Positions 1 to 64,000 of a DNA stretch of 64,000 nucleotides are shown here, piece after piece (position 1 is the first letter of the stretch; each line of letters begins with the position of its first letter). The notes beneath the pieces were generated by a model. The model had not been told where the DNA came from. It worked only from the letters and a program-made list of their open reading frames with translations, and ran no database searches. The translations under genes were made by a program, and so were the position numbers. Source of the stretch: Yinghuangia seranimata (GTDB lineage: Bacteria > Actinomycetota > Actinomycetes > Streptomycetales > Streptomycetaceae); contig NZ_JASAOI010000010.1 in the NCBI RefSeq assembly GCF_029953285.1, forward strand, positions 248,001-312,000, given 5' to 3'.

Positions 1-267
1 CGGGAACACCCGGTGCCCCTGCGGCACGAGCCCCATGCCCGCGCGGGAGATCCGCTCGGCGGACGCCCCGGTGATGTCGCGGCCGAGGAACCTGATCCGG
101 CCGCGCCGCGGCCGCAGCAGCCCCGCGACGGTGTGCACGAGCGTGGTCTTGCCCATGCCGTTGCGGCCCAGGACGCCGAGGACCTCGCCCTCGGCGACGG
201 TCAGCGAGACGCCTTGCAGGATGTGGCTCGCGCCGTAGTAGGTGTGCACCGCGTCGAGTTCAAGCAC
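1..267 (-). CDS. livF: Branched-chain amino acid type ABC transporter ATP-binding protein LivF (5' part, truncated by window edge)
   Basis: Second ATPase of a Liv-type (HAAT) ABC importer; it would hydrolyse ATP on the cytoplasmic face to drive uptake through LivH/LivM. The visible 89 codons contain a Walker A motif GRNGMGKT at about residues 34-41 and the Q-loop region GLVPQGHRVFP at the window edge, so the signature and Walker B motifs lie outside. The GTG start overlaps the livG stop by 8 bp, which fixes the start and indicates translational coupling. It is the last visible gene of livJHMGF. Family membership is clear; the transported substrate is not shown by the sequence. Confidence 0.9.
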   Translation of the reverse strand, partial: MLELDAVHTYYGASHILQGVSLTVAEGEVLGVLGRNGMGKTTLVHTVAGLLRPRRGRIRFLGRDITGASAERISRAGMGLVPQGHRVFP

Positions 268-1036
268 TGGTCGCCTCCCCCAGGTAGGCCTCCAGGACCC
301 GTTTGTCGGTGGACACTTCGTCGGGTGTGCCGTCCGCGATGATGCGCCCGGCCTGCAGCACGCTGACCCGGTCGGCCAGCGCGAACGCCACCTCCATGTC
401 GTGTTCGATCAGGACGACGGTGACCGTCCTGGGCAGGTCGGCGACCAGCCCGGTCAGCCGCCGCGCGTCGGCCGGGGACAGTCCGGCGGTCGGCTCGTCG
501 AGCAGCAGTACCTCCGGGTCGCCGCACATCGCGAGCGCGATCTCCAGCACCCGCTGCTGCCCGTACGCGAGTTCGCGCACCGGGCGGTCGGCGGACCCGT
601 CCAGGTCCCAGCGGGCCAGGACGTCCAGGGCCCGTTCCGCCAGCCCGTCGACGGCGCCCAGACGTCGCCAGAACACCCAGGCCGCCTTGGACCGCGCGGC
701 CAGGGTCAGCTCGACGTTCTGCCGCACCGTCAGCTCGGCGAGCAGGTTGGTGAGTTGGAACGTGCGGGCGAGCCCGAGGCGGGAGCGCCGGTGCGCGGGC
801 AGCCGGGTCACGTCGTGCCCGAGCAGGCTGACCCGGCCCTCGGTGGGCCGCAGTTGGCCGCCGAGGAGGTTGAACAGCGTGGACTTCCCGGCCCCGTTGG
901 GGCCGATCAGCGCACGGCGCTCGCCGACCGGGACGCCGAGCGTGACGTCGTCGGTCGCCTTGAACGCGCCGAACCGGACGGTGAGGGACGTGGCCGCGAT
1001 GGCGTACTCAGGGGTCGTGGTCGTCGTCGTGGTCAT
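260..1036 (-). CDS. livG: Branched-chain amino acid type ABC transporter ATP-binding protein LivG
   Basis: First ATPase of the Liv-type importer, 258 residues, the normal size for LivG. Visible motifs are Walker A GPNGAGKST (about 45-53), the signature region LAYGQQRVLEIA, and Walker B LLLDEPTAGLSP. The C-terminus ends EAYLGEA, the usual LivG tail. The ATG overlaps the livM stop as ATGA, and the gene's end overlaps the livF start, so all ATPase and permease genes are translationally coupled. A run of seven Thr codons directly follows the initiator Met, a small oddity without obvious function. Confidence 0.95.
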   Translation of the reverse strand: MTTTTTTTPEYAIAATSLTVRFGAFKATDDVTLGVPVGERRALIGPNGAGKSTLFNLLGGQLRPTEGRVSLLGHDVTRLPAHRRSRLGLARTFQLTNLLAELTVRQNVELTLAARSKAAWVFWRRLGAVDGLAERALDVLARWDLDGSADRPVRELAYGQQRVLEIALAMCGDPEVLLLDEPTAGLSPADARRLTGLVADLPRTVTVVLIEHDMEVAFALADRVSVLQAGRIIADGTPDEVSTDKRVLEAYLGEATSA

Positions 1037-2079
1037 GTCCTCGCCTCCGCCGAAGTTCCGGATCCGGCACCGGATTTGGTGCGGGCGAGCCGCAGCAGCG
1101 ACGCGGCGCGGCCGAGGACCCCGTCGGCGAGGAACAGCGCCGTGACGACGTACACGACGCCCAGCACCGTCATCCAGCGGTCGGTGTAGGTGCTCACCCA
1201 CACCTCGAGGCCGGTGACCGCGACCGCGCCCAGGAAGGGGCCGAAGAAGTGCCGGGCGCCGCCGAGGATCGCGTAGACCAGCACGTCGGCGCTGATCTGC
1301 CACGACATCGACGCCGTCGACACCGAGCCCTGCAGGTACACCTCCAGCACCCCGGCGACCGCCGAGAAAGCGCCGGAGACCGCGAACGCCACCGTGCGCA
1401 GCGCACCCGGCCGGTAGCCGGCCGCGCTCATCCGCGACTCGCTCTCGCGGGTGCCGACGACGGACATGCCCAGCGGCGAGCGCTGGTACATCCACAGCAG
1501 CGCCACGCAGAGCACGACGACGACCAGCGTCAGCCGGTAGTAGCCGTCGCCCTCCCGGACGGCGGCGGGCAGCCCGTCCCGGGGGATGTTCGGGATGCCG
1601 TTGTCGCCGCCCGTCCACTCGGTCTGGTAGAACGCCAGCCCGAACAGCGCCTGGGCGAGCGCCAGGGTGAGCAGCAGCAGGTAGATGCCGCGCACCCGCA
1701 GGCACGCCAGCCCGAACACGGCGCCGGCCAGCGCGCCCGCGGCGAGCGCGGCCGCCAGCACCGTGCCCGGCGACCAGTCCCAGCGGGTGACACCGATACC
1801 GACGGCGTAGCCGCCGATGCCGAAGAACGCGGCGTGGCCCAGCGAGGACATGCCGCCGAACCCGAACACCGCGTTGAACGCGGTGGCCAGCAGCCCGAGC
1901 AGCAGCATGCGGGTGGCGACGAACGTGTAGAAGGAGTCGGTCGCCGCGGGCACGAACATCAGCAGCGCCACCGCGACCAGGACGCCGGCGCCGGGGGCCC
2001 AGCGCCGCGGCGCGGATCTCCCGGGCGCGGCCGCGGCGGCGGGCCGCGTGTCGGGCTTCGTCGAGGTCGGCGTGGTCAT
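1033..2079 (-). CDS. livM: Branched-chain amino acid type ABC transporter permease LivM
   Basis: Inner-membrane permease of the Liv-type importer, 348 residues. After a short Ala/Pro/Arg-rich cytoplasmic N-terminus it shows a series of hydrophobic segments and the LivM-type stretch FGFGGMSSLGHAAFFGIGGY. It pairs with LivH to form the pore. The start is fixed by an ATGA overlap with the livH stop, and its own stop overlaps livG. The longer in-frame extension upstream lies inside livH and is rejected. The neighbouring nicotinate genes suggest the complex might import a pyridine or an aromatic/dicarboxylic acid rather than leucine, but that is inference from position only. Confidence 0.93.
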   Translation of the reverse strand: MTTPTSTKPDTRPAAAAAPGRSAPRRWAPGAGVLVAVALLMFVPAATDSFYTFVATRMLLLGLLATAFNAVFGFGGMSSLGHAAFFGIGGYAVGIGVTRWDWSPGTVLAAALAAGALAGAVFGLACLRVRGIYLLLLTLALAQALFGLAFYQTEWTGGDNGIPNIPRDGLPAAVREGDGYYRLTLVVVVLCVALLWMYQRSPLGMSVVGTRESESRMSAAGYRPGALRTVAFAVSGAFSAVAGVLEVYLQGSVSTASMSWQISADVLVYAILGGARHFFGPFLGAVAVTGLEVWVSTYTDRWMTVLGVVYVVTALFLADGVLGRAASLLRLARTKSGAGSGTSAEART

Positions 2080-2939
2080 CGGGTGACCGCCTTCCCGAAC
2101 AGCCCGCGCGGGCGCACCGCGAGGAGGGCCGCGACCGACGCGTACAGCGTGAACAGCGCCCACTCGGGGAACCACACCTTGCCGTACTGGTCGATCAGCC
2201 CGACGGCGAACGCCGCGAGCAGCGCGCCGCCGATCGAGCCGAGGCCGCCGACGACCACGACGATGAGCGCGAGCAGCAGCATGTCGAACCCGCTGTCCGG
2301 GGACAGCGACGTGAACGCCCCGCCCCACACTCCCGCGAACGCGGCGAGCCCGGTGCCGAAACCGAACACCAGCAGGAAGATCAGCGGGACGCGGATGCCG
2401 ACCGCGCGGGCGATCTCCTCGTCGTCGACGGCCGCCCGGACCTTCGCGCCGGTCGGCGTGAACCGCAGCAGCGCGCCGGCGAACACGGCGACCGCGATCG
2501 CGACGCCGATCATCACGAGCCGGAACTTCGGGAACGTCCAGTCTCCGATGGTGACCGGCCCCTCCAGGCCCGGCGGGGTCTGCGGCGCGACCGGGTCGCC
2601 GCCGTAGTTCGCGAGGATCTGGTCGCCGATGATGTAGGCGATCCCCAACGTGAGGACGATCTGCGGCAGTTCGCGGCCCGCGACGTAGTGCAGGAACGCG
2701 CGCTGCACCACGGTCCCCATGGCGGCCGCGGCGAGCACGGCGAGAGCCAGCGCGATCCAGTAGTCGGTGCCGTCCGACGCCAGGTCGTACGCGAGGTAGC
2801 CGCCGAGCAGGTAGAACGCGCCGTGCGCGAGGTTGACGGTGCGCAGCAGGCCGAACGTGATCGTCAGGCCGCTCGCGACGAGGAACAGCAGTGACCCGTA
2901 GGCCAGTCCGTTGACGGTGTGGGTGAGCCAGGTCAGCAT
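2076..2939 (-). CDS. livH: Branched-chain amino acid type ABC transporter permease LivH
   Basis: Second permease of the Liv importer, 287 residues, typical LivH length. The N-terminus MLTWLTHTVNGLAYGSLLFL and the following GLTITFGLLRTVNLAHGAFY segment are characteristic of LivH proteins. Several further hydrophobic helices follow. I chose the ATG at 2939 because homologues begin just before this first membrane segment; a longer frame reaching 3086 overlaps the end of livJ and has no support. The 40-bp gap after livJ and the ATGA overlap with livM place it inside one operon. Confidence 0.93.
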   Translation of the reverse strand: MLTWLTHTVNGLAYGSLLFLVASGLTITFGLLRTVNLAHGAFYLLGGYLAYDLASDGTDYWIALALAVLAAAAMGTVVQRAFLHYVAGRELPQIVLTLGIAYIIGDQILANYGGDPVAPQTPPGLEGPVTIGDWTFPKFRLVMIGVAIAVAVFAGALLRFTPTGAKVRAAVDDEEIARAVGIRVPLIFLLVFGFGTGLAAFAGVWGGAFTSLSPDSGFDMLLLALIVVVVGGLGSIGGALLAAFAVGLIDQYGKVWFPEWALFTLYASVAALLAVRPRGLFGKAVTR

Positions 2940-2979
2940 CCGGCCTCCTCCGGGGCGGCGTGCGCCGGGTGGCGGTCGG

Positions 2980-4254
2980 TCACTTCGCCCACGAGCCCTT
3001 GAGCTTGTCGTAGCCCGGGAAGGCGAGGTACGCCTGCGGGTCGTAGGTGAAGAACTGGGTGACGTTCGGGACCGTGCTGACAACACTGTTCACACGCTTG
3101 CCGTCCTTGGACTCGACCTTGCGCATGTACACCGGGTAGATCGCCTGCCCGTACGCGTCGAACAAGACCGGTCCGCGCGGCGCGTCGATCTTCACCTTGG
3201 CGAGCGCGGCACGGATCTTGGCGGGCGTCGGGTCCGCGTCGATCTGCGCGAGCGCGGCCTCGAGCGCCATGCCGGCCGCCCAGCCCTCCTCGGCGTACTG
3301 GTTCGCGCTCTTGCCGCCGTTGGCGTCGGAGAACGCCTTCACCAGCTCCTTGTTCGCCGGCGAGTCGATCTGCGGCGTGTAGTGCAGCGACGAGACGACG
3401 CCCTCGGCGCTCGCCCCCTCGGTCGGCAGGATCGTCTCGTCGACGGTCGAACCGTGCGCGATCACCGGCACCTTCACGCCGAAGTCGCGGTACGCCTTCA
3501 GCAGCCGCACCCCGTCCTGGCCGGGCGCGACCGCGAACACGACGTCGGCGTCCTTGTCGACCTGGTTGACGTACGGGCCCCAGTCCTGCGTGCCGAGCGG
3601 AGCGTAGATCTCCTTGGTGACCGTGCAGCCCGCGTCCTTGAAGGTGCGCGCGAAGCCGCCCGCCGCCTCCCAGCCGAACGAGTAGTCCAGGCCCAGGATG
3701 ACGGCCTTCTTGTAGCCGAGGTCCTTGCACGCGTAGGGGCCGAGCGGCATCGAGTCCTGCGAGCTGGTGTAGCTCAGCCGGAAGGTGTTGCCGTTCTGCT
3801 TGCGGGTCAGGCCGTCCGCGCCGGCGACGGTGACCAGCAGCGGCACGTCCGCCTGCTCCAGGTACGGCGCGACGGCGTACGCGATCGCGGAGTTGACCAG
3901 GCCGACGACGACCTGCGCCTTGTCCTGCTCGACGAGCTGGCGGGCCTTGGTGGTGCCCTGCGCGGCGTCGGTGCCCTCGTCGGCCTTGGAGGTCTTGACG
4001 CCGTAGCCGGACAGCACGCCGCCCTTCGACTTGAGGTACAGCTCGAACCCGGCGTTGACGTCGGTGCCGAGCGCGGCGAACGGGCCGGTGACGGGGTTGA
4101 GCAGGCCGACGGTGACGGTGCCCTTGGCGCCGTTGCCGGCGGCGTTCTGCTGCGGGCCGCCGCCCTTTCCGGACGCGGGGTCCTTGCCGCCGCACGCGGC
4201 GAGGACGAGGACGGCCGCCGACGCGACGGCGGCCAGACGCAGGCTGGTTCTCAT
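2980..4254 (-). CDS. livJ: Branched-chain amino acid type ABC transporter substrate-binding lipoprotein LivJ
   Basis: Extracytoplasmic ligand-binding lipoprotein, 424 residues. The N-terminus has a positively charged start, a hydrophobic stretch and a lipobox LAAC followed by GGKDPA, so it should be lipidated and membrane-tethered. The mature part has the periplasmic-binding-protein type 1 pattern starting TVTVGLLNPVTGPFAALG, as in LivJ/amide-binding proteins. An AGGAGA ribosome-binding site precedes the ATG. It is the first gene of the transporter and directly follows a strong hairpin downstream of the nic-like genes. The ligand cannot be read from the sequence. Confidence 0.93.
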   Translation of the reverse strand: MRTSLRLAAVASAAVLVLAACGGKDPASGKGGGPQQNAAGNGAKGTVTVGLLNPVTGPFAALGTDVNAGFELYLKSKGGVLSGYGVKTSKADEGTDAAQGTTKARQLVEQDKAQVVVGLVNSAIAYAVAPYLEQADVPLLVTVAGADGLTRKQNGNTFRLSYTSSQDSMPLGPYACKDLGYKKAVILGLDYSFGWEAAGGFARTFKDAGCTVTKEIYAPLGTQDWGPYVNQVDKDADVVFAVAPGQDGVRLLKAYRDFGVKVPVIAHGSTVDETILPTEGASAEGVVSSLHYTPQIDSPANKELVKAFSDANGGKSANQYAEEGWAAGMALEAALAQIDADPTPAKIRAALAKVKIDAPRGPVLFDAYGQAIYPVYMRKVESKDGKRVNSVVSTVPNVTQFFTYDPQAYLAFPGYDKLKGSWAK

Positions 4255-4327
4255 GGCAGGTCTCCTGACAGGGGGAGGAAAAAACTGCGTTTCGGGGTCT
4301 TTGTCCGCTGCACGAGGGTGTGCGGTA

Positions 4328-4362
4328 CCCGGGGACGGCGCGGCCGGTGCGCCGTCCCCGGG
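4328..4362 (-). terminator. Strong hairpin between the maleate isomerase gene and livJ
   Basis: Perfect 14-bp inverted repeat: arms at 4328-4341 and 4349-4362 with a 7-nt loop. It lies about 130 nt past the maleate isomerase stop and about 75 nt before the livJ start. There is no U tract on either side, as is common for actinomycete terminators. It probably ends or attenuates the nic-like transcript and so sets transporter expression relative to the enzymes. Confidence 0.6.
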
Positions 4363-4494
4363 CGGATCGCGGGGTCTGGAACGGAGGAGAAGCGGAGGAA
4401 CGGGGTGGGTAGGGCGGGGACGGGAGGGGACGGAGGTCGGGTCGGGGCCGGGCCCGCGCACTGCGGGTCACCCGGCGGGGTCAGCCGGCCGGGG

Positions 4495-5250
4495 TCAGCC
4501 GGCGAGCAGCGCGCCCGCGTCCGGGACGACCGGCGGCAGGCCGAGCGACTGCAGCACGCGGTACGCCGTCGCCGTGGCCGCCGACAGCACCGGCAGCCCC
4601 GACTCCCGCTCCACGCGCGGGATCGCGGCGAGCGACGGCATCTGCACGCACGCCGACAGCACGATCGCGTCGGCCCGCGACACGTCCAGGCGCCGCCAGT
4701 GCTCGGTCAGGTCCTCGGGGTCCAGGCGCGCGACGGCGAGGTTGTCGGGCACTTCGAGGCTCAGCGCGTCCACGACCTCGACGCCCGCGTCCTCCAGGTA
4801 CGCGACGACCTTCTCGGTGAGCGGCTTCATGTAGGGGGTGACGATCGCGACGCGGCGGGCGCCGAGCGCGTTCACACCGTCGATCAGCGCGCCCGCGCTG
4901 GACACGACCGGCGCGTCGTGGCCCTCGGCCTGCAGCGCGGCGGTGATCTCGGCCTCGGCCGTGCAGTGGAAGCCGGGGCCCTGCGCCATGATCGCGACCA
5001 GGCACGCGGTGGCGACCACCGCCGGGCGCGCGTCGGCGAGTTCGGCCGCCGCGCGGGAGGTCTGCGCGTTCATCCGCGCCAGTTCCTCCGGCGTGACGTG
5101 CTTCATGCGCATGCGGCTGCTGTGGAAGACGAACCGGTCGCCGGTGCCGTCCGGGTCGGCGAGCTCGCGCGCCCGCAGCATGCGCGGGAGCTCGGTCTCC
5201 ATGGTCAGGTTCGAGCTGGGGACGATCAGGCCGATGTGGTGCTCGGTCAC
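4495..5250 (-). CDS. maiA: Maleate cis-trans isomerase (MaiA/NicE-like, Asp/Glu racemase superfamily)
   Basis: Predicted to convert maleate to fumarate, the last step of the maleamate branch of nicotinate breakdown. At 251 residues it matches the family length. The N-terminal motif PSSN (11-14) and two cysteines in the expected places, TAC83LVA and SAC201VQM, match the paired catalytic cysteines of maleate isomerases and Asp/Glu racemases. The start is a GTG with GGAG about 8 nt upstream. It follows the MarR regulator after 70 bp. The related arylmalonate decarboxylase family is an alternative, but the neighbouring amidase, deformylase and dioxygenase genes make maleate isomerase the better call. 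Confidence 0.85.
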   Translation of the reverse strand: MTEHHIGLIVPSSNLTMETELPRMLRARELADPDGTGDRFVFHSSRMRMKHVTPEELARMNAQTSRAAAELADARPAVVATACLVAIMAQGPGFHCTAEAEITAALQAEGHDAPVVSSAGALIDGVNALGARRVAIVTPYMKPLTEKVVAYLEDAGVEVVDALSLEVPDNLAVARLDPEDLTEHWRRLDVSRADAIVLSACVQMPSLAAIPRVERESGLPVLSAATATAYRVLQSLGLPPVVPDAGALLAG

Positions 5251-5320
5251 GAAGTGCTCCGCGGGGTCGAGGGTGGGGCGGGAGCGCGCCGCCCGGCCCG
5301 GCCCGCCGCGGAGCGGCGGC

Positions 5321-5797
5321 CTACGAGCCTTCGGTGACGCTCTCCCAGTGCGCGGCCAGTTCGCCCAGCAGCTGCATCAGCCGGGCGCGTTCCGCCGCGT
5401 CGTACGGTGCGAGCAGGCGCTCGTCGAGCGCGCGTGCCCGCGCGTTGGTGTTGTGGAGGGCCTTCTCGCCCTCCTCGGTCAGGAAAAGCAGCTTGCGGCG
5501 ACCGTCGCCGGCCGCGGTGCGGCGCACGATCAGGCCGCGGGTCTCCAGGCGCCGCGCCACGTCCGCCATCGTCGACGTGTCCAGCGCGACCGCCGACGCG
5601 AGCGAGCTCTGGTCGCGCCCGGGCTCGCTGTCCACGGCGGTCAGCACCGCGTACTGCGGGCCGGTCAGCACCGGGTCGACGGTACGGACCCAGGCCGCCA
5701 GGTAGGCCTGGTACAGGCGGCGTACCTGGTATCCGGGCGCGGCCGCCAGCGCGGCGGGAGGTCCGGGGACGGTACGGGCTGCGGTGTCGTCTGCCAT
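5321..5797 (-). CDS. MarR-family transcriptional regulator (NicR-like)
   Basis: A 158-residue winged-helix regulator. The family layout is visible: a helical N-terminus, the recognition region ALDTSTMADVARRLETRGLI, and the basic wing AGDGRRKLLFLTEEG. MarR proteins bind palindromes as dimers and are released by small aromatic ligands. NicR of Pseudomonas, a MarR protein, represses nicotinate genes in response to 6-hydroxynicotinate, so a similar role is inferred here. It sits between the deformylase and maleate isomerase genes. The 101-bp gap upstream contains a GC-rich inverted repeat (5814-5820 with 5833-5839) that might be a weak attenuator. Confidence 0.9.
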   Translation of the reverse strand: MADDTAARTVPGPPAALAAAPGYQVRRLYQAYLAAWVRTVDPVLTGPQYAVLTAVDSEPGRDQSSLASAVALDTSTMADVARRLETRGLIVRRTAAGDGRRKLLFLTEEGEKALHNTNARARALDERLLAPYDAAERARLMQLLGELAAHWESVTEGS

Positions 5798-5898
5798 ACG
5801 CCCATTTGAGCACGGGCCGCGGCCCCGCCGGGGCGGCCCCTCGCCGGGACTGCCGCGCGGACCGCGCCCGGCCCGGCCGGGCGGCGGCGGGCCGCCGG

Positions 5899-6792
5899 TC
5901 AGGGCAGCATCGCGGACAGCGCGGCACGGGTCGCGGCCAGCCCTGCGGGCGGGTTGTCCCAGAACACCATGTGTCCGGCGTCCGGGACCGCCTCGTACCG
6001 CGCGCCGGGATTGCCGCGCACCGCCTCGGCGGCACCGGCCTCGGTGACGACGAGGCTGTCCGCGCCGTACAGCAGCGCCGCCGGCGCGGGCACCTGCGGC
6101 CACAGCGCGAAGAAGTCCTCGGCCTCGAACCCTGCGTGCGTCTCCGCGACGGCGTCACCGCCGCAGCTGGCCAGCCAGCGCGCCCGCAGCGCCTGTTCGC
6201 GGTGCGGCCAGCGCGGCCAGGACCGCGCGACGGCCTCGGCGTCGGTGCCCTCGCGGGCCTCGGCGAGTTGCGCCATGAACACCTCCAGGGTGGTCGGATA
6301 CGGGGCCCGCCCGGGCCCGCTCATCGGCGGATCGACCAGCACGCACCCGGCGACCGGCACCACCCCGCGCACCGCGACGGCGGCGGCCACGCGCGCCCCC
6401 ATCGAGTGGCCGAGCAGCAGCGGCCGGTCCAGCCCGAGCGCGATCGCGACGGCCTCGGTGTCCGCGGCGTAGTCGTCGAGCGTGTACGACCCGCCCGACC
6501 CGGACAGCCCGCGTCCGCGCGTGTCGAGCACGATCGGCCGCACCAGGTCGACGAGCTCCCGCGCCACGAAGTCGAACGAGACGGCCGGACTGGTGATCCC
6601 GGGCACGACGAGCACGGGCGGCAACGCCCCGCCGTAGTCGAGGACGTGGAGAACGGGCCCACCGGGAACCCGCACCCACCGACTGACGGCGTCGAGCTCC
6701 GCAAGGTCCTCGAGCGCCTCGCCCGGCACCACCCGCTCCCCAGCGGGAACGACGCCGAGCGAGCCGCCGGCGGACAGACTGGTCACGGTCAT
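5899..6792 (-). CDS. nicD: Alpha/beta hydrolase, probable N-formylmaleamate deformylase (NicD-like)
   Basis: Predicted to hydrolyse N-formylmaleamate to maleamate and formate. The 297-residue protein has an alpha/beta-hydrolase nucleophile elbow GHSMG with Ser130, a late His274 in DAGHM, and the segment VDPPMSGPGRAPYP carrying Asp154. An acid in this central position, rather than near the C-terminus, is as I recall it for NicD. The N-terminus is about 30 residues longer than the Pseudomonas enzyme. The ATG overlaps the stop of a 72-codon frame as ATGA, which supports this start. Without the context it could be read as a generic esterase. Confidence 0.8.
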   Translation of the reverse strand: MTVTSLSAGGSLGVVPAGERVVPGEALEDLAELDAVSRWVRVPGGPVLHVLDYGGALPPVLVVPGITSPAVSFDFVARELVDLVRPIVLDTRGRGLSGSGGSYTLDDYAADTEAVAIALGLDRPLLLGHSMGARVAAAVAVRGVVPVAGCVLVDPPMSGPGRAPYPTTLEVFMAQLAEAREGTDAEAVARSWPRWPHREQALRARWLASCGGDAVAETHAGFEAEDFFALWPQVPAPAALLYGADSLVVTEAGAAEAVRGNPGARYEAVPDAGHMVFWDNPPAGLAATRAALSAMLP

Positions 6793-7007
6793 GAACGCCC
6801 TCCCGGACGTGAGACGGAGCACTGGACGGGGGCCACGGCGGCGCGGCCCGACGGCCTGCGCGCACAGCCGACATGTTGCGTACCGCCGACTCGCGGCCGA
6901 CCGCTCAGCCCGGCGGCCGACGCGGACCCGTGCGTGCACGAGTCCCGTCGCGCAGCGCCGCGTGTGCTCGGAAGTGGCCTCCCCTTCCGCGCGTTGACGT
7001 TGTTCAC
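6789..7007 (-). CDS. Possible 72-codon linker ORF bridging the amidase and deformylase genes
   Basis: This frame exactly fills the gap between nicF-like and nicD-like genes. Its GTG overlaps the upstream stop (GTGA) and its stop overlaps the nicD ATG (ATGA). An AGGAGG ribosome-binding site lies at the right distance, within the last codons of nicF. The predicted peptide is Arg/Gly/Ser-rich with no domain I recognise, and it uses codons that are rare here (AGG, CCA, CTT, ACA, GGA), so it may not encode a functional protein. Its likely role, if translated, is to carry ribosomes from nicF to nicD. A real but divergent small protein is the other option. Confidence 0.4.
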   Translation of the reverse strand: MNNVNARKGRPLPSTRGAARRDSCTHGSASAAGLSGRPRVGGTQHVGCARRPSGRAAVAPVQCSVSRPGGRS

Positions 7008-7819
7008 AGGCGTTCCTCCTGACCCGACTCGTCCCGCGCGGCGAGGCCGTCGAGGTAGGCCACGGCGTCGGCGAGGGTCACGACGTCGCCGTACTTGGCC
7101 TGGATGTCGAACAGGGCCGCGTCGTGCGGGGCTCGGGCGCGGTCGCCTACGCATTCCGCGGGGACCAGCACCGGGAACCCGGACTGCACGGCGTCGACGG
7201 CCGTCGCGCGTACGCAGCCGCTCGTCGTGGCGCCGCACACCAGCACCGTGTCGGTGCCCATGCCGGACAGCAGCGCGGCCAGGCCGGTGCCGAAGAACGC
7301 CGAGGCGCCCTTCTTCACCACCAGGTGGTCGGACTCCCGCATCGGCAGGCGCGGGTCGAGCGCGACCGCGTCGGAGCCCTCCCGCAGCGCGCGCATGCCC
7401 GGCGCCTTGTCGAGCCACACGACCGCGTGCCCGTCGGCCTCCGCCGGGGTGTAGGCGATCGCCGTGAACACCACGGGCGCCCCCGCGCGCCGGGCCGCCG
7501 CGAGCAGGTCGCCGGTCGCGGCGACCTCGTCGGTCAGGTCGGCGCCCGTCGGATAGCCGGGCTCGGTGAACCCCCGCGTCAGGTCGACGACGACCACCGC
7601 GGGCCGCGTCCCCCGTCGTACCTCCGCGCCGAACCCAGCTCGCAGGTAGGTCTGTTCGACGTCGGACCCGGCGTCCGCCCGGATCGACGCGGCCCGGGCC
7701 CCGTCCGGTCCCGGCGGCGGAACGACCCGCAGCCCGGCGCGTTCCTCGCCCGCGGCCTCGGTCGGGTGGGCTCCCGCACGTCGGAGGCGCGCCGCGCCGT
7801 CGTTGTCCCGGGCGTTCAC
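7004..7819 (-). CDS. nicF: Isochorismatase-like cysteine hydrolase, probable maleamate amidohydrolase (NicF-like)
   Basis: Predicted to hydrolyse maleamate to maleate and ammonia. The catalytic triad of cysteine hydrolases is visible: Asp79 in VVDLTRGFTEP, Lys169/170 in VVKKGASAFFGT and Cys202 in GATTSGCVRAT. The core of about 210 residues matches NicF, but an N-terminal extension of roughly 55 Arg/Ala-rich residues precedes it. The GTG start overlaps the CoxG stop as GTGA, which is why the longer form is chosen; an internal start nearer the core remains possible. Related N-carbamoylsarcosine amidases share the fold, and the gene neighbourhood decides the call. Confidence 0.82.
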   Translation of the reverse strand: MNARDNDGAARLRRAGAHPTEAAGEERAGLRVVPPPGPDGARAASIRADAGSDVEQTYLRAGFGAEVRRGTRPAVVVVDLTRGFTEPGYPTGADLTDEVAATGDLLAAARRAGAPVVFTAIAYTPAEADGHAVVWLDKAPGMRALREGSDAVALDPRLPMRESDHLVVKKGASAFFGTGLAALLSGMGTDTVLVCGATTSGCVRATAVDAVQSGFPVLVPAECVGDRARAPHDAALFDIQAKYGDVVTLADAVAYLDGLAARDESGQEERL

Positions 7820-8511
7820 GCGCCCCTCCGTATCGCCCGCAGTTCCCGCTTCATCGACGTCAGGCGTCCGAGCAGCCAGCCCTCGAACACCCCGAACGCG
7901 AACGCCGCGGCCACAGGCGCGTACTTCGCGAGCGCGGGTCCGCCGAGCAGGGCCAGTCCGTCGAGCGCCTCCGCCGCGGGCGCGGCGCTGGTGGCCGTGG
8001 CCCCACCCGCGGCGGGAGCGTGCGCACCGGACGCGGTCCCCGGCACAGGCGCCGCGTCCGGTGCGCGTTCGGGGTGCAGCAGTCCGCCGAGGTTGGCGGC
8101 GAACTGCCGCAGGATGCGGTCCGACACGGCGCCGATCGCGCCCTTGCCGAACTGCGCGATCTTGCCGCGGATGACGAGGTCGGTGGTGAGGTCGAGCCGG
8201 GCCCCGCCGGGCGTCTCCGCGACGACGAGCACGACCTCGGCCTCGGCGTCGCCGCTGCCGTGCGTGTCGGCGCCGCGGGCGTGCACGCGCAGGGTCCGGT
8301 TCTCGGGGTCCACCTCGAGGAACCGCACGGTTCCGGCGTAGGCCGCGGTGATCGGGCCGACCTTGACCTTGACCCCGCCGCGCCACGCGTCGCCGTCGCG
8401 GCCCTCCAGGCGGGCGCCCGGCATGCACGAGGCGACCCGTTCGACGTCGTTGACGAGCGCGAACACGGCGTCCGGCGGTGCGTCGACGGCGACGGTGTTG
8501 GTGAGCCGCAT
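7816..8511 (-). CDS. coxG: CoxG-like SRPBCC protein with C-terminal hydrophobic segment
   Basis: A 231-residue protein. The first 145 residues are an SRPBCC/CoxG domain starting MRLTNTVAVDAPPDAVFALV and including GARLEGRDGDAW and KVGPITAAYAG. An Ala/Pro-rich linker follows, then a hydrophobic C-terminal segment around LAKYAPVAAAFAFGVFEGWL, and a basic tail. CoxG proteins accompany xanthine-oxidase-family molybdenum hydroxylases and in CO dehydrogenase systems link the enzyme to the membrane. Here it overlaps the hydroxylase small subunit (TGATG) and nicF (GTGA), so it is made with the hydroxylase. Membrane docking of the hydroxylase is inferred. Confidence 0.88.
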   Translation of the reverse strand: MRLTNTVAVDAPPDAVFALVNDVERVASCMPGARLEGRDGDAWRGGVKVKVGPITAAYAGTVRFLEVDPENRTLRVHARGADTHGSGDAEAEVVLVVAETPGGARLDLTTDLVIRGKIAQFGKGAIGAVSDRILRQFAANLGGLLHPERAPDAAPVPGTASGAHAPAAGGATATSAAPAAEALDGLALLGGPALAKYAPVAAAFAFGVFEGWLLGRLTSMKRELRAIRRGA

Positions 8512-9038
8512 CAGTCCTCCTCGCGGTTCCTGCGCTGCCGCGCGCAGTCGTCGATGGCCTCGACGATGGTCTGGTATCCGGTGCAGCGGCACAGGTTGGC
8601 CGCCACGACCTCGCGGATCTCCGCCTTGTCCGTCCGGGGGCACGCGGCGAGGTGGCCCTCGGCGAGCATGAGGAACCCGGGGGTGCAGAATCCGCACTGC
8701 AGGGCGTGGTGGCGGGTGAACGCCTCCTGCAGGTCGCTGAGTTCGCCGTCGGGCCCGGCGAGCGACTCGACGGTGCGGACCGCCGAACCCTCGGCCTGGG
8801 CGGCGAACATCAGGCAGGCGCGGGCGGGTCGGCCGTCGACGAGGACGGTGCACGCGCCGCAGATGCCGTGCTCGCAGCCGACGTGCGTGCCGGTGAGCCC
8901 GAGGTCGTGCCGCAGCACGTCGACGAGGGTGCGCCGGGGTTCGACGAGGACCTCGTGCTCGGTGCCGTTGACGTCCAGCACGACGAGCTGGCGTTCGCGG
9001 TATCCGGTGCGGGCCTGCGCCGTGGATTCGGCGGTCAT
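8511..9038 (-). CDS. Molybdenum hydroxylase small (2x[2Fe-2S]) subunit, probable nicotinate dehydrogenase
   Basis: Electron-transfer subunit of a xanthine-oxidase-family hydroxylase, 175 residues. The plant-ferredoxin cluster ligands are Cys55, Cys60, Cys63 and Cys75 (GCEHGICGAC and RAC). The second cluster ligands are Cys115, Cys118, Cys150 and Cys152 (QCGFC and LCRC). It passes electrons from the molybdenum site to FAD on the medium subunit. The ATG overlaps the large-subunit stop (ATGA), so stoichiometric synthesis is likely. CO dehydrogenase or other azaarene hydroxylases share this architecture; nicotinate as substrate is inferred from the downstream pathway genes. Confidence 0.92.
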   Translation of the reverse strand: MTAESTAQARTGYRERQLVVLDVNGTEHEVLVEPRRTLVDVLRHDLGLTGTHVGCEHGICGACTVLVDGRPARACLMFAAQAEGSAVRTVESLAGPDGELSDLQEAFTRHHALQCGFCTPGFLMLAEGHLAACPRTDKAEIREVVAANLCRCTGYQTIVEAIDDCARQRRNREED

Positions 9039-11647
9039 CGGTCCTCCTCCCCGGTCGGGGCCGCGGCGGCCCGGGGGCCGTTCGCGAGCGCGTTCCGGAC
9101 GGTCTCGGGGGTGACGGGGGTGTCGTCGAGCTCGGTCCCGGTGGGCGCGAGCGCGTCGTTGACGGCGTTGAGCACGGCGGCGGGTGCGCCGATGGTGCCG
9201 CCCTCGCCGGCCCCCTTGGCGCCGGTCTCCGTGAACAGGCACGGCGTTTCGAGGTGGTGGATGGCGACGTCGGGGATCTCCAGCGCGGTGGGCACCTTGT
9301 AGTCCATGAAGCTGGTCGCGGACGGTTCGCCGTTGTCGTCGTAGGTGACCTGTTCGAACAGCGCGCCGGCGATGCCCTGCGCGATGCCGCCGCGGCACTG
9401 GCCCTCGACGACCTGCGGGTGGACGGCGACGCCGCAGTCCTCGACGCAGATGTAGCGCAGGATCTCCACGCGCCCGGTGCCGGCGTGCAGTTCGACGACG
9501 CACGCGTGCGTGGCGTTGGAGAACGTGCCGTCGTCGAGGACGTCGAACGACGCGGTCGCCGCCAGCCCCGGCTCGCAACCCTCGGGCAGCAGGTTGGACT
9601 TGAGGTAGGCGATCTCGGCGATCGCGGTGTACGGCACCGCCCGCGCGTGGTCGCCCCGCACCCGGACGCCGCCGCCCGGGGCGAGTTCGACCTCGCCGGC
9701 CTCGGTGCCGAGCAGGTGTGCGCCGAGCACGAGCAGCTTGTCGGCGAGCTTCGCGGCGGCGCGTCCGACCGCGCTGCCGCCGACCACCACGGACCGGCTG
9801 GCGAACGTGCCCCAGCCGTACGTGATCCGGTCGGTGTCGCCCTGCTGGAGCCGCACCTTGGCCAGGTCCAGGCCGAGCCGGTCGGCGACGATCTGCGCGA
9901 GCGTCGTCTCGTGGCTCTGCCCGTGGTTCTGGGTGCCGCTGGTGACGGTGACGGCGCCGGTGGTGTCCATCCGGATCTCGGCGATGTCGAAGCCCGGGAC
10001 GACCTCCATCTTGCGGGCGGCGAACGCGGCGGAGCCGTATCCGGTGCGCTCGCTGAAACAGGAGTAGCCGATGCCCAGGTGCCGGCCCTCCGCGGCGGCG
10101 GCCGCCTTGGCCTCATACCAGCCCTCCTCGCGCACGAGCCGCTCGCACAGGTCGAGGGACTCGCGGTAGGAGCCGGGGTCGTAGGTGATGTTGTTGACGC
10201 CGGTGTACGGGAACTCCGTGATCACGTTGCGGCGGCGGATCTCGACCGGGTCCAGGCCCAGTTCGCGGGCGGCGCGTTCGAAGAGCCGCTCGACGACCAT
10301 CACGTACTGCGGCCTGCTGACGCCCCGGTAGGGCGCGGTGGGCGCCTTGTTCGTGGTGACGGCGCGGCCGCGCACCCGGTAGGCCGGCACCCGGTACACG
10401 CTCGGCATCTCGGCGGACGCCATCAGCGGCTCGATGCCGGCGGTGAACGGGTAGCAGGAGTAGGCGCCCATGTCGCACACCACGTCGGCGTCGAGCGCGA
10501 GGATGCGGCCTTCGGCGTCGAACGCGGCGCGTGCGTCGTAGCGTTGCTCGCGGGCCAGGAACGACGCGGTGAGCGCGTCCTTGCGGTCCTCGATCCACTT
10601 CACGGGGCGGCGCAGCCGCAACGCCGCGGCGGCGACGGCGATCTCCTCGCGGCCGACGACGCACTTGATGCCGAACCCGCCGCCCATGTCGGGGACGACG
10701 ACGCGGACCGCCTGCTCGTCCAGGCCCAGGCTGCGGGCGGCCACGGTGCGGACCTGATGCGGCGTCTGCGTGCAGGTGTGCAGGACGAGTTGCCCGTCCT
10801 TGTCGATCCACTCGGCGACCGCGCCGCGGGTCTCCAGCGGAAGCGCGTTCTGCCGGCCGGTCTTGGTGCGGACGCGCACGACGCAGGCGGCCCCGGCGAA
10901 GACCTCGTCGATGCCGGGCGTGGCGAACATGGCGACGTCGACAAGCGTGTTGGCGGGCGCGTTGTCGTGGACGAGCGGGGCGCCGGGCGCGAGCGCGGCC
11001 GTGTCGGACACGACCGGGGGCAGCGTGCGGTAGGTGACCTTGGCCGCCTCCAGGCCGTCCTCGACGGCGTACGCGTCGTCGGCGATCACGATCGCGATCG
11101 GCTCCCCGACGAACCGGACCCGGTCGCGGGCCAGGATCGGCATGTCGGTGGGCACGAACTCCTCGACGGGGCGCGCCAGTCGCGCGGAGATGTCGCCGAG
11201 CCCGAGGTCGTCGGCGGTGAACGCCGCGACGACGCCGGGCGTCGCCAGCACGTCGGCGAGGTCGACGGAGGCGACCTCGGCGTGCGCGACGGTGCTGCGC
11301 ACGAACGCGGCGTGCAGGACGCCGGCGGGGTGGAGGTCGTCGACGAACCGGCCGCGCCCGGTCAGCAGGCGCGGGTCCTCGCGGCGCCGGACGGACGCGC
11401 CGACCAGCCGCCCGGCGGGCCGGTGGTGGCGCGCACCGGAGTCCACGGCGGTCGGGTGCGCGGCCTCGCCGCCCGTCGCGGCGCTTGGGACGGAGCCTGC
11501 CGCCCGGCGGGCCGCAGAGGAGTCCGCGGCACGCGGCCGCCCTGCCGTCCCCTCCCTCGCCGCCACCTCCCCCGCCGTCACCAGGTTCTCCGGCGGCAGT
11601 GCCCTCGCCGTCAGGCCGCCCCTCGTCGGGTTCGCGGTCGTGGTCAT
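9035..11647 (-). CDS. Molybdenum hydroxylase large (molybdopterin) subunit, probable nicotinate dehydrogenase
   Basis: Catalytic subunit predicted to hydroxylate nicotinate at C6 using water. It has 870 residues. Family motifs are VGASVRRREDPRLLTG (start of the conserved part), the Mo-cofactor loop DMGGGFGIK, AYRGVSRPQ, GQSHETT, and GAKGAGEGG, which carries the catalytic Glu. CoxL-specific active-site Cys sequence AYRCSF is absent (AYRGVS instead), arguing against CO dehydrogenase. About 75 Ala/Arg-rich residues without a Tat motif precede the conserved part, longer than usual. The ATGA overlap with the medium-subunit stop supports this distal start. Confidence 0.88.
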   Translation of the reverse strand: MTTTANPTRGGLTARALPPENLVTAGEVAAREGTAGRPRAADSSAARRAAGSVPSAATGGEAAHPTAVDSGARHHRPAGRLVGASVRRREDPRLLTGRGRFVDDLHPAGVLHAAFVRSTVAHAEVASVDLADVLATPGVVAAFTADDLGLGDISARLARPVEEFVPTDMPILARDRVRFVGEPIAIVIADDAYAVEDGLEAAKVTYRTLPPVVSDTAALAPGAPLVHDNAPANTLVDVAMFATPGIDEVFAGAACVVRVRTKTGRQNALPLETRGAVAEWIDKDGQLVLHTCTQTPHQVRTVAARSLGLDEQAVRVVVPDMGGGFGIKCVVGREEIAVAAAALRLRRPVKWIEDRKDALTASFLAREQRYDARAAFDAEGRILALDADVVCDMGAYSCYPFTAGIEPLMASAEMPSVYRVPAYRVRGRAVTTNKAPTAPYRGVSRPQYVMVVERLFERAARELGLDPVEIRRRNVITEFPYTGVNNITYDPGSYRESLDLCERLVREEGWYEAKAAAAAEGRHLGIGYSCFSERTGYGSAAFAARKMEVVPGFDIAEIRMDTTGAVTVTSGTQNHGQSHETTLAQIVADRLGLDLAKVRLQQGDTDRITYGWGTFASRSVVVGGSAVGRAAAKLADKLLVLGAHLLGTEAGEVELAPGGGVRVRGDHARAVPYTAIAEIAYLKSNLLPEGCEPGLAATASFDVLDDGTFSNATHACVVELHAGTGRVEILRYICVEDCGVAVHPQVVEGQCRGGIAQGIAGALFEQVTYDDNGEPSATSFMDYKVPTALEIPDVAIHHLETPCLFTETGAKGAGEGGTIGAPAAVLNAVNDALAPTGTELDDTPVTPETVRNALANGPRAAAAPTGEEDR

Positions 11648-12531
11648 CGGTTCACCGCCTCCTCAAGTGCTTGTTCGACGAGCGTCCGGACGAGGGAACG
11701 CCGGTACTGGGAGCTGCCGTTGGCGTCGCCCGGCGGATCGACGGCGGCGGCCGCGCGGGCCGCGCACTCCGCGAACAGCGCGGCGTCGGCCCGTCCGCCC
11801 GCGGCGAGCACCTCCTCCGCCTCGGGGACGCGCACCGGGGTGGGGGCCACGCCGCCGAGGGCGACGCGCCCGCCCCGCAGCGGGGTGGTCCCCGGTCCGG
11901 CCCCCTCCTCCGGACCGAAGTCGAGCGTGACGGCCGCCGACACGATCGCGAAGTCGCCGTGCCGCTCGGCGAACTCCGTCAGCGCGGCGTGCCGCGCCGG
12001 AGCCGGGAACCGCACGTCGACGAGGAGTTCGTCCGGCTCCAGCGCGTTGGTGTAGAAGCCGTGGAAGAACTCCGCGGCCGGGATGCGCCGTTCGCCGTGC
12101 GGCCCGTAGGCCGTCAGCTCGGCGTCGAACAGCACCGCCAGCAGGCACCATTCGGCGGTCGCGTCGGCGTGCGCGATGCTCCCGCCGACGGTGCCGCGGG
12201 TGCGGATGGGCAGGTGTCCGACCCACCGCATCGCGTCCCGCAGCACCGCGTACCCCGCCCCCAGGGCGCCGTCGCCGGCCGTCTCGACGGTGTGATGGGT
12301 GGTCAGCGCGCCGATGCGCAGCGCCCCGTCGGCGTCGCGGCGCAGGTAGTCCAGGTCGGGCAGGCGGGCGATGTCGACCAGGTGCCGGGGGCGGGCGAGG
12401 CGGAAGCCCATCATCGCGACCAGGCTCTGGCCGCCGGCGATCGGCTTGGCGTCGTCGCCGAGTTCGGCGAGCAGCCGCACGGCGCCCTCGGTGTCGCGGG
12501 CCCGGTGGTAGGTGAACGGGGCGGGTTTCAT
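11644..12531 (-). CDS. Molybdenum hydroxylase medium (FAD) subunit, probable nicotinate dehydrogenase
   Basis: FAD-binding subunit, 295 residues, the usual length for CoxM-type proteins. It begins MKPAPFTYHRA and contains AGGQSLVAMM and TVGGSIAHADA, the two FAD-binding signatures of the family. It accepts electrons from the 2Fe-2S subunit and passes them to an acceptor that the locus does not specify. Gene order M-L-S is that of CO dehydrogenase-like and several azaarene hydroxylase operons. A GGAGACC ribosome-binding site precedes the ATG, and 66 bp separate it from the FAD monooxygenase gene. Confidence 0.9.
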   Translation of the reverse strand: MKPAPFTYHRARDTEGAVRLLAELGDDAKPIAGGQSLVAMMGFRLARPRHLVDIARLPDLDYLRRDADGALRIGALTTHHTVETAGDGALGAGYAVLRDAMRWVGHLPIRTRGTVGGSIAHADATAEWCLLAVLFDAELTAYGPHGERRIPAAEFFHGFYTNALEPDELLVDVRFPAPARHAALTEFAERHGDFAIVSAAVTLDFGPEEGAGPGTTPLRGGRVALGGVAPTPVRVPEAEEVLAAGGRADAALFAECAARAAAAVDPPGDANGSSQYRRSLVRTLVEQALEEAVNR

Positions 12532-12597
12532 GGGGGTCTCCTCGACGTGGCCGTCGCGGTTCCCCGGGGTCTTCCCGGGGATCCGGACGGGCCGCGG

Positions 12598-13869
12598 TCA
12601 GCGCGCGAACTGGTAGGCGAACGCGTGCTGGTCGGGGTCGTTGAGCGGGGTTCCGGACCACAGCCAGTCGTACGAGAGGTCCGACTCGCCGGTGAAGCCG
12701 CGCCGCAGCTTGTCGTCGCGCTCGCGCTGCTCGGGCCCGTCGGGCAGGTGGTAGAGGTCCTTGTTGCGCAGCGACGCGTGCTGCACCATCCCGGCGTGCG
12801 TGGCGCGCCGGTCGACGTAGCGGCGCAGCGCGCCCTCGACGCCGTCCAGGGTGACCGCGCCCAACTCCTCGGCCAGCACGGCCGCGTCCTCCATGGCCTG
12901 CGAGGCGCCCTGCGCCTGGTAGGGCAGCATGGCGTGGCAGGCGTCGCCGAGCAGGGCGACCCGGCCGTCCATCCACACGGGGTCGCGGCGGCGGTGGTAG
13001 AGGGCGAAGGCGGCGACGTCGTCCTTGGCCTTGGACAGCATCGCGGCGACCCGGTCGTCCCATCCGGTGAACGCCTCGACGAGCTCGGCGGTGGTCGCCG
13101 GGACCGTCCAGCGTTCGGCGACCTCGTCGGTGCACGGCACGCAGGCGACGACGTTGAGGAACTCGCCGCGGCGGATCATGTAGTGCACCAGGTGCCGGTC
13201 GGGGCCGTACCAGATGGTGCTCTGGTAGCGGTCGACGAGCCAGCGGGTGGCGGGGTCGGCGGCGACGAGCTCGCCGGGTATGAGCGCGCGGAACGCCATC
13301 TCGCCGGAGAACACGAGCGTGTCCTCGGCGCCCATGAGGTCGCGGACGGTCGAGCGGATGCCGTCGGCGCCGACCAGCACGTCGGCGACGTGGCGGCGCC
13401 CGCCGGCGGTGACCGCGACCGGGCGGGCCGGGTCGGAGCGGTCCAGCTCGACGACGCGGCTGTCCGTGAACATCTGTACCACTGGGCCGGGTTCGTCCGG
13501 GTCGAGGCACGCGTCGAGGATCACGCGGTGCAGGTCGGCGCGGTGGTAGTGCCAGTACGGCGCGTTGTAGGCGCGCTTGACGGTCTCGCCGAGCGGGGTC
13601 AGCCCGATGACGCTGCCGTCCTTCCAGCGGCGCCGGACCTGGTCGAGCGGCTCGGTGTGGATGGCCTCCAGGCGTTCGCGCAGGCCGAGTCCGAGCAGCA
13701 CGCGGCTGGCGTTCGGGGCGGTCTGGATGCCCGCGCCGATCTCGCCGAGCTCGGGCGCGGACTCCAGGACGGTGACCCGCAGTCCGCGCCGGCGCATCGC
13801 CAGCGCGGCGGTCAGCCCGCCGAGTCCGCCGCCGACGACGGTGACTTCGTACGACTGGGTGGAGGCCAC
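12598..13869 (-). CDS. nicC: FAD-dependent aromatic monooxygenase, probable 6-hydroxynicotinate 3-monooxygenase (NicC-like)
   Basis: A 423-residue group A flavoprotein hydroxylase. It has the dinucleotide motif GGGLGG (13-18), the DG motif GADGIRS (168-174) and the GD motif GDACHAMLPYQAQG (308-321). The family includes salicylate and 3-hydroxybenzoate hydroxylases as well as NicC, which performs decarboxylative hydroxylation of 6-hydroxynicotinate to 2,5-dihydroxypyridine. Its position directly after a 2,5-dihydroxypyridine dioxygenase gene and before the hydroxylase supports the NicC role. Start is GTG, chosen because it lies just before the nucleotide-binding strand; upstream frame extension reaches into the neighbouring gene. 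Substrate assignment is by context. Confidence 0.78.
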   Translation of the reverse strand: MASTQSYEVTVVGGGLGGLTAALAMRRRGLRVTVLESAPELGEIGAGIQTAPNASRVLLGLGLRERLEAIHTEPLDQVRRRWKDGSVIGLTPLGETVKRAYNAPYWHYHRADLHRVILDACLDPDEPGPVVQMFTDSRVVELDRSDPARPVAVTAGGRRHVADVLVGADGIRSTVRDLMGAEDTLVFSGEMAFRALIPGELVAADPATRWLVDRYQSTIWYGPDRHLVHYMIRRGEFLNVVACVPCTDEVAERWTVPATTAELVEAFTGWDDRVAAMLSKAKDDVAAFALYHRRRDPVWMDGRVALLGDACHAMLPYQAQGASQAMEDAAVLAEELGAVTLDGVEGALRRYVDRRATHAGMVQHASLRNKDLYHLPDGPEQRERDDKLRRGFTGESDLSYDWLWSGTPLNDPDQHAFAYQFAR

Positions 13870-13940
13870 TGGCCTTGTTCCTCTCGTTCTCTCGACCGCG
13901 CCCGCCGGGTGGGCGCCGGCGCGGTCTCGCGTGTGGTTGT

Positions 13941-14972
13941 TCAGGCGTCGACGAGTTCGCCGGCGTCGACGACCACGGCGTCGTCCACGGCCACGGTGCA
14001 GCCGCGCATCGCGATGTCGAGGTGGGCGTACGACTCGCGGCCGAGCACCGGGTGCGGCCCGGTGGACCACAGGAAGTTGCCGGCGTACGCGCGGGCGTCC
14101 ATGCCCATCAGGTCGCCCTTGCCGTACATCGCGGTGGCGAACCAGTCGGCGGTGCGCATCAGGCCCCAGCCCAGGTGGGAGAGGCTGCGCGCCCACGGGT
14201 CGGCGGCGTCGGCGAAGAAGGTCTCGAGCAGCACGGCTTCGGCGCCGCCCGCGATCGCGGTGATGTGGCCGCCTTCGACCGTCAGGGAGACGGGTTCGCG
14301 GACGTACTCCTTGAAGGGCAGCAGGATGTCGCCCGGCGCGAGCACGAGCGTGCCGTCGGAGATCTCCGGCCAGCACAGCACCATGGTGCTCGGCCAGTGG
14401 TCCCAGCGGCCCGGGTCGTCGGCGAAACCGCACTGGAACTCCGGCTTAGAGCCCGCGAGTTGCACGGTCAGATCGGTACCGTGCGCCGAGGTCACACGCA
14501 TGACCGCGGCCTCCTTCAACCTGCTTACTCCATTAAGCACGGTGGCCTTGTCGCCCTCGGACGGCAGGTTGCGGATCAGCACGTCGGGCGCGTCGCAGAC
14601 GAAGATGATGCGGGTGCCGGTCTTGAGGATCTCCTGCTGCACCGGCGCGTGGATGAAGCCCTCGCGGGTCAGGTCGACCACCAGGTCGGCCGATTTCAGC
14701 AGGTCCTGCGCGGCGGTGTCGGCCAGCACGGACGCCAGCCCGGGGCCGGCGCCCGTGTGGGTGCTCGGCATCGGGGCGGGGCTGCCGCCCGGCACGGTGG
14801 CGGCGATGACGTGCGCGCCGCACGCCTTCGCGGCGCCGAACGCGGCCGCGACGTAGTCGCCGCGACTGGTCGGCTCGGCGAGCACGACGACGTGCTCGCC
14901 GGGGACCAGCTTGCACAGCCGCAGTTCGCGGGTGAAGGCGTCGAGCAGGTCGGCGGAAGTGAAGTCGAACAA
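13941..14972 (-). CDS. nicX: 2,5-dihydroxypyridine 5,6-dioxygenase (NicX-like)
   Basis: Ring-opening enzyme predicted to turn 2,5-dihydroxypyridine into N-formylmaleamate using non-haem Fe(II) and oxygen. It has 343 residues, the NicX size, and belongs to the M29 leucyl-aminopeptidase-like fold. Candidate iron ligands are His266 (SLSHLGWG) and the pair His317/Asp319 (YAHLDIAMRG), matching the His, His, Asp set reported for NicX both in spacing and position. Start is a TTG with GGGAGC upstream. It is the first gene of the catabolic operon, behind a 374-bp intergenic region with an inverted repeat. This gene is the strongest single pointer to pyridine catabolism. Confidence 0.87.
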   Translation of the reverse strand: MFDFTSADLLDAFTRELRLCKLVPGEHVVVLAEPTSRGDYVAAAFGAAKACGAHVIAATVPGGSPAPMPSTHTGAGPGLASVLADTAAQDLLKSADLVVDLTREGFIHAPVQQEILKTGTRIIFVCDAPDVLIRNLPSEGDKATVLNGVSRLKEAAVMRVTSAHGTDLTVQLAGSKPEFQCGFADDPGRWDHWPSTMVLCWPEISDGTLVLAPGDILLPFKEYVREPVSLTVEGGHITAIAGGAEAVLLETFFADAADPWARSLSHLGWGLMRTADWFATAMYGKGDLMGMDARAYAGNFLWSTGPHPVLGRESYAHLDIAMRGCTVAVDDAVVVDAGELVDA

Positions 14973-15346
14973 GGCGTTGCTCCCAAGCTCGCGGGGACGG
15001 CCGTGTCACGGAGCGCGCGCCGGACAACGCCCGGTGAAGGGCGTGCGGCACCGCGCGGTGCGCCGGACCGGAGCGGCCCGACGGAGATAATCCGAACACG
15101 TACTATCTCGGCTTGGCAAGGGTGCCGGCGCGAGTTAACACGGTTGTTTCCTGACCCCCCGGAACGCGGCCGCGACCGCCCAACCGGTTCGATTCTCGCC
15201 CGACCCCCGAACGCGCGGCGGCGGCACCCGGCCGAAGCATTCCGGGTGCCGCCGCACGAACACGCCCCTGCGGATCACGAGGGGAGGAGCGCCGCAAGAC
15301 GCCGGGCGCGGGGCCCGGCGACCTTGCGACGCGAGACGGGCTGGAC
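14973..15346. other. Intergenic region upstream of the nicotinate operon
   Basis: 374 bp without a convincing gene, between the nicX-like start and the end of the rodlin gene. It should contain the promoter of the catabolic operon on the minus strand and the terminator of the rodlin gene. The most AT-rich stretch, around 15084-15110, carries an inverted repeat described separately. Short frames here lack ribosome-binding sites. Confidence 0.6.
15084..15109 (-). promoter_or_regulatory. Inverted repeat GAGATA-N14-TATCTC, candidate operator/promoter of the nic-like operon
   Basis: Perfect 6-bp arms at 15084-15089 and 15104-15109 around a 14-bp spacer, 112 bp upstream of the nicX-like start. It is the least GC-rich part of the gap, as expected for a promoter region. 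It is a candidate site for the MarR regulator encoded in the operon, though I cannot match it to a known NicR operator. Confidence 0.35.
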
Positions 15347-15754
15347 TCAGCCGCCGTTCTCCGACAGCACGTGGGTCAGGATGTGCGACAGCGGGTCGTC
15401 GCCGTTCTGCTGCACGGACTGCTGGGTGCAGGTCTGGTTGATCTGGTCGTTGCCGAGCACGTCCTGGATCGGGACCGCCACGCCGATGAGGGCCGCGACC
15501 GGGATCTGCGCCTCGACCTTCTGGATGTCGACGCAGTTGGCGACGCCGCCCTGGATCAGCGCGAAGTTCGGGCTGAGGTTGCCGTTGCTGCTCGTGTTGC
15601 CGATCGCCTGCTTGTTGGAGTTACCCATGAACGCCGCGTTGTTGCCGTCGTTGCTGCCGGCCGCGACGGCCTGGGGCGCGGTGGCGGCCGCGACACCGAC
15701 GACGGCGCCGACGACGGCCGCCGAGGCGCTGATCTTCTTGAGCAGGTTGGACAT
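15347..15754 (-). CDS. Rodlin-like spore/aerial-hypha surface protein
   Basis: Secreted 135-residue protein resembling RdlA/RdlB, which with chaplins form the rodlet layer on aerial hyphae and spores. The start MSNLLKKISASAAVVGAVVG is a signal peptide ending near APQAVAAG. The mature part has the rodlin pattern: Asn/Gly-rich start, LSPNFALIQGG, a central Cys, an IPVAALIGVAVPIQDVL hydrophobic stretch, and the QTCTQQSVQQNGDDPLSHIL tail. GGAAGA precedes the ATG. Streptomyces usually carry rodlins as a divergent pair; only one is present here and no chaplin gene is nearby. It is followed by no downstream co-transcribed gene. Confidence 0.85.
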   Translation of the reverse strand: MSNLLKKISASAAVVGAVVGVAAATAPQAVAAGSNDGNNAAFMGNSNKQAIGNTSSNGNLSPNFALIQGGVANCVDIQKVEAQIPVAALIGVAVPIQDVLGNDQINQTCTQQSVQQNGDDPLSHILTHVLSENGG

Positions 15755-15990
15755 GAGTCTTCCGTTCTCACGCTGGGGGAAAATCTGGGGTTCTGCGTTC
15801 CTTCTCCGCTGCCGCGGCAAACTACCCAACTTCGGTTTTGGCCCAGGGGTTGCGCGCGTTCACCCGGATGCAGCAACAAATCGGTGCGGTCGGATGAACC
15901 GACGAACTGCTTAATGCCGGGAACGCCGACGGCGCGGACCCTGCCGCCACAGGACCCGCGCCGCCGCCGTACCGCCGGAACCGCCCGGCA

Positions 15991-16482
15991 CTACCCCCGC
16001 ACCAGCGCGGGCTCCGCCTTGGGCACGTACTTGTAGCCGACGTGCCGCACGGTCACTATCGCCTCCCGGGCCTCGGCGCCCAGCTTGCGGCGCAGCCGCG
16101 CCACGTGGACGTCGACAGTGCGGCCCGAACCGGCCTCCGGATAGCCCCACACCGCGGACATGAGCTGCCCGCGCGTGAACACCATCCGGGGATGCCGCAT
16201 CAGGTGGTGCAGCAACTGGAACTCGAGATACGCCAGTTCCACCACCCGCCCGGCAACCGACACCGTCCGGTCGTTCGGGTCGACGACCAAGCGGCCGTCA
16301 CCGAGCACCGGGTCCGGCGCGAGCGCCGCCGAACCCAGCGTCCTACGCGCCACCGCGAGCTGGGGCGGCGGATGGCCGCCCCGTGCGACGACGGCCGTAC
16401 GCCACACTCGGTGGCCGCGGACTGCCGACCGGTTCACTCCCGCGATCGTCGCGCGAGCCGACCGGTCCGGTCGATGCGTCAT
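15991..16482 (-). CDS. Orphan OmpR/PhoB-type winged-helix DNA-binding protein
   Basis: A 163-residue protein whose C-terminal 95 residues form a Trans_reg_C winged helix: LVVDPNDRTVSVAGRVVELA, then LEFQLLHHLMRHPRMVFTRGQL, the recognition segment RTVDVHVARLRRKLG and the wing VRHVGYKYVP. There is no receiver domain; the N-terminal 60 residues are basic and low complexity. It is therefore not a standard response regulator and no kinase is adjacent. It is divergent from the large SpoIIE phosphatase gene, separated by 587 bp, so it might regulate that gene or the rodlin. Target and signal are unknown. Confidence 0.85.
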   Translation of the reverse strand: MTHRPDRSARATIAGVNRSAVRGHRVWRTAVVARGGHPPPQLAVARRTLGSAALAPDPVLGDGRLVVDPNDRTVSVAGRVVELAYLEFQLLHHLMRHPRMVFTRGQLMSAVWGYPEAGSGRTVDVHVARLRRKLGAEAREAIVTVRHVGYKYVPKAEPALVRG

Positions 16483-17069
16483 GATTCCCCCTTCGATGAC
16501 GCCGATCCTGACGTGCAGTCAAACAGGCGCTACTTTCCGTGTCCAGAACCCTTGGCGATCAACCGGTCACCGGACGCTGTGGCGTTCGCCATAGCCGCGC
16601 GGGGACCCGGCAGCAGCCGCGACAGCCCCTGCCGGGGCGGCGCGTCGGCCCTGCGCCCGGCGCCGGGGGTCGTGCCGAACTCCCCTTGCGAGACGCCCCC
16701 GACGGTCCAGACCAGGGACTGCACCCGCACCCTGCCACCTGTCACGCCGCGCCCCGATCGCCGTAGAAACCGCTCCCGACCTGTCGTCGCGTCCCGCATC
16801 GGCAGGTCGACCGCCGGGCTGAACGATCATGCAGGCGAATGCCCGGGACGGGTGAACGCGGTGATTCGTACGGTTTGCGGATCGTCGATCCGCGCTCCGG
16901 CGCACACAGGGGTCGCCCGACCGTGTACAAACGTTCTCTAAACATCGCGAGGCATGCCCCTGACGACCGGCCTGACGTGCGACATCCTGGTCTGCGAGGG
17001 CAACACGCCGAGCGGACGCACGGGGTTGGGAGGTCGCACATCGACGCCACGGCGGCCGAGGAGTCGAGC
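16483..17069. other. Divergent intergenic region between winged-helix regulator and SpoIIE phosphatase
   Basis: 587 bp between divergent genes. It has a comparatively AT-richer part around 16920-16950, just upstream of the phosphatase, that could hold its promoter. A minus-strand frame at 16530-16799 was considered and not accepted. No clear palindrome or RNA structure was found. Confidence 0.5.
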
Positions 17070-19988
17070 GTGACACGTGACGGCGCACGCGCCGGTGCGC
17101 GAACCAGCACGCGCAAGAACCCCCGCCCGAACGCCGACCCCACCGACCGCCCCAACCACACGGCCGCGATCCCGAAGCAGCCCAAGGCAAACGGCACCTC
17201 GACCGCCGGCGAACGCCCCGCCGCCAAGCAGGACACCCCAGACCGAATACCCGGCACCGCGGACAATCCGCAGCCCGCGGCAGAGCACGCCTCCTCCGCC
17301 CCGGCACCCGAGTCGACCGCACCCGCTCCCGCCCCGCCGGTCGCCGAGACCACACCCCGGGGCCGGATCCGCCGCGCGAAGTCGGCGGCCGAGCCGGATG
17401 CTTCGCCCACGCCGCAACCCGACGCACCCGCCCCCAGCCCCCGGCGACGCCTGGGCAAGGCCAAGCAGGCCGCCGAACCCTCGCCCGCCCAGGTGAACGG
17501 CACCCGCCCCGCGGCCGAGTTGGAGACCCCGAAGGCGCCTGCCCGCTCCGCCACGCCGCGCCCGAGGATCCGCAAGCCGAAGCCCGCACCGGAGCACGCG
17601 GCACCCGAGCCCGCCGCACCCGCTCCCGCTCCCGCGCCACCCGTCGCCGAGACCGCGCCCCGAGGCCGGACACGCCGCGCGAAGTCGGCCGCCGAGCCCG
17701 CGGCTTCCCCCACGCCGCAGGCCGACGCGCCCGCCCCCAGCCCTCGGCGGCGCCTGGGCAAGGCCAAGCAGGCCGCCGAGGCGGTGTCCTCGCCCTCGCA
17801 GATGGACGGCACTCCCTCTGCGGCCGCGTCCGAGACCCCGCAGGCGACCGCGCGTCCCGCCGCCTCTCGTCCCCGTCTCCGCCGCGCGAAGTCGGCGGCC
17901 GAGCCGGATGCTTCGCCCACGCCGCAACCGGACCCGGCCGCCCGGGTGAACGGCACCCGCCCTGCGGCCGAGCCGGAGACACCGCCGGCGCCTGCCCGCT
18001 CCACCACGTCGCGTCCCCGGATCCGCAAGCCGAAGCCTGCGCCGGAGCACGCCTCCTCCGCCCCGGCACCCGAGTCGACCGCACCCGCTCCCGCGTCGCC
18101 GGTCGCCGAGACCGCGCCCCGGGGCCGGATCCGCCGCGCGAAGTCGGCGGCCGAGCCTGCTGCTTCAGCCACGCAGCAACCCGACCCGTCCGCGTCGCCC
18201 AGCCCCCGGCCGCGGCTCGGCAAGAGCGCGGCCACGTCGGAACCTGTCAGCCCGCCTCCGTCCGGCGGGCCCTCGGCCTCCTCCTCGTCGGAGGCCGGGG
18301 GCGACTGGTGGGCGGTCAGTGCCAGTGATCCCCTGTTCACCGACTGTCCGTTCGGGCTCGGGATCCTCGACGACAAGGCGCGGGTGCTCGCCGCCAACGA
18401 CGCGTTGGCGGCGCTGCACGGGTTACCCGCGTCGGACCTGCACGGCACGCACGTCCGGGAGTTGCCCGGGCCCCTGGCGCATCCCGAGGTCACCGCCGCC
18501 GTGTTGCGGTGCCTCGAGGACGGGGTCCCGCAGGTGCACCGGGTCATTCGAGGCCTCCTCCCCGGTGCGGACGTCTCCTACCTGTGCACGTTCGGGGTCT
18601 GGCCGGTGCGCGACGAGCACGGCCCGCGCGGCGTCGGGGTCACCGTCACCGACGTCACCGGCGACCAGGCCGCCCTCACCCGGCTCGAACAGGTCCGCGC
18701 CCGCCTCGCGTTGGTCAGCGAGGCCGAGCTGCGCATGGGGTCCAGCCAGGACGTCGCCGGGTGTGCCGAGCAGGTGCCGCTCGTGTGCGTCCCGTCGTTC
18801 GCGGACGCCGCCGCCGTCGCCCTCTTCGACACCCCGGTCGCTCCCGGTCCCGGCCCGGACGCCGGGTTCGAGCCGCCCGACGGCGCCACCATGCGGACCG
18901 TCGCCGCCGTCCTCACGCCGGACGCCCCCGTCCTGGCCGGGCTTTCGGTCCGCGACTACCAGGCCCCGTTCCCCGCACCGGACTCGGTCCGGTCCGCCCT
19001 GCGCCGTCAGCGCGCCGAGCTGTCCGAGCCCGACCTCGACAGCGAGGAGCCCGAACCCCCGCCGCTCAAACTGCCGTTGATCGCCGCGGGCATGCACTCG
19101 CGGATCATCGTGCCGCTGATCGCCCGCGGCCGCGCGCTCGGTGTCGCGGTGTTCGCGCGGGTCGCCGGCAGTCCCGCGTTCGAGGCCGACGACGTGTCCA
19201 CCGCCGAGGAGTTGGGCCTGCGCGCGGCCTCGTCGATCGACAACGCCCAGGCCCGCGTGCGCCAGCGGCACGCCGTGCGCACGCTGCAGCGCCACCTGCT
19301 GCCGCGCGACCTGCCCTCCGTCGCGGGCCTGCGCCTGTCGTACGCCTACCAGCCCGCCCGCACCGACCGGCTCGCGGGCGGCGACTGGTACGACGTCATC
19401 CCGCTCGCCGAGGGCCGCGTGGCGCTCGTCGTCGGCGACGTGACCGGACACGGCCTGCAAGCCGCCGCGCTGATGGGCCAGTTGCGGGTCGCGGTGCGCG
19501 CGGTCGCCCGGCTCGGCCTGCCGCCCGCCGCGCTGCTCGCGCACGTCGACTCGCTGATGGACGACTTCGCCGTCGACGGCGAACTCGCCAGCTGCGTCTA
19601 CGCCGTCTTCGACCCCGCGCACCGCACGCTCACCTGGGCGCGGGCCGGCCACCCGCCGCCGCTCCTGGTCGTCCCCGGCGCCCCGACCCGGGTGCTGGAC
19701 GGACCGCCGAACACGCTGCTCGGCATCGGCGGCATCGCGTTCGACCAGACGTCCAGCCTGCTGCCGTCCGGCGCCACGATCGTGCTGTACTCCGACGGCC
19801 TCGTCGAACGCCGCGGCTACGACATCGACACCGGCATCAAGGACCTGGTCGGCGCCCTGGACGCGGCCAACCGGCCCGGCACCGTGCCGCCGCCCGACCC
19901 CAACCAGCTGCGCGACGCCGCACTGCGGATCCTGCCCGCGGGCCCCGAGGACGACGTGGCGCTCCTCATCGCGGGCCTGCCCGAGTAG
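17070..19988 (+). CDS. PAS-GAF-SpoIIE serine phosphatase with long repetitive disordered N-terminus
   Basis: A 972-residue signalling protein. Residues 1 to about 405 are Ala/Pro/Arg-rich and built from repeats such as RIRRAKSAAEP and RRRLGKAKQAAEP. A PAS-like domain (about 411-530), a GAF domain (about 550-725) and a PP2C/SpoIIE phosphatase domain (about 740-970) follow, with GGDWYD (near 769), GDVTGHGLQAAALMGQLR, YSDGLVERR and DDVALLIA. Such RsbU-like enzymes dephosphorylate anti-sigma-factor antagonists. The GTG at 17070 has GAGGAG 7 nt upstream; an in-frame extension to 16839 looks non-coding. No partner kinase or antagonist gene is adjacent. Confidence 0.85.
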   Translation: MTRDGARAGARTSTRKNPRPNADPTDRPNHTAAIPKQPKANGTSTAGERPAAKQDTPDRIPGTADNPQPAAEHASSAPAPESTAPAPAPPVAETTPRGRIRRAKSAAEPDASPTPQPDAPAPSPRRRLGKAKQAAEPSPAQVNGTRPAAELETPKAPARSATPRPRIRKPKPAPEHAAPEPAAPAPAPAPPVAETAPRGRTRRAKSAAEPAASPTPQADAPAPSPRRRLGKAKQAAEAVSSPSQMDGTPSAAASETPQATARPAASRPRLRRAKSAAEPDASPTPQPDPAARVNGTRPAAEPETPPAPARSTTSRPRIRKPKPAPEHASSAPAPESTAPAPASPVAETAPRGRIRRAKSAAEPAASATQQPDPSASPSPRPRLGKSAATSEPVSPPPSGGPSASSSSEAGGDWWAVSASDPLFTDCPFGLGILDDKARVLAANDALAALHGLPASDLHGTHVRELPGPLAHPEVTAAVLRCLEDGVPQVHRVIRGLLPGADVSYLCTFGVWPVRDEHGPRGVGVTVTDVTGDQAALTRLEQVRARLALVSEAELRMGSSQDVAGCAEQVPLVCVPSFADAAAVALFDTPVAPGPGPDAGFEPPDGATMRTVAAVLTPDAPVLAGLSVRDYQAPFPAPDSVRSALRRQRAELSEPDLDSEEPEPPPLKLPLIAAGMHSRIIVPLIARGRALGVAVFARVAGSPAFEADDVSTAEELGLRAASSIDNAQARVRQRHAVRTLQRHLLPRDLPSVAGLRLSYAYQPARTDRLAGGDWYDVIPLAEGRVALVVGDVTGHGLQAAALMGQLRVAVRAVARLGLPPAALLAHVDSLMDDFAVDGELASCVYAVFDPAHRTLTWARAGHPPPLLVVPGAPTRVLDGPPNTLLGIGGIAFDQTSSLLPSGATIVLYSDGLVERRGYDIDTGIKDLVGALDAANRPGTVPPPDPNQLRDAALRILPAGPEDDVALLIAGLPE
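17280..18235 (+). repeat. Degenerate direct repeats coding for the disordered phosphatase N-terminus
   Basis: Blocks of near-identical DNA recur at about 17343-17480, 17645-17780, 17876-17936 and 18105-18190, each coding variants of RRAKSAAEP-PQPD and RRRLGKAKQAAEP. Interspersed PRIRKPKPAPEH units recur at about 17565-17610 and 18015-18055. The high nucleotide identity between copies indicates recent internal duplication. Confidence 0.75.
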
Positions 19989-20111
19989 CGCGCCCACCCG
20001 CCGACCGGCGCGGTCGGACCGGTGCGACAATTGCGGGCCGCCCCGGGACAGGCCAGGATCGGCACCGTACGGACCACCGTGCGACCGGTCGGCCAGGAGG
20101 GGGTTCGCGGC

Positions 20112-21020
20112 GTGCTGGAGCGGCACGAGATCGAGACGTTCCTCGCGGTCGCCGACGAACTGCACTTCGGGCGCGCCGCCGACCGCCTGCTGGTGTCCCG
20201 CGCCCGGGTCAGCCAGACCGTCAGCAAGCTGGAGCGCCGGATCGGCGCACCGCTGTTCGAACGCACCAGCCGCCGGGTCAGCCTCACCCCGCTCGGCCGC
20301 CGGCTGCGCGACGACGTCGCCGAGCCGTACCGGGCGGTGCTCGACGGCTTCGCCCGCGCGACCGCCGCGGCCCGCGGTGTGGCGGGCGTGCTGCGGCTCG
20401 GCGTGCTCGGCGCGTACGGCAACGAGATCCTCGACGTGCTCGACCTGTTCCGCGCCCGGCACCCGGACTGCGAGGTGCAGATCCGGGAGATCCACTTCGC
20501 CGACCCGTTCGAGCCGCTGCGCACCGGCGACGTCGACGTCGCGGTCATGTGGCTGCCGGTGCGCGAGCCGGACCTCACGGTCGGGCCGACGGTCGGCACC
20601 GACGCGGTGGTCGTCGCGGTGTCGGCGCGGCACCGGTTCGCCGGGCGTGAGTCGGTCTCCATGGAGGAGCTCGCGGACGAGGTGACGGTGCAGCCCGGCG
20701 TAGGCAGCGCCCCCTCGTACTGGATCGAGGCGCACGCGCCGCGCGTGACGCCCAGCGGCCGTCCGATCCCGGCCGGGCCCGACGCGGCCACCGTCCACGA
20801 GCTGTTCTCGATCGTGTCCGCCGGCCTGGCGATCTCGTACGCCGGACGGCACGGCGCCCGCTACTACGCGCATCCCGGCCTCGTGTTCGTGCCGCTGGCC
20901 GAGGACCCGCGCACCGAGTGGGCGCTGGTGTGGCACACGAGCGGGGAGAACGAGCGGATCAAAGCGTTCGCGCGGGCCGCGGAGGACGCGTTGGCGCAGC
21001 GCCCCCCGGCCGAGGACTGA
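20112..21020 (+). CDS. LysR-family transcriptional regulator
   Basis: A 302-residue LysR regulator. The N-terminal helix-turn-helix (residues 1-60) is clear: IETFLAVADELHFGRAADRL, SRARVSQTVSKLERRIGAPL, FERTSRRVSLTPLG. A co-inducer domain starting LRLGVLGAYGNEI follows. I place the start at GTG 20112, just before the HTH and 11 nt after AGGAGG; a longer frame to 20022 would add 30 residues without homology. It is convergent with the aldo/keto reductase gene, 15 bp apart, so it is not co-transcribed with it and its targets are unclear. Similar LysR proteins near reductase genes often respond to aromatic or carboxylic acids. Confidence 0.88.
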   Translation: MLERHEIETFLAVADELHFGRAADRLLVSRARVSQTVSKLERRIGAPLFERTSRRVSLTPLGRRLRDDVAEPYRAVLDGFARATAAARGVAGVLRLGVLGAYGNEILDVLDLFRARHPDCEVQIREIHFADPFEPLRTGDVDVAVMWLPVREPDLTVGPTVGTDAVVVAVSARHRFAGRESVSMEELADEVTVQPGVGSAPSYWIEAHAPRVTPSGRPIPAGPDAATVHELFSIVSAGLAISYAGRHGARYYAHPGLVFVPLAEDPRTEWALVWHTSGENERIKAFARAAEDALAQRPPAED

Positions 21021-21035
21021 CCCGGCCGCCCCGTT

Positions 21036-22154
21036 TCAGCCCCGCACGTCCAACGCGTCCGGTGCGTCCAGCAGCGCCAGTTCGGCGGCGTCCAGGCGCA
21101 GCCCGGCGGCGGCCGCCGAGTCGCGGATCGTCTCGGGGCGGCTGGCCCCCGGCACCGGGACCATCGCCGGGCTGCGGGCCAGCAGCCACGCGAGCGCGAC
21201 GCGCTGCGGGCCGACCCCGTGCGCGGCCGCGACCCGGTGGAACGCCGTCCCGGCCGACGTCGGACCCGACGCGCCGTCGAGCGAGCTGCGCGAGATGCCG
21301 CCCAGCGGGCTCCACGGCAGGAACGCGAGCCCGAGCTCCTCGCACAGCCGAAGCTGCGCCTCGCTGTCGCGGACGGCCGCCGAGTACTCGTTCTGCACCG
21401 ACACCAGCGCGTCGCCGAGGATCCCCCGCGCCTCGAGGATCTGCTCCACCGTCACGTTGGACAGGCCGACGGCGCGCAGCAGGCCCTCGTCGTGCATCTC
21501 CTTCAGCGCGCCCACCGAGTCGGCGAACGGCACCGCCGGGTCCGGCTTGTGGAGCTGGTACAGGCCGATGCTGTCCCCGCCGAGCCGGCGCAGCGACGCG
21601 TGCGCGGCGCGGCGCAGGTGGTCCGGGTCGCCGGTGACCGTCCAACTGCCGTCGCCTGGGCGGCCGCGGCCGCCCTTGGTGGCGACCAGCACCGCCGAAC
21701 GGTCGCCGCCGTAGGCGTCCAGGGCCTTGGCGACGAGGAGTTCGTTGTGGCCGGCCTCCCCCGCGTCGCGGTGGTACGCGTCGGCGGTGTCGATCAGCGT
21801 GACGCCCGCGTCGAGCGCGGCGTGGATCGTGGCGATCGCCCGCGCCTCGTCGGGGCGGCCCTCGATCGACAGCGGCATCGCGCCCAGGCCGATCGCGCCG
21901 ACCTCGACGCGGCCGATCCTCCGCTGCTCCCCCGTGGCCGCGCCGCGCGCTACCGCGCTCCCCTCGCCGGCCACCAGCCCAGCGCGCACGCCAGCCGCAG
22001 TGCCAGTCCCGATGCCAGCAGCCATGTCAGATCCCGTTCCCACCGTCGTTCCCACCGTCGTTCCCCTCGCCGTGCCCGTCGCCGCGCCCATCCCCGTGCC
22101 CCTTCCCGTGCCACTCCCCGGTTCCTTCGTGCGCGCCCCCGTCGCGGGCCGCAT
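21036..22154 (-). CDS. Aldo/keto reductase with Gly/Thr-rich N-terminal extension
   Basis: NADPH-dependent carbonyl reductase of the AKR superfamily. The catalytic set is visible as DTADAYH (Asp and Tyr), ATKGG (Lys) and YQLHKPD (His). The last 295 residues are the full AKR barrel, starting at RRIGRVEVGAIGLGAM. The preceding 75 residues are an unusual Gly/Thr repeat (GTGMGAATGTARGTT). The start at 22154 is one nucleotide after the epimerase stop and is preceded by a GAGGCGGGG sequence, so coupling supports it, but an internal GTG near the barrel is possible. Substrate unknown; the epimerase neighbour hints at sugar-derived substrates. Confidence 0.82.
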   Translation of the reverse strand: MRPATGARTKEPGSGTGRGTGMGAATGTARGTTVGTTVGTGSDMAAGIGTGTAAGVRAGLVAGEGSAVARGAATGEQRRIGRVEVGAIGLGAMPLSIEGRPDEARAIATIHAALDAGVTLIDTADAYHRDAGEAGHNELLVAKALDAYGGDRSAVLVATKGGRGRPGDGSWTVTGDPDHLRRAAHASLRRLGGDSIGLYQLHKPDPAVPFADSVGALKEMHDEGLLRAVGLSNVTVEQILEARGILGDALVSVQNEYSAAVRDSEAQLRLCEELGLAFLPWSPLGGISRSSLDGASGPTSAGTAFHRVAAAHGVGPQRVALAWLLARSPAMVPVPGASRPETIRDSAAAAGLRLDAAELALLDAPDALDVRG

Positions 22155-22155
22155 C

Positions 22156-23151
22156 TCAGTACCCCGCCTCGCGCGCCGCGGCGTCGACCGCCTCGGCGAG
22201 CGTGTCGACCGTCCGTCCGAAGCGCGCCGCGGCGCCCCGCCCGACCGCCGCGCCCCACAGCGCCTCGGCCCGCCGGTTGTCCATCGCGTAGTAGCGGTCG
22301 AACGAGTACGGCGAGACCTCCTCGCCCGGGACCTCGCCCGGGACCTCGCCCGGCGCCGCGAACACCGGCGCCCGGCCCACCCGTTCCCCGACCAGCACGG
22401 CCAGGTCCAGCACCGACAGCGGCGCGGTCATGCACGCGTTGACCGGGCCGACCGCGTCCGAGCCCGCCACCGCGTGCAGGAACGCCGCGACGTCCCGGTG
22501 CCCGACGAACGACGTCTCGTACGGGTCGCTGTGCACCACCACCGGGCGGCCCTGCGCGATCCGCTCCACGTAGTGCGCCAGCCGCCCCGTGAAGTCCTGC
22601 GCGCCGCCGCCGACCACGTGCGCGCTGCGGACCGCCGCGTACGGCAGGGCCACCGCGCCGCGCGCCAGGACGGCCTCGGCCTGCCGCTTGCCCTCCGCGT
22701 ACGCGGTCGCCTCGTCGTAGAGCGCGGCCACCCGGGCCGGGTCGCGCCACAGCTCCTCGTCGACCTTCCACCCGGCCGGGTCCACCGCGTCCTCGGCGAC
22801 CGGACGGCCCGGCACCGGCGCGGGCAGCACGGCCGAGGTGGCCGGGTCGTACACCTCCATCGTCGAGGTCATCACGTACCGGCCCGCGCGCCCGGTGAAC
22901 ACCCGGCCCGCGACCGCGGCGTCCGCCGGGTTGTACAGCACCTGGTCGAGGACGACGTCGAACTCGGCGGCGCCGAGCGCGGCCGCCAGCGCGGCCTCGT
23001 CGGACCGGTCGGCGACGACGTGCCCGACGCCGGCCGGCGGGACCGCCGAGCCGCGGTTGAGGACGGTGACCCGGTCGCCGGCGTCCCGCAGCCGCTCGAC
23101 CAGGATCTTTCCGAAGTACCGGCTCCCGCCGATGACAAGGACGTTTCGCAT
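22156..23151 (-). CDS. NAD-dependent epimerase/dehydratase family protein (extended SDR-like)
   Basis: A 331-residue Rossmann protein. The N-terminal nucleotide-binding motif is GGSRYFGK, and the pattern VTVLNRGS and VVADRSDEAAL resembles atypical extended SDRs such as the CSP41/isoflavone-reductase-like group. TSTMEVYD and YAEGKRQAE mark the active-site region, with Tyr and Lys spaced as YxxxK. A 12-bp tandem repeat near 22319-22352 codes for GEVPGEVPGE, a recent slippage product in a surface loop. It forms an operon with the aldo/keto reductase gene and is divergent from a LysR gene, a typical regulator-target arrangement. Substrate unknown. Confidence 0.83.
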   Translation of the reverse strand: MRNVLVIGGSRYFGKILVERLRDAGDRVTVLNRGSAVPPAGVGHVVADRSDEAALAAALGAAEFDVVLDQVLYNPADAAVAGRVFTGRAGRYVMTSTMEVYDPATSAVLPAPVPGRPVAEDAVDPAGWKVDEELWRDPARVAALYDEATAYAEGKRQAEAVLARGAVALPYAAVRSAHVVGGGAQDFTGRLAHYVERIAQGRPVVVHSDPYETSFVGHRDVAAFLHAVAGSDAVGPVNACMTAPLSVLDLAVLVGERVGRAPVFAAPGEVPGEVPGEEVSPYSFDRYYAMDNRRAEALWGAAVGRGAAARFGRTVDTLAEAVDAAAREAGY

Positions 23152-23198
23152 GCGTCAGACTCTGCTGCCTGACGGTGTTCAGCGGAACTGCTGACTTG

Positions 23199-23214
23199 CT
23201 TAACCGGTTTTAAG
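23199..23214 (+). promoter_or_regulatory. Palindromic operator candidate between epimerase and LysR genes
   Basis: CTTAA and TTAAG arms flank the core AACCGGTT palindrome (23202-23209), ending 9 bp before the LysR start. The 72-bp divergent gap is AT-rich compared with its surroundings. LysR proteins usually bind such sites, so this probably serves autoregulation and control of the epimerase-reductase pair. Confidence 0.45.
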
Positions 23215-23223
23215 GGATCGCTA

Positions 23224-24141
23224 ATGACTGATCTGCAGCGGCTGCGCGTACTCAGCGAGGTGGCCCGGCACGGCAGCTTCAACAAGGCCGCCGCCGCGCT
23301 GCACGTGACCCCGTCCGCCGTCTCGCAGCAGATCGCCGCGCTCGAACGCGGCGTCGGCACGGCCGTCGTCGCGCGCAGCCCGCGCGGCGTCGCGCTCACC
23401 GAGTCCGGACGGCTCCTCGTCGAGGCCGAGGAGGCCATCTCCGCCGAGCTGCGGCACGCCCGCGACCAGATCGCCCGGCTCTCCGAAGGCCGCGGCCGAC
23501 TCACCGTCGCGACGTTCACCAGCGGCGGCCGTCACCTCCTCCCCGCCGCGTTGACGGTGTTCACAGCCGCACAGCCCGGCGTCGAGGTCCACGTCGTCGA
23601 ACACGAACCCGAAGGCAGCCTCCCGCTCGTCCGGCAGGGCGTCGCCGACCTCGCCCTCGCCTACCACTTCGACGGTCCCCCGCCCGCCCGCACCGGCGAC
23701 CGCTCCGGACTGGCCTGGGAACCCCTCATGGCCGACCCCCTCTCCGTCGTCGTCCCGACCGGTCACCGGCTCGCCGGCCGCGACACCGTCGAGATCAGCG
23801 AACTCGCCGACGACCCGTGGGTCCTCGGCTGCCGCAAGACCGAGGCGTTCCTGCGCCGCTACGCCGGCATCGCCGGATTCGACCTGCGCATCTCCGGCAG
23901 CACCTCCGACTACTTCTTCGCCGTCTCCCTCGTCGCCGCCGGCGTCGGCATCACCCTCGCCCCGTACGTGTCCCTGCTCGCACCGCCGCCCGGCGTCGTC
24001 GTCCTGCCCGTAGAACCCCCGCGCCCGACACGGCACTTCGGTATCGTCACAGCCCGCCGCACCCGCTCCTCGCACCAGTTGGTCGCGGCGATGGCGGACG
24101 CCCTGCGCACCGCCGCCGCCGAGCACGCGCCCGCCGGCTGA
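23224..24141 (+). CDS. LysR-family transcriptional regulator
   Basis: A 305-residue LysR protein with a standard N-terminal winged helix: LQRLRVLSEVARHGSFNKAA, TPSAVSQQIAALERGVGTAV and SPRGVALTESG. The effector domain begins RLTVATFTSGGRHLLP. Its ATG follows the palindrome described above. It is divergent from the epimerase/aldo-keto reductase operon and most likely controls it. Downstream, an ECF sigma gene starts 80 bp after its stop on the same strand, but nothing indicates functional linkage. Confidence 0.92.
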   Translation: MTDLQRLRVLSEVARHGSFNKAAAALHVTPSAVSQQIAALERGVGTAVVARSPRGVALTESGRLLVEAEEAISAELRHARDQIARLSEGRGRLTVATFTSGGRHLLPAALTVFTAAQPGVEVHVVEHEPEGSLPLVRQGVADLALAYHFDGPPPARTGDRSGLAWEPLMADPLSVVVPTGHRLAGRDTVEISELADDPWVLGCRKTEAFLRRYAGIAGFDLRISGSTSDYFFAVSLVAAGVGITLAPYVSLLAPPPGVVVLPVEPPRPTRHFGIVTARRTRSSHQLVAAMADALRTAAAEHAPAG

Positions 24142-24221
24142 CCCCGGCCGCCGGGCCTCGGGGGACGTCTCGGCCGACACCCGGGAACCCTCCCCGTGCG
24201 GCCGGACACTCCTGGGACGTG

Positions 24222-24800
24222 ATGACCCATCAACGGCACGACCGGTCCGACGCCGACCTGTGGCAGCAGATAGCCGTCGGGGACCGCGAAGCGTTCGGCG
24301 CGCTGTTCGACCGGCACGCCGGCGCCGTGTACGGCCACCTGCTGCGCCGCACCGGCGAGCACACCGAGGCCGAGGACCTGACCTCGGCGGTGTTTCTCGC
24401 CGCGTGGCGGCGACGCGGCGAGATCACCCTCGACCGCGACAGCGCGCTGCCGTGGCTGCTCGGCACCGCGAACCACACGCTCGCCAACCGGCGCCGCGCG
24501 CTGCGCCGCTACCGCGACCTGGTCGAACGCACCCCGGCGCCGCCGGACGTGCCCGACCACGCCGACGACGTCGCGGCCCGCCTCGACGCCGAACAGCAGG
24601 CCAGGGCGCTGCGCCGCTCGGTCGGCCGGCTGCCGCGGCACGAGCGGGACGTCGTCGAACTGTGCGTGTGGGGCGGCCTCGACCAGCAGGCCGCGGCCGC
24701 CGCGCTGGGCGTGTCGGTGGGGACGGTGAAGTCGCGCATGCACCGGGCGCGCAAGCGGCTCGGCACCTTGGTGCCGGAGGAGTTGGAGAGGAACCCATGA
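24222..24800 (+). CDS. ECF-type RNA polymerase sigma factor
   Basis: A 192-residue sigma-70 family protein. Region 2 is seen in FGALFDRHAGAVYGHLLRRT, EAEDLTSAVFLAAWRR and WLLGTANHTLANRRRALRR. Region 4 is seen in LPRHERDVVELCVWGGLDQQ and SVGTVKSRMHRARKRL. The chosen ATG directly follows a GTG that could also serve. The stop overlaps the next gene as ATGA, so the two are co-translated, the usual arrangement of an ECF sigma factor with a membrane regulator. Sigma factors of this kind respond to extracytoplasmic cues; the cue here is unknown. Confidence 0.93.
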   Translation: MTHQRHDRSDADLWQQIAVGDREAFGALFDRHAGAVYGHLLRRTGEHTEAEDLTSAVFLAAWRRRGEITLDRDSALPWLLGTANHTLANRRRALRRYRDLVERTPAPPDVPDHADDVAARLDAEQQARALRRSVGRLPRHERDVVELCVWGGLDQQAAAAALGVSVGTVKSRMHRARKRLGTLVPEELERNP

Positions 24801-26098
24801 GCCCGTACGACGAGGACCGGCTGCCGGGGCACGACCGGCGGCGCGGGGAGCTGATGGCGTTGATCGACACCGACGACGCGGACCTGGACCGCGCGGGCGG
24901 CCGCCGCCGCGCGGTCGTGCCGCTGGTGGCGACGGCGGCGGTCCTGGCGACCGCGGCGGTCGGCGTGGTGGTCGCGCGCCCGTGGGCGTCCGACGGCCAC
25001 AACGTGTCCACGGCCGCCGACCAGGGCGTACCCCGCGACCGCGCCAAGCCGGGCGACCCCGTGCCGGCCGCCGACGCGAAGGCGGCGCTCAAGTCGTGCC
25101 TGGGCGCGATGAAGAACGGCTCCGGATCAGGCGGCGTGTCGGGCGGGGAGGCCTTCGGGAGCGCCTCGGCGATCCCGGTGCCGGCGAAGAGCGGCGTACC
25201 GGGGCCGGTGCCGATGAAGAGCGGCGTACCGGGGCCGTTCGGTCCCGGGGCGTCCCCATCCCCGGGCGTGCCGAAGGGCGCCTCCGAGCCGAAGCCGACG
25301 GCGACCGCCACCGTGCCGGGGTTCAGCACCGGAGGCGAGTACCCGCCCGGCTTCCCGTCGTCCGTGACGGACCGCCCGACGACCCTGCCTGCCTACGATC
25401 CGAAGGACCCGGCGGCGCTGCCCGGCGGCCCATCGCCGAGCGGACCGGGCGTCGCGGTCGCGTCGGCGTCCGTCGGCCCGCTGTCCCCGGGGATGTCGCC
25501 GGGCCCGTTCACCGTGCCGCCGGTGCCGTACGGCGACCCGCCGGTGATCAAACCTGTCGACCCGAACACCGACTACCAGCCGTACTTCACCGCATGGCGT
25601 ACGAACGCCAAGGGCGGCCTCGAGCCGTTCGTCCTCGGCCGAGCGGCCGGGCAGACGGGCCTGCTGGAGTGCACGTCGTTCGGAGGCGGGCAGTTCGTCG
25701 CGTCCGCGATCCTCGTCGGAGCCGACGGCCGCATCTCCGGCCCGATCGAAGTCAACATGACGGCCGTCCCGATGGAGCTCGTCGACGAGCGGCCCGAGGT
25801 CGTCAACAACCGCTCGGCCCTGTGGGGCCGCGTCTCGGCCGACGTCGCCCGCGTCGACGTCACCACCCCCGACGGCAAGGTCACCCGCGCGGTCGTCCGC
25901 GACGGCGTCTGGTTCGCCGACGGCGACTTCCCCCACCCCTCGAAGCTCGACCCGGCCGCCGGTACCACCGCCATCCGCGCCTACGACGCCGGCGGCACCC
26001 TCCTGGCCGAACGCGACAACGACGAGAAGATATGCGACACCCTCATCGGCGTCCACGTCGATCCCACCTGCGGCCCCACCACCCCCTGGAACCACTGA
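24797..26098 (+). CDS. Membrane-anchored putative sigma-factor regulator, Pro/Gly-rich
   Basis: A 433-residue protein: a short cytoplasmic N-terminus (about 1-38), one transmembrane helix (VVPLVATAAVLATAAVGVVV), a long extracellular Pro/Gly/Ser-rich stretch and a C-terminal domain of about 180 residues ending in CDTLIGVHVDPTCGPTTPWN. The Pro-rich part contains a short tandem repeat (KSGVPGP units, 25186-25240). No zinc-binding anti-sigma motif is present, so it is not a ZAS protein. Translational coupling with the ECF sigma gene suggests it modulates that factor, as similar CU044_5270-like membrane proteins are thought to. The function is inferred. Confidence 0.7.
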   Translation: MSPYDEDRLPGHDRRRGELMALIDTDDADLDRAGGRRRAVVPLVATAAVLATAAVGVVVARPWASDGHNVSTAADQGVPRDRAKPGDPVPAADAKAALKSCLGAMKNGSGSGGVSGGEAFGSASAIPVPAKSGVPGPVPMKSGVPGPFGPGASPSPGVPKGASEPKPTATATVPGFSTGGEYPPGFPSSVTDRPTTLPAYDPKDPAALPGGPSPSGPGVAVASASVGPLSPGMSPGPFTVPPVPYGDPPVIKPVDPNTDYQPYFTAWRTNAKGGLEPFVLGRAAGQTGLLECTSFGGGQFVASAILVGADGRISGPIEVNMTAVPMELVDERPEVVNNRSALWGRVSADVARVDVTTPDGKVTRAVVRDGVWFADGDFPHPSKLDPAAGTTAIRAYDAGGTLLAERDNDEKICDTLIGVHVDPTCGPTTPWNH

Positions 26099-26120
26099 CC
26101 CACCCCCACCCCACCCCGGA

Positions 26121-26146
26121 AGCCGGCCCCCACCCGGAGGCCGGCT
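26121..26146. terminator. Bidirectional terminator hairpin between convergent genes
   Basis: Inverted repeat with 8-bp perfect arms (26121-26128 and 26139-26146), 10-nt loop and two more G-C pairs below one mismatch. It lies between the convergent ends of the sigma-regulator gene (26098) and the encapsulin gene (26176), where a shared terminator is expected. Confidence 0.6.
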
Positions 26147-26175
26147 CCCGGCGCGTCACCCCGCGACCGCGGCCG

Positions 26176-27021
26176 TCACAACTTCGAGGCGCGGGTCTTG
26201 CTCGTCGCCTTGGCGCGGGTCGGGGTCGTCAGGGTGACGGAGGCTTCCGGGGAGTACAGGGAGAACGTCAGGGACTCGGTCAGGTAGAGGTCGACGCTGG
26301 TGGCGTCGTGGGAGTCGTAGCCGATCGAGAGGTCCTGGCCCAGGTGGAGGGTGAAGTCGCCGCCGCGGGTGGAGAGCAGGACGGCGCCTTCGATGGCCGG
26401 GGCCCAGACGATCTCGCCGCCGGACAGGACGCGGGCGACGTGTTCGCGGACCGGGTAGCCGTGGTCGGAGGTCTCGTTGACGGCGGTGTAGGTGTCGGCG
26501 CCGAGGAGGAGCGCGTACGGGCCGCCGACGCCTTCGAGGCGCAGGCCCGTCAGGGCGCGGGAGACCGCGTCGGGGTAGTCCTCCACGCGGGCAGGCAGGG
26601 CGACCGAGGTGGTGCTCGCGCCGGTGCGGATGCCGGTGATGCCGGCGTCGCGCCAGCCTTCGAAGACCGCCCGGTCCTCGGCCAGCGCGATGGTGCGCGC
26701 CGCGTCCTTGACCGGCTGCCAGTCGGAGTCGTTGGACCCGCGCAGCACGTCGTCGACGGCCTGCCGGTCGAGGGTGAACGGCACGCGCAGTTCGACCAGG
26801 TGCTGCGCGACGCGGGTGTGCGCGGTCACGCCGTCGGCGGGCGGGTCGAGGGGCGCGAGGTGCCCGGTGCCGACCGCGGCCACGCCGAGTCCGGACGGGC
26901 CGGACAGGTCGACGACGCGGCGGCCGGCCAGGTGCAGGGTGAAGGTGCGCCGGGCCTCCTCCTCGATCTCGGCCCAGGCGGCGTCGGAGACCGGCGCGAG
27001 TTCGCGGTGCAGGTTGTTCAT
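26176..27021 (-). CDS. Encapsulin nanocompartment shell protein (family 1)
   Basis: A 281-residue capsid protein of the HK97-fold family 1 encapsulins, which self-assemble into protein cages. Recognisable parts are NNLHRELAPVSDAAWAEIEE, LAGRRVVDLSGPSGLGVAAV, VPFTLDRQAVDDVLRG, and DLSIGYDSHDATSVDLYLTE with FSLYSPEASV near the end. The ATG overlaps the peroxidase stop (ATGA). The ribosome-binding sequence AAGGAG lies inside the last codons of the peroxidase gene. The C-terminus carries about 15 extra basic residues (TRAKATSKTRASK) that would face outward in this family. Cargo is the adjacent DyP peroxidase. Confidence 0.95.
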   Translation of the reverse strand: MNNLHRELAPVSDAAWAEIEEEARRTFTLHLAGRRVVDLSGPSGLGVAAVGTGHLAPLDPPADGVTAHTRVAQHLVELRVPFTLDRQAVDDVLRGSNDSDWQPVKDAARTIALAEDRAVFEGWRDAGITGIRTGASTTSVALPARVEDYPDAVSRALTGLRLEGVGGPYALLLGADTYTAVNETSDHGYPVREHVARVLSGGEIVWAPAIEGAVLLSTRGGDFTLHLGQDLSIGYDSHDATSVDLYLTESLTFSLYSPEASVTLTTPTRAKATSKTRASKL

Positions 27022-28109
27022 CGGGTCGTGCTCCTTTTCAGGCTGCCGATGCGCAGCGAGCCGGCGTGCGCGTCGGCGGCGTCCGGCTCGGCCCGCGCTT
27101 CGGACGCCGGTTCGGATGCGGTCTCGGGGACGGGTTCGGTGGTGTCGGCCGCGCCGGGTGCGGGCGGCGGGTCGTCGAGGAAGTCCTGCGACGGCACGAA
27201 GTACAGCGACCCGGTGACCGCCGTGGAGAAGTCGAGGAGCCGGTCGTGGGTGCCGGGCGGGTCGCCGAGGAACATGTTGTCGAGCATCCGTTCGATGACC
27301 GACGGCGTCTTGCAGTAGCCGATGAAGTAGGTTCCGTACTCGCCGCGTTCGACGGAGCCGAACGGCATGTTCATGCGCAGGATCTGCAGTTCGTTGCCGG
27401 CCTCGTCCTCGACCGTGTTGAGCGCGACGTGCGAGTCGGCGGGCTTGACGTCGTCGTCGAGCTCGACGTCGGCGAGCTTGGTGCGGCCGACCGCGCGCTC
27501 CTGTGCCTCGGTGGGCAGCGCGTTCCACGCGGTCAGGTCGTGCAGGTACTTCTGGACGACCACGTAGCTGCCGCCGGCGAACGCCGCGTCCGCGCCCGGG
27601 TCGAGCGTCTCGTCGATGACGACGGCCCGGTACGCCGGCGAGCCGACCGGGTTCTCGGTGCCGTCGACGAACCCGAGCAGGTCGCGGTTGTCGAAGTACT
27701 TGAAACCGTGCACCTCGTCGACGACGGCCGCGGCGTTCGCGAGCCGTCCGGCCAGGCGTCCGGCGAGCTCGAAGCACATGTCCATGCGCTGGCCGCGGAT
27801 GTGGAACAGCAGGTCGCCGGGTGTCGAGGGGGCGCGGTGGACGCGGCCGACCCGCTCCTCGAGCGGGTGCAGTTCGGCCGGGCGGGGCCCGGCGAACAGC
27901 CGGTCCCACGCGTCCGAGCCGACCCCTACGACGCACGACAGCCGGGACTCGGGCGCCCGGAACCCGACCGCCCGGGCCAGCCCCGGCACCTCGGACAGCA
28001 GGTCGCGCACGGTGCGCTCGCCGCCCGGCTCGATCGTCGCGACCAGGAAGATCGCCGAGCTCGTGAGCGGGGCGAGGAGCGGCTGCGGCTCGGGGCGCGG
28101 CTCGGTCAT
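27018..28109 (-). CDS. Dye-decolorizing (DyP-type) haem peroxidase with encapsulin-targeting tail
   Basis: A 363-residue DyP peroxidase that reduces hydrogen peroxide. Key residues are Asp149 in the GFVDGTENP motif, proximal haem ligand His227 (DSHVALN) and Arg245 (LRMNMPFG). After the catalytic domain comes a flexible Pro/Ala/Glu-rich linker (about 315-348) and a terminal peptide GSLRIGSLKRS, which matches the SLxIGSLK cargo-loading signature of family 1 encapsulins. It is therefore expected to be packed inside the shell encoded by the next gene. AGGAGAG precedes the ATG. Loading is well founded from the tag; the physiological substrate is unknown. Confidence 0.95.
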   Translation of the reverse strand: MTEPRPEPQPLLAPLTSSAIFLVATIEPGGERTVRDLLSEVPGLARAVGFRAPESRLSCVVGVGSDAWDRLFAGPRPAELHPLEERVGRVHRAPSTPGDLLFHIRGQRMDMCFELAGRLAGRLANAAAVVDEVHGFKYFDNRDLLGFVDGTENPVGSPAYRAVVIDETLDPGADAAFAGGSYVVVQKYLHDLTAWNALPTEAQERAVGRTKLADVELDDDVKPADSHVALNTVEDEAGNELQILRMNMPFGSVERGEYGTYFIGYCKTPSVIERMLDNMFLGDPPGTHDRLLDFSTAVTGSLYFVPSQDFLDDPPPAPGAADTTEPVPETASEPASEARAEPDAADAHAGSLRIGSLKRSTTR

Positions 28110-28272
28110 GCGGTGCGCTCTCCTGGCGGTCGGGAGTCGCCGGCTCGGCGATCGGACCACGTGACGGTGCCCGGCACCGCACCGGGCCATGCGTGACGTT
28201 GGTCCCGAGATGGGGAGACCTACGCCATATCGGCCGATTCGCCGCCGGTCAGCGGGAGCGCGGGAGCGCCGG

Positions 28273-28656
28273 CTACGCGTCGCCCGTGAGCTCCTCCAGC
28301 AGCACCGACAGGTAGCTGCCCGCCGGGTCCTTCACCGCCGTCAGCAGCGTCACCGGCCCGTCGAGCGCCCGGGCCCGCAGATCGGCGATCCCGGCCTGCT
28401 GCTCGTCGCCCTCGAGCTCCGCCGCGTACCGCGCCGCGAACTCCGGGAACACGCCCTCGCCCTGCGCGTGGAACCACTTGCGCAGCTCGGTGGACGGCGC
28501 CACCTCCTTCGCCCACGCGTCCAGCGCGGCCCGTTCCTTGCTCACGCCGCGCGGCCACAGCCGGTCCACCAGCACGCGGCAGCCGTCGGCGGCCTCGGGC
28601 GGGTCCTGCACGCGGCGCAGGCGGAAGACGGGCAAGTCCGCGGAGCGTTTGGCCAT
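28273..28656 (-). CDS. DUF488 family protein
   Basis: A 127-residue protein of the DUF488 (YeaO-like) family. The hallmarks [11 protein letters not shown]-like start, [23 protein letters not shown] and VTLLTAVKD are visible. The family is widespread and structurally known but without an assigned biochemical role. I chose the ATG at 28656 because it begins just before the conserved part; the upstream extension to 28719 adds residues unlike the family. It is divergent from the methylglyoxal synthase gene. No operon partner. Confidence 0.87.
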
Positions 28657-28795
28657 GCGTCGAGTATCCGCGCCGGACGCGTTCATCTCACGGACGGAAC
28701 GCGGCCGACACGCCGCCACCGTGCTGACCGATAATTGCCGTCAGCCGACCGGACCCGGCCGGAAACCGCCCCCGACCGACACGGAAGAGAGCTCT

Positions 28796-29302
28796 GTGAC
28801 CGACATACCGACCGAACGCACCGCCGACACCGCACGCACCGCGGACACCGGCCTCGCCGAGCCGGCGCTCCGCGAGGACATGGGCATCGCCCTGGTCGCC
28901 CACGACAGCTGCAAGCCCGACATGGTCGAGTGGACGAACCGGCACCGCGACGTGCTCGCCCGCCACCGCCTCTACGCCACCGGCACCACCGGCGGCCTCG
29001 TCGCCGACGCGACCGGCCTGGACGTCGTACGGTTCCGCAGCGGCCCGCTCGGCGGCGACCAGCAGGTCGGCGCCCGCATCGCCGAGGGCGAGGTGGACCT
29101 GCTGATCTTCTTCTGGGACGCGCTCACCGCCCAGCCGCACGAACCGGACGTCCGCGCCCTGCTGCGCCTCGCCGTGCTCGCCAACGTCGCCGTGGCGTGC
29201 AACCGTTCCACGGCCGACCTGATCATCACCTCGCCGCTGCTCGGCGGCAGCGGGCACCGCGAACCGGTCGAACACCGCCTCGCGGGCCGCTTCGCGTCCT
29301 GA
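28796..29302 (+). CDS. mgsA: Methylglyoxal synthase
   Basis: Converts dihydroxyacetone phosphate to methylglyoxal and phosphate in the cytoplasm. Family motifs are [14 protein letters not shown] (substrate-binding His/Asp), ATGTTGG (phosphate loop) and [19 protein letters not shown], which carries the catalytic Asp, followed by [10 protein letters not shown]. At 168 residues it is slightly longer than the usual 130-150 because of a Thr/Ala-rich N-terminus of about 30 residues; GTG 28796 is preceded by GAAGAGAG. A later ATG just before the core (28880) is an alternative start. The gene stands alone, divergent from DUF488. Confidence 0.92.
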
Positions 29303-29338
29303 CCCCGGCGCCGCCCCGGCGCACACGGGCCCCCGCCG

Positions 29339-29980
29339 TCAGGCGATCGTCATCCCGAACCCGGCCGCGAGCACCGCGGCCTGCTCCAGCCCGATCGTCG
29401 CGCCCCGCAGATCCGCGGTGCGCGGGTCGAGCGCGGACAGGTCGCTGCCGCGCAGGTCGGTGTCCGTCAGCACCACGCCGCGCAGCGACGCGCCGGACAG
29501 GTCGACGCCGGTCACCTGCGCCTTCTCCAGGCGCGCCCCGGTCAGGTCGGCCTCGCGCATGCGCACGCGGTCGAACGTGGCGCCCTTCAGCCCGGCGCCC
29601 GGCAGCGCCGCGAACGACCAGTCGCCGCCGGTCGCCTTCAGCAGCGTGAACGTGCACCGCTCGAAGCTGCTGCCGACCATCTTGCAGTCCGCGAACTCGA
29701 CGTCGAACAACGTGCACGCGCGGAACCGGCAGTTCGTGAACGCGGCCGCGGTGTGCCGGGACGCGTTGAAGCCGACGTTCACAAACGTGCAGCGGTCGAA
29801 CACGCAGCCGTCGTCGGCCACCTCGGTCCAGTCGGTGTCGATGAACGTCCAGCCGGTGAAGGTCTCGTCGACCAACTCGCGGGCGTACCAGTCCTCGCCG
29901 CTCACCACCCGCCCCTCGTCGTCCTCGGGCGGCTCGCCGGAGCCGGGGCGGTCGGGGTCGTGCGGGGTGCGTCCGGTCAT
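29339..29980 (-). CDS. Pentapeptide-repeat protein
   Basis: A 213-residue protein whose residues 40-200 follow the A(D/N)LxX pentapeptide pattern: for example FTNCRFRACTLFDVEFADCK, then ADLTGARLEKAQVTGVDLSG and TDLRGSDLS. Such repeats form a right-handed quadrilateral beta helix. Some relatives (MfpA, Qnr) mimic DNA and protect gyrase, others have unknown roles; nothing here identifies the target. There is little sign of a ribosome-binding site before the ATG, so it may be leaderless or start slightly elsewhere. It converges with methylglyoxal synthase and is divergent from the luciferase-like gene. Confidence 0.85.
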   Translation of the reverse strand: MTGRTPHDPDRPGSGEPPEDDEGRVVSGEDWYARELVDETFTGWTFIDTDWTEVADDGCVFDRCTFVNVGFNASRHTAAAFTNCRFRACTLFDVEFADCKMVGSSFERCTFTLLKATGGDWSFAALPGAGLKGATFDRVRMREADLTGARLEKAQVTGVDLSGASLRGVVLTDTDLRGSDLSALDPRTADLRGATIGLEQAAVLAAGFGMTIA

Positions 29981-30067
29981 CCGTCGATTCAACACGGCGG
30001 CACCGACACCGCGCCCCACGGCGCGCCCGCCCGGGAATGCCGCGCCCGAGCGCGCGTTGTCGCAGAG

Positions 30068-31132
30068 GTGACCTCTCTGCTGCAGACCACGCCGTTCTCG
30101 GTCCTCGACCGCTCGCGGACCCGCCAGGGCGAGAGCGCCCCGGAGGCGCTCCGTGCGACGGTACGGTTCGCCCGCGACGCGGAGGCGCTGGGCTACCACC
30201 GGTTCTGGGTGTCCGAGCACCACGGCGTGCCGGGCGTCGCCGGATCCGCGCCGACCGTGCTCGCGGCCGCGGTCGCGGCGGCGACGAGCCGCATCCGGGT
30301 GGGCACCGGCGGCGTGATGCTGCCGAACCACCGGCCGCTGGTCGTCGCGGAGCAGTTCGGCGTCCTCGAGTCACTGTTCCCCGGCCGCGTCGACATGGGG
30401 CTGGGCCGCTCGGTCGGGTTCACGGACGGCATCCGGCGGGCGCTCGGGCACGACAAGGCGGACGCCGAGGACTTCCCCGGCCACCTCGCCGAACTGCTCG
30501 GCTACTTCACCGGCACGCAGGACGTCCACCCCGACGTGCACGCGCGCCCGGCCGAGGGGCTGCGCCCGGCGCCGTTCGTGCTGGCCACCGGCGAGGGCGC
30601 GGGACACGCGGCGCGGGCCGGAGTGCCGCTGGTCATCGCGGCGTTCGGCGGCGAGGACCGGCTGCTGCGGGCGGTCGAGCGGTACCGGGAGGAGTTCCGG
30701 CCGTCGGAGTGGGCGGCGCGGCCGTACGTGACGGTGGCCGGCACCGTCGTGGTCGCGGACGACGACGCGGAGGCCGAGGACCTGCTGCTGCCGGAGGCCT
30801 GGTCGGCGGCCTACTCACGCACGCACGGGGTGTTCCCGCCGCTGGCCCCCGTCGCCGAGATCAAGGGCCTGGCGATGACCGAACGCGAACGCGGCCACCT
30901 CGAGGAGTCCCGCCGCGGGCACGTCCGCGGCACCGCGGACCGGGTGGCCGACGCGCTGGAACGCCTGCTCGCGCGCACCGGCGCCGACGAGTTCATGGTG
31001 ACGACGAGCACGTACGACCGCGCGGCCCAACTGGACACGTACACGCGGCTGGCGGGCCTGTTCGGCGCGACACCTGAAGACGCCGTTCACAGGGACGACG
31101 CCGACGACGCGGCGTGGACGCCGGCGGCCTGA
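30068..31132 (+). CDS. LLM-class (luciferase-like) flavin-dependent monooxygenase
   Basis: A 354-residue bacterial-luciferase-like protein that would use FMNH2 and oxygen. The start PFSVLDRSRTRQGES and the segment YHRFWVSEHHGVPGVAGSAP, followed by RIRVGTGGVMLPNHRPL and FPGRVDMGLGRSVGFT, are typical of the MsnO8/YtmO-like subgroup. The beta-barrel extends to the C-terminus. The GTG at 30068 is chosen because the family starts with this segment. No flavin reductase gene is adjacent, so reduced flavin must be supplied by another protein. Substrate unknown. Confidence 0.88.
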   Translation: MTSLLQTTPFSVLDRSRTRQGESAPEALRATVRFARDAEALGYHRFWVSEHHGVPGVAGSAPTVLAAAVAAATSRIRVGTGGVMLPNHRPLVVAEQFGVLESLFPGRVDMGLGRSVGFTDGIRRALGHDKADAEDFPGHLAELLGYFTGTQDVHPDVHARPAEGLRPAPFVLATGEGAGHAARAGVPLVIAAFGGEDRLLRAVERYREEFRPSEWAARPYVTVAGTVVVADDDAEAEDLLLPEAWSAAYSRTHGVFPPLAPVAEIKGLAMTERERGHLEESRRGHVRGTADRVADALERLLARTGADEFMVTTSTYDRAAQLDTYTRLAGLFGATPEDAVHRDDADDAAWTPAA

Positions 31133-31234
31133 CACCACCACGGTCGGCCGTCGGCCACGCACCGCGACACCAGACGCGCGGCGTCCGGCGTCCGGCGTCC
31201 GGCATCAGGCGTCGGAAACGTCTCCCGCCGGCCG

Positions 31235-31417
31235 TCAGAGCGACCGCTCGGCCTCGTCGTCCACGAGCGAGGGCGCGCGCGAGGTACGGAACTGGCACTC
31301 GCGGCACTGCCACGTGCCGGGCCCGAGCTGCGCCCAATCGTGCCGCGACCCATCGGTGTGCGTGCGCTCGGTCGCGAAACCCTTGCCTCGTCCGGGCCGG
31401 TACAGCGACTCAGACAT
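31235..31417 (-). CDS. Small hypothetical protein with a single CxxC
   Basis: A 60-residue hydrophilic protein not recognised as a known family. It has a strong ribosome-binding site, GGGGGGAGG, 5 nt before the ATG, and normal codon usage for this genome. A WQCREC motif with one CxxC and the pattern GPGTWQCRECQFRTSR suggests a short metal-binding knuckle or a cysteine pair. It is divergent from the enoyl-CoA hydratase gene and convergent with the luciferase-like gene. Function unknown. Confidence 0.55.
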   Translation of the reverse strand: MSESLYRPGRGKGFATERTHTDGSRHDWAQLGPGTWQCRECQFRTSRAPSLVDDEAERSL

Positions 31418-31653
31418 CGGGCCTCCCCCCTTCCGGGTCGGCGGATCAGCCGAGCGTACGCCCTGTCGTGGCGGAGCGGTAGCGCACCGTCACCCCCGTG
31501 GTGGGCCCACCGCCCCTCTTGCCCCGGCCGGGAAAACCTGTTTTCCTGAGGCTCGCCGTGCGCCCTCCGCGCCCGCCACCCCACAGCGCCACCCCACAGC
31601 GCCACCCCCGCACCACACCGCGCGTCCCGCCCCGAGCAGCACTGGAGCCGTCG

Positions 31654-32460
31654 ATGAAGTACGCCGAGATCGAGCGCCCCGCCGACGGCATCGCCCTGAT
31701 CCGGCTCAACCGACCCGAGCGGCTCAACGCGCTCAGCCCCAGCCTCGTGTCGGACGCCATCACCGCGTTCCGCGCCGTCAACCGCGAGCGCGGCGTCCGC
31801 GCCGTGGTGCTGACCGGCGCCGGACGCGCGTTCTGCTCCGGCGCCGACCTGAGCGGCGAGTCCGACCCGGCGCCGGACGTCGAGGGGCGCGGCCAACTCG
31901 GCCTCGTCTACCGCACGCAGGAGCACCTGGTCGACCTGATCCTGGCCGTCCACGAGTGCGAGAAGCCGGTGATCGCCGCAGTGCACGGCGCCGCCGTCGG
32001 CGGCGGCCTCGCCCTGGCCCTCGCGGCGGACCTGCGCGTCGCCGACCCGACCGCGAAGTTCGGTTCGGTGTTCATCAAGGTCGGCCTGTCGTCCGCGGAC
32101 GTCGGCACCAGCTACTTCCTGCCGCGCCTCGTCGGCCCCACCCGCGCCGCCGAACTGATGCTCACCGGCCGGCACTTCAGCGCCGACGAGGCCGACCGCT
32201 TCGGCCTGCTCAACAGGCTCACCCCGGAGGGCGGCCACGTCGACGCGGCGCTCGAACTGGCCGCGGCGATCGCGGAGAACTCCGAGTACGGCGTGTGGAT
32301 GACGAAGAAGGGCCTGTGGTCCGGCGTCGACGCGACCTCCCTGCGCCAGCAGTTGGAGCTGGAGAACCGCACGCAGGTGCTGGGCACGTTCACCGGCAAC
32401 ATGACCGAGGCCGCCGCGGCGTTCCGCGAGCGCCGCGCGCCGGTGTGGAAGGGCATGTAG
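31654..32460 (+). CDS. Enoyl-CoA hydratase/isomerase family protein
   Basis: A 268-residue crotonase-fold enzyme. The oxyanion-hole segments are AGRAFCSGADLSG and HGAAVGGGLALALAADLRV. A Glu/Asp pair expected for hydration is not clean: the second region reads FIKVGLSSADVGTSYFLPRL, so the second catalytic acid may be an Asp or missing, and a different crotonase reaction is possible. The ATG lies directly before the conserved MKYAEIERPADGIALIRL start. It is monocistronic, 130 bp upstream of the VOC gene on the same strand. Confidence 0.87.
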   Translation: MKYAEIERPADGIALIRLNRPERLNALSPSLVSDAITAFRAVNRERGVRAVVLTGAGRAFCSGADLSGESDPAPDVEGRGQLGLVYRTQEHLVDLILAVHECEKPVIAAVHGAAVGGGLALALAADLRVADPTAKFGSVFIKVGLSSADVGTSYFLPRLVGPTRAAELMLTGRHFSADEADRFGLLNRLTPEGGHVDAALELAAAIAENSEYGVWMTKKGLWSGVDATSLRQQLELENRTQVLGTFTGNMTEAAAAFRERRAPVWKGM

Positions 32461-32486
32461 GCACGTGATGGGCGCGTAGCCCGCCG

Positions 32487-32513
32487 TTCGATTAGTCGAA
32501 GCACCTGTTCGAC
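32487..32513 (+). promoter_or_regulatory. TTCGA-type inverted repeat upstream of the VOC gene
   Basis: TTCGA (32487-32491) and TCGAA (32496-32500) around a TTAG spacer, with a third TTCGA half at 32508-32512. It lies 80-105 bp upstream of the VOC protein start, in a locally AT-rich gap, and may be a regulator-binding site. Confidence 0.35.
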
Positions 32514-32591
32514 AATGCGCCTCCCGTGCCAGAATGCGGCCGAACGCCCGCGGTCGGCCGCAGCTACCCCACGGCACGGAGAGGCACGCCC

Positions 32592-32999
32592 ATGACCGAC
32601 ACCACGCCCGCCCGCCCCCGCGTGCGCGGATACAGCCACATCGGCGTCGGCGCCACCGACCTCGACGCGGCCCGCGCCTTCTACACCGGCCTCCTCGGCT
32701 TCGAGGAACTCCCCCGCCCCGACGACATCGGCCCCGGTATGTGGCTGCGCGTGGGCGACCTGCAACTGCACTTCGTCCAGACCGACGACATGCCCACCCC
32801 GGGCGGCGGCCTCCCCCACATCGCCCTGCACGTCGACCCCGCCGACTACGACCCGCTCATCGCCGAACTCCGCGCCGCCGACGTACCGTTCCTGATCGAC
32901 CCGTTCCACAACGGCGAGAACTGGGCCGCATTCGTCTCCGACCCCTCGGGCAACTTCGTCGAACTCACCACCCTGGGACCGCTCCCCGCACGCGACTGA
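32592..32999 (+). CDS. VOC-family (glyoxalase/bleomycin resistance/dioxygenase-fold) protein
   Basis: A 135-residue single VOC module that should dimerise around metal sites. Candidate metal ligands are His in YSHIGVG, His in LPHIALHVD and Glu in NFVELTTLG. The layout (GFEELPRPDDIGPGMWLRVG, then the second half with PSGNFVELT) is typical of lactoylglutathione lyase-like proteins. The ATG follows GGAGAGG. It could act on a hemithioacetal or be a fosfomycin/bleomycin-type protein; the sequence does not decide. A methylglyoxal synthase gene lies 3.3 kb upstream, but a link is speculative. Confidence 0.85.
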   Translation: MTDTTPARPRVRGYSHIGVGATDLDAARAFYTGLLGFEELPRPDDIGPGMWLRVGDLQLHFVQTDDMPTPGGGLPHIALHVDPADYDPLIAELRAADVPFLIDPFHNGENWAAFVSDPSGNFVELTTLGPLPARD

Positions 33000-33049
33000 C
33001 CGCTTGGCACCCATGTACATGTGATCGACTTTCCGCCACCATCCCGCGC

Positions 33050-33631
33050 ATGCAGCAGTTGGAGAGCACGTTCGACCTGCGGCGGCGCTACACCGTGTTG
33101 CACTGGCTCATGTGCGCGGCCGGGATCGGCATGCCTCTGCTCGGGCTCGCCCCGAACTTCCCGTGGACGTACATCCCGTTCGCTCTGGCCGTCTTGACCG
33201 TACCGATGCTCGCGGTCGGGCTGATGCCGCGGTACGCCCCCTTGGTCCTCCGCCTGGACGCCGAGGGCGTGTTCCTCGCACCCATCCCGGTCTTTCGGAA
33301 GGCCGTCAGGATCCCGTGGGCGGACGTCGAGGGCATCGCGGCCTATCCGCGCCACGGGCAAGGCCATCACCTCGGCGTCGCCACCACCGAGGCGTACCGC
33401 GAGCGCACCGGCCGGGGATCGCGTCGGCTCGACCGCATGAGCGACCGATCGCTCGGCATCGGGCTGCCGGTGTCGACGACCAGCGTGCCCACCCAGTGGG
33501 AGCCTCGTGAAATGCAGGCCATGGCAAGGGCCTTGGACGTCCTGGCACCACACGTCTACCTCGTCGACGCGCACCTCGTCCCGTGGCGCGTCCTGCGCGG
33601 TCAACCGCCGGAGGACCCCCGCCGACGCTAG
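33050..33631 (+). CDS. Hypothetical membrane protein with two N-terminal helices
   Basis: A 193-residue protein not assigned to a named family. Two hydrophobic helices near the N-terminus (VLHWLMCAAGIGMPLLGL and IPFALAVLTVPMLAVGL) are followed by a hydrophilic domain with a PH-like pattern: LRLDAEGVFLAPIPVFRKAV then IPWADVEGIAAYPRHG, resembling STM3941-type domains in other membrane proteins. The ATG is chosen because it lies just before the first helix. It follows the VOC gene by 50 bp on the same strand. Function unknown. Confidence 0.7.
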   Translation: MQQLESTFDLRRRYTVLHWLMCAAGIGMPLLGLAPNFPWTYIPFALAVLTVPMLAVGLMPRYAPLVLRLDAEGVFLAPIPVFRKAVRIPWADVEGIAAYPRHGQGHHLGVATTEAYRERTGRGSRRLDRMSDRSLGIGLPVSTTSVPTQWEPREMQAMARALDVLAPHVYLVDAHLVPWRVLRGQPPEDPRRR

Positions 33632-33645
33632 TGCGGCGGACAGCG

Positions 33646-35373
33646 CTAGCTCGGGGTGCCGATCAGCTCCCGGGTGTCGTCGCCCGGCTCGGCGGCTCCG
33701 CCATGGGTGTCGGGGCCGAACGTGGAGCGTTGGCCGCTCGTGTCGGGTTCGTCGGCGCAGACCAGGCCGTCGTCGGGTGGGATCAGGTCGACCAGGTAGC
33801 GCACGACGGCGGCCTGGGCGCAGTGGCTGCGGCCGAACGCGGTGTGGCCCTCCGCGTCGAAGGTGACCAGCCGGGCGTTGTCCAGCGTGCGGCTGAGCGC
33901 GACGGCGTCCTGGTACGGCGTGTCCGGGTCGCCGGTCGTGCCCAGCACGACGATCGGCGCCGAACCCGCCGCGCTGTAATCACCTTCGTGGCGGCTCAGC
34001 CGCTCGGCCGGCCAACGAGTGCACGCCGTCGCATGGTTGTGGTCGTACGTCGGCGGCCCGTACGCCATCGCGGGCCCCAGCAGCGGCGCCCGCTCGGACG
34101 CGGTCCGCAGGTGTGCCGCGAGCGTGTAGCCGTCGTCGGCCGGGTAGTCGCGGTCGGCGCACTCCACCACGACGTTCGGGGTCAGGAACGCGTACGAGGC
34201 CGACGACGGCGGACGCAGCACGAACGAGGCCGGGTCGCGCCGTTCCGCGCGCGCAAGCGCGTCGGCGAGCGAAGGCCAGTCCGCACGCCCGGAGTTGACG
34301 GTGAACATCACGCGGTACACGACCGTGTAGCCGTTGGCTGTGCCGCGGCCGGGCACGACGACCGGGTCGGCGTCGAGCGCCCCCAGCAGCCGGTCGAAGG
34401 CGCCGCGCGGGTCGCCGCCGCCGAACGGGCACGCCGCCCCGGCGTCCGCGCACCAGTCGAGGAACCGGCCGAACGCACCGTCCAGCGCCAGGTATTGCGG
34501 AAGGTCGTAGCTGTAGGGCCGGTCGGCGTACGCGACCGGGTCGTAGGCGCCGTCCAGCGCCATCGCCCGGACCCGGTCGGGGAACAGGTCCGCGTAGACC
34601 GCCCCGAGGTAGGTGCCGAACGACCGACCGTAGAAGGTCAGTTGCCGTTCGCCGAGGGCGGCGCGCAGCAGGTCGAGGTCGCGGGCGGCGAAGTCGGTGC
34701 CGACGTACGGAAGTAGATCGCCCGACCCGGCCTGGCAGGCGGCGTCGAAGTCGGCTGCCTCTCCCACCGCACGGTCGAACGCGCCGTCTCCCGGGTGCCC
34801 GAGCGCCTCGGTGACGGCCCGCGCGTAGCGGGTGTCGTCCCAGCAGCGCAGCGCGCCGCTGCGGGCGACGCCGCGCATGTCGAACCCGAACACGTCGAAA
34901 CGGTCCCGCAGTTGGGACGGAAGGTCGGCGTAATTGTCGACGACGAAGTCGACACCCGACCCGCCGGGCCCGCCCGGCTGCAGGACGAGCGTGCCCATGC
35001 GGTGCGCGGGGTCGGCGGCCGGCTTGCGGATGACCGCGAGTGGCATGGTCGGCCCGAGCGGGTTCCGGTGGTCGCGCGGCACGCGGACCGTCCCGCACTC
35101 GAACCCGGTCTGCGGCGCCGGACACGGCGTCCATGTCAGGGCGGGCGCCCCGACGACGGCCGCGGGCGGGCGGACCAGCGCGATCGGGTCGGGCAGCGGG
35201 CCGCCGGAGGCGGCGAACGCGGCGGGGGCGGCGGGGACGGCGAGCGCGAGCGCGGCGAGCACGGCCGGCACCGATGCGGGCGTACGCCGGACCGCGCGCG
35301 CGGCCGAACGCAGCACGGCGCGCAGCCCGGCGACGGGGGATGAGGAGAGGACAGCCATCGTCCGCGATGCCAT
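33646..35373 (-). CDS. Secreted alpha/beta hydrolase, tripeptidyl-aminopeptidase-like (S33)
   Basis: A secreted serine hydrolase resembling Streptomyces mycelial tripeptidyl aminopeptidases. A signal peptide (PAVLAALALAVPAAPAAFA) ends near AASGG. The family markers are VQ/LQPGGPGGSG, DMRGVARSG, the nucleophile elbow GRSFGTYLG, Asp in GTTGDPDTP and His in EGHTAFG. Extra cysteines suggest extracellular disulfides. The exact start is unclear: in-frame starts occur at 35406 (GTG), 35373 and 35358 (both ATG), none with a clear ribosome-binding site. I use the middle one. Role would be peptide trimming outside the cell. Confidence 0.85.
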   Translation of the reverse strand: MASRTMAVLSSSPVAGLRAVLRSAARAVRRTPASVPAVLAALALAVPAAPAAFAASGGPLPDPIALVRPPAAVVGAPALTWTPCPAPQTGFECGTVRVPRDHRNPLGPTMPLAVIRKPAADPAHRMGTLVLQPGGPGGSGVDFVVDNYADLPSQLRDRFDVFGFDMRGVARSGALRCWDDTRYARAVTEALGHPGDGAFDRAVGEAADFDAACQAGSGDLLPYVGTDFAARDLDLLRAALGERQLTFYGRSFGTYLGAVYADLFPDRVRAMALDGAYDPVAYADRPYSYDLPQYLALDGAFGRFLDWCADAGAACPFGGGDPRGAFDRLLGALDADPVVVPGRGTANGYTVVYRVMFTVNSGRADWPSLADALARAERRDPASFVLRPPSSASYAFLTPNVVVECADRDYPADDGYTLAAHLRTASERAPLLGPAMAYGPPTYDHNHATACTRWPAERLSRHEGDYSAAGSAPIVVLGTTGDPDTPYQDAVALSRTLDNARLVTFDAEGHTAFGRSHCAQAAVVRYLVDLIPPDDGLVCADEPDTSGQRSTFGPDTHGGAAEPGDDTRELIGTPS

Positions 35374-35536
35374 CACGCGCGCCGCGCGAAATCCCGCAGG
35401 CGCCACGCCCGTTCACCCGCACCCCAGAAAGTCGGATAGTCGGAGGGATTGAGGGGGCCGCGGCCGGTCATCCCTCCCGGACGGGCCAGGGGGACGCGCC
35501 ACGACGACGCGTCTCCGGCGCTCCGGCGCTCCGGCC

Positions 35537-36760
35537 TCAGTCCCGGTCGTCCCTGCGCCGTACCGCCAGCACGAGAACGGTGCCGATGCCCAGGAACCCG
35601 GCGGCCGCGCTCAGCATCAGCGGCATCGACGGCATGCCGGTGCCCGGGAGCGGGCGGGGGCGGGGGCGGGGAGGCACCGGCCGACCGGTGTCGGGCGGCG
35701 GGTTGCCGGTGACCGGCGGGACGGGCGAACCGGACGCCGGCGGCTTCGACGACGTACTGGTCGGCGGCGGACTGGTCGGCGGCCGACTCGTAGGCGGCTG
35801 GCTGGTCGGCGGCCAACTCGTCGGCGGTTGGCTGGTGGGCGGCCAACTCGTCGGCGGATGACTCGTCGGAGGCCAAGTCGTAGGCGGCCAACTCGTAGGC
35901 GGAGGCGGCGGCGTCGGGTCTTCCTCGGTGTTGGTCGGGGTCGGCGTAGGCGGGATCACCGCCGGATCGCACACGACCTCGACGTGCCCGAGCTGCAGTG
36001 CGGTGACCGGCCCCCGGTAGAGCCGCGTGCCGTGCGTGTCGTTGACGGTGCCGGTCACGGTGACGTCGACGCCGGCGCGCGCCGCCTTGGCGCCGACGAC
36101 CGGGCTTCCGGAGTCCGGGCGCTGGTACGGCGCGACGGTGACCGTCAGGGTGCTCGCGCCGATGCCGGTGCGCCCGATGTCCGAGCCGGTGAAGCCCACG
36201 GTCGTGGTGCCGATCGGGACGAGGTGGCCCAGCACGGTGATGGTGCCGCCGTCGACGCGCGCGTACGCGAACGCCGTGACCAGGTACGGCGCCGGCGTGC
36301 ACTCGGCGTACGTGTCCACCGCCCCTGCCGAACCACCGCCCGGCGCCTGCGGCCTCGGCTCCGCCTTGACCAGCGCCCGGCCGTTGAGCTTCACCTCGAT
36401 GCCGCTGATGTGCGCCTGCGCGTACAGCTTCGCCGAGCTGCGCGCGGTGCGGACGGTGCCGGCACCGATCGTCACATAGCCGAGCACGCCGTCGGGGTCG
36501 GTGTAGTCGCCCGGGTCCTCGGACTCCGGCGGCGGGGTGTCGGCCTTGCCGTGGGCGCCGTCGAACGCCGTCAGGCCGAGCGCGGGGACCCGGCTGATCT
36601 CCAGCCGGACGAGCCGGCCCCGCGCGACGGCCGGGTCCGCCGCCGACGCCGGGTCGACCAGGTACACGGTCAGGAGCAGGACGAGCACCGCGCCCACGAG
36701 CGTGAGTGCCGTGGACGTGCGGCGTGCCGAGCGGCCGGCGGACGACAACATGATCGGCAT
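35537..36760 (-). CDS. LPXTG-type cell-surface protein with Pro/Thr repeat stalk
   Basis: A 407-residue surface protein. It has a signal peptide/first helix (TALTLVGAVLVLLLTVYLV), a globular domain of about 230 residues with no recognised family, a Pro/Thr/Ser stalk built of PPTSWPPTSQ units, and a C-terminal sorting signal: LPGTG, a hydrophobic helix (PLMLSAAAGFLGIGTVLVLA) and RRRDDRD. It should be anchored to peptidoglycan by a sortase. No sortase gene lies in the window. The start is uncertain (36796, 36760 and 36751 are options). Confidence 0.75.
   Translation of the reverse strand: MPIMLSSAGRSARRTSTALTLVGAVLVLLLTVYLVDPASAADPAVARGRLVRLEISRVPALGLTAFDGAHGKADTPPPESEDPGDYTDPDGVLGYVTIGAGTVRTARSSAKLYAQAHISGIEVKLNGRALVKAEPRPQAPGGGSAGAVDTYAECTPAPYLVTAFAYARVDGGTITVLGHLVPIGTTTVGFTGSDIGRTGIGASTLTVTVAPYQRPDSGSPVVGAKAARAGVDVTVTGTVNDTHGTRLYRGPVTALQLGHVEVVCDPAVIPPTPTPTNTEEDPTPPPPPTSWPPTTWPPTSHPPTSWPPTSQPPTSWPPTSQPPTSRPPTSPPPTSTSSKPPASGSPVPPVTGNPPPDTGRPVPPRPRPRPLPGTGMPSMPLMLSAAAGFLGIGTVLVLAVRRRDDRD
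35755..35905 (-). repeat. Tandem repeats coding for the Pro/Thr/Ser stalk
   Basis: About seven imperfect copies of a 21-30 bp unit coding for PPTSWPPTS/PPTSQ. The DNA alternates near-identical blocks, so the stalk length is likely variable between strains. Confidence 0.7.
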
Positions 36761-36884
36761 ACAACACCACAACGCCCGAAATGCCCGTTCTGCCATGCCG
36801 GGGTGGGTACGAGGTTCCCCCGAACGCGGCGCGGCCGCCGCCCGGGTGGGCGACGGCCGCGCGCACGCACCGGCACGAGGTCGG

Positions 36885-37661
36885 TCAGGCGCTCAGGCTG
36901 GTGTGCTCCCGGCGCGCCGCCTCGGCCGCGGCCAGGGCGTCCGCCCGTCCGCGCTGGTACGCCTCGACGCTCGCCCGCGCGTTCAGGGACTCGCGCTCGG
37001 CGTTGTCCAGCCAGCGCTCCCACCGCGACCGCATCGGCTGGACGAGCCCACCGCCGACGCCGACGACCAGGATCCCCGAGATGCTCGCCAGCACCGCGAT
37101 CAGCACCGGGCCGGTCACCGACGTGGCGATCTGGGCCTGCGACAGCGCGGCGATGGTGCCCAGCGAGACGATGAACACCCACGCGATGGTGGCCACGGTC
37201 CTGCCGTACGAGACGCCGCCGAGCGCACCGCCCACGACGTCCCGCACCGCGCGGGCCACGGCCATCGCGACCACGATGATCACGCACGCCACGATCGCCT
37301 TGGGCAGCCACGCGACGATGCCGCGCAGCATGTCGCTGACCGGGTTCGGGCCGAACACCCCGAAGCCCAGCTGCAGCACCATGAGCAGGATCGCGTAGTA
37401 GACGACCTTCACGATCACGCCGGTCGCGTCGTACGCAGACCCGTTGAGCGCCTGCGCGACCCCGCCGCGCTCGGCGGCCTTCTCGAAACCGACGCGCCGC
37501 AGCACCCCGTCGGCGATCCGCGCGATGAGCTTCGCGACGATCCAGCCGACGAACATGACGACGAGGAACGCCGCCAGCTTCGGCACGAACTTCGCGACGC
37601 CGGCCCAGGCGTCGGTGAACCCCTGGCCGAAGTCGACGGACAGGGCAAGGCTCTGCGACAT
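36885..37661 (-). CDS. MscS-like conserved membrane protein (TM-helix family)
   Basis: A 258-residue membrane protein with four or five hydrophobic helices, including FVPKLAAFLVVMFVGWIVAK, IVKVVYYAILLMVLQLGFG, LPKAIVACVIIVVAMAVARA and TSVTGPVLIAVLASISGILV. The pattern matches the conserved TM-helix repeat proteins related to small mechanosensitive channels, without the cytoplasmic MscS beta domain. The C-terminal 50 residues are charged. A hairpin lies in the leader. It may form a channel or scaffold; no direct evidence for either. Confidence 0.78.
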   Translation of the reverse strand: MSQSLALSVDFGQGFTDAWAGVAKFVPKLAAFLVVMFVGWIVAKLIARIADGVLRRVGFEKAAERGGVAQALNGSAYDATGVIVKVVYYAILLMVLQLGFGVFGPNPVSDMLRGIVAWLPKAIVACVIIVVAMAVARAVRDVVGGALGGVSYGRTVATIAWVFIVSLGTIAALSQAQIATSVTGPVLIAVLASISGILVVGVGGGLVQPMRSRWERWLDNAERESLNARASVEAYQRGRADALAAAEAARREHTSLSA

Positions 37662-37690
37662 GCGTTGGTCTCTCTGCTTGCGGGGAGGCG

Positions 37691-37720
37691 GACGCCGCGC
37701 GGGACAAAGCGCGCGGCGTC
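37691..37720 (-). promoter_or_regulatory. 11-bp perfect hairpin in the leader of the MscS-like gene
   Basis: Arms at 37691-37701 and 37710-37720 with an 8-nt loop, 30-60 nt upstream of the start codon at 37661. It lies in the 322-bp divergent gap with mtnB (37662-37983), which otherwise shows only promoters by position. It may affect translation or mark a terminator-like attenuator. Confidence 0.4.
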
Positions 37721-37983
37721 GACGGGATGACGCCATGTGGTAGCACCGCGAACGGCGCCCCGTCGCCCCGCGAACGGCCTGAATAGCCCGACCGGGTGGG
37801 CCTCCCGCCCGTTCGAGCGACCCGGTGGACGGCGTGGCGGGCGAGGCGCCTCGGGCCCGGCCCCGCAGCCGTCCCGGATCGCGGAACCGTCGGCCCGCCG
37901 GCAACATCCGGATGCGATGATGGCCGACCGGCGCCCCCATACCGCCCGGATGCCGCGCTGTACGTCTGCGAAGGACCCGCACC

Positions 37984-38643
37984 ATGAGCTCGCCTGTCTC
38001 GCCCGCCTCCCCCACTCCCGCCGTGGTGACGGCCGCCGACCGGGCCGCCGCCGGGATGGTGCTCGCCCAGGAGGCCGCGCGGTTCGCGGGGCTCGGGTGG
38101 ATGCGCGGGACGTCCGGGAACCTGTCGGTCGTGGTCTCGCGGGACCCGGTGCGGCTCGCGGTGACCGGGAGCGGCCTCGACAAGGGCGAGCTGGGCCCGG
38201 ACGACCTGGTGGTCGTCGACGGCGCGGGCGTCCCCGTGCCGGCCGACCAGGGTCCCGGCACGCCGCGCAAGCCGTCGGCGGAGGCCGCGCTGCACGCCCG
38301 CGTGGTGGCGCTGACCGGCGCGGGCGCGGTGTTCCACGTGCACACGCTGCAGGCGGTGCAGGCGGGTGCGCGCTGGCCGGGCGGCATCGAGCTGCGGGAC
38401 CTGGAGATGCTCAAGGGCATCGGCCGGTCCGCGCACGACGAGACGGTCACGATCCCGGTGATCGCGAACAGCCAGGACATGGGCGAGCTCGGCGACCGCC
38501 TGGAGGCCGCGATGGTCGAGGGCGTCCCGGCGGTGGTGGTCGCGTCGCACGGCATGTACGTGTGGGGCGCCGACCCGATGCAGGCGCGGCACCACGTCGA
38601 GGTCGTGCAGTGGCTGCTGGAGTACCGCGTCGCGGAAGGCTGA
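37984..38643 (+). CDS. mtnB: Methylthioribulose-1-phosphate dehydratase
   Basis: Class II aldolase-fold enzyme of the methionine salvage pathway that dehydrates 5-methylthioribulose-1-phosphate. Of 219 residues, the motifs GWMRGTSGNLSV, GSGLDKGEL, and VFHVHTLQAV (zinc ligands His118 and His120 with Glu100) fit MtnB. GAAGGA precedes the ATG. It converges with mtnA, which makes its substrate, with 102 bp between their 3' ends. The related L-fuculose-phosphate aldolase shares the fold, but the mtnA neighbour supports MtnB. Confidence 0.9.
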   Translation: MSSPVSPASPTPAVVTAADRAAAGMVLAQEAARFAGLGWMRGTSGNLSVVVSRDPVRLAVTGSGLDKGELGPDDLVVVDGAGVPVPADQGPGTPRKPSAEAALHARVVALTGAGAVFHVHTLQAVQAGARWPGGIELRDLEMLKGIGRSAHDETVTIPVIANSQDMGELGDRLEAAMVEGVPAVVVASHGMYVWGADPMQARHHVEVVQWLLEYRVAEG

Positions 38644-38745
38644 CGGCCCCACCCGCTCGTACGACGATCCGACCGCGCCTGTGGACGGCCCCCGGCAATC
38701 CCGGCGGCCTCGGCCGAACAGCCCGCCCTTCGGCGGACTCCGTCC

Positions 38746-39747
38746 TCAGCCCCGCGGCTCGAGCACGCCGTCCTCGCTGACGATCGCGCTGATCAGGCGC
38801 GCCGGGGTCACGTCGAACGCCGGGTTGAACGCGCGGGAGCCGGCCGGCGCGACCCGGACGCCGCCCCACTCGAGCACCTCGGACTCGGGGCGCTCCTCGA
38901 TCTCGATCCGCGTGCCGTCGGGCGTCGCCGGGTCGAAGGTGGTCTGCGGCGCCGCCACGACGAACGGGATGCCCGCGTCCGCGCAGGCCAGCGCGACGCC
39001 GACCGAGCCGATCTTGTTGGCGGTGTCGCCGTTGGCGGCGATCCGGTCGGCGCCGATCACGGCCACGTCGACCAGGCCCCGCAGGATCGTGCTGGCCGCG
39101 GCGCCGTCGGGCTGGACGTAGTGCGCGATGCCCTCCTGGTCGAGCTCCCACGCGGTGAGCCGGGACCCCTGCAGCAGCGGCCGGGTCTCGTCGGCATACA
39201 CGACCTCCAGGACGCCGCGCGCGTGCAGTTCGCGGATGATCCCGAGCGCGGTGCCCCATCCGGCGGTGGCCAGCGAGCCGGTGTTGCAGTGCGTGAGCAC
39301 GCGCAGCGGGCGGCGGGCGACGCGCTCCAGGATCCAGTCGGCGCCGTGCGCGCCTATCGCCTTGTTCGCGGCGACGTCCTCGCGCACGACGGCCTCGGCC
39401 TCGGCGACGACGGCGTCCACACCGAGCGCGACCTTGGGCAGCACGCGGTCGACGCCGCCGGCCAGGTTGACGGCGGTCGGCCGGGCGTCGCGGATGCGGG
39501 CGATCGCCGCGTCGAGCGCGGCCGCGTCCCAGCCCTCGCGTTCGGCCTGCAGCATGGCGATCGCCACACCGAACGCGCCGGACGCGCCGAGCGCGGGCGC
39601 GCCGCGGACCGCGAGCCGGCGGATGGCGTCGACGAGCGTGTCGACGTCGGTGACGTCGAGCCGGACGATCTCGTGCGGCAGCGCGGTCTGGTCGATGAGG
39701 TGAAGTCCCTTGCCGTGCCAGGCAAGCGACCGGATTTCGAGGGCCAC
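38746..39747 (-). CDS. mtnA: S-methyl-5-thioribose-1-phosphate isomerase
   Basis: Converts 5-methylthioribose-1-phosphate to the ribulose form in methionine salvage. The 333-residue protein has catalytic Cys154 in THCNTGSLATAGWG and Asp234 in VIGADRIAANGD, the MtnA pair, and the start IRSLAWHGKGLHLIDQTALP is typical. GTG 39747 with GGGGAA upstream is chosen; a longer frame to 39879 would add an unrelated Pro-rich stretch. It is divergent from the BMP-transporter operon. No mtnK kinase or MTA phosphorylase gene is visible here, so the upstream step lies elsewhere. Confidence 0.93.
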   Translation of the reverse strand: MALEIRSLAWHGKGLHLIDQTALPHEIVRLDVTDVDTLVDAIRRLAVRGAPALGASGAFGVAIAMLQAEREGWDAAALDAAIARIRDARPTAVNLAGGVDRVLPKVALGVDAVVAEAEAVVREDVAANKAIGAHGADWILERVARRPLRVLTHCNTGSLATAGWGTALGIIRELHARGVLEVVYADETRPLLQGSRLTAWELDQEGIAHYVQPDGAAASTILRGLVDVAVIGADRIAANGDTANKIGSVGVALACADAGIPFVVAAPQTTFDPATPDGTRIEIEERPESEVLEWGGVRVAPAGSRAFNPAFDVTPARLISAIVSEDGVLEPRG

Positions 39748-39916
39748 GGTGTTCCCCAGGGGTGTGGTGCGGTCGGGCGGTCCGGAGCGCTGCGGGCCGG
39801 GGGCGGGGCCCGTCGCCGGACGGCCGGCGGTGGTCAGCCGGACAGTCGATCGTATGACCAGGTTGTTAACGGGACGCAACCGGGAATCTCACAGCGCTGC
39901 CCACATGCTGGACATA

Positions 39917-39946
39917 TTGACCACCTGGCGAGACGGGGTGTTAAGT
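39917..39946 (+). promoter_or_regulatory. Candidate promoter of the BMP-transporter operon
   Basis: A TTGACC -35 hexamer at 39917-39922 and a weak -10 at 39940-39945 with a 17-bp spacer. It is in the AT-rich part of the 463-bp gap between mtnA and the transporter genes and points toward the leader ORF and transporter. Confidence 0.4.
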
Positions 39947-40011
39947 TCCAGCCACCTGCCGGAACGGTTCACCCGTCCGGCGCATTCCGCTTCTCCGAGA
40001 GGGGGTTGGCC

Positions 40012-40107
40012 GTGGCCCACGTCATCGACGTCACCGACGCTTTCCAGCTGTCCCACGGCCACCCGATGGCGTGCGTACTCCCGCCCCTCCGCTGTCTCGG
40101 CATCTGA
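40012..40107 (+). CDS. Candidate 31-codon leader peptide upstream of the BMP operon
   Basis: A GTG start with GAGAGGGGG 5-7 nt upstream opens a 31-residue frame ending HGHPMACVLPPLRCLGI. It contains two Cys, three His and no membrane segment. It ends 103 nt before the transporter lipoprotein gene and follows the candidate promoter. A short, well-signalled frame in an operon leader suggests a regulatory uORF, for example sensing Cys, His or Pro supply or a small molecule that stalls ribosomes. I do not recognise it. It could also be chance, as GC-rich DNA has many short frames. Confidence 0.45.
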   Translation: MAHVIDVTDAFQLSHGHPMACVLPPLRCLGI

Positions 40108-40210
40108 GCCGCCCCGCCCGGCCCGGCGGTCCCGCCGTACCCCCGCCCTCCCGCACGACTCCCGCCGACGCGTCCGCACGCACGCCGCGTCGCCTGCCCT
40201 GAGGAATCCC

Positions 40211-41281
40211 ATGCTCCACAAGCCCCGCGCCGCCCGCATAGCCCTGGCCGCCGTCGCCGTCACGACCGCGCTGGCCGCGACCGCCTGCAACGCGTCCGAC
40301 AAGAAGTCCGACTCCGCCGCCCCCGCCGGCGGCGACACCAAGGCCGGCGGCAAGTCCCTGGTCCTGGTCACCCCCGAGCCGATCGGCGTCAACGACTTCC
40401 TCAAGCTCGCCAAGCAGGGCACCGAGAACGCCGCCAAGAAGCTCGGCGGCTCCTCGAACACGCTGGAGAGCAAGGACGCCACGGCCATCCAGCAGAACGT
40501 CGAGAGCGCGGTCCGCCAGAAGCCCGCCGTCGTCGTCGCCGTCGGCTTCGAGTTCAACGACGTCATCGCGCAGCAGGCCGAGGCCAACCCGAACCAGCAG
40601 TTCCTCCTCGTCGACTCGTGCACCACCAAGACGTACGCGAACGTCACCTGCGCCGTCTTCCGCGAGCACGAGGGCGCGTTCCTCGCGGGCGCCGAGGCCG
40701 GCCTGCTCACCCAGACCGGCAAGACCGGCGCCGTCGTCGCCGTCGACGCCCCGCAGATCCACCGCTTCTCCGACCCGTTCGGCGCGGGCGCCAAGCAGGT
40801 CAAGCCCGACAGCAGCTTCACGCAGCTGTTCGTCGGCGGCCAGAACCCGTTCAACGACCCGGCGCGCGCCAGCGAGCAGACCACCGCGCTCAAGACCAAG
40901 GGCGTCGACGTCGTCATGGGCGCCGCCTCCGCGGCCGGCAACCTCGGCGTGTTCAACGCCGCCAAGGCCGACGGCCTCAAGGCGTGGGGCGTCGACGTCA
41001 ACCAGTGCGGCAAGGCCCCCGGCTTCGTCGTCGACAACGTCGTCAAGCACACCGACATCGCCATCGAGCGCGGCATCGAGCAGATCACCGGCGGCAAGCC
41101 CGGCGGCATCGCCTCCTACGGCCTCAAGGAGGGCGGCATCACCCTGACCGCCTTCGAGCCCGGCCTCGACCAGTCGCAGTGCCTGATCGCCCAGCACCCC
41201 GACATCGTCACGACCGTCTCCGGCCTGCGCGACCAGATCGTCGCCGGCACCCTGACCGTCGCCGACCCCGTCAAGGGCTGA
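40211..41281 (+). CDS. BMP-family ABC transporter substrate-binding lipoprotein (nucleoside-type)
   Basis: A 356-residue ligand-binding lipoprotein. The signal peptide ends in a lipobox LAATAC followed by NASDKK. The BMP (PnrA/Med) signatures include DDFLKL-like GVNDFLKLAKQG, VAVGFEFNDVIAQQA, FLLVDSC, VTCAVFREHEGAFLAGAEAG and GVDVNQCG. This family binds nucleosides. GAGGAA precedes the ATG. It is the first gene of a six-gene run: binding protein, ATPase, two permeases, nucleoside phosphorylase, then two redox genes. Purine or pyrimidine nucleosides are the likely ligand. Confidence 0.92.
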   Translation: MLHKPRAARIALAAVAVTTALAATACNASDKKSDSAAPAGGDTKAGGKSLVLVTPEPIGVNDFLKLAKQGTENAAKKLGGSSNTLESKDATAIQQNVESAVRQKPAVVVAVGFEFNDVIAQQAEANPNQQFLLVDSCTTKTYANVTCAVFREHEGAFLAGAEAGLLTQTGKTGAVVAVDAPQIHRFSDPFGAGAKQVKPDSSFTQLFVGGQNPFNDPARASEQTTALKTKGVDVVMGAASAAGNLGVFNAAKADGLKAWGVDVNQCGKAPGFVVDNVVKHTDIAIERGIEQITGGKPGGIASYGLKEGGITLTAFEPGLDQSQCLIAQHPDIVTTVSGLRDQIVAGTLTVADPVKG

Positions 41282-41350
41282 CCCGCGGCGGCCCGCGCCG
41301 CCCCGACAGGCCCACGGCCAGTACCCCCGTCCCGGAAGGGAAACCGACCG

Positions 41351-43201
41351 ATGCCCCACCCGCAATACCCCGACACGCCCGCCTCCGACGGTGTGCCCGA
41401 GGTCGAACTGCGGGGCGTCGTCAAGCGGTTCCCGGGGGTACTGGCCTGCGACCACGTCGACCTCGCCGTCGCCACCGGCGAAGTCCACGCCCTCATGGGC
41501 GAGAACGGCGCCGGCAAGTCCACGCTCATGTCCGTCCTCTACGGACTCCAGCGCCCCGACGCCGGCACCGTCCTGCTCCGCGGCACCCCGCACGCCTTCA
41601 CCTCGCCCCTCCAGGCCATCGACGCCGGACTCGGCATGGTCCACCAGGGCTTCAAGCTGTTCCCGTCCCTCACCGTCACCGAGAACGTCGTCTACGGCTC
41701 CGAGCCCCGCCGCCGCGGCCTCGTCGACCGCGCCGCCGCCCGCGCCCGCGTCGCCGAACTCGTCGAACGGCACAGCCTCCACGTGCCGCCCGACGCCCGC
41801 GTCGGCGACCTGCCCGTCGGCGTCCAGCAGCGCGTCGAGATCCTCAAACTCCTCTACCGCGACGCCCGCGTCCTCATCCTCGACGAGCCCACCGCCGTCC
41901 TCACCCCCGCCGAGGCCGACCGGCTCCTCGACGTCGTCCGCGGCCTCGCCGCCGCAGGACGCACCGTGCTCCTCGTCACCCACAAGCTGCACGAGGTCAT
42001 GGCCGTCAGCGACCGCGTCACCGTGCTGCGCGACGGCCGCGTCACCGCACGCCTCGACACCGCCGCCACCGACCCGGCCGCGATCGCCGAGGCCATGACC
42101 GGACGCGCCGTCGACCTCGACCGCACCCACCCCGCCGGGCGACCCGCCGCCACCGTCCTCGACGTCACCGGACTCACCGTCGCCGGCCCCACCCGCGGCG
42201 CCAAACCCGCCGTCGACGACATCACCCTGCGCGTCCACGCGGGCGAGATCGTCGGCATCGCCGGCGTCGCCGGCAACGGCCAGACCGAACTCGTCGAAGC
42301 CCTCGCCGGACTGCGCCCCACCGCCGCCGGACGCGTCGCCGTCGCCGGCACCGAGGTCGCCTCCGGCGGCGGCAAGGGCGCGAGCGTCGCCCACCGCCGC
42401 CGCGCCGGACTCGCCTACGTCCCCGAGGACCGCGCCGAGGTCGGCGCCGCGCGCACCGCCCCGCTCGCCGACAACCTCGCCCTCGGCTTCCACCGCCGCG
42501 CCCCGCTCGCCGGCCGCGGCGGACTGCTGCGCCGCGCAGCGCTGCGCGCCCACGCCGCCGCCGTCATCGAGCGCTTCGGCGTGAAGGCCGCCTCCGGCGC
42601 CGTCCCCATCGGCACACTGTCCGGCGGCAACCAGCAAAAGGCCATCCTGGGCCGCGAGATCACCCACGACGCGCCCCTCCTGATCGTCGAACAGCCCACC
42701 CGCGGCGTCGACATCGGCTCCATCGAGAACATCCACGCCCGGCTCGTCGAGTACCGCGACGCCGGACACGGCGTGCTGCTCGTCTCCGCCGAACTCAGCG
42801 AAGTCCTCGCACTGTCCGACCGCGTCCTCGTCATGTACGAGGGCCGCGTCGTCGCCGACCTCCCACGCGGCCAGGCCGACGCGGCCACCGTGGGACTGGC
42901 GATGGCGGGCGGCACCGCCGACGTCCCGGCACAGACCCGCCGCGCAACCCCGACCGACGCGCGCAGCGGCGCCGGGCCCGCGGACGGCGGCGAGGCGGCT
43001 GCCCCCGCGCAGGCGAGCGCCGACACCGACGGCACCGACGGCACCGACAGCACCGACAGCACGCAGGAATCCGCTGGCACGCAGCACGCCTCGACCCCCG
43101 CCGACGCGCACAGCGCGGCCGGCCTCGCGGGCGACGGCGGTGCCGCGTCCGGTGCTTCGCCCCTCTCCCGTCCGATCGACCGTGGTGGCGACCATGACTG
43201 A
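41351..43201 (+). CDS. Nucleoside-type ABC transporter ATPase (two fused nucleotide-binding domains)
   Basis: A 616-residue fused ATPase of the RbsA/YufO class. Domain 1 has Walker A GENGAGKST (50-58), a signature-like LPVGVQQRVEI and LDEPTAVLTPAEAD. Domain 2 has the degenerate Walker A GVAGNGQTEL and the signature LSGGNQQKAILGREI. The final 90 residues are an Asp/Thr/Ser/Ala-rich tail with short DNA repeats (TDGTDGTDSTDST) that is not part of the family. The stop overlaps the first permease gene by 8 bp. ATP hydrolysis drives nucleoside uptake. Confidence 0.93.
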   Translation: MPHPQYPDTPASDGVPEVELRGVVKRFPGVLACDHVDLAVATGEVHALMGENGAGKSTLMSVLYGLQRPDAGTVLLRGTPHAFTSPLQAIDAGLGMVHQGFKLFPSLTVTENVVYGSEPRRRGLVDRAAARARVAELVERHSLHVPPDARVGDLPVGVQQRVEILKLLYRDARVLILDEPTAVLTPAEADRLLDVVRGLAAAGRTVLLVTHKLHEVMAVSDRVTVLRDGRVTARLDTAATDPAAIAEAMTGRAVDLDRTHPAGRPAATVLDVTGLTVAGPTRGAKPAVDDITLRVHAGEIVGIAGVAGNGQTELVEALAGLRPTAAGRVAVAGTEVASGGGKGASVAHRRRAGLAYVPEDRAEVGAARTAPLADNLALGFHRRAPLAGRGGLLRRAALRAHAAAVIERFGVKAASGAVPIGTLSGGNQQKAILGREITHDAPLLIVEQPTRGVDIGSIENIHARLVEYRDAGHGVLLVSAELSEVLALSDRVLVMYEGRVVADLPRGQADAATVGLAMAGGTADVPAQTRRATPTDARSGAGPADGGEAAAPAQASADTDGTDGTDSTDSTQESAGTQHASTPADAHSAAGLAGDGGAASGASPLSRPIDRGGDHD

Positions 43202-44393
43202 CCTCACCGACCCGACCCGCGACGGCGGCCGTTCGCCGCTCGCGGCGGCGGCCGGGATCGCACGGCGGGCCGTCGTGTCCCCCGTCACCGTGTCGATCGC
43301 CGCGGCACTGCTGCTCGGCGCGGTCATCCTCGCCGCCACCGGCGCCGCACCGCTGACCGCCTACCAGGCCATCCTCGACAGCGCGTTCGGCTCCGACGGC
43401 ATCAGCGACACGCTCACCAAGTCCATCCCGATCGTCGGCATGGCCGTCGCGCTCGCCATCCCGCTCCGCGCCGGCCTGGTCAACCTCGGCGGCGACGGGC
43501 AACTCGTGCTCGGCGCGCTCGCCGCCGCCGCGGTCGGGCTGTACTCGCCGTTCCCCGCACCCGTGACCGTCGTGTGCGCACTGCTCGCCGGCGTCGTCGC
43601 GGGCGCGCTGTGGGCGGCGCTCGCCGCGGTCCTCGAGACCGTGTGCGGGGTGCCACTGCTGGTGAGCAGCCTGCTGCTGAGCTACCCCGCGGTCTCGTTC
43701 GTGTCCTACATGGTGCGGTTCCCGCTGCTGCAGAAGGGCTCCGGCATCCCGCAGTCCGAACGGCTGCCCGACGGCGTCCGACTGCCCGAGTTCGCCGCCG
43801 ACGGCGGCCTCGGCACCGGCGTCAGCATCGGAATCCTCCTGATCGCCGCGGCCGCCGCCGTGTTCGCCTTCGTCGAAGCGCGCACCGCCGCCGGGTTCGA
43901 ACTGCGCATGACCGGCCGCGGCCCGCGCTTCGCCGCCTACGCGGGCGTCGACCGGCCGCGGCTCACGCTCCGGCTGATGTCCGCGTCCGGCGGCCTCGCC
44001 GGACTCGTCGGCGCCATCGTCGTGCTCGGCTTCCCGTACCGGCTCACCGACGGCGCGCTGACCACGCCCGGCTACACCTGGACCGGCCTCCTCGCGGCAC
44101 TGCTCGCCGCCGCGTCCCCGATCGGCACCGTGCTCGCGGGGTTCTTCTTCGCCGCGCTCACCGTCGGCGGGTTCGGCATGGAGCAGGAGACCGCCGTGCC
44201 GCAGCAGCTGACGCAGGTCCTGCAGGCGCTGATCATCCTCTTCCTCGCGGTCCGCACCGGCGTGTTCGCGAAGGGCGGCCGGTTCCGGCGCCGCCCGGCC
44301 GCGCCGCCGCCACCGACGGCCACCGCGGAGGATCCCGCCGGGGATCCCGCCGACCCGGCCGCCGACCCCGCACCCGCCCTCGGAGGACGGTGA
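43194..44393 (+). CDS. Nucleoside-type ABC transporter permease 1
   Basis: A 399-residue permease of the BPD_transp_2 (RbsC/YufP) family. About eight hydrophobic helices are visible, with AIPLRAGLVNLGGDGQLVLG as the conserved cytoplasmic loop contacting the ATPase, and PYRLTDGALTTPGYTWTGLL. The C-terminal 45 residues are Ala/Pro/Asp-rich. It overlaps the ATPase gene by 8 bp and is separated from permease 2 by one nucleotide. Together with permease 2 it forms the import channel. Confidence 0.92.
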   Translation: MTDLTDPTRDGGRSPLAAAAGIARRAVVSPVTVSIAAALLLGAVILAATGAAPLTAYQAILDSAFGSDGISDTLTKSIPIVGMAVALAIPLRAGLVNLGGDGQLVLGALAAAAVGLYSPFPAPVTVVCALLAGVVAGALWAALAAVLETVCGVPLLVSSLLLSYPAVSFVSYMVRFPLLQKGSGIPQSERLPDGVRLPEFAADGGLGTGVSIGILLIAAAAAVFAFVEARTAAGFELRMTGRGPRFAAYAGVDRPRLTLRLMSASGGLAGLVGAIVVLGFPYRLTDGALTTPGYTWTGLLAALLAAASPIGTVLAGFFFAALTVGGFGMEQETAVPQQLTQVLQALIILFLAVRTGVFAKGGRFRRRPAAPPPPTATAEDPAGDPADPAADPAPALGGR

Positions 44394-44394
44394 C

Positions 44395-45375
44395 ATGACG
44401 TTCGACGCCGAACTGGTCTTCTCCGCGCTCCGCGCCCTCACCCCCGTGCTGTTCGCGGCACTCGGCGGCGCGCTGTGCGAACGCGCGGGCGTGTTCAACG
44501 TATCCCTCGAAGGCACCATGCTCACCGGCTGCTTCGCCGCCGTCGCGGGCAGCTGGTACACAGGCAGCGCGTGGGGCGGCGTGCTCGCCGCGGTCCTCGC
44601 GGCAACACTGTTTTCAGCGATCCTGGCCGTGGGCGCCGTATCCCTGGGCGCCGACGCCGTCGTCGTCTGCATCGCGCTCAACCTCCTCGCGGTCGGCCTG
44701 ACCGGGTTCCTGCTGCGCACCGTCTTCGGGACGCAGGGCACCTTCAGCGACCCCGACCTCAAGGGCCTCGAACCCGTCGACATCCCCGGCCTCGCGTCCG
44801 TGCCGTTCGTCGGCCCCGCGCTGTCCGGCCACTCTCCGCTCGTGTACCTGTCGTGGGTCGCCGTCGCGGTCACCGCCGTGCTGCTGTCCCGGCACCCGTG
44901 GGGGCTGCGGCTGCGCGGCGTCGGCGAGGCACCCGAGGCCGCGCAGAGCCTCGGCGTCAGCGTCACCCGCTACCGGTACGCCGCCGTGCTGACCTCCGGC
45001 GCGCTGTGCGGACTGGCCGGCGCCCAGCTCGCCCTCGGCAACGTGACCCTGTTCTCCGAGAACATGACCGCCGGACGCGGCTGGATCGCGGTCGTCGCCG
45101 TCATGCTCGGCCGGGCCCTGCCGGTCGGCGTGCTGCTCGCCGGACTGCTGTTCGGCCTCGTCGAGGCAATCGGGTTCCGGCTGCAGGGCGAGGGGCTGCC
45201 GCAACAGGCCGCCGACGCCGCCCCGTACGTTATGACCCTGGTCGCGCTCTTCCTGGCCACCCGCCCGGCGTTCCGCGACCGACGGCTCGTGCGGCGGCGC
45301 AGACCCGCCCCGCCCGCCACCGACGCACCGTCGCACCCCGACCCCGCCGCCACGCCCTTGGAGACCGCCCGATGA
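44395..45375 (+). CDS. Nucleoside-type ABC transporter permease 2
   Basis: A 326-residue permease, YufQ-like. The conserved start ALTPVLFAALGGALCERAGV followed by NVSLEGTMLTGCFAAV is typical for the second permease of BMP-type transporters. Multiple membrane helices follow. The ATG is one nucleotide after the permease 1 stop, and its stop overlaps the phosphorylase start (ATGA). Coupling of transport to a nucleoside phosphorylase gene strongly suggests uptake followed by phosphorolysis. Confidence 0.92.
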   Translation: MTFDAELVFSALRALTPVLFAALGGALCERAGVFNVSLEGTMLTGCFAAVAGSWYTGSAWGGVLAAVLAATLFSAILAVGAVSLGADAVVVCIALNLLAVGLTGFLLRTVFGTQGTFSDPDLKGLEPVDIPGLASVPFVGPALSGHSPLVYLSWVAVAVTAVLLSRHPWGLRLRGVGEAPEAAQSLGVSVTRYRYAAVLTSGALCGLAGAQLALGNVTLFSENMTAGRGWIAVVAVMLGRALPVGVLLAGLLFGLVEAIGFRLQGEGLPQQAADAAPYVMTLVALFLATRPAFRDRRLVRRRRPAPPATDAPSHPDPAATPLETAR

Positions 45376-46154
45376 CCGTGGACGCCACCGACAGCCCCGC
45401 CGTCCTGCCCATCACCCGGATCCCCGCCTCGGGACTGCCCGGCTACGCCGTCGTGGTCGGCGACCCGGCCCGCGCCGGACTCGTCGCCAAGCTCCTCGAC
45501 GACGCGACGCAGATCGGCGCCAACCGCGAATACGTCACCTACGCCGGCACCTGGCGCGGCGTGCCGCTGGTCGTGTCCTCGCACGGCGTCGGCGGGCCCG
45601 GCGCGGTGTGCCTGTTCGCCGAACTGGCCGAGGCCGGCGTGCACACGATCATCCGGCTGGGCACCGCCGGTTCGATCGCGCGCGGCATCGGCGACGGCGA
45701 CCTGATCGTCGCGGACGCCGCGGTGCGCGACGACGGCGTGACCCAGCAGCTCGTCCCCGCCGAGTTCCCCGCCTTCTCCACGCCCGAGGTCGTGCTCGCG
45801 CTCGCCGCCGAGGCCCGCGCGCACAACGCGCCGCACCACCGCGGCACCGTGTGGACGCGCGCCGCGTTCCTGCCGGGCGTCCTCGAACTGCCGATGAAGC
45901 CCTACCAGCAGGCGGGGGTGCTGGCGATCGAGATGGAGCTGTCGGCGCTCCTGGTGTTCGCGGCACTCAACGGCCTGCGGGCGGGCGGCGCGCTCGTCAT
46001 CGACGGCATAGCCGCCGACGACCTCGTCGACGAGGACGGCAAGAGCGGCTACGACCCGCACCGCCAGGTCGTCGCCGACGGCGTCGAACGCGCCGCACTG
46101 GTCACGCTCGACGCCGTGGCCCGACTCGCCGCCGCCGACACCGCGGACGCGTGA
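45372..46154 (+). CDS. Nucleoside phosphorylase, uridine-phosphorylase-like
   Basis: A 260-residue PNP/UDP-family phosphorylase that would release base and ribose-1-phosphate. Recognisable parts are YAVVVGDPARAGLVAKLL, VSSHGVGGPGAVCLFAELAE, IIRLGTAGSIARGIGDGDL and the ribose-binding segment AIEMELSALLVFAALNG. It fits uridine phosphorylase better than MTA phosphorylase, which has a different C-terminal signature. Coupled to permease 2 by ATGA and to the molybdoenzyme gene by GTGA. Although mtn genes flank this operon, I see no direct evidence that it acts on methylthioadenosine. Confidence 0.88.
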   Translation: MTVDATDSPAVLPITRIPASGLPGYAVVVGDPARAGLVAKLLDDATQIGANREYVTYAGTWRGVPLVVSSHGVGGPGAVCLFAELAEAGVHTIIRLGTAGSIARGIGDGDLIVADAAVRDDGVTQQLVPAEFPAFSTPEVVLALAAEARAHNAPHHRGTVWTRAAFLPGVLELPMKPYQQAGVLAIEMELSALLVFAALNGLRAGGALVIDGIAADDLVDEDGKSGYDPHRQVVADGVERAALVTLDAVARLAAADTADA

Positions 46155-46867
46155 GCGGCCCCGTGACCGACACCGCGACCGGCGGCATCCGCGCCGGGAC
46201 GGGAGCGGCGACGGTGACGGAGGCCGGGACCGGGGTCGGCCCCGACGCCGGCTTGCCGCCGGTCACCCGCGGCTTCGTCGGCCGCCATGCCGCCGCCGCG
46301 CGCGACCCCCGGCTGCCTCCGGGCCAGTACGACGCGCACACGTCCTTCCCGGTACTGTCCGCCGAGGTCACGCCCGAGCTCGCCGCCGAGGACTGGACGT
46401 TCCGCGTCGACGGCCTCGTCGCCGAACCCCGCACGTGGACGTGGGACGAGGCCCGTGCGCTGCCGGCCGACACCTACGAGGGTCCGATCCACTGCGTCAC
46501 CTCGTGGTCCAAGCTGGAAACCGTGTTCACAGGCGTTTCGGTCGACGCGTTCCTCGACGCGGTACGGCCGTCCCCGACGGCGACACACGTCGTCGCGTAC
46601 GCGCACACCGGCTACACCACCAACCTGCCGCTCGCCGACCTCACCGGCGGCCGGGCATGGATCGCGTTCGAGTACGACGGACGGCCGCTGACCCCGGCGC
46701 ACGGCGGCCCCGCGCGCCTGCTGGTCCCGCACCTGTACTTCTGGAAGAGCGCGAAGTGGATCGCCGGGCTGCGGCTCGTCGACCGCGACGAGCCCGGCTT
46801 CTGGGAACGCAACGGCTACCACCACCGAGGCGACCCGTGGGCGGAGGAACGCTATGCCGGCGACTGA
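46151..46867 (+). CDS. Sulfite-oxidase-like molybdopterin oxidoreductase (cytoplasmic)
   Basis: A 238-residue SUOX-fold molybdoenzyme. The Mo-coordinating Cys is in GPIHCVTSWSKLET, and further conserved parts are YDAHTSFPVLSAEVTPEL, HTGYTTNLPLADL, HGGPARLLVPHLYFWKSAKW and EPGFWERNGYHHRGDPW. There is no Tat signal, unlike MsrP/YedY, so it should stay in the cytoplasm. Small sulfite-oxidase-like proteins of this type usually lie beside a flavin reductase, as here. GTGA overlap with the phosphorylase gene and 14-bp overlap with the reductase gene place it in one operon. Substrate unknown. Confidence 0.88.
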   Translation: MSGPVTDTATGGIRAGTGAATVTEAGTGVGPDAGLPPVTRGFVGRHAAAARDPRLPPGQYDAHTSFPVLSAEVTPELAAEDWTFRVDGLVAEPRTWTWDEARALPADTYEGPIHCVTSWSKLETVFTGVSVDAFLDAVRPSPTATHVVAYAHTGYTTNLPLADLTGGRAWIAFEYDGRPLTPAHGGPARLLVPHLYFWKSAKWIAGLRLVDRDEPGFWERNGYHHRGDPWAEERYAGD

Positions 46868-47831
46868 CCGCACGGCCGAAGCCGTAGCCGCGGCTGCGGC
46901 CGCATCCGAAGCCACAGCCACAGCCACAGCCACCGCAGACGCCAACGCCACCGCGGTCGGAGAGACCGGCGCCGTCGGGGCGATCGGCGCGACCGGTGCC
47001 GTCCTCCCGGTCGACGGGCCCTCCGGAACCGCGGCGGAGAACGAACCGCTGCCGCCTCTCCCAGCGTTCGCCGCGCCGGGCCGGGTCGCGCCGAGCCTGC
47101 GCGGCCGGGTGGTCTGGCAGCAGGCACGGGTCGTGGCGGCGCGTACCGAGGCGGCCGGACTGCGCACGCTGCGGCTCGCGTTGCCGGACTGGACGGCGCA
47201 TGTCGCAGGCCAGCACTACATGTTGCGGCTGACCGCGGCCGACGGGTACACCGCGCAGCGGCACTACTCGGTGTCGTCCGCGCCCTCGGACCCCGGGCAC
47301 GTCGAGCTGACGGTGGACCGGGTTGACGGCGGCGAGGTGTCGGGATTCCTGCACGACGTCGCCCGGGTCGGCGACACGCTGGAAGTCCGTGGCCCGCTGG
47401 GCGGGTTCTTCGCCTGGGCCGCCGACCGCCCGGCGCTGCTGATCGGCGGCGGCTCGGGGATCGGCCCGTTGGCGGCGATGCTGCGCGAGCAGCGCGCGTC
47501 GGCGCCGGACGTTCCGCTGGACCTCATCGCGTGCGTGCGCTCCCCCGAACACCTGCCGTTCCACGCCGACCTGACGGCCGATCAGCCGTACTCGGCGGCG
47601 CATGTCGCGGTGGTCTACAGTCGTTCGGCACCACCGGGCGGGCCCGTCGGCCGCCTGACGGCGGCCGTGCTGGCCCCGTACGCCGAACGCGCCCTCGCGG
47701 AGGACCGCGAGGTGTACGTATGCGGTTCGACCGGCTTCGCCGAGGCGGTCGGCACGATGCTGACCGCCGCAGGCGTCCCGCCGACCCGGATCCGCCTGGA
47801 ACGCTTCGGCGACGCCCCGGACGCGCGGTAG
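46854..47831 (+). CDS. Ferredoxin/FAD-dependent oxidoreductase, electron donor to the molybdoenzyme
   Basis: A 325-residue FNR-family reductase. Residues about 1-75 are Ala/Thr-rich low-complexity sequence, partly from a GCCACA hexamer repeat at 46909-46934. The flavin motif RHYSVSSAP and the NAD(P) motif GGGSGIGPLAAML, plus CGSTGFAEAVGTML, define the family. There is no 2Fe-2S domain. GAGGAA precedes the ATG, which lies inside the end of the molybdoenzyme gene. It probably delivers electrons to or takes them from that enzyme. The start could also be internal, after the low-complexity part. Confidence 0.86.
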   Translation: MPATDRTAEAVAAAAAASEATATATATADANATAVGETGAVGAIGATGAVLPVDGPSGTAAENEPLPPLPAFAAPGRVAPSLRGRVVWQQARVVAARTEAAGLRTLRLALPDWTAHVAGQHYMLRLTAADGYTAQRHYSVSSAPSDPGHVELTVDRVDGGEVSGFLHDVARVGDTLEVRGPLGGFFAWAADRPALLIGGGSGIGPLAAMLREQRASAPDVPLDLIACVRSPEHLPFHADLTADQPYSAAHVAVVYSRSAPPGGPVGRLTAAVLAPYAERALAEDREVYVCGSTGFAEAVGTMLTAAGVPPTRIRLERFGDAPDAR

Positions 47832-48356
47832 CTCCAGCCCGCCTCCCGTAGGCCGATCCCGACGCGCGACGCGGCCCGGCGCTGCCGTGGCCGTGGCCGT
47901 GGTCGTGGCAGTGGCCGTGGCCATGGTCGTGGCCATGGTCGTGGTCGTGGTCGTGGTGCGGTGAACCGCCGCCGCGCCCTGTAGTTCCAGGGCACTGGCC
48001 GTCCCAGGCCCGCGGCCACAACCGCCCACCGCCGGCCGACCGGACCCGCCGTCCCAGGCCGCCGCCACACCGCGCCGCGGACGGGTGCCCCACCTCCCCG
48101 CGCCCCCTGGCCGCCCACCCGTTCATCCGTATCGCGCGGCCGTCGGACGTCGTGCGCGCCGTTTTCGTTACACCCCGGCGTCGAGCAGAACATCACATGC
48201 CGGTGCCCCTGCCGCGTGCGCGAACGCGGCATATCCTCGGCAACGACCAAAGATCGCGTGCCCGGGCCGGGCGATGCCGAGCGCATCGCCGCGCCGCGCA
48301 GAACGCACCAATGTCACGTCATGGCACGCCCCCACGGGGCATGGGGGGAGACCGGC
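47832..48356. other. Intergenic region with a GTGGYC tandem repeat
   Basis: 525 bp between the reductase and the kinase gene. It carries the hexamer repeat at 47885-47959 described separately and presumably the kinase promoter nearer 48150-48340. A minus-strand frame that would code for His/Asp-rich sequence here is not accepted as a gene. Confidence 0.55.
47885..47959. repeat. Imperfect hexamer tandem repeat (GTGGCC/GTGGTC)
   Basis: About twelve copies of a GTGGYC unit with occasional CATGGTC variants. In one minus frame it would code for alternating His-Asp and His-Gly. It lies in a non-coding gap, consistent with replication slippage. Confidence 0.7.
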
Positions 48357-50066
48357 ATGCGCCCGTTGGCCGATTCCGATCCGCGCGTCGTCGCCGGGTT
48401 CCGGGTGCTGCGCCGGCTCGGCGCGGGCGGCATGGGCCGTGTGTACCTGGCGCGTTCGCCGCGTGGCCGGACCGTGGCGTTGAAGCTGGTCCGGCCCGAG
48501 CTCGCCGACGACCCGGAGTTCCGCACCCGGTTCCGCGCCGAGGTGGCCGCCGCGCGGCGCGTCGACAGCGCGTGGACGGCGCGGGTGCTGGACGCCGACC
48601 CGGACGCCGAACACCCGTGGCTGGCCACGTCGTACGTGCCGGGCCCCGGCCTGCACGGCGCGGTGCGTGACCGGGGCCCGCTGCCGGAGCACACGGTCAC
48701 GGCGCTCGCCGCGGGCCTGGCCGAGGCATTGGCGGCCGCGCACCGCGTCGGGATCGTGCACCGGGACGTCAAACCGTCGAACGTACTGCTCGGCCTCGAC
48801 GGCGTGCGCCTGATCGACTTCGGGATCGCCCGCGCGCTGGACGGAACGGCGCTGACAAGGACCGGAGTCACCGTCGGCTCACCGGCGTTCATGGCGCCGG
48901 AGCAGGTGGACGGCGGCGAGGTCGGGCCCGCCGCCGACGTGTTCTCGCTCGCGTCGACGCTGACCTACGCGGCGACCGGCGCGACGCCGTTCGGGAAGTA
49001 CGACGACCCGGGCGTGCCGTTCCGGATCTCCCGGCACGAGGCCGATCTGACGCTGCTGCCCTACGCGTTGCGGCCGGTCGTCGAGGCGTGCCTGACGAAG
49101 GACCCGGCGTACCGGCCGTCGGCGGGCGAGGTGGCCGCGGCGTTGCGCGGCCACGACGGGGACGCCGCGGCCTGGTTCGCGTCCGGATGGCTGCCCGGCG
49201 ACGTCGTGGAGGCGATCGCCCGCGACGCGGTCGCGCTGCTGGACGTCGAGGACGTGTCGGGGGACGGGGAGCGGACCGTCGTCGCCGGCCACGCCGCCGA
49301 GACCCGGGTGCTGGACGACCGGCCCGGCCGTACCCGCGTCGCGGGTACGGGCACGGACACGGACACCCGGCTCGCGGACACCCGGCTCGTGGAGACCCGG
49401 CTCGCCGAGGACACCGACCCGACGGCGCGGCTGCGCCCGCGGAGCGGCCCTTCCAACGCGTCCGACAGGTCCGACGGGGTCGGCGGCGACGCGGGCGACG
49501 GTGCCGGCCGCTCCGGCCGCTCCCGCGACTCCGCCAAGACACGCGGCCCCTGGCGCAAGGCCGCGGTCTCGGCGCTGGCGCTCCTCGTGGTGGCCGCCGT
49601 CGCGTTCGGCGTGCTGTTCGCGACCGGCAAACTGCCGTGGAGCGGGCACGCGAAGAAGAAGCCCAAGCCGGCCGCCGACCCTGCGCTTCAGGTGCTGCCG
49701 GACGCCTTCGGCGGGCACTGGCGGGGCACCGTACCCGGCGACCAGTGGTCCACGCCCTGGCCGTTGACCGTCGAGGTCGACCTGACGCGCGCGCCACTCG
49801 GCGGCCTCGCCGGCAAGGCCTCCTACAACCCGCCGCCGTTCCCGGGCGGCGGCGGCTTCCCGCCGCCGGTGTGCGCGCAGCAGGTCAAGCTCAAGGCGGC
49901 CACCGCGGGCAGCGCCGACTTCGAGCCCGCCCCGCGCTCGGGCACCGACATCGGCGACTGCCTCAACGGGGGCGTCCACATCAGCCGCAACGCCGACGGC
50001 TCGATCGACTGGACGGCCCGGTTGAACGACGGGACCAGCTACCTCGTGACGCTGCGCCGCCCGTGA
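48357..50066 (+). CDS. Transmembrane serine/threonine protein kinase
   Basis: A 569-residue Hanks-type kinase. The kinase domain (about 15-270) has the Gly loop LGAGGMGRVY, VALKLVRPE (catalytic Lys), HRDVKPSNVLL, DFGIARAL and SPAFMAPEQV. A charged Thr/Arg/Asp-rich juxtamembrane part contains the short repeat TRLADTRLVETRLAE. One transmembrane helix (AAVSALALLVVAAVAFGVLF) leads to an extracellular domain of about 130 residues with paired Cys. It has no PASTA repeats, so ligand is unknown. ATG with GGGGGGAG 7 nt upstream. Confidence 0.92.
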   Translation: MRPLADSDPRVVAGFRVLRRLGAGGMGRVYLARSPRGRTVALKLVRPELADDPEFRTRFRAEVAAARRVDSAWTARVLDADPDAEHPWLATSYVPGPGLHGAVRDRGPLPEHTVTALAAGLAEALAAAHRVGIVHRDVKPSNVLLGLDGVRLIDFGIARALDGTALTRTGVTVGSPAFMAPEQVDGGEVGPAADVFSLASTLTYAATGATPFGKYDDPGVPFRISRHEADLTLLPYALRPVVEACLTKDPAYRPSAGEVAAALRGHDGDAAAWFASGWLPGDVVEAIARDAVALLDVEDVSGDGERTVVAGHAAETRVLDDRPGRTRVAGTGTDTDTRLADTRLVETRLAEDTDPTARLRPRSGPSNASDRSDGVGGDAGDGAGRSGRSRDSAKTRGPWRKAAVSALALLVVAAVAFGVLFATGKLPWSGHAKKKPKPAADPALQVLPDAFGGHWRGTVPGDQWSTPWPLTVEVDLTRAPLGGLAGKASYNPPPFPGGGGFPPPVCAQQVKLKAATAGSADFEPAPRSGTDIGDCLNGGVHISRNADGSIDWTARLNDGTSYLVTLRRP

Positions 50067-50088
50067 CCCGTTCCCGGACCCGGCCCCG

Positions 50089-50111
50089 GCCCCGCCCGGC
50101 CAGGGCGGGGC
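50089..50111. terminator. GC-rich terminator hairpin between convergent genes
   Basis: Perfect 9-bp arms at 50089-50097 and 50103-50111 with a 5-nt loop, in the 73-bp gap between the convergent kinase and hypothetical genes. Likely acts for both. Confidence 0.6.
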
Positions 50112-50139
50112 GGGCCGGGCCGGGCCACCAGGACACTCC

Positions 50140-50862
50140 CTAGAACTCGCCCTTCCCCATCCGCGCCACCAGGTCGTCGAACAGCACCGCCCACGGTGTC
50201 GGCGGCGCGACCAGCGCACGTGCGGCGGCGAAGTTCTGGATCTCGGTGCGGGCCGCGGCGTAGGACGGGTGCGCGGTGACCGCCGGCACGTTCACGAGCT
50301 CGAACTGGGCGGCATAGTGCGCGGAGATGAAGAACCGGTGCCCGAACGGGTCGTACACCACGCGGCCGCCCTCGAGGAGCGCAGCGTTCTTGCCGTCGCG
50401 GATCGTGGGGACGTGCAGTTCGAAGTACGACGCGACCCGGTTGGGGTCGGCGGGCGCGAACTTGGTGGTGTGCTCGGTCGTACTGTTCGCCAGCCACGCC
50501 CAGTTCGCCCGGCCGCGGATGCCGGCGGTGGCCGCGGCGGGCGGCGCGCCGCCGTTGTAGGGGGCCTGCGGCAGCAGCGGGTCGACGGGCGCGCCCGCGT
50601 GCGAGGACCGGATCGGACTGCCGATGGAGGCGAGGAATCCCGGGCCGTCGCCGCCGCAGTAGGCGATCATGTCGTTCGTCCGGCCCTCGGTGTCGAGGGC
50701 CTGGAGCATCGCCTGCCGGCGCAGCATGTGGTCGGTCACGTCCGTGGCGAACATGTGCAGGTAGCCGAGGTCCCCGGTGTTCGCGTTGAGGACCGTCGGG
50801 TAGTCGATGCGGTTGGTGGTGCCCGTACTGGCCTGCGCGCAGCGGGTCAGGAACGCGCTCAT
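50140..50862 (-). CDS. Hypothetical protein, family not recognised
   Basis: A 240-residue protein. It is soluble, has no signal peptide or membrane helix, and is rich in Ala, Thr and Asn with three Cys. Segments NRIDYPTVLNANTGDLGYLH, MIAYCGGDGPGFLA and YDPFGHRFFISAHYAAQFEL suggest a folded, conserved protein rather than a spurious frame. GGCGAGG precedes the ATG. Upstream there is a 250-bp AT-richer gap shared with the divergent GtrA-like gene. I cannot assign a role. Confidence 0.6.
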   Translation of the reverse strand: MSAFLTRCAQASTGTTNRIDYPTVLNANTGDLGYLHMFATDVTDHMLRRQAMLQALDTEGRTNDMIAYCGGDGPGFLASIGSPIRSSHAGAPVDPLLPQAPYNGGAPPAAATAGIRGRANWAWLANSTTEHTTKFAPADPNRVASYFELHVPTIRDGKNAALLEGGRVVYDPFGHRFFISAHYAAQFELVNVPAVTAHPSYAAARTEIQNFAAARALVAPPTPWAVLFDDLVARMGKGEF

Positions 50863-51115
50863 GCGGCACCTCGCCTTCACGAGTGTGGAGGAACCGGACT
50901 GGACGGCACACAGTCTAGAAAGTCGGAATGATCGCCAATTCCCTTATCAGTAAGCCTTGTTCCACTCATTCGCTGACATTGGCGCAGTCGGTGGCAGCGT
51001 GCCCCAGGCAGTGATCCGCGCCACTCAGGCCCCAGCGATGTCACATCCGGGCCGGAATTCCTGTCATCCCTTGTGACCGCCGATCGCGGCGGGCCCGGAG
51101 GGATTGGGGACACCG

Positions 51116-51544
51116 ATGCGCCGCCACCTGCAGACCGCGAAGGCCTTCGCCCGGTTCGTCGTGTTCGGCGGCGGCGTGGGGCTGCTGTCGTCCGCCGCGC
51201 TCGTCGCCCTGTCCGCCTCGATGGGCGTCGCGGCCGCCAACGCCGTGGTCACGGTCCTCGGCACCTTGCTTGTGAACGAGCTTCACAGCCGTTTCACGTT
51301 CCGGCGGGGTGCGGCGGGGTGGAGGGTGCACCTGGAGTCGTCCGGCACGGTCGTGGTCGGCTACCTGCTGACGACCGCCGCGATGCTCGCGCTGGCGGCG
51401 GCCGCGCCGGACGCGGGGATGGCCGCCACACAGGCGGTGTACCTGGGGGCGAGTGCCCTCACCGGCATCGGGCGGTTCGTGGCACTGCGTCTGGTCGTGT
51501 TCGCGAACGCGCCCGGCCGCGCGGCGCTGGTGGCCGTGGCCTGA
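51116..51544 (+). CDS. GtrA-like membrane protein
   Basis: A 142-residue protein with four hydrophobic helices, FVVFGGGVGLLSSAALVAL, AAANAVVTVLGTLLVNEL, VVVGYLLTTAAMLALAAA and AVYLGASALTGIGRFVALRL, and the GtrA marker FTFRRG after the second helix. GtrA proteins assist transfer of lipid-linked sugars across the membrane for polysaccharide modification. ATG at 51116 has GGGGA upstream; a TTG 12 nt earlier is possible. It converges with mtnC. No glycosyltransferase is adjacent. Confidence 0.82.
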   Translation: MRRHLQTAKAFARFVVFGGGVGLLSSAALVALSASMGVAAANAVVTVLGTLLVNELHSRFTFRRGAAGWRVHLESSGTVVVGYLLTTAAMLALAAAAPDAGMAATQAVYLGASALTGIGRFVALRLVVFANAPGRAALVAVA

Positions 51545-51572
51545 CCGCACCGTCGCCGCCGGGCGCGGGGTG

Positions 51573-52376
51573 TCACCGTACGACGGGCCGGTCTCCCGTC
51601 AGGTCGACGCGGGCGAACGAGTCGGTCTCGGGGTGGGTGCCGACGCCGCGGTCGTAGTAGGGCTCTCCGGGGCGGCGGACGCCGACGGTGTGCCAGCCGG
51701 CCTCGCGGGCGGCGTCGAGTTCGTCGACGAGGTCCGACAGGAACACGATGCCGGACGGGGCGGCGCCGATCTCGGCCGCGATCGCGTCGTACGCGCCGGG
51801 GGTCTTCTTCGGGCCGGCGTTCTCGGTGTCGAAGTGTCCGGAGAACAGCGGCAGGAGCGAGCCTTCCGCGGAGTTCCCGAACCAGGCGAGCTGCGCGGAC
51901 ACGGAGCCGGACGAGAACACGTACAGCCGGTGTCCGGCGGCGTGCCAGGCGCGCAGTGCGGGGATGGCGTCGGGGTAGAAGTGCGAGGTGAGTTCGCCGG
52001 ACGCGAAGCCTTCCGCCCAGATGGCGCCCTGGAGGGTCTTGAGCGGGGTGGCCTTCTCGTCGCGGTCGAGCCACGCGTTGAGCGCGGCGACCACGGCAGC
52101 GGTGTCCGTTGCCGGTTCGGCCGCAGGGCCGGCCGCAGGGCCGGTCGCGGTGTCGGTCGCAGCGTCGGTCGCGGTGGCGGTGATGTGGTCGCGGACGGCG
52201 GCGACCGCGCGGGCGACGTCGGGTTCGGTGCCGCGTTCCTCGATGATCCGCGCGAAGTGCTTGCGGGAGTACGGGTAGAGCTGTTCGGTGATGAACCCGG
52301 TGGCGCTGGTGGTGCCTTCGATGTCGACGACGACGTCGAGCGGGTGTCCGGCCGTGCTGTGGTGCGGGACGGTCAC
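51573..52376 (-). CDS. mtnC: Acireductone synthase (2,3-diketo-5-methylthiopentyl-1-phosphate enolase-phosphatase)
   Basis: HAD-superfamily enzyme that enolises and dephosphorylates diketomethylthiopentyl phosphate to acireductone. The 267-residue protein has the nucleophile region [10 protein letters not shown] (Asp18, Glu20), FSSGSVSAQ and [18 protein letters not shown] stretch of about 20 residues ([14 protein letters not shown]) in the cap is low-complexity. The GTG overlaps the mtnD stop as GTGA, so mtnD and mtnC are translated together. Completes steps 3 and 4 of the salvage pathway with mtnD. Confidence 0.92.
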
Positions 52377-52963
52377 GCGGCGGACTCCGTGTAGCCGGCC
52401 CAGATGGCGTCGAAGTCCGGGAACCGGGCGGAGATGGGGTCGCCGGTGAAGTCGCCGACCCAGCCGTCCTCGTCGTGGAAGAAGCGGATGGCGGCGACGG
52501 ACGGCTCGGCGCCCATGTCGAACCAGTGGGTGGTGCCCTTGGGCACGGACAGCAGGTCGCCGGCCTCGCACAGCACCGCGTACACCTGTCCGTCGACGTG
52601 CAGGTAGAAGATGCCGGCGCCCTCGACGAAGAAGCGGACCTCGTCGTCGTCGTGGGTGTGCTCGGACAGGAACTTCTGGCGCGCGGCGGCGGCCTTCGCG
52701 GGCCACTCGGGGTCGTCGGACGGCTGGAGGCGGATGACGTCGACGAGGATGTAGCCCTCGGCGGCGGTGATGCGGTCGACCTCGGTGCGGTAGGCCTCGA
52801 TGACCTGCTCCTGCGTGGCGCCCGGCGCGAGCTCGGCGTCGGCGGTCCAGCGCTCGTAGCGGACGCCGATGGGGGCGAGCGCCTCGGCGATGCCCTCGGG
52901 GTCGGCGGTGCGCAGCACCGGCGTCGTGCTGTCGGCCTCGGGCCACACGGTCAGCAGGGACAT
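52373..52963 (-). CDS. mtnD: Acireductone dioxygenase
   Basis: Cupin metalloenzyme that oxidises acireductone to the 2-keto acid of methionine (Fe form) or an off-pathway product (Ni form). Of 196 residues, the metal ligands are His102, His104, Glu108 ([12 protein letters not shown]) and His146 (GTTHWFD). AAGGAG precedes the ATG at 52963, so the upstream in-frame start at 52993 is not used. A candidate -10 (TAGATT on the minus strand, 53037-53042) lies about 75 bp upstream of the start. Forms an operon with mtnC; mtnB and mtnA lie 13 kb away. Confidence 0.94.
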
Positions 52964-53128
52964 CGGGTCACTCCTTTTCACCCTCACCGTCACCCTCGCG
53001 GAGGGTTGAACGCGCGCGGCGGGCCGCGCTGCCCCGAATCTACCTCCGGGGAGCGCGGCCGCCGAGTCCGTGGGCCGATCCGTTCACATGTCGGACACAA
53101 CCGGTCATGCGGCGCGTCCCGCGGCGGG

Positions 53129-53707
53129 TCACGAGGCCCGGGTGTAGCGGGTCAGGATCCCGCCGTCGGGGAACGTGCGGTGCTCGGTGAGGGTGAAGGC
53201 GGCGGGGTCGAACGCGGCGCCGCGGAACAGCGGGATGCCATCGCCGGCGAGGACCGGGTAGGTCTTGAGCAGCAGTTCGTCGATCTCGTCGTAGAGCGCG
53301 GCGGCGAGGGTGCCGCCGCCGGCGAGCCAGATGCCCTTGTCGCCGTCCTCGGCCTTGAGGGCGCGGACGGCGGCGACGGGTTCGTCGGCGACGAGGGTGA
53401 CGCCGGGGTCGGGGCTGTCGGTGATGCTCTTGGTGACGACGTACTGGCGCAGGTGCGGGTAGGGGCTGGCGATGCCGATCGCGAGGCCGGGGTCGTAGGT
53501 GGCCCGGCCCATGACGACGGTGTCGTACTGCGCGAGGGCGGCGGTGGTGCCGAGGGCGGCGTGGACGTGGGCGGGGATGGTCTCGGGGAGGTTCTCGAGC
53601 ATCCAGGCGGTGAGGTCCTGGTAGGCCATCAGAAAGTCCCAGGAGCCGTCAGGGGCGGCGATGTAGCCGTCGATGGAGTGGCTGACGAAGTAGGTGAGCT
53701 TGCGCAT
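53129..53707 (-). CDS. RibD C-terminal/dihydrofolate-reductase-like protein
   Basis: A 192-residue protein of the RibD_C/DHFR-like fold. MRKLTYFVSHSIDGYIAAPD, DTVVMGRATYDPGL and IWLAGGGTLAAALYDEIDEL are family hallmarks; NADPH binding is expected. It is not a typical folate reductase and many such proteins in actinomycetes are of unknown substrate. GGGAGA precedes the ATG. It lies between mtnD and a LysR gene on the same strand; an AT-rich 116-bp gap separates it from that gene. Confidence 0.88.
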   Translation of the reverse strand: MRKLTYFVSHSIDGYIAAPDGSWDFLMAYQDLTAWMLENLPETIPAHVHAALGTTAALAQYDTVVMGRATYDPGLAIGIASPYPHLRQYVVTKSITDSPDPGVTLVADEPVAAVRALKAEDGDKGIWLAGGGTLAAALYDEIDELLLKTYPVLAGDGIPLFRGAAFDPAAFTLTEHRTFPDGGILTRYTRAS

Positions 53708-53823
53708 GTGTCTCCCGTTGGCGCTCGGGTGCTTCGTGTCCCTGGTGGAGGCAGGCCGCCTTCAACCACGGCGACTTTAGTACTTCAGTTGCAGTGGTTT
53801 CAAGAGGCGGCTCGGTTCGGGTG

Positions 53824-54738
53824 CTATCCGGAGCTCGGACGCAGCCCGCACTCCTCCGCGTGGGCGATGAACGCGGCCGCCCGCTCGCCGGCCGCGCCGG
53901 GCCGCCACACCAGCGCTACCGCGCCGCGTACCGGCGGATCGAAGGCGCGCACCACCGTTCCGGGGTACTCCAGGTGCTCGCACAGGTCCCGGTACAGGAA
54001 CACCGAGCCCAGCCCGGCGCGCACGCACGCCACCCAGGCGGACCGCTCCTCCGCCTCCATCGCGACCCGCGGCCGGATGCCGGTGCGGGCGAAGAACGCG
54101 TCGATGTCGTCGCGCCGGCCGGAACCCGGCGGCGGCAGCACCAGCGGCAGGTCGTGCAGGTGCGCGCTGGTCAGGGTGTCGGGAAGGTCGACGCCCTGCG
54201 GCGACACCAGCACGACCTCGCGCACCCAGAAGCGGCGCGCGGCAAGGTCCTCGGGCACCGGCGCGGCGGCGACACCGACGTCCACCTCACCGGCGCGCAG
54301 CGACGCGAACAACGCCTCACGCGACGCCGAGCGGATCAGCCGGGTCTGGACGTGCGGGTGCCCGGCGACGAACGTCGGGATCAGGTGCGTACCGAGGTCC
54401 CCGGCGAGCGTGGGCGTGGCGGCGATGCGCAACGGCTGCTCCCCGTCCGCCGGATCCGCCCGCCCGATCCCCTCGAACGCGTGGACGTCGGCGAGGATCA
54501 CCCGCGCCAGCCGCACCGCACGCTCCCCCTCGGGCGACAGCACCGTCCCGCGGTTGGTGCGGGCCAGCAGCCGCGTCCCGACGTTGCGTTCGAGCTCCAG
54601 CAGCGACTTCGACAGCGCGGGCTGCGCGATGAACAACGCGGCCGCCGCCGCGGAGATCGACCCGTGCTCGGCCACCGCGACCAGCCGCCGCAACTGATGA
54701 ACAGTCAGGCGCGGGTCGGCGCCGAGGTCGTGGGCCAT
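53824..54738 (-). CDS. LysR-family transcriptional regulator
   Basis: A 304-residue LysR regulator with HTH elements LTVHQLRRLVAVAEHGSISA, QPALSKSLLELERNVGTRLL and TNRGTVLSPEGERAV. The effector domain runs LRIAATPTLAGDLGTHLIPT to WRPGAAGERAAAFI. ATG at 54738 precedes the HTH; longer frames are not credible. It is followed after 116 bp by the RibD-like gene on the same strand, which may be a target. Its upstream 311-bp gap contains a hairpin near 54832-54861. Confidence 0.9.
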   Translation of the reverse strand: MAHDLGADPRLTVHQLRRLVAVAEHGSISAAAAALFIAQPALSKSLLELERNVGTRLLARTNRGTVLSPEGERAVRLARVILADVHAFEGIGRADPADGEQPLRIAATPTLAGDLGTHLIPTFVAGHPHVQTRLIRSASREALFASLRAGEVDVGVAAAPVPEDLAARRFWVREVVLVSPQGVDLPDTLTSAHLHDLPLVLPPPGSGRRDDIDAFFARTGIRPRVAMEAEERSAWVACVRAGLGSVFLYRDLCEHLEYPGTVVRAFDPPVRGAVALVWRPGAAGERAAAFIAHAEECGLRPSSG

Positions 54739-55049
54739 GCGGACTCCGGTGGTGCGGGGGACCGAACAAGGCCCGCGTCGAGTGCGGACGCAGGCCGGAC
54801 GCCCATGGTGACGCGAGCGGCGGAAGGGCGCCAGGGGCGGCCCGGCACGACCGCGCCCCTGACCATCCGCCCGGCCGCGCCCCCGACCACCCGCCCGACA
54901 GGATCCCCCTGAGGCGTCCGAAGCATCGCGAACGGCGGTCCTGCCGTCGCCCAACCGCCGGTCCGGCGCCCCTCGTCCACGGACGGAAACGGTCTGACCG
55001 CCGCACGATCGACGAATCGGTAGCGGGGTCCTGACGAAGGCCGGGTCCG
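54739..55049. other. Intergenic gap between LysR and PASTA genes
   Basis: 311 bp without a gene. It holds a stem-loop, arms 54832-54839 and 54854-54861 with a 14-nt loop, that could terminate the PASTA gene transcript, and the LysR promoter region. Nothing else recognised. Confidence 0.45.
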
Positions 55050-55754
55050 CTAGGGGCACTTCTCGTCGAACTTCACGGCGCCGAGCCTGACCTTGTCGTT
55101 CGGCAACGGCGCGCCGGCCGGGGGGTTCTGGGTGCAGACCCGCCAGTGGTTCTCGACGATGATCGGCCGGTTGCCGCGCAGGTCGTCGGCGTCGACCTTC
55201 GCGATGCCGCGCAGGGCGTCGCGGACGACGTTGACGCTGCGGCCGACGACGTCCGGCATGATGCCGTCCGGGGCGGTCGGCGCGGTGGTCGGGACGGGTT
55301 CCGTCGGGCAGTGCTCGTTGGTGCGGACGACACCCAGGCGGACGGTGGTCTCCTTGTCGGCCTTGCCGGGGCCCGGAGTCTGGTCGCAGACCTGCCAGTT
55401 GCTGAGCAGGAGCTGGGTGCGGCCGCGGCCGAGGGCGTCGTGCGTCTTGATGAAGTGGTAGCCCGAGGACCACACCGCGTCGCGGGCCTTCTGCAGGTCG
55501 CGGCCGACGACGTCGGGGACGCCGCCCTTGGTCTGCTGCGGCGTCGCGGTGCGGGGCGCCGGCGCGGGTGGTGCGGCCGGCGGTGCGGGGCCCGCGGCCA
55601 GGGCCGAACCCGTCGGCCGGGGCGCGGGGGCGGCGACCGGGCCGGTCGCGGTGGTCGCGGCCGCGGGGGCGGTGCGGTTGTGGCGGCCGAGGCTGGGGAA
55701 GCTGCCGCGGTCGATGAGCGCCGCGACGATCAGGGCGAGGACGCCCAGCGCCAC
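55050..55754 (-). CDS. Membrane-anchored protein with two PASTA-like domains; start codon uncertain
   Basis: About 234 residues from GTG 55754: one N-terminal transmembrane helix (VLALIVAALI), an Ala/Pro-rich linker and two PASTA-like units, VPDVVGRDLQKARDAVW to NEHC and MPDVVGRSVNVVRDAL to the C-terminus, each with a Cys pair. PASTA domains bind peptidoglycan or beta-lactams. The reading frame stays open for 25 more codons upstream, encoding a plausible cytoplasmic tail (APDWWRDPKQRAAVV), but contains no ATG, GTG or TTG start before a stop, so the true start may be a rare codon or lie across a frameshift. No kinase domain. Confidence 0.72.
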   Translation of the reverse strand: MALGVLALIVAALIDRGSFPSLGRHNRTAPAAATTATGPVAAPAPRPTGSALAAGPAPPAAPPAPAPRTATPQQTKGGVPDVVGRDLQKARDAVWSSGYHFIKTHDALGRGRTQLLLSNWQVCDQTPGPGKADKETTVRLGVVRTNEHCPTEPVPTTAPTAPDGIMPDVVGRSVNVVRDALRGIAKVDADDLRGNRPIIVENHWRVCTQNPPAGAPLPNDKVRLGAVKFDEKCP

Positions 55755-55991
55755 GACGGCGGCGCGCTGCTTGGGGTCGCGCCACCAGTCCGGCGCGGAG
55801 GCTGCCAGCCGGTTGCGTTTGATAGCCGATCACCCCGCGGTAGAAGCGGTCTTCCTGTCCGGAGCATGCTCGGTGCCGCGCGCGATATGCGCCCCGTGCA
55901 CCACATGCGCCGTTTAGTGTGACGGCGATCGCACACGACAAGGCCAACTGTCGTGATTTGCCGGGTATTGATCGTTTCGGGTTCGGAAAGC

Positions 55992-56603
55992 TCAGCGGTC
56001 GAGGCCGAGTTCGAGCCGGGCGTACGCGAGCGCGTTCGCGACCCGGTCCGCGCGCTCCAGGCCCGGCGCGCCGATGACGATCTGGAGGGCGAACCCGTCG
56101 AGCATGCCGTGGAGGCGGGTCGTGAACGCGGTGCGGGCGGCCGCGTCCAACGGCGCCCACTCCCCCGCGTCGGCGCCCGCGTCGAGCAGGGCGGTCAGGT
56201 CGTCGGCCCAGACGCGCTCTATGTCGTATCCGGCCTGGAGGACCGCCTCGTCGCCGAGCGAACGGCCGTAGACCGCGACCCAGATCGTCCAGCGCGGGTC
56301 GGCGCGGCCGGTCGGGAGGTACAGGTCGACGTAGCCGGCCAGGCGCTCGTAGGCGGTCGCCTCACTCGCGAGGAGGGTGCGGCGGCGGGCGCCGAGCCGG
56401 TCCTCGCTCCAGCGCAGCGTCTCGACGAGCAGGTGGTCCTTCGACCCGAAGTAGTACAGGATGTGGCCGCCGCTGATGCCGAGGCGCTTGCCGAGCGCCG
56501 CCATCGTCATGGCGTCGAGGCCGCTCTCGGCGATCGCCTCGAGGGCCGCCTGGAGGACTACCTCGCGCGGCTGTTCGAGGCGCTTGCGCCGGGTCGGCGG
56601 CAT
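55992..56603 (-). CDS. TetR-family transcriptional regulator
   Basis: A 203-residue TetR-like repressor. The N-terminal HTH is clear: VVLQAALEAIAESGLDAMTM, ALGKRLGISGGHILYYFGSK, DHLLVETLRWSED. The C-terminal ligand domain has no recognised subtype. AGGAGC precedes the ATG. It follows agmatine deiminase and the urease relic on the same strand, so it is likely the operon regulator; the palindrome at 58750-58768 before the operon is a candidate binding site. Confidence 0.92.
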   Translation of the reverse strand: MPPTRRKRLEQPREVVLQAALEAIAESGLDAMTMAALGKRLGISGGHILYYFGSKDHLLVETLRWSEDRLGARRRTLLASEATAYERLAGYVDLYLPTGRADPRWTIWVAVYGRSLGDEAVLQAGYDIERVWADDLTALLDAGADAGEWAPLDAAARTAFTTRLHGMLDGFALQIVIGAPGLERADRVANALAYARLELGLDR

Positions 56604-56819
56604 GGGATGCTCCTGTCTTCGGTGCCGGTTCGTGCCGGGCGCGGCCCCGTCCCCACCCCGGGGCCACGCCGCGCACACTCGTCCGATCATCCGACCGGAC
56701 CTGTGGACAGTCCCCGACACGTGACCGCCCACCCTTGCTACACATCGCAATGGGAACCGCGCCCGCGGTGAGATAACCACAACATCGCGGGCGCGACCCC
56801 CCGCGCGGGACCGGCGGGG

Positions 56820-57872
56820 TCAGACGCGCGGCTGCTGCTGCGTGATGCAGTGGATGCCGCCGCCGTTGGCGAAGATCCCGCGGGCGTCCACGAGTTCGAC
56901 GGTGCGCCCGGGGAACAGCCGGGCGAAGGTCGCGGCGTTCTCCTCGTCGCGCGGGTCGTCGAACCCGCACAGCACCACGGCGCCGTTGCAGAGGTAGTGG
57001 TTGATGTAGCTGTAGTCGACCCAGCCGTGGCCGTCCTCCTCCAGCACGGTCGGGGCGGGGATCTCCACGACCTCCAGGCGCCGCCCACGCGCGTCGGTCG
57101 CGGCGCGCAGCAGCGCGGCGTTCTCGCGGCCGACCTCGTAGTCGGGGTGCGCGGGGTCGGGCTGCGTGTGGCACAGCACGACGCCGGGGCGCGCGAACGA
57201 CGCGACGATGTCGATGTGGCCGCGGGTGCCGTAGCGCTCGTAGTCGCGGGTCAGGCCGCGGGGCAGCCAGATGACCTTCTCCACGCCGAGGTAGGCGCGC
57301 AGTTCGGTCTCGACCTGCTCCTTGGTCCACTCCGGGTTGCGGCCCTTGTCGAGCTGCACGGTCTCGGTGATGAGGACGGTGCCTTCGCCGTCGACGTGGA
57401 TGCCGCCGCCCTCGTTGACCATCCGGGACGCGTAGCGCTTGGCGCCGGACAGCTCGATGACGTGCTCGGCGATGTCCTGGTCGCGGCCCCAGGCCGCCCA
57501 CTCCTGGGCGCCCCAGCCGTTGAAGACCCAGTCGGCGGCGGCCAGGTCGCCCCGGCCGTTGGTGAGGAACGTGGGGCCGATGTCGCGCATCCACGCGTCG
57601 TCGAGGGGGCGCTCGACGACGGTGAGCGGCTGCTGCACGTAGCGCTTGACGGTGTCGGCCTCGCCGAGGTCCGCGACCATGGTCACGGGCTCGTAGCGGG
57701 CGATGGTCTCGGCGACGCGGCCCCACGCGACGCGCGCGGCGTGCAGGTCGCCGTCGCCGTCGCCCGCCTCGCCGAAGGTCTCGTTGGAGGTGGGCCACGC
57801 CATCCAGGTCTGCTCGTGCTCGACCCACTCGGCGGGCATCGAGAAGCCGTCAGCGGCCGGGGTGATCGTCAT
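56820..57872 (-). CDS. aguA: Agmatine deiminase
   Basis: Hydrolyses agmatine to N-carbamoylputrescine and ammonia. The 350-residue protein has the family motifs MPAEWVEHEQTWMAWP, DDAWMRDIGPTFL, NEGGGIHVDGEGT, GHIDIVASFA and the catalytic Cys342 in NGGGIHCITQQQP. It lies 31 bp after the urease relic on the same strand. N-carbamoylputrescine amidase (aguB) is not seen in the window. The product ammonia and the former urease neighbour suggest the locus once scavenged nitrogen from guanidino compounds. Confidence 0.94.
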   Translation of the reverse strand: MTITPAADGFSMPAEWVEHEQTWMAWPTSNETFGEAGDGDGDLHAARVAWGRVAETIARYEPVTMVADLGEADTVKRYVQQPLTVVERPLDDAWMRDIGPTFLTNGRGDLAAADWVFNGWGAQEWAAWGRDQDIAEHVIELSGAKRYASRMVNEGGGIHVDGEGTVLITETVQLDKGRNPEWTKEQVETELRAYLGVEKVIWLPRGLTRDYERYGTRGHIDIVASFARPGVVLCHTQPDPAHPDYEVGRENAALLRAATDARGRRLEVVEIPAPTVLEEDGHGWVDYSYINHYLCNGAVVLCGFDDPRDEENAATFARLFPGRTVELVDARGIFANGGGIHCITQQQPRV

Positions 57873-57903
57873 GGTGGTGTTCCTTCGCGGTACTGGGTGA
57901 GGG

Positions 57904-58728
57904 TCAGGGGAAATACAGGCGGTTCGGCGACACCGACTCGGCCGGCCCGGACGTCACCGGAGCGCCGCCGAGCGTGACCAGGCCGGTGTCGGCGGCCACC
58001 CGGACCTCGGCGACGCGGTTGTTGAATCGCATCGCCGCGGGCCCGATGCCCCGCGTGCCGCGCACCCCGACGCGGCGCCGCTTGGTGGGCATGTGGTCGC
58101 CGCCGTTGTCGGCGGCCTGGCTGGTGAACGCGACCGACCGCTCCGCCGGGGCGGCGCCGTGCGCGCCGGGCTGCGGCCCGAACAGCACCGTCCCGGGCGC
58201 GTCGGTGCCGGGCGAGCCGGGGCCGGCCGTGGCGGGAGCCGCGAAGCCGCCGGCGCGCGAGCCTTCGGTGCGGCAGGCGCGGTCGGTCGGCGTGGGCAGC
58301 GCGCCGGCGCGCGAGCCTTCGGTGCGGCAGGCGCGGTCGGTCGGCGTGGGCAGCGCGCCGGCGCGCGAGCCTTCGGTGCGGCAGGCGCGGTCGGTCGGCG
58401 TGGGCAGCGCGCCGGCGTGCTCGGCGGACCGGACGGGGTCGGTGACGACGGCGAGGCGGGTCGCGTCGTCGAACACCGCTTCGACCTTGACCTCGCCGAC
58501 GATGTCGCCGACGCCGGGCAGGACGTCGTCGGGGCCGAGCACGGTGCGGGCGCGGTCGATCGCCTCGGCGAGGCGCACACCGTCACGGGCCGCCTCACAC
58601 ACGGTGTCCGCGATGAGGGCGTGGGCCTCGGGCACGTTGAGCCGCAGCCCCCGGGCCCGGCGGGCCCGGGCGCGCTCGGCCGCGGTGGAGATCAGCAGCC
58701 GGTCGCGCTCGGTCGGTGTCAGACGCAC
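57904..58728 (-). pseudogene. Urease relic: gamma subunit fused in frame to the C-terminal end of the alpha subunit
   Basis: A 274-codon open frame starting at a GTG with GGAGG upstream. Residues 1 to about 100 are a full urease gamma subunit (VRLTPTERDRLLI, RGLRLNVPEAHAL, VLPGVGDIVGEVKVEAVF). Residues about 185-274 match the last 90 residues of urease alpha (SVAFTSQAA, VRGTRGIGPAAMRFN, SPNRLYFP). The beta subunit and most of alpha, with all nickel ligands and the carbamylated Lys, are missing. The junction (about 106-160) is three exact copies of an 18-residue repeat. The frame is intact but cannot code an active urease. Heads the agmatine deiminase operon. Confidence 0.8.
58249..58410 (-). 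repeat. Three exact 54-bp tandem repeats at the urease deletion junction
   Basis: Identical units at 58249-58302, 58303-58356 and 58357-58410, followed by 8 bp of a fourth. Each is in frame and encodes the 18-residue unit starting AGALPTPTDRACRTEG. They lie between the gamma-subunit part and the alpha remnant, so they may mark the deletion or have arisen after it. Confidence 0.9.
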
Positions 58729-58749
58729 GGAGCCTCCGGTTTGCACGGC

Positions 58750-58768
58750 GTTCAATACGTGATTGAAC
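58750..58768 (-). promoter_or_regulatory. Perfect 7-bp palindrome upstream of the urease relic-aguA-tetR operon
   Basis: GTTCAAT (58750-58756) and ATTGAAC (58762-58768) flank ACGTG, 22 bp upstream of the first gene. A partial extra half, GCGTTCTAAAC, follows. Such palindromes near promoters are typical TetR operators; the operon-encoded TetR is the obvious candidate. Confidence 0.6.
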
Positions 58769-58934
58769 AGCGTTCTAAACCGGCTGTCAAAGGTCCCCCG
58801 CCGACAGGCGGCGTGCATGGCCCGTAAGCGGGACGCCGACACCCCGGGCGGCAACAGACCGCGTCGCCCATCCCACGGGCAGGCTCCTTGGCGCGGACCG
58901 GTCGCGACGTCCCGCAACAGCGGTGACCACCGGG

Positions 58935-59726
58935 TCACCGCCTCCCCCGGACCCCCCACGCGCGAGCGGTGAGCGCGATCGACCCGTCCGGCCGCGCGGG
59001 CACCGCCCGAGCGAGCGCGTCACGCACCCGGTCGCGGGCCGCCGGAGCAAGCGTGGAAACGTAGCCCGGAGCCGGGCCCTGTCCGGTCAGGAACGGCTCC
59101 CACAGGTCCGCGAAACCGGGGAAGACCGTCGGCACGTCGATCGGGGCGACGGCCACGTCGACAAGCCCCGCACCCGCCCACAGAGCACGCAGCGGCTCAG
59201 GACGGCACACCGGGAAGCGGCGCCCCTCGTCCAGCGCGGCAGCCGACGGATCAACCAGGGACGCCGCATCCCAGAAGTGGCGCAGGAAACCCATGCCCTC
59301 GGAGTAGTCCCACACGTACGCGGCGACCTGCCCTCCGGGCGCCACGACCCGCGCCGCCTCGGCCAGCGCCGACTCCGGCTCGGGGAGGAAGTTGAGTGCC
59401 AGCCCGCTCACCGCCACGTCGAACGCCCCGTCCCGCACCGGCAGCGACAGGCCGTCGGCCACCGCGAAGCCGGCCGGCCCGGGATCGGCGGCACGGGCCG
59501 CGGCCACGAACCCGGCGGACCGGTCCAGGCCGACGACGGTCCGCGGCCGGCAGCGAACGGTCACCGCCGAGGTCAGGGCCCCGGTGCCGCACCCCACGTC
59601 GAGCCACCGCAAACCGTCTCCGACGTCGAGCCAGGCCACGAACGCGTCCGCGACCAGGCGGCTCCACCGGCCCATGTACCGGTCGTAGGCGTCACCAACA
59701 GCCCACGTGTCGATCCGTTCGCTCAT
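58935..59726 (-). CDS. SAM-dependent methyltransferase (class I)
   Basis: A 263-residue methyltransferase. Motif I is LRWLDVGCGTGALTSAV, motif II DRSAGFVAAARA, and GAFDVAVSGLALNFLPEPE with VVAPGGQVAAYVWDY completes the Methyltransf_11 pattern. Small-molecule methylation is likely but the acceptor is unknown. GGAGGG lies just before the ATG. It is followed by the alcohol dehydrogenase gene upstream (same strand) with 87 bp between them and has no functional neighbour. Confidence 0.88.
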   Translation of the reverse strand: MSERIDTWAVGDAYDRYMGRWSRLVADAFVAWLDVGDGLRWLDVGCGTGALTSAVTVRCRPRTVVGLDRSAGFVAAARAADPGPAGFAVADGLSLPVRDGAFDVAVSGLALNFLPEPESALAEAARVVAPGGQVAAYVWDYSEGMGFLRHFWDAASLVDPSAAALDEGRRFPVCRPEPLRALWAGAGLVDVAVAPIDVPTVFPGFADLWEPFLTGQGPAPGYVSTLAPAARDRVRDALARAVPARPDGSIALTARAWGVRGRR

Positions 59727-59813
59727 CCCTCCACCATGTGCGCCGCGTGTCGCCGGGACTCACCGACACGCGGACGCACTCGCGGGGCGTCGCGGCACTC
59801 GGTGCCGGGCCGG

Positions 59814-60731
59814 TCAGGGGCGGATGACGTAGCGGCCGCGCAGGCCGCCCCTGGCGGTGGCCCGGTGGGCTTCGGCGGCTTGGTCGAGGGCGACGACGGC
59901 GTAGACGCGGGTCGGGAGATCTCCGGCCGCGGCGCGGTCGAGAAGGTCGGCGAGCCGGGTGCCGTCGGAGGCGGTGAGCACGGAGGTCACCGAGATTCCA
60001 CGCTCGGCGGGAGGCGCGAGGCCGGGCCGCATGCCGACGTAGGCTCCGCCGTCACGGACCAGCTTGAGGGCCTGGTCGTTGAGTTGTGCCGAGTCGACGA
60101 CCGCGTCCCATCCCGGCTCGGCGTCTGCGGTGAAGTCGGCGCCGAGGCCGCGGACGAACTCCTCGTCCCCGGCGCGGGCGAGCCCGGTCACCTGCCAGCC
60201 GCGTTCCCGGGCGAGGACGGCGACGTTCGCCCCGACCGCGCCCGCGGCGCCGGTCACCAGCAGGCGACCGGCCCCGGTGGGCGCGTCGCCGAGCAGGTCG
60301 ACGACGTGCGCGGCGGCCAGCCCGTTGAGGGGCACCGTGGTCGCGGCGACCAGGTCCAGCCCCTCGGGGACGCGGGCGACGTCGGCCACCGGGACCACGA
60401 TCTGCTCGGCGTAGGTGCCGTAGTCACGGTCGAAGCCGGCGACCAGACCCGCCACCCGGGTGCCGACGGCCAGGTCGACGCCCGGCCCAGCCGCCTCCAC
60501 GACGCCGGCGAACTCCCATCCCAGACCGGTGTGTTCGGGCTGATTAACCAGCCCGATCGAGTGGAAGAAGCCCGCTGCGACACCGAGGTCGGTGGGGTTG
60601 ACCGTCGCCGCGGCGATGGCGACGCGGATCTGGCCGGGACCCGGCTCGGCGACGGGCACGTCGATGATCTCGATCGAGTCGGGCCCGTTCGGAACACGGA
60701 CGACAGCGGTGCGGAAAGTGGCAGCCTGCAT
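59814..60731 (-). CDS. NADP-dependent quinone oxidoreductase/alcohol dehydrogenase family (MDR)
   Basis: A 305-residue medium-chain dehydrogenase/reductase without the structural zinc Cys, similar to quinone oxidoreductases. It has GLGWEFAGVVEAAGPGVD, LVTGAAGAVGANVAVLARER and the usual start VVRVPNGPDSIEIIDVPVAE. It probably reduces quinones or enones using NADPH. AGGAGC precedes the ATG. It is divergent from an HxlR regulator gene, and a perfect palindrome lies in the gap, which strongly suggests redox-responsive control. Confidence 0.9.
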   Translation of the reverse strand: MQAATFRTAVVRVPNGPDSIEIIDVPVAEPGPGQIRVAIAAATVNPTDLGVAAGFFHSIGLVNQPEHTGLGWEFAGVVEAAGPGVDLAVGTRVAGLVAGFDRDYGTYAEQIVVPVADVARVPEGLDLVAATTVPLNGLAAAHVVDLLGDAPTGAGRLLVTGAAGAVGANVAVLARERGWQVTGLARAGDEEFVRGLGADFTADAEPGWDAVVDSAQLNDQALKLVRDGGAYVGMRPGLAPPAERGISVTSVLTASDGTRLADLLDRAAAGDLPTRVYAVVALDQAAEAHRATARGGLRGRYVIRP

Positions 60732-60805
60732 GGCTTTTGCTCCTGCGAGGTGGGGTGATCGTTTCCGTGCTCCATGCTGGTTTCATTAACCTCGCGACAG
60801 AAGAA

Positions 60806-60829
60806 GGCACTTGAAAGTAAGTAAGTGCC
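60806..60829. promoter_or_regulatory. Operator candidate shared by MDR and HxlR genes
   Basis: Perfect 7-bp arms GGCACTT (60806-60812) and AAGTGCC (60823-60829) around a 10-bp AT-rich spacer in the 122-bp divergent gap. Position between the two starts fits an HxlR (DUF24) operator controlling both genes. Confidence 0.6.
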
Positions 60830-60853
60830 CCTCGGGTGAGGAAGGAGCGGTCG

Positions 60854-61303
60854 ATGTCGACGCAGACGGCGGCCCAGCGCCGGGTCGAGGCGAAGACGAG
60901 CTACAACGCCTTCATGGAGGGCTGCCCGAGCCGTCAGCTGCTCGACCGGATATCCGACAAGTGGGTCGCGTTGATCCTCGCAGCGCTCGGCAGCGACGGC
61001 CCGCACCGTCCAGGAGTCGACCACGACTACGGGCCTCGGTCGATGCGCTTCTCCGAACTGTCCCGCCGACTCGCGGGCGCCAGCCAGAAGATGCTCACCC
61101 AGACCCTGCGCTCACTGGAAGTGGACGGCCTGATCACCCGGACCGTCACGCCCACCGTGCCGGTCACCGTCACGTACGAACTGACCGACCTCGGCCTGTC
61201 CCTGAACCGCGTCATGGCGGAGCTCAAGGGCTGGGCGGAATCGCACATGGGCGAGGTACTCGCCCACCGCGAGGCACACCACCGCGTGGCAGCCGAAGAC
61301 TGA
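60854..61303 (+). CDS. HxlR-family (DUF24) redox-type transcriptional regulator
   Basis: A 149-residue winged-helix protein. The N-terminal conserved Cys24 lies in AFMEGCPSRQLLDRISDKW, the hallmark of thiol-based sensors such as QorR and YodB. HTH and wing follow: RFSELSRRLAGASQKMLTQT, LRSLEVDGLITR, YELTDLGLSL. ATG with AAGGAG upstream is chosen over a GTG 18 nt earlier. It is divergent from a quinone-oxidoreductase-like gene, the classic arrangement for quinone-responsive repressors. Confidence 0.93.
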   Translation: MSTQTAAQRRVEAKTSYNAFMEGCPSRQLLDRISDKWVALILAALGSDGPHRPGVDHDYGPRSMRFSELSRRLAGASQKMLTQTLRSLEVDGLITRTVTPTVPVTVTYELTDLGLSLNRVMAELKGWAESHMGEVLAHREAHHRVAAED

Positions 61304-61337
61304 GCAGCCGCGGGGTGGTCGCCGGAGTATCCGACGG

Positions 61338-61733
61338 TCAGGTGGCGCCCGGCGTGTAGCGCTCCACCGCGAGGCGGGCCACCGCACGCAGCTTCGCGAA
61401 GTACGAGGCGCAGTACTCGTCGTCGATCAGGGGCCCGACCTTGTCGACGTCAGCGATGCACCCCCACAGCCAGGCGACGCCGGCGTCGTCGAGCCCGCCG
61501 TCCAGCTCTCTCTGGACGAGGCCCGCCACAGCCGCGTCCAGGAGGATCAGCTCCACGCCCGCGATGTCCACGCCGCGGAAGCGCGCGGGGAACGGCCTCC
61601 GCAGGTGTTGCCGCCACAGCCGCGCAAGCCGCGCGTCGGGGCGACCCGGGTCGTCGACGCTCGCGGCGGGAGGTGTCGGGCGCGGCTCGTCAGGCAGGTC
61701 CGCCGGGGCCGTCGAGGACGTCGGAGTGCTCAC
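61338..61733 (-). CDS. Hypothetical protein
   Basis: A 131-residue protein of no recognised family. The N-terminus is Pro/Asp-rich (about 40 residues), followed by a predicted helical part: RFRGVDIAGVELILLDAAVA, then GLDDAGVAWLWGCIADVDKV and ASYFAKLRAVARLAVERY. The composition and third-base GC fit a real gene. GTG start is preceded by a weak ribosome-binding site. It is divergent from the DinB gene and convergent with the HxlR gene. Function unknown. Confidence 0.55.
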   Translation of the reverse strand: MSTPTSSTAPADLPDEPRPTPPAASVDDPGRPDARLARLWRQHLRRPFPARFRGVDIAGVELILLDAAVAGLVQRELDGGLDDAGVAWLWGCIADVDKVGPLIDDEYCASYFAKLRAVARLAVERYTPGAT

Positions 61734-61832
61734 CGGTGCAGCCTGTCGCTCAGCGGGCGCCGCTGCCACGGGATTCGGACGACCGGAAAATCCGGGTGCC
61801 GCCTCCCAACCGCCCGGGTAGCGTCCGCTGGC

Positions 61833-62348
61833 ATGGCACTTGAACTGGAACGCCCCCCGCTCCAGGCGGACGAACGCACCGCGCTCATCGGCTGGCTGGA
61901 CCTGCAGAGGCGGATCCTGCGCTGGAAGTGCGAGGGGCTGGCCGATGCGGACGCGCACCGCTCGGTCGTCCCGACGTCGCCGGCCATGACGATGGCGGGC
62001 CTCGTCGCGCATATGCGTTGGACCGAACACATGTGGCTGGAGGTGCTGTTCCTCGGCGGGGACGAGACGAAGAACCCGTCGTTCGACGAGTCGGTCGAGG
62101 ACGCCGACTGGCACACCGGCGGCCGGCCCCTCGCCGAACTCCTCGCCGAGTACGAGACCCAGTGCGCGCGCAGCAACGAAATCGTCGCCGCGGCCTCCCT
62201 CGACGACGTCGGCCGCCACACCGGCTACCGCTCCGGCGGCGCCAACCTGCGCTGGATGCTTGTCCACCTCGTCGAGGAGACGGCACGGCACGCCGGACAC
62301 GCGGACATCGTCCGGGAACTGCTCGACGGCTCGAAGGGCTACTCCTAA
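61833..62348 (+). CDS. DinB-family (DUF664) protein
   Basis: A 171-residue four-helix DinB-like protein. RTALIGWLDLQRRILRWKCE, SPAMTMAGLVAHMRWTEHMW and LVHLVEETARHAGHADIVRE contain the usual metal-binding His residues (in AHM, HLVEETARHAGH). Members include bacillithiol/mycothiol-dependent transferases and many of unknown function. ATG at 61833 starts just before the conserved part. It is followed by an alpha/beta hydrolase gene on the same strand after about 170 bp. Confidence 0.88.
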   Translation: MALELERPPLQADERTALIGWLDLQRRILRWKCEGLADADAHRSVVPTSPAMTMAGLVAHMRWTEHMWLEVLFLGGDETKNPSFDESVEDADWHTGGRPLAELLAEYETQCARSNEIVAAASLDDVGRHTGYRSGGANLRWMLVHLVEETARHAGHADIVRELLDGSKGYS

Positions 62349-62519
62349 AGGGCCCGCGGAAGTACGCAGAGGCGCCTGCCCCACAGTCGTCGCTCTCGCA
62401 CACAGACCTCAGTAACGGACGTACCACTGCTGGGCAGTGCTTCCCGGGGTGCAGTAGTGAGGGCAGGCCGATTCACGAAGTCACTGGCACACGACCGGCC
62501 GCGCTGCGAGCATCTGCGG

Positions 62520-63305
62520 ATGCTCACACTCGCCGACGATCTCGGCCACCTGTCCTACGTCGTCGTCGGCGACGGCCCGCCCGTCGTGCTCGTGCATGCC
62601 GGCGTCGCCGACCATCGCATGTGGGACGCGGTCGTGCCCGGCTTGGCGGAACGCCACACGGTCGTGCGGTACGACCTGCGCGGGTTCGGCGAGTCGGCAC
62701 CACCGACCGGGGCGTTCAGCGAGACCGAGGACCTACTTCGTCTCGTCGACCACCTCGGCTACGACCGCGTCCGGCTCGTCGGCGCGTCGTGGGGCGGACG
62801 CGTGGCCGTCGAGTTCACTCTCGCCCACCCGGACCGGGTGCACCGCCTCGCGGTTCTTGCCCCGCCGTGGCCCAGGTACCACTGGTCCGCGGACATGATC
62901 GCGTACGACGAGGCGGAAACGGCGGCCCTGGCCTCCGGAGACCTGGACGCCGCCGTTCGGATCAACTTGGAGATGTGGCTGCGCGGACCCGCCCGAAGCT
63001 GGGCGGACGTCCCCGCCGGACTGGCAGAGCAACTCCGCGGCCCGCTACGGACGTCGCTGGTGAACCAGGGCGTCGTCGGGGAGCACTCCCAGGGCGTCAC
63101 CGCAGGCGACGTCGCCGGCATTTCCGCGCCCACCCTGGTCGGGATCGGCAAGCTCGACGTCGCCGACTTCCAGGACATCGCCCGGCGCTACGCCGCCGAG
63201 ATCCCCGGTGCCACCCTGGTCGAGTTCGCCGCGGCCGCGCACCTCATCGCCCTGGACGAGCCCGCCGAACTCACCGCACGGCTGGCCGCATTCCTCGCCG
63301 ACTAG
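62520..63305 (+). CDS. Alpha/beta hydrolase
   Basis: A 261-residue alpha/beta-hydrolase fold protein. The fold and catalytic elements are VVLVHAGVADHRMWD (oxyanion region), YDLRGFGES, the nucleophile Ser in GASWGGR and a His in AAAHLIALDEPAEL; the acid is probably Asp in GKLDVADFQD. Substrate unknown: esterase, epoxide hydrolase or lactonase are possible. The start is uncertain: the ATG at 62520 begins just before the conserved part, but an in-frame GTG at 62457 extends it by 21 residues. It converges with the phytanoyl-CoA dioxygenase gene. Confidence 0.83.
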   Translation: MLTLADDLGHLSYVVVGDGPPVVLVHAGVADHRMWDAVVPGLAERHTVVRYDLRGFGESAPPTGAFSETEDLLRLVDHLGYDRVRLVGASWGGRVAVEFTLAHPDRVHRLAVLAPPWPRYHWSADMIAYDEAETAALASGDLDAAVRINLEMWLRGPARSWADVPAGLAEQLRGPLRTSLVNQGVVGEHSQGVTAGDVAGISAPTLVGIGKLDVADFQDIARRYAAEIPGATLVEFAAAAHLIALDEPAELTARLAAFLAD

Positions 63306-63469
63306 CGCCGGGACCGGGGATTCAGCGTCCCAAAAGGCAGGCACGGCTGTCCGCTGCCGACGGCGGCAGGACCCGGGTCGGCGGCGGCGTCACGTGATCG
63401 ATCCGCGCCCACTGCACGTCACTCACCCCCGCAGATCACCCAGCGATCAGCTGATCCGAGGGAATCGGC

Positions 63470-64000
63470 CTAGTGGGTCGTGGCGCGGGCGCCGATTCTT
63501 CCGGCCTTGTCGGCGTGGAAGAGGGCGTCGTTGTAGTGGCAGCCGGACGGCACCCAGTCGAACGTCTTCTGCTCGGAGAACTTGTAGTACAGCGCGCGGC
63601 GCCCGGCGGCGGGGCCGGTCGGCGGCGGGGTGCTGTGCATGATGTCGCCGAAGTGCAGGGTGAGGTCGCCGGGTTCGGTCTCGATGCGGACGACGGGCAG
63701 GTCGCCCTCGTCGCCCCAGCTCAGCCAGTGGTTGACGTAGCGGTGCGAGCCGGCCAGGACCATCAGCTGCCCGTTGGCGGGGTTGGCGTGGTCGAGTTGG
63801 ATGCCGGCCTGGATCAGCGGGCACAGGACGGGGTGGCCGCCGATGCCGTCGTCGGTGTGCCAGCCCAGGTCGCCGCTGCCCTTGACGACGTTGGACGACT
63901 TGACGAACACCATCGGCCCGTCGAGCCGGTCGTCGCAGACCCGGTACGCGGGGTCGGCCAGGCGGGCGAGTTCGGTCATCCGGGGCTCGAAGCACAGCTG
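63470..64000 (-). CDS. Phytanoyl-CoA dioxygenase family protein (5' end beyond window)
   Basis: The 3' 176 codons of a Fe(II)/2-oxoglutarate dioxygenase of the PhyH family. The metal ligands His-x-Asp are in GWHTDDGIGG and the distal His in LHFGDIMHSTPP; the Arg in GRRALYYK is the 2-oxoglutarate anchor. Such enzymes hydroxylate lipids, amino acids or natural-product intermediates. The true start and any operon partners lie to the right of the window. The 164-bp gap to the alpha/beta hydrolase stop contains no gene. Confidence 0.87.
   Translation of the reverse strand, partial: QLCFEPRMTELARLADPAYRVCDDRLDGPMVFVKSSNVVKGSGDLGWHTDDGIGGHPVLCPLIQAGIQLDHANPANGQLMVLAGSHRYVNHWLSWGDEGDLPVVRIETEPGDLTLHFGDIMHSTPPPTGPAAGRRALYYKFSEQKTFDWVPSGCHYNDALFHADKAGRIGARATTH

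Follow-up and report, generated by a model that had tools for sequence, protein, structure and literature searches.

The ure(AB)C layout of urease genes has been described for Streptomyces coelicolor and Streptomyces avermitilis in the accessible part of one report (PMC2492869), and the accessible part of another gives it as one of three types of urease cluster in Streptomyces (PMC5489568). Among the papers listed on urease with agmatine deiminase in Streptomyces, on Yinghuangia urease, on urease pseudogenes (12 of 99) and on SCO5526, no title or opening of an abstract mentions a remnant such as the one described here. It lies in a 64,000-nucleotide stretch of Yinghuangia seranimata DNA (contig NZ_JASAOI010000010.1, forward-strand positions 248,001 to 312,000), which we call the window and to which all positions refer. 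A single frame in the window joins a urease gamma domain to the end of a urease alpha subunit. We read this frame as the relic of a recent in-frame deletion in a urease operon of the ure(AB)C type, a relic that heads a still-intact operon, and give this reading a probability of about 0.88. The features of the locus are as follows, private and radical changes being defined below.

57904 to 58728, minus strand: remnant frame ureA' - linker - 'ureC, 274 codons plus stop, GTG start
58432 to 58728, minus strand: urease gamma domain (Pfam), residues 1-99, with the radical private changes F14S, L19R, V74G and F99V
58255 to 58416, minus strand: three identical in-frame tandem copies of 54 bp in the former gamma-beta linker (TRF array 58248-58417)
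58177 to 58185, minus strand: deletion joint, codons L-F-G, placed by the relatives' alignment, where the beta start (...VLFG) runs into alpha (GPQ...)
57907 to 58179, minus strand: last 91 residues of UreC (urease alpha), from a profile match and the relatives' alignment
58762 to 58790, minus strand: promoter-like TTGACA-N17-TTCAAT, shared with Yinghuangia soli and two Embleya loci (N17 or N18)
58750 to 58768, no strand assigned: perfect inverted repeat GTTCAAT-N5-ATTGAAC over the -10-like hexamer, shared with Y. soli
56820 to 57872, minus strand: full-length agmatine deiminase-like protein (PF04371), sharing 87% identity with its Y. soli orthologue
55992 to 56780, minus strand: open frame of a TetR-family regulator, which probably begins near 56603 to judge by eye from the Y. 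soli gene

Both parts of the gamma-alpha chimera proposed in a preliminary description of this DNA are matched by profiles within one open frame. Residues 1-99 span the whole of Pfam Urease_gamma (PF00547; profile 1-99 of 99, E 2.2e-32) and pass its curated cut-off with 111.8 bits against 23.9, and the C-terminal part of a urease alpha model aligns with residues 160-273 (E 5.4e-11). The best NCBIfam match is the gamma/beta fusion model NF009671, over residues 1-107; the remnant falls below the curated cut-off of this model (150.5 vs 243 bits) and below the equivalog cut-off NF009712 (109 vs 123 bits), and passes that of the domain model TIGR00193 (99.4 vs 82.3). Judging by these profile matches, automatic annotation would probably label the remnant a urease gamma subunit. 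Pfam and NCBIfam profile searches gave no beta family outside the gamma part of the fusion models, and the first few residues before the joint are all that is left of the beta subunit. The alpha subunit with its nickel site is absent, the last 91 residues excepted; the metal-site motifs, whose residue roles we assume, are placed in the missing part. The gamma part had been called intact, which holds for the full Pfam profile but not for F14S and L19R, changes at columns invariant in 25 other gamma sequences. In a structure model built on an alignment of 23 sequences (mean pLDDT 56.6, with 145 of 274 residues below 50), residues 11-100 lie in pLDDT blocks of 82-96, and confidence is low for the repeats and, a short hairpin excepted, for the alpha end. 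The product, if translated, would be a gamma domain followed by a largely disordered tail, unable to hydrolyse urea.

The source genome, a 9.8-Mb draft of 113 contigs, was one of three genomes of the genus that were compared. The corresponding place in Y. soli KLBMP 8922 is occupied by a ureAB fusion coding for 331 residues, a ureC coding for 574, the deiminase and a TetR gene, and in Streptomyces sp. Root1304 (locus L015) ureAB and ureC are open frames of 279 and 570 residues followed by the deiminase, so that the comparison of the locus in close relatives that had been advised yields intact ureAB and ureC in two of them. Root1304 and Y. soli share 95% identity in UreC; between the window and Y. 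soli, identity is 87% for the deiminase and 78% for TetR. In gene order the locus agrees with the intact relatives and belongs to the ure(AB)C - deiminase - TetR operon type. In G002, the remaining genome of the genus, the deiminase had no match and the urease matches were all more distant; the deiminase family occurs at 6 places in the source genome, 7 in Y. soli and none in G002. Among 24 related loci (L015-L038), 23 have a UreC match that extends across no fewer than 556 of the 574 residues, split between two reading frames at one of them (L018); at the remaining locus (L023) the contig runs out before that. At L018 6753-8425, from Ornithinimicrobium sp. INDO-MA30-4, UreC is in two overlapping pieces in different frames, a frameshift or a sequencing error. 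The deiminase gene stands directly downstream of ureC on the same strand in 12 of the 24, an order that hints at a functional link between this class of urease and the PF04371 deiminase.

The window is shorter than Root1304 by 1826 bp and than Y. soli (locus L016) by 1991 bp, in frame in both cases; the beta subunit and the nickel-binding core are gone, as had been claimed, with the 1.8-2.0 kb that is missing relative to these loci. The three 54-bp copies of the assembled sequence (58255-58308, 58309-58362 and 58363-58416) are exact and in frame, as first described, but they do not sit at the joint, which lies near 58179, 25 codons past their end. The linker unit is single in both relatives, with 38 of 54 bases identical in Y. 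soli and 43 of 54 in Root1304. The repeat expansion looks recent, since its copies are identical, and because the repeats lie 25 codons from the joint, in the gamma-beta linker, expansion and deletion look like separate events. A deletion through the 54-bp repeats is rejected in view of this distance and of the donor sites at the joint, which are only briefly similar (beta CTGTTCGG, alpha CTCGG).

Downstream of the remnant the deiminase-like gene begins after 31 bp, and the TetR gene is next. GGAGG stands immediately 5' of the start codon and is identical in Y. soli. The promoter-like site at 58762-58790 was not reported by a sigma-70 consensus scan. The two Embleya loci (L017 and L024) have the same promoter arrangement, placed, as judged by eye, within longer inverted repeats that have matching changes on both arms; Root1304 lacks this arrangement. 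With up to one mismatch allowed, GTTCAAT-N5-ATTGAAC occurs at one place in the source genome, and it is likely to be the TetR-family operator of the urease-deiminase operon. Gene order in the relatives, together with the kept promoter-like site and inverted repeat, argues for the operon with agmatine deiminase and TetR that had been proposed from the sequence. The DNA similarity of the window to Y. soli ends at about 58801, just upstream of the promoter-like site; past this point Y. soli has another TetR gene (L039 7389-8078) and the window has methyltransferase and oxidoreductase genes.

Changes in the kept parts were counted as private when they fall at columns identical in four other close sequences (L015, L016, L017, L024 and the window, each taken in turn) and as radical when their BLOSUM62 score is negative. 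In gamma and the alpha end together, 10 of the 11 private changes of the window are radical, compared with 0 of 8 in Root1304 and Y. soli (Fisher p 0.00012), a contrast that was picked after the alignment had been seen and that rests on 11 and 8 substitutions. The radical share is 6 of 6 in the window vs 0 of 4 in the sisters for the alpha end (F4P, L14R, D70G, M75T, L84P and L90P, numbered from GPQ with gapped columns dropped) and 4 of 5 vs 0 of 4 for the gamma part; for the deiminase the window has 2 of 8 and the two sisters 7 of 18. F14S, L19R, L85P and L91P stand at columns otherwise invariant among 26 gamma and 17 alpha-end sequences, window included (alpha numbered from GPQ), after rows below 55% identity had been dropped, a cut that removed 5 of 30 gamma rows and 9 of the 25 for the alpha end. 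Invariant gamma columns are changed in other intact-looking members too, four in L031, all conservative, and two in the set on contig C54 of the source genome, both radical; L030 has two private changes at otherwise invariant alpha-end columns.

Rates give a less uniform result. When all private changes are set against those of the deiminase, the excess in the window is not significant (pooled p 0.13), which counts against a relic. A branch codon model gives the window an omega of 0.141 vs 0.039 for the alpha end (p 0.035), no rise for gamma alone (0.034 vs 0.029, p 0.77) and none for the deiminase (p 0.84). For gamma and the alpha end together it gives no significant rise either (p 0.11-0.20), again a point against a relic. 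The branching order of the window, L015 and L016 is ambiguous; three topologies were used for this combination and one, with the window beside L016, for the single parts. NG86 ratios for gamma and the alpha end (0.17 and 0.21 for the window vs 0.13 between the sisters) were not relied on. A fair reading of these comparisons is that constraint was lost recently, the loss being visible in the kind of change more than in its rate.

The preliminary description had also held that the frame and its ribosome-binding site survive. Indeed, the frame is open and GGAGG is present; the remnant has no stop and no frameshift, and all its length changes are multiples of three, which by itself counts against a relic. 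However, stops are rare at 79% G+C and frames open by chance are common, so the survival of the frame says little about its use. Stops make up 1.1% of the possible substitutions in the remnant, 40 neutral substitutions (substitutions only, no indels) leave the frame stop-free with a probability of 0.65, two plus-strand frames over the same stretch are likewise stop-free, and so are 23% of 924 frames taken from 822-base stretches of the window.

It is possible, though doubtful, that the frame is kept as a translated leader while the protein itself is idle. An out-of-frame scar would stop ribosomes early, let transcription terminate and leave less of the deiminase encoded 31 bp downstream. The kept promoter-like site and inverted repeat are consistent with this idea, as are the short gap, the in-frame length changes and a deiminase that is full length and not faster-evolving. 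Against it stands the frequency with which frames are open by chance, the 23% of 924 just given; with such frames common and a deletion that seems recent, there is no need to invoke selection to keep this one open. The leader idea supplements the reading of the frame as a deletion relic and does not oppose it.

Five urease matches in the source genome comprise the remnant frame and two other urease sets. One set, on contig C38, lies near the sole UreD match found in the genome; of the urease accessory genes, which the preliminary description suggested seeking elsewhere, UreD is the one that was searched for. The other, a second ureAB-ureC set on C54 (L013 5857-10428) with a deiminase-family gene on each side, has the same fused layout as the relatives, and its gamma is 74% identical to the window's; unlike the window, it has open ureAB (247 residues) and UreC (567) frames, with metal-site motifs judged by eye, and its UreC aligns over its full length with solved ureases (best E 3.7e-161). 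An origin of the remnant from this paralogue is rejected, the window gamma being 74% identical to that of C54 vs 90% to that of Y. soli and the neighbouring genes matching Y. soli. Where the solved urease 4z42 has MVCHNL, the C54 UreC (L013 6918-8618) has VSVHGL and the Y. soli UreC VSAHDL; what we take to be the flap Cys is replaced in both, and the His is kept. UreC proteins of this class are putative ureases.

That the gamma domain and repeat tail are made and used, whether to modulate the paralogous ure(AB)C enzyme by binding its alpha or beta chains or to set deiminase expression in the manner of a translated leader, is improbable. A protein repurposed as such, gamma plus repeat tail, for example a modulator of the second ureAB-ureC set that binds alpha or beta chains, is very improbable, even with that set present on C54, a gamma part predicted with high confidence in the structure model and a gamma omega that is not raised. 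The tail is mostly of low confidence in the same model, radical changes occur both in gamma and in the alpha end, and F14S and L19R are radical changes at invariant gamma positions. Moreover, a second example is lacking among 150 family genomes (E limit 1e-30), an even sample of a larger group with the source genome among them and about 16 candidates scored in each, and among the 23 related loci whose contig reaches ureC. A match was found in 101 of the 150 and none in 49 at this limit; no match other than the window's runs across the gamma and alpha parts, and the next longest covers residues 1-195 (G073). On plasmids 160 records match, none covering 80% of the query in one place. The intact family of short gamma-alpha proteins that would have spoken for conserved function is not apparent in this 150-genome sample. 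Of the choice first offered between a decaying relic and a repurposed protein, the first half is favoured by the intact ancestor, the 1.8-2.0 kb loss, the radical changes and the two other urease sets; repurposing has little support.

An assembly error, either a misjoined chimera or a wrong repeat number, is extremely improbable: the genome is a draft of 113 contigs and assemblers can mis-size tandem repeats, but the kept parts carry 10 radical private changes that misjoining an intact gene would not create, the 407-kb contig continues for about 100 kb or more on either side of the joint, and the five genome matches include no other copy of the gene.

We return to the deletion relic heading the operon. 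About 1.8-2.0 kb is missing, and with it beta and the first ~480 alpha residues with the nickel site, and the beta start is joined in frame to the alpha end. The deletion would have come late on this lineage. The remnant would since have drifted under little constraint because other ureases cover the function, and its frame would owe its survival chiefly to the rarity of stops at 79% G+C and to how recent the event is. The promoter, the operator and the deiminase and TetR genes presumably stay under selection. The locus would in this way be a clear example of a redundant urease operon lost in a high-G+C actinomycete with its promoter and downstream genes kept, and it cautions against taking the length of an open frame at ~79% G+C as proof that a chimeric gene is used.

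Among known systems the nearest are the ure(AB)C genes of S. coelicolor and S. avermitilis, for which the accessible parts of the published descriptions mention no deiminase gene (PMC2492869, PMC5489568). As given there, these genes consist of a fused gamma-beta gene and then ureC (PMC2492869, PMC5489568), and the orthologues of Y. soli and Root1304 are alike in this. The window copy differs from the S. coelicolor and S. avermitilis genes in being without beta and most of ureC, so that it can give no urease. It has the look of a common type of gene relic, left by a urease operon of a known kind, rather than of a new protein.
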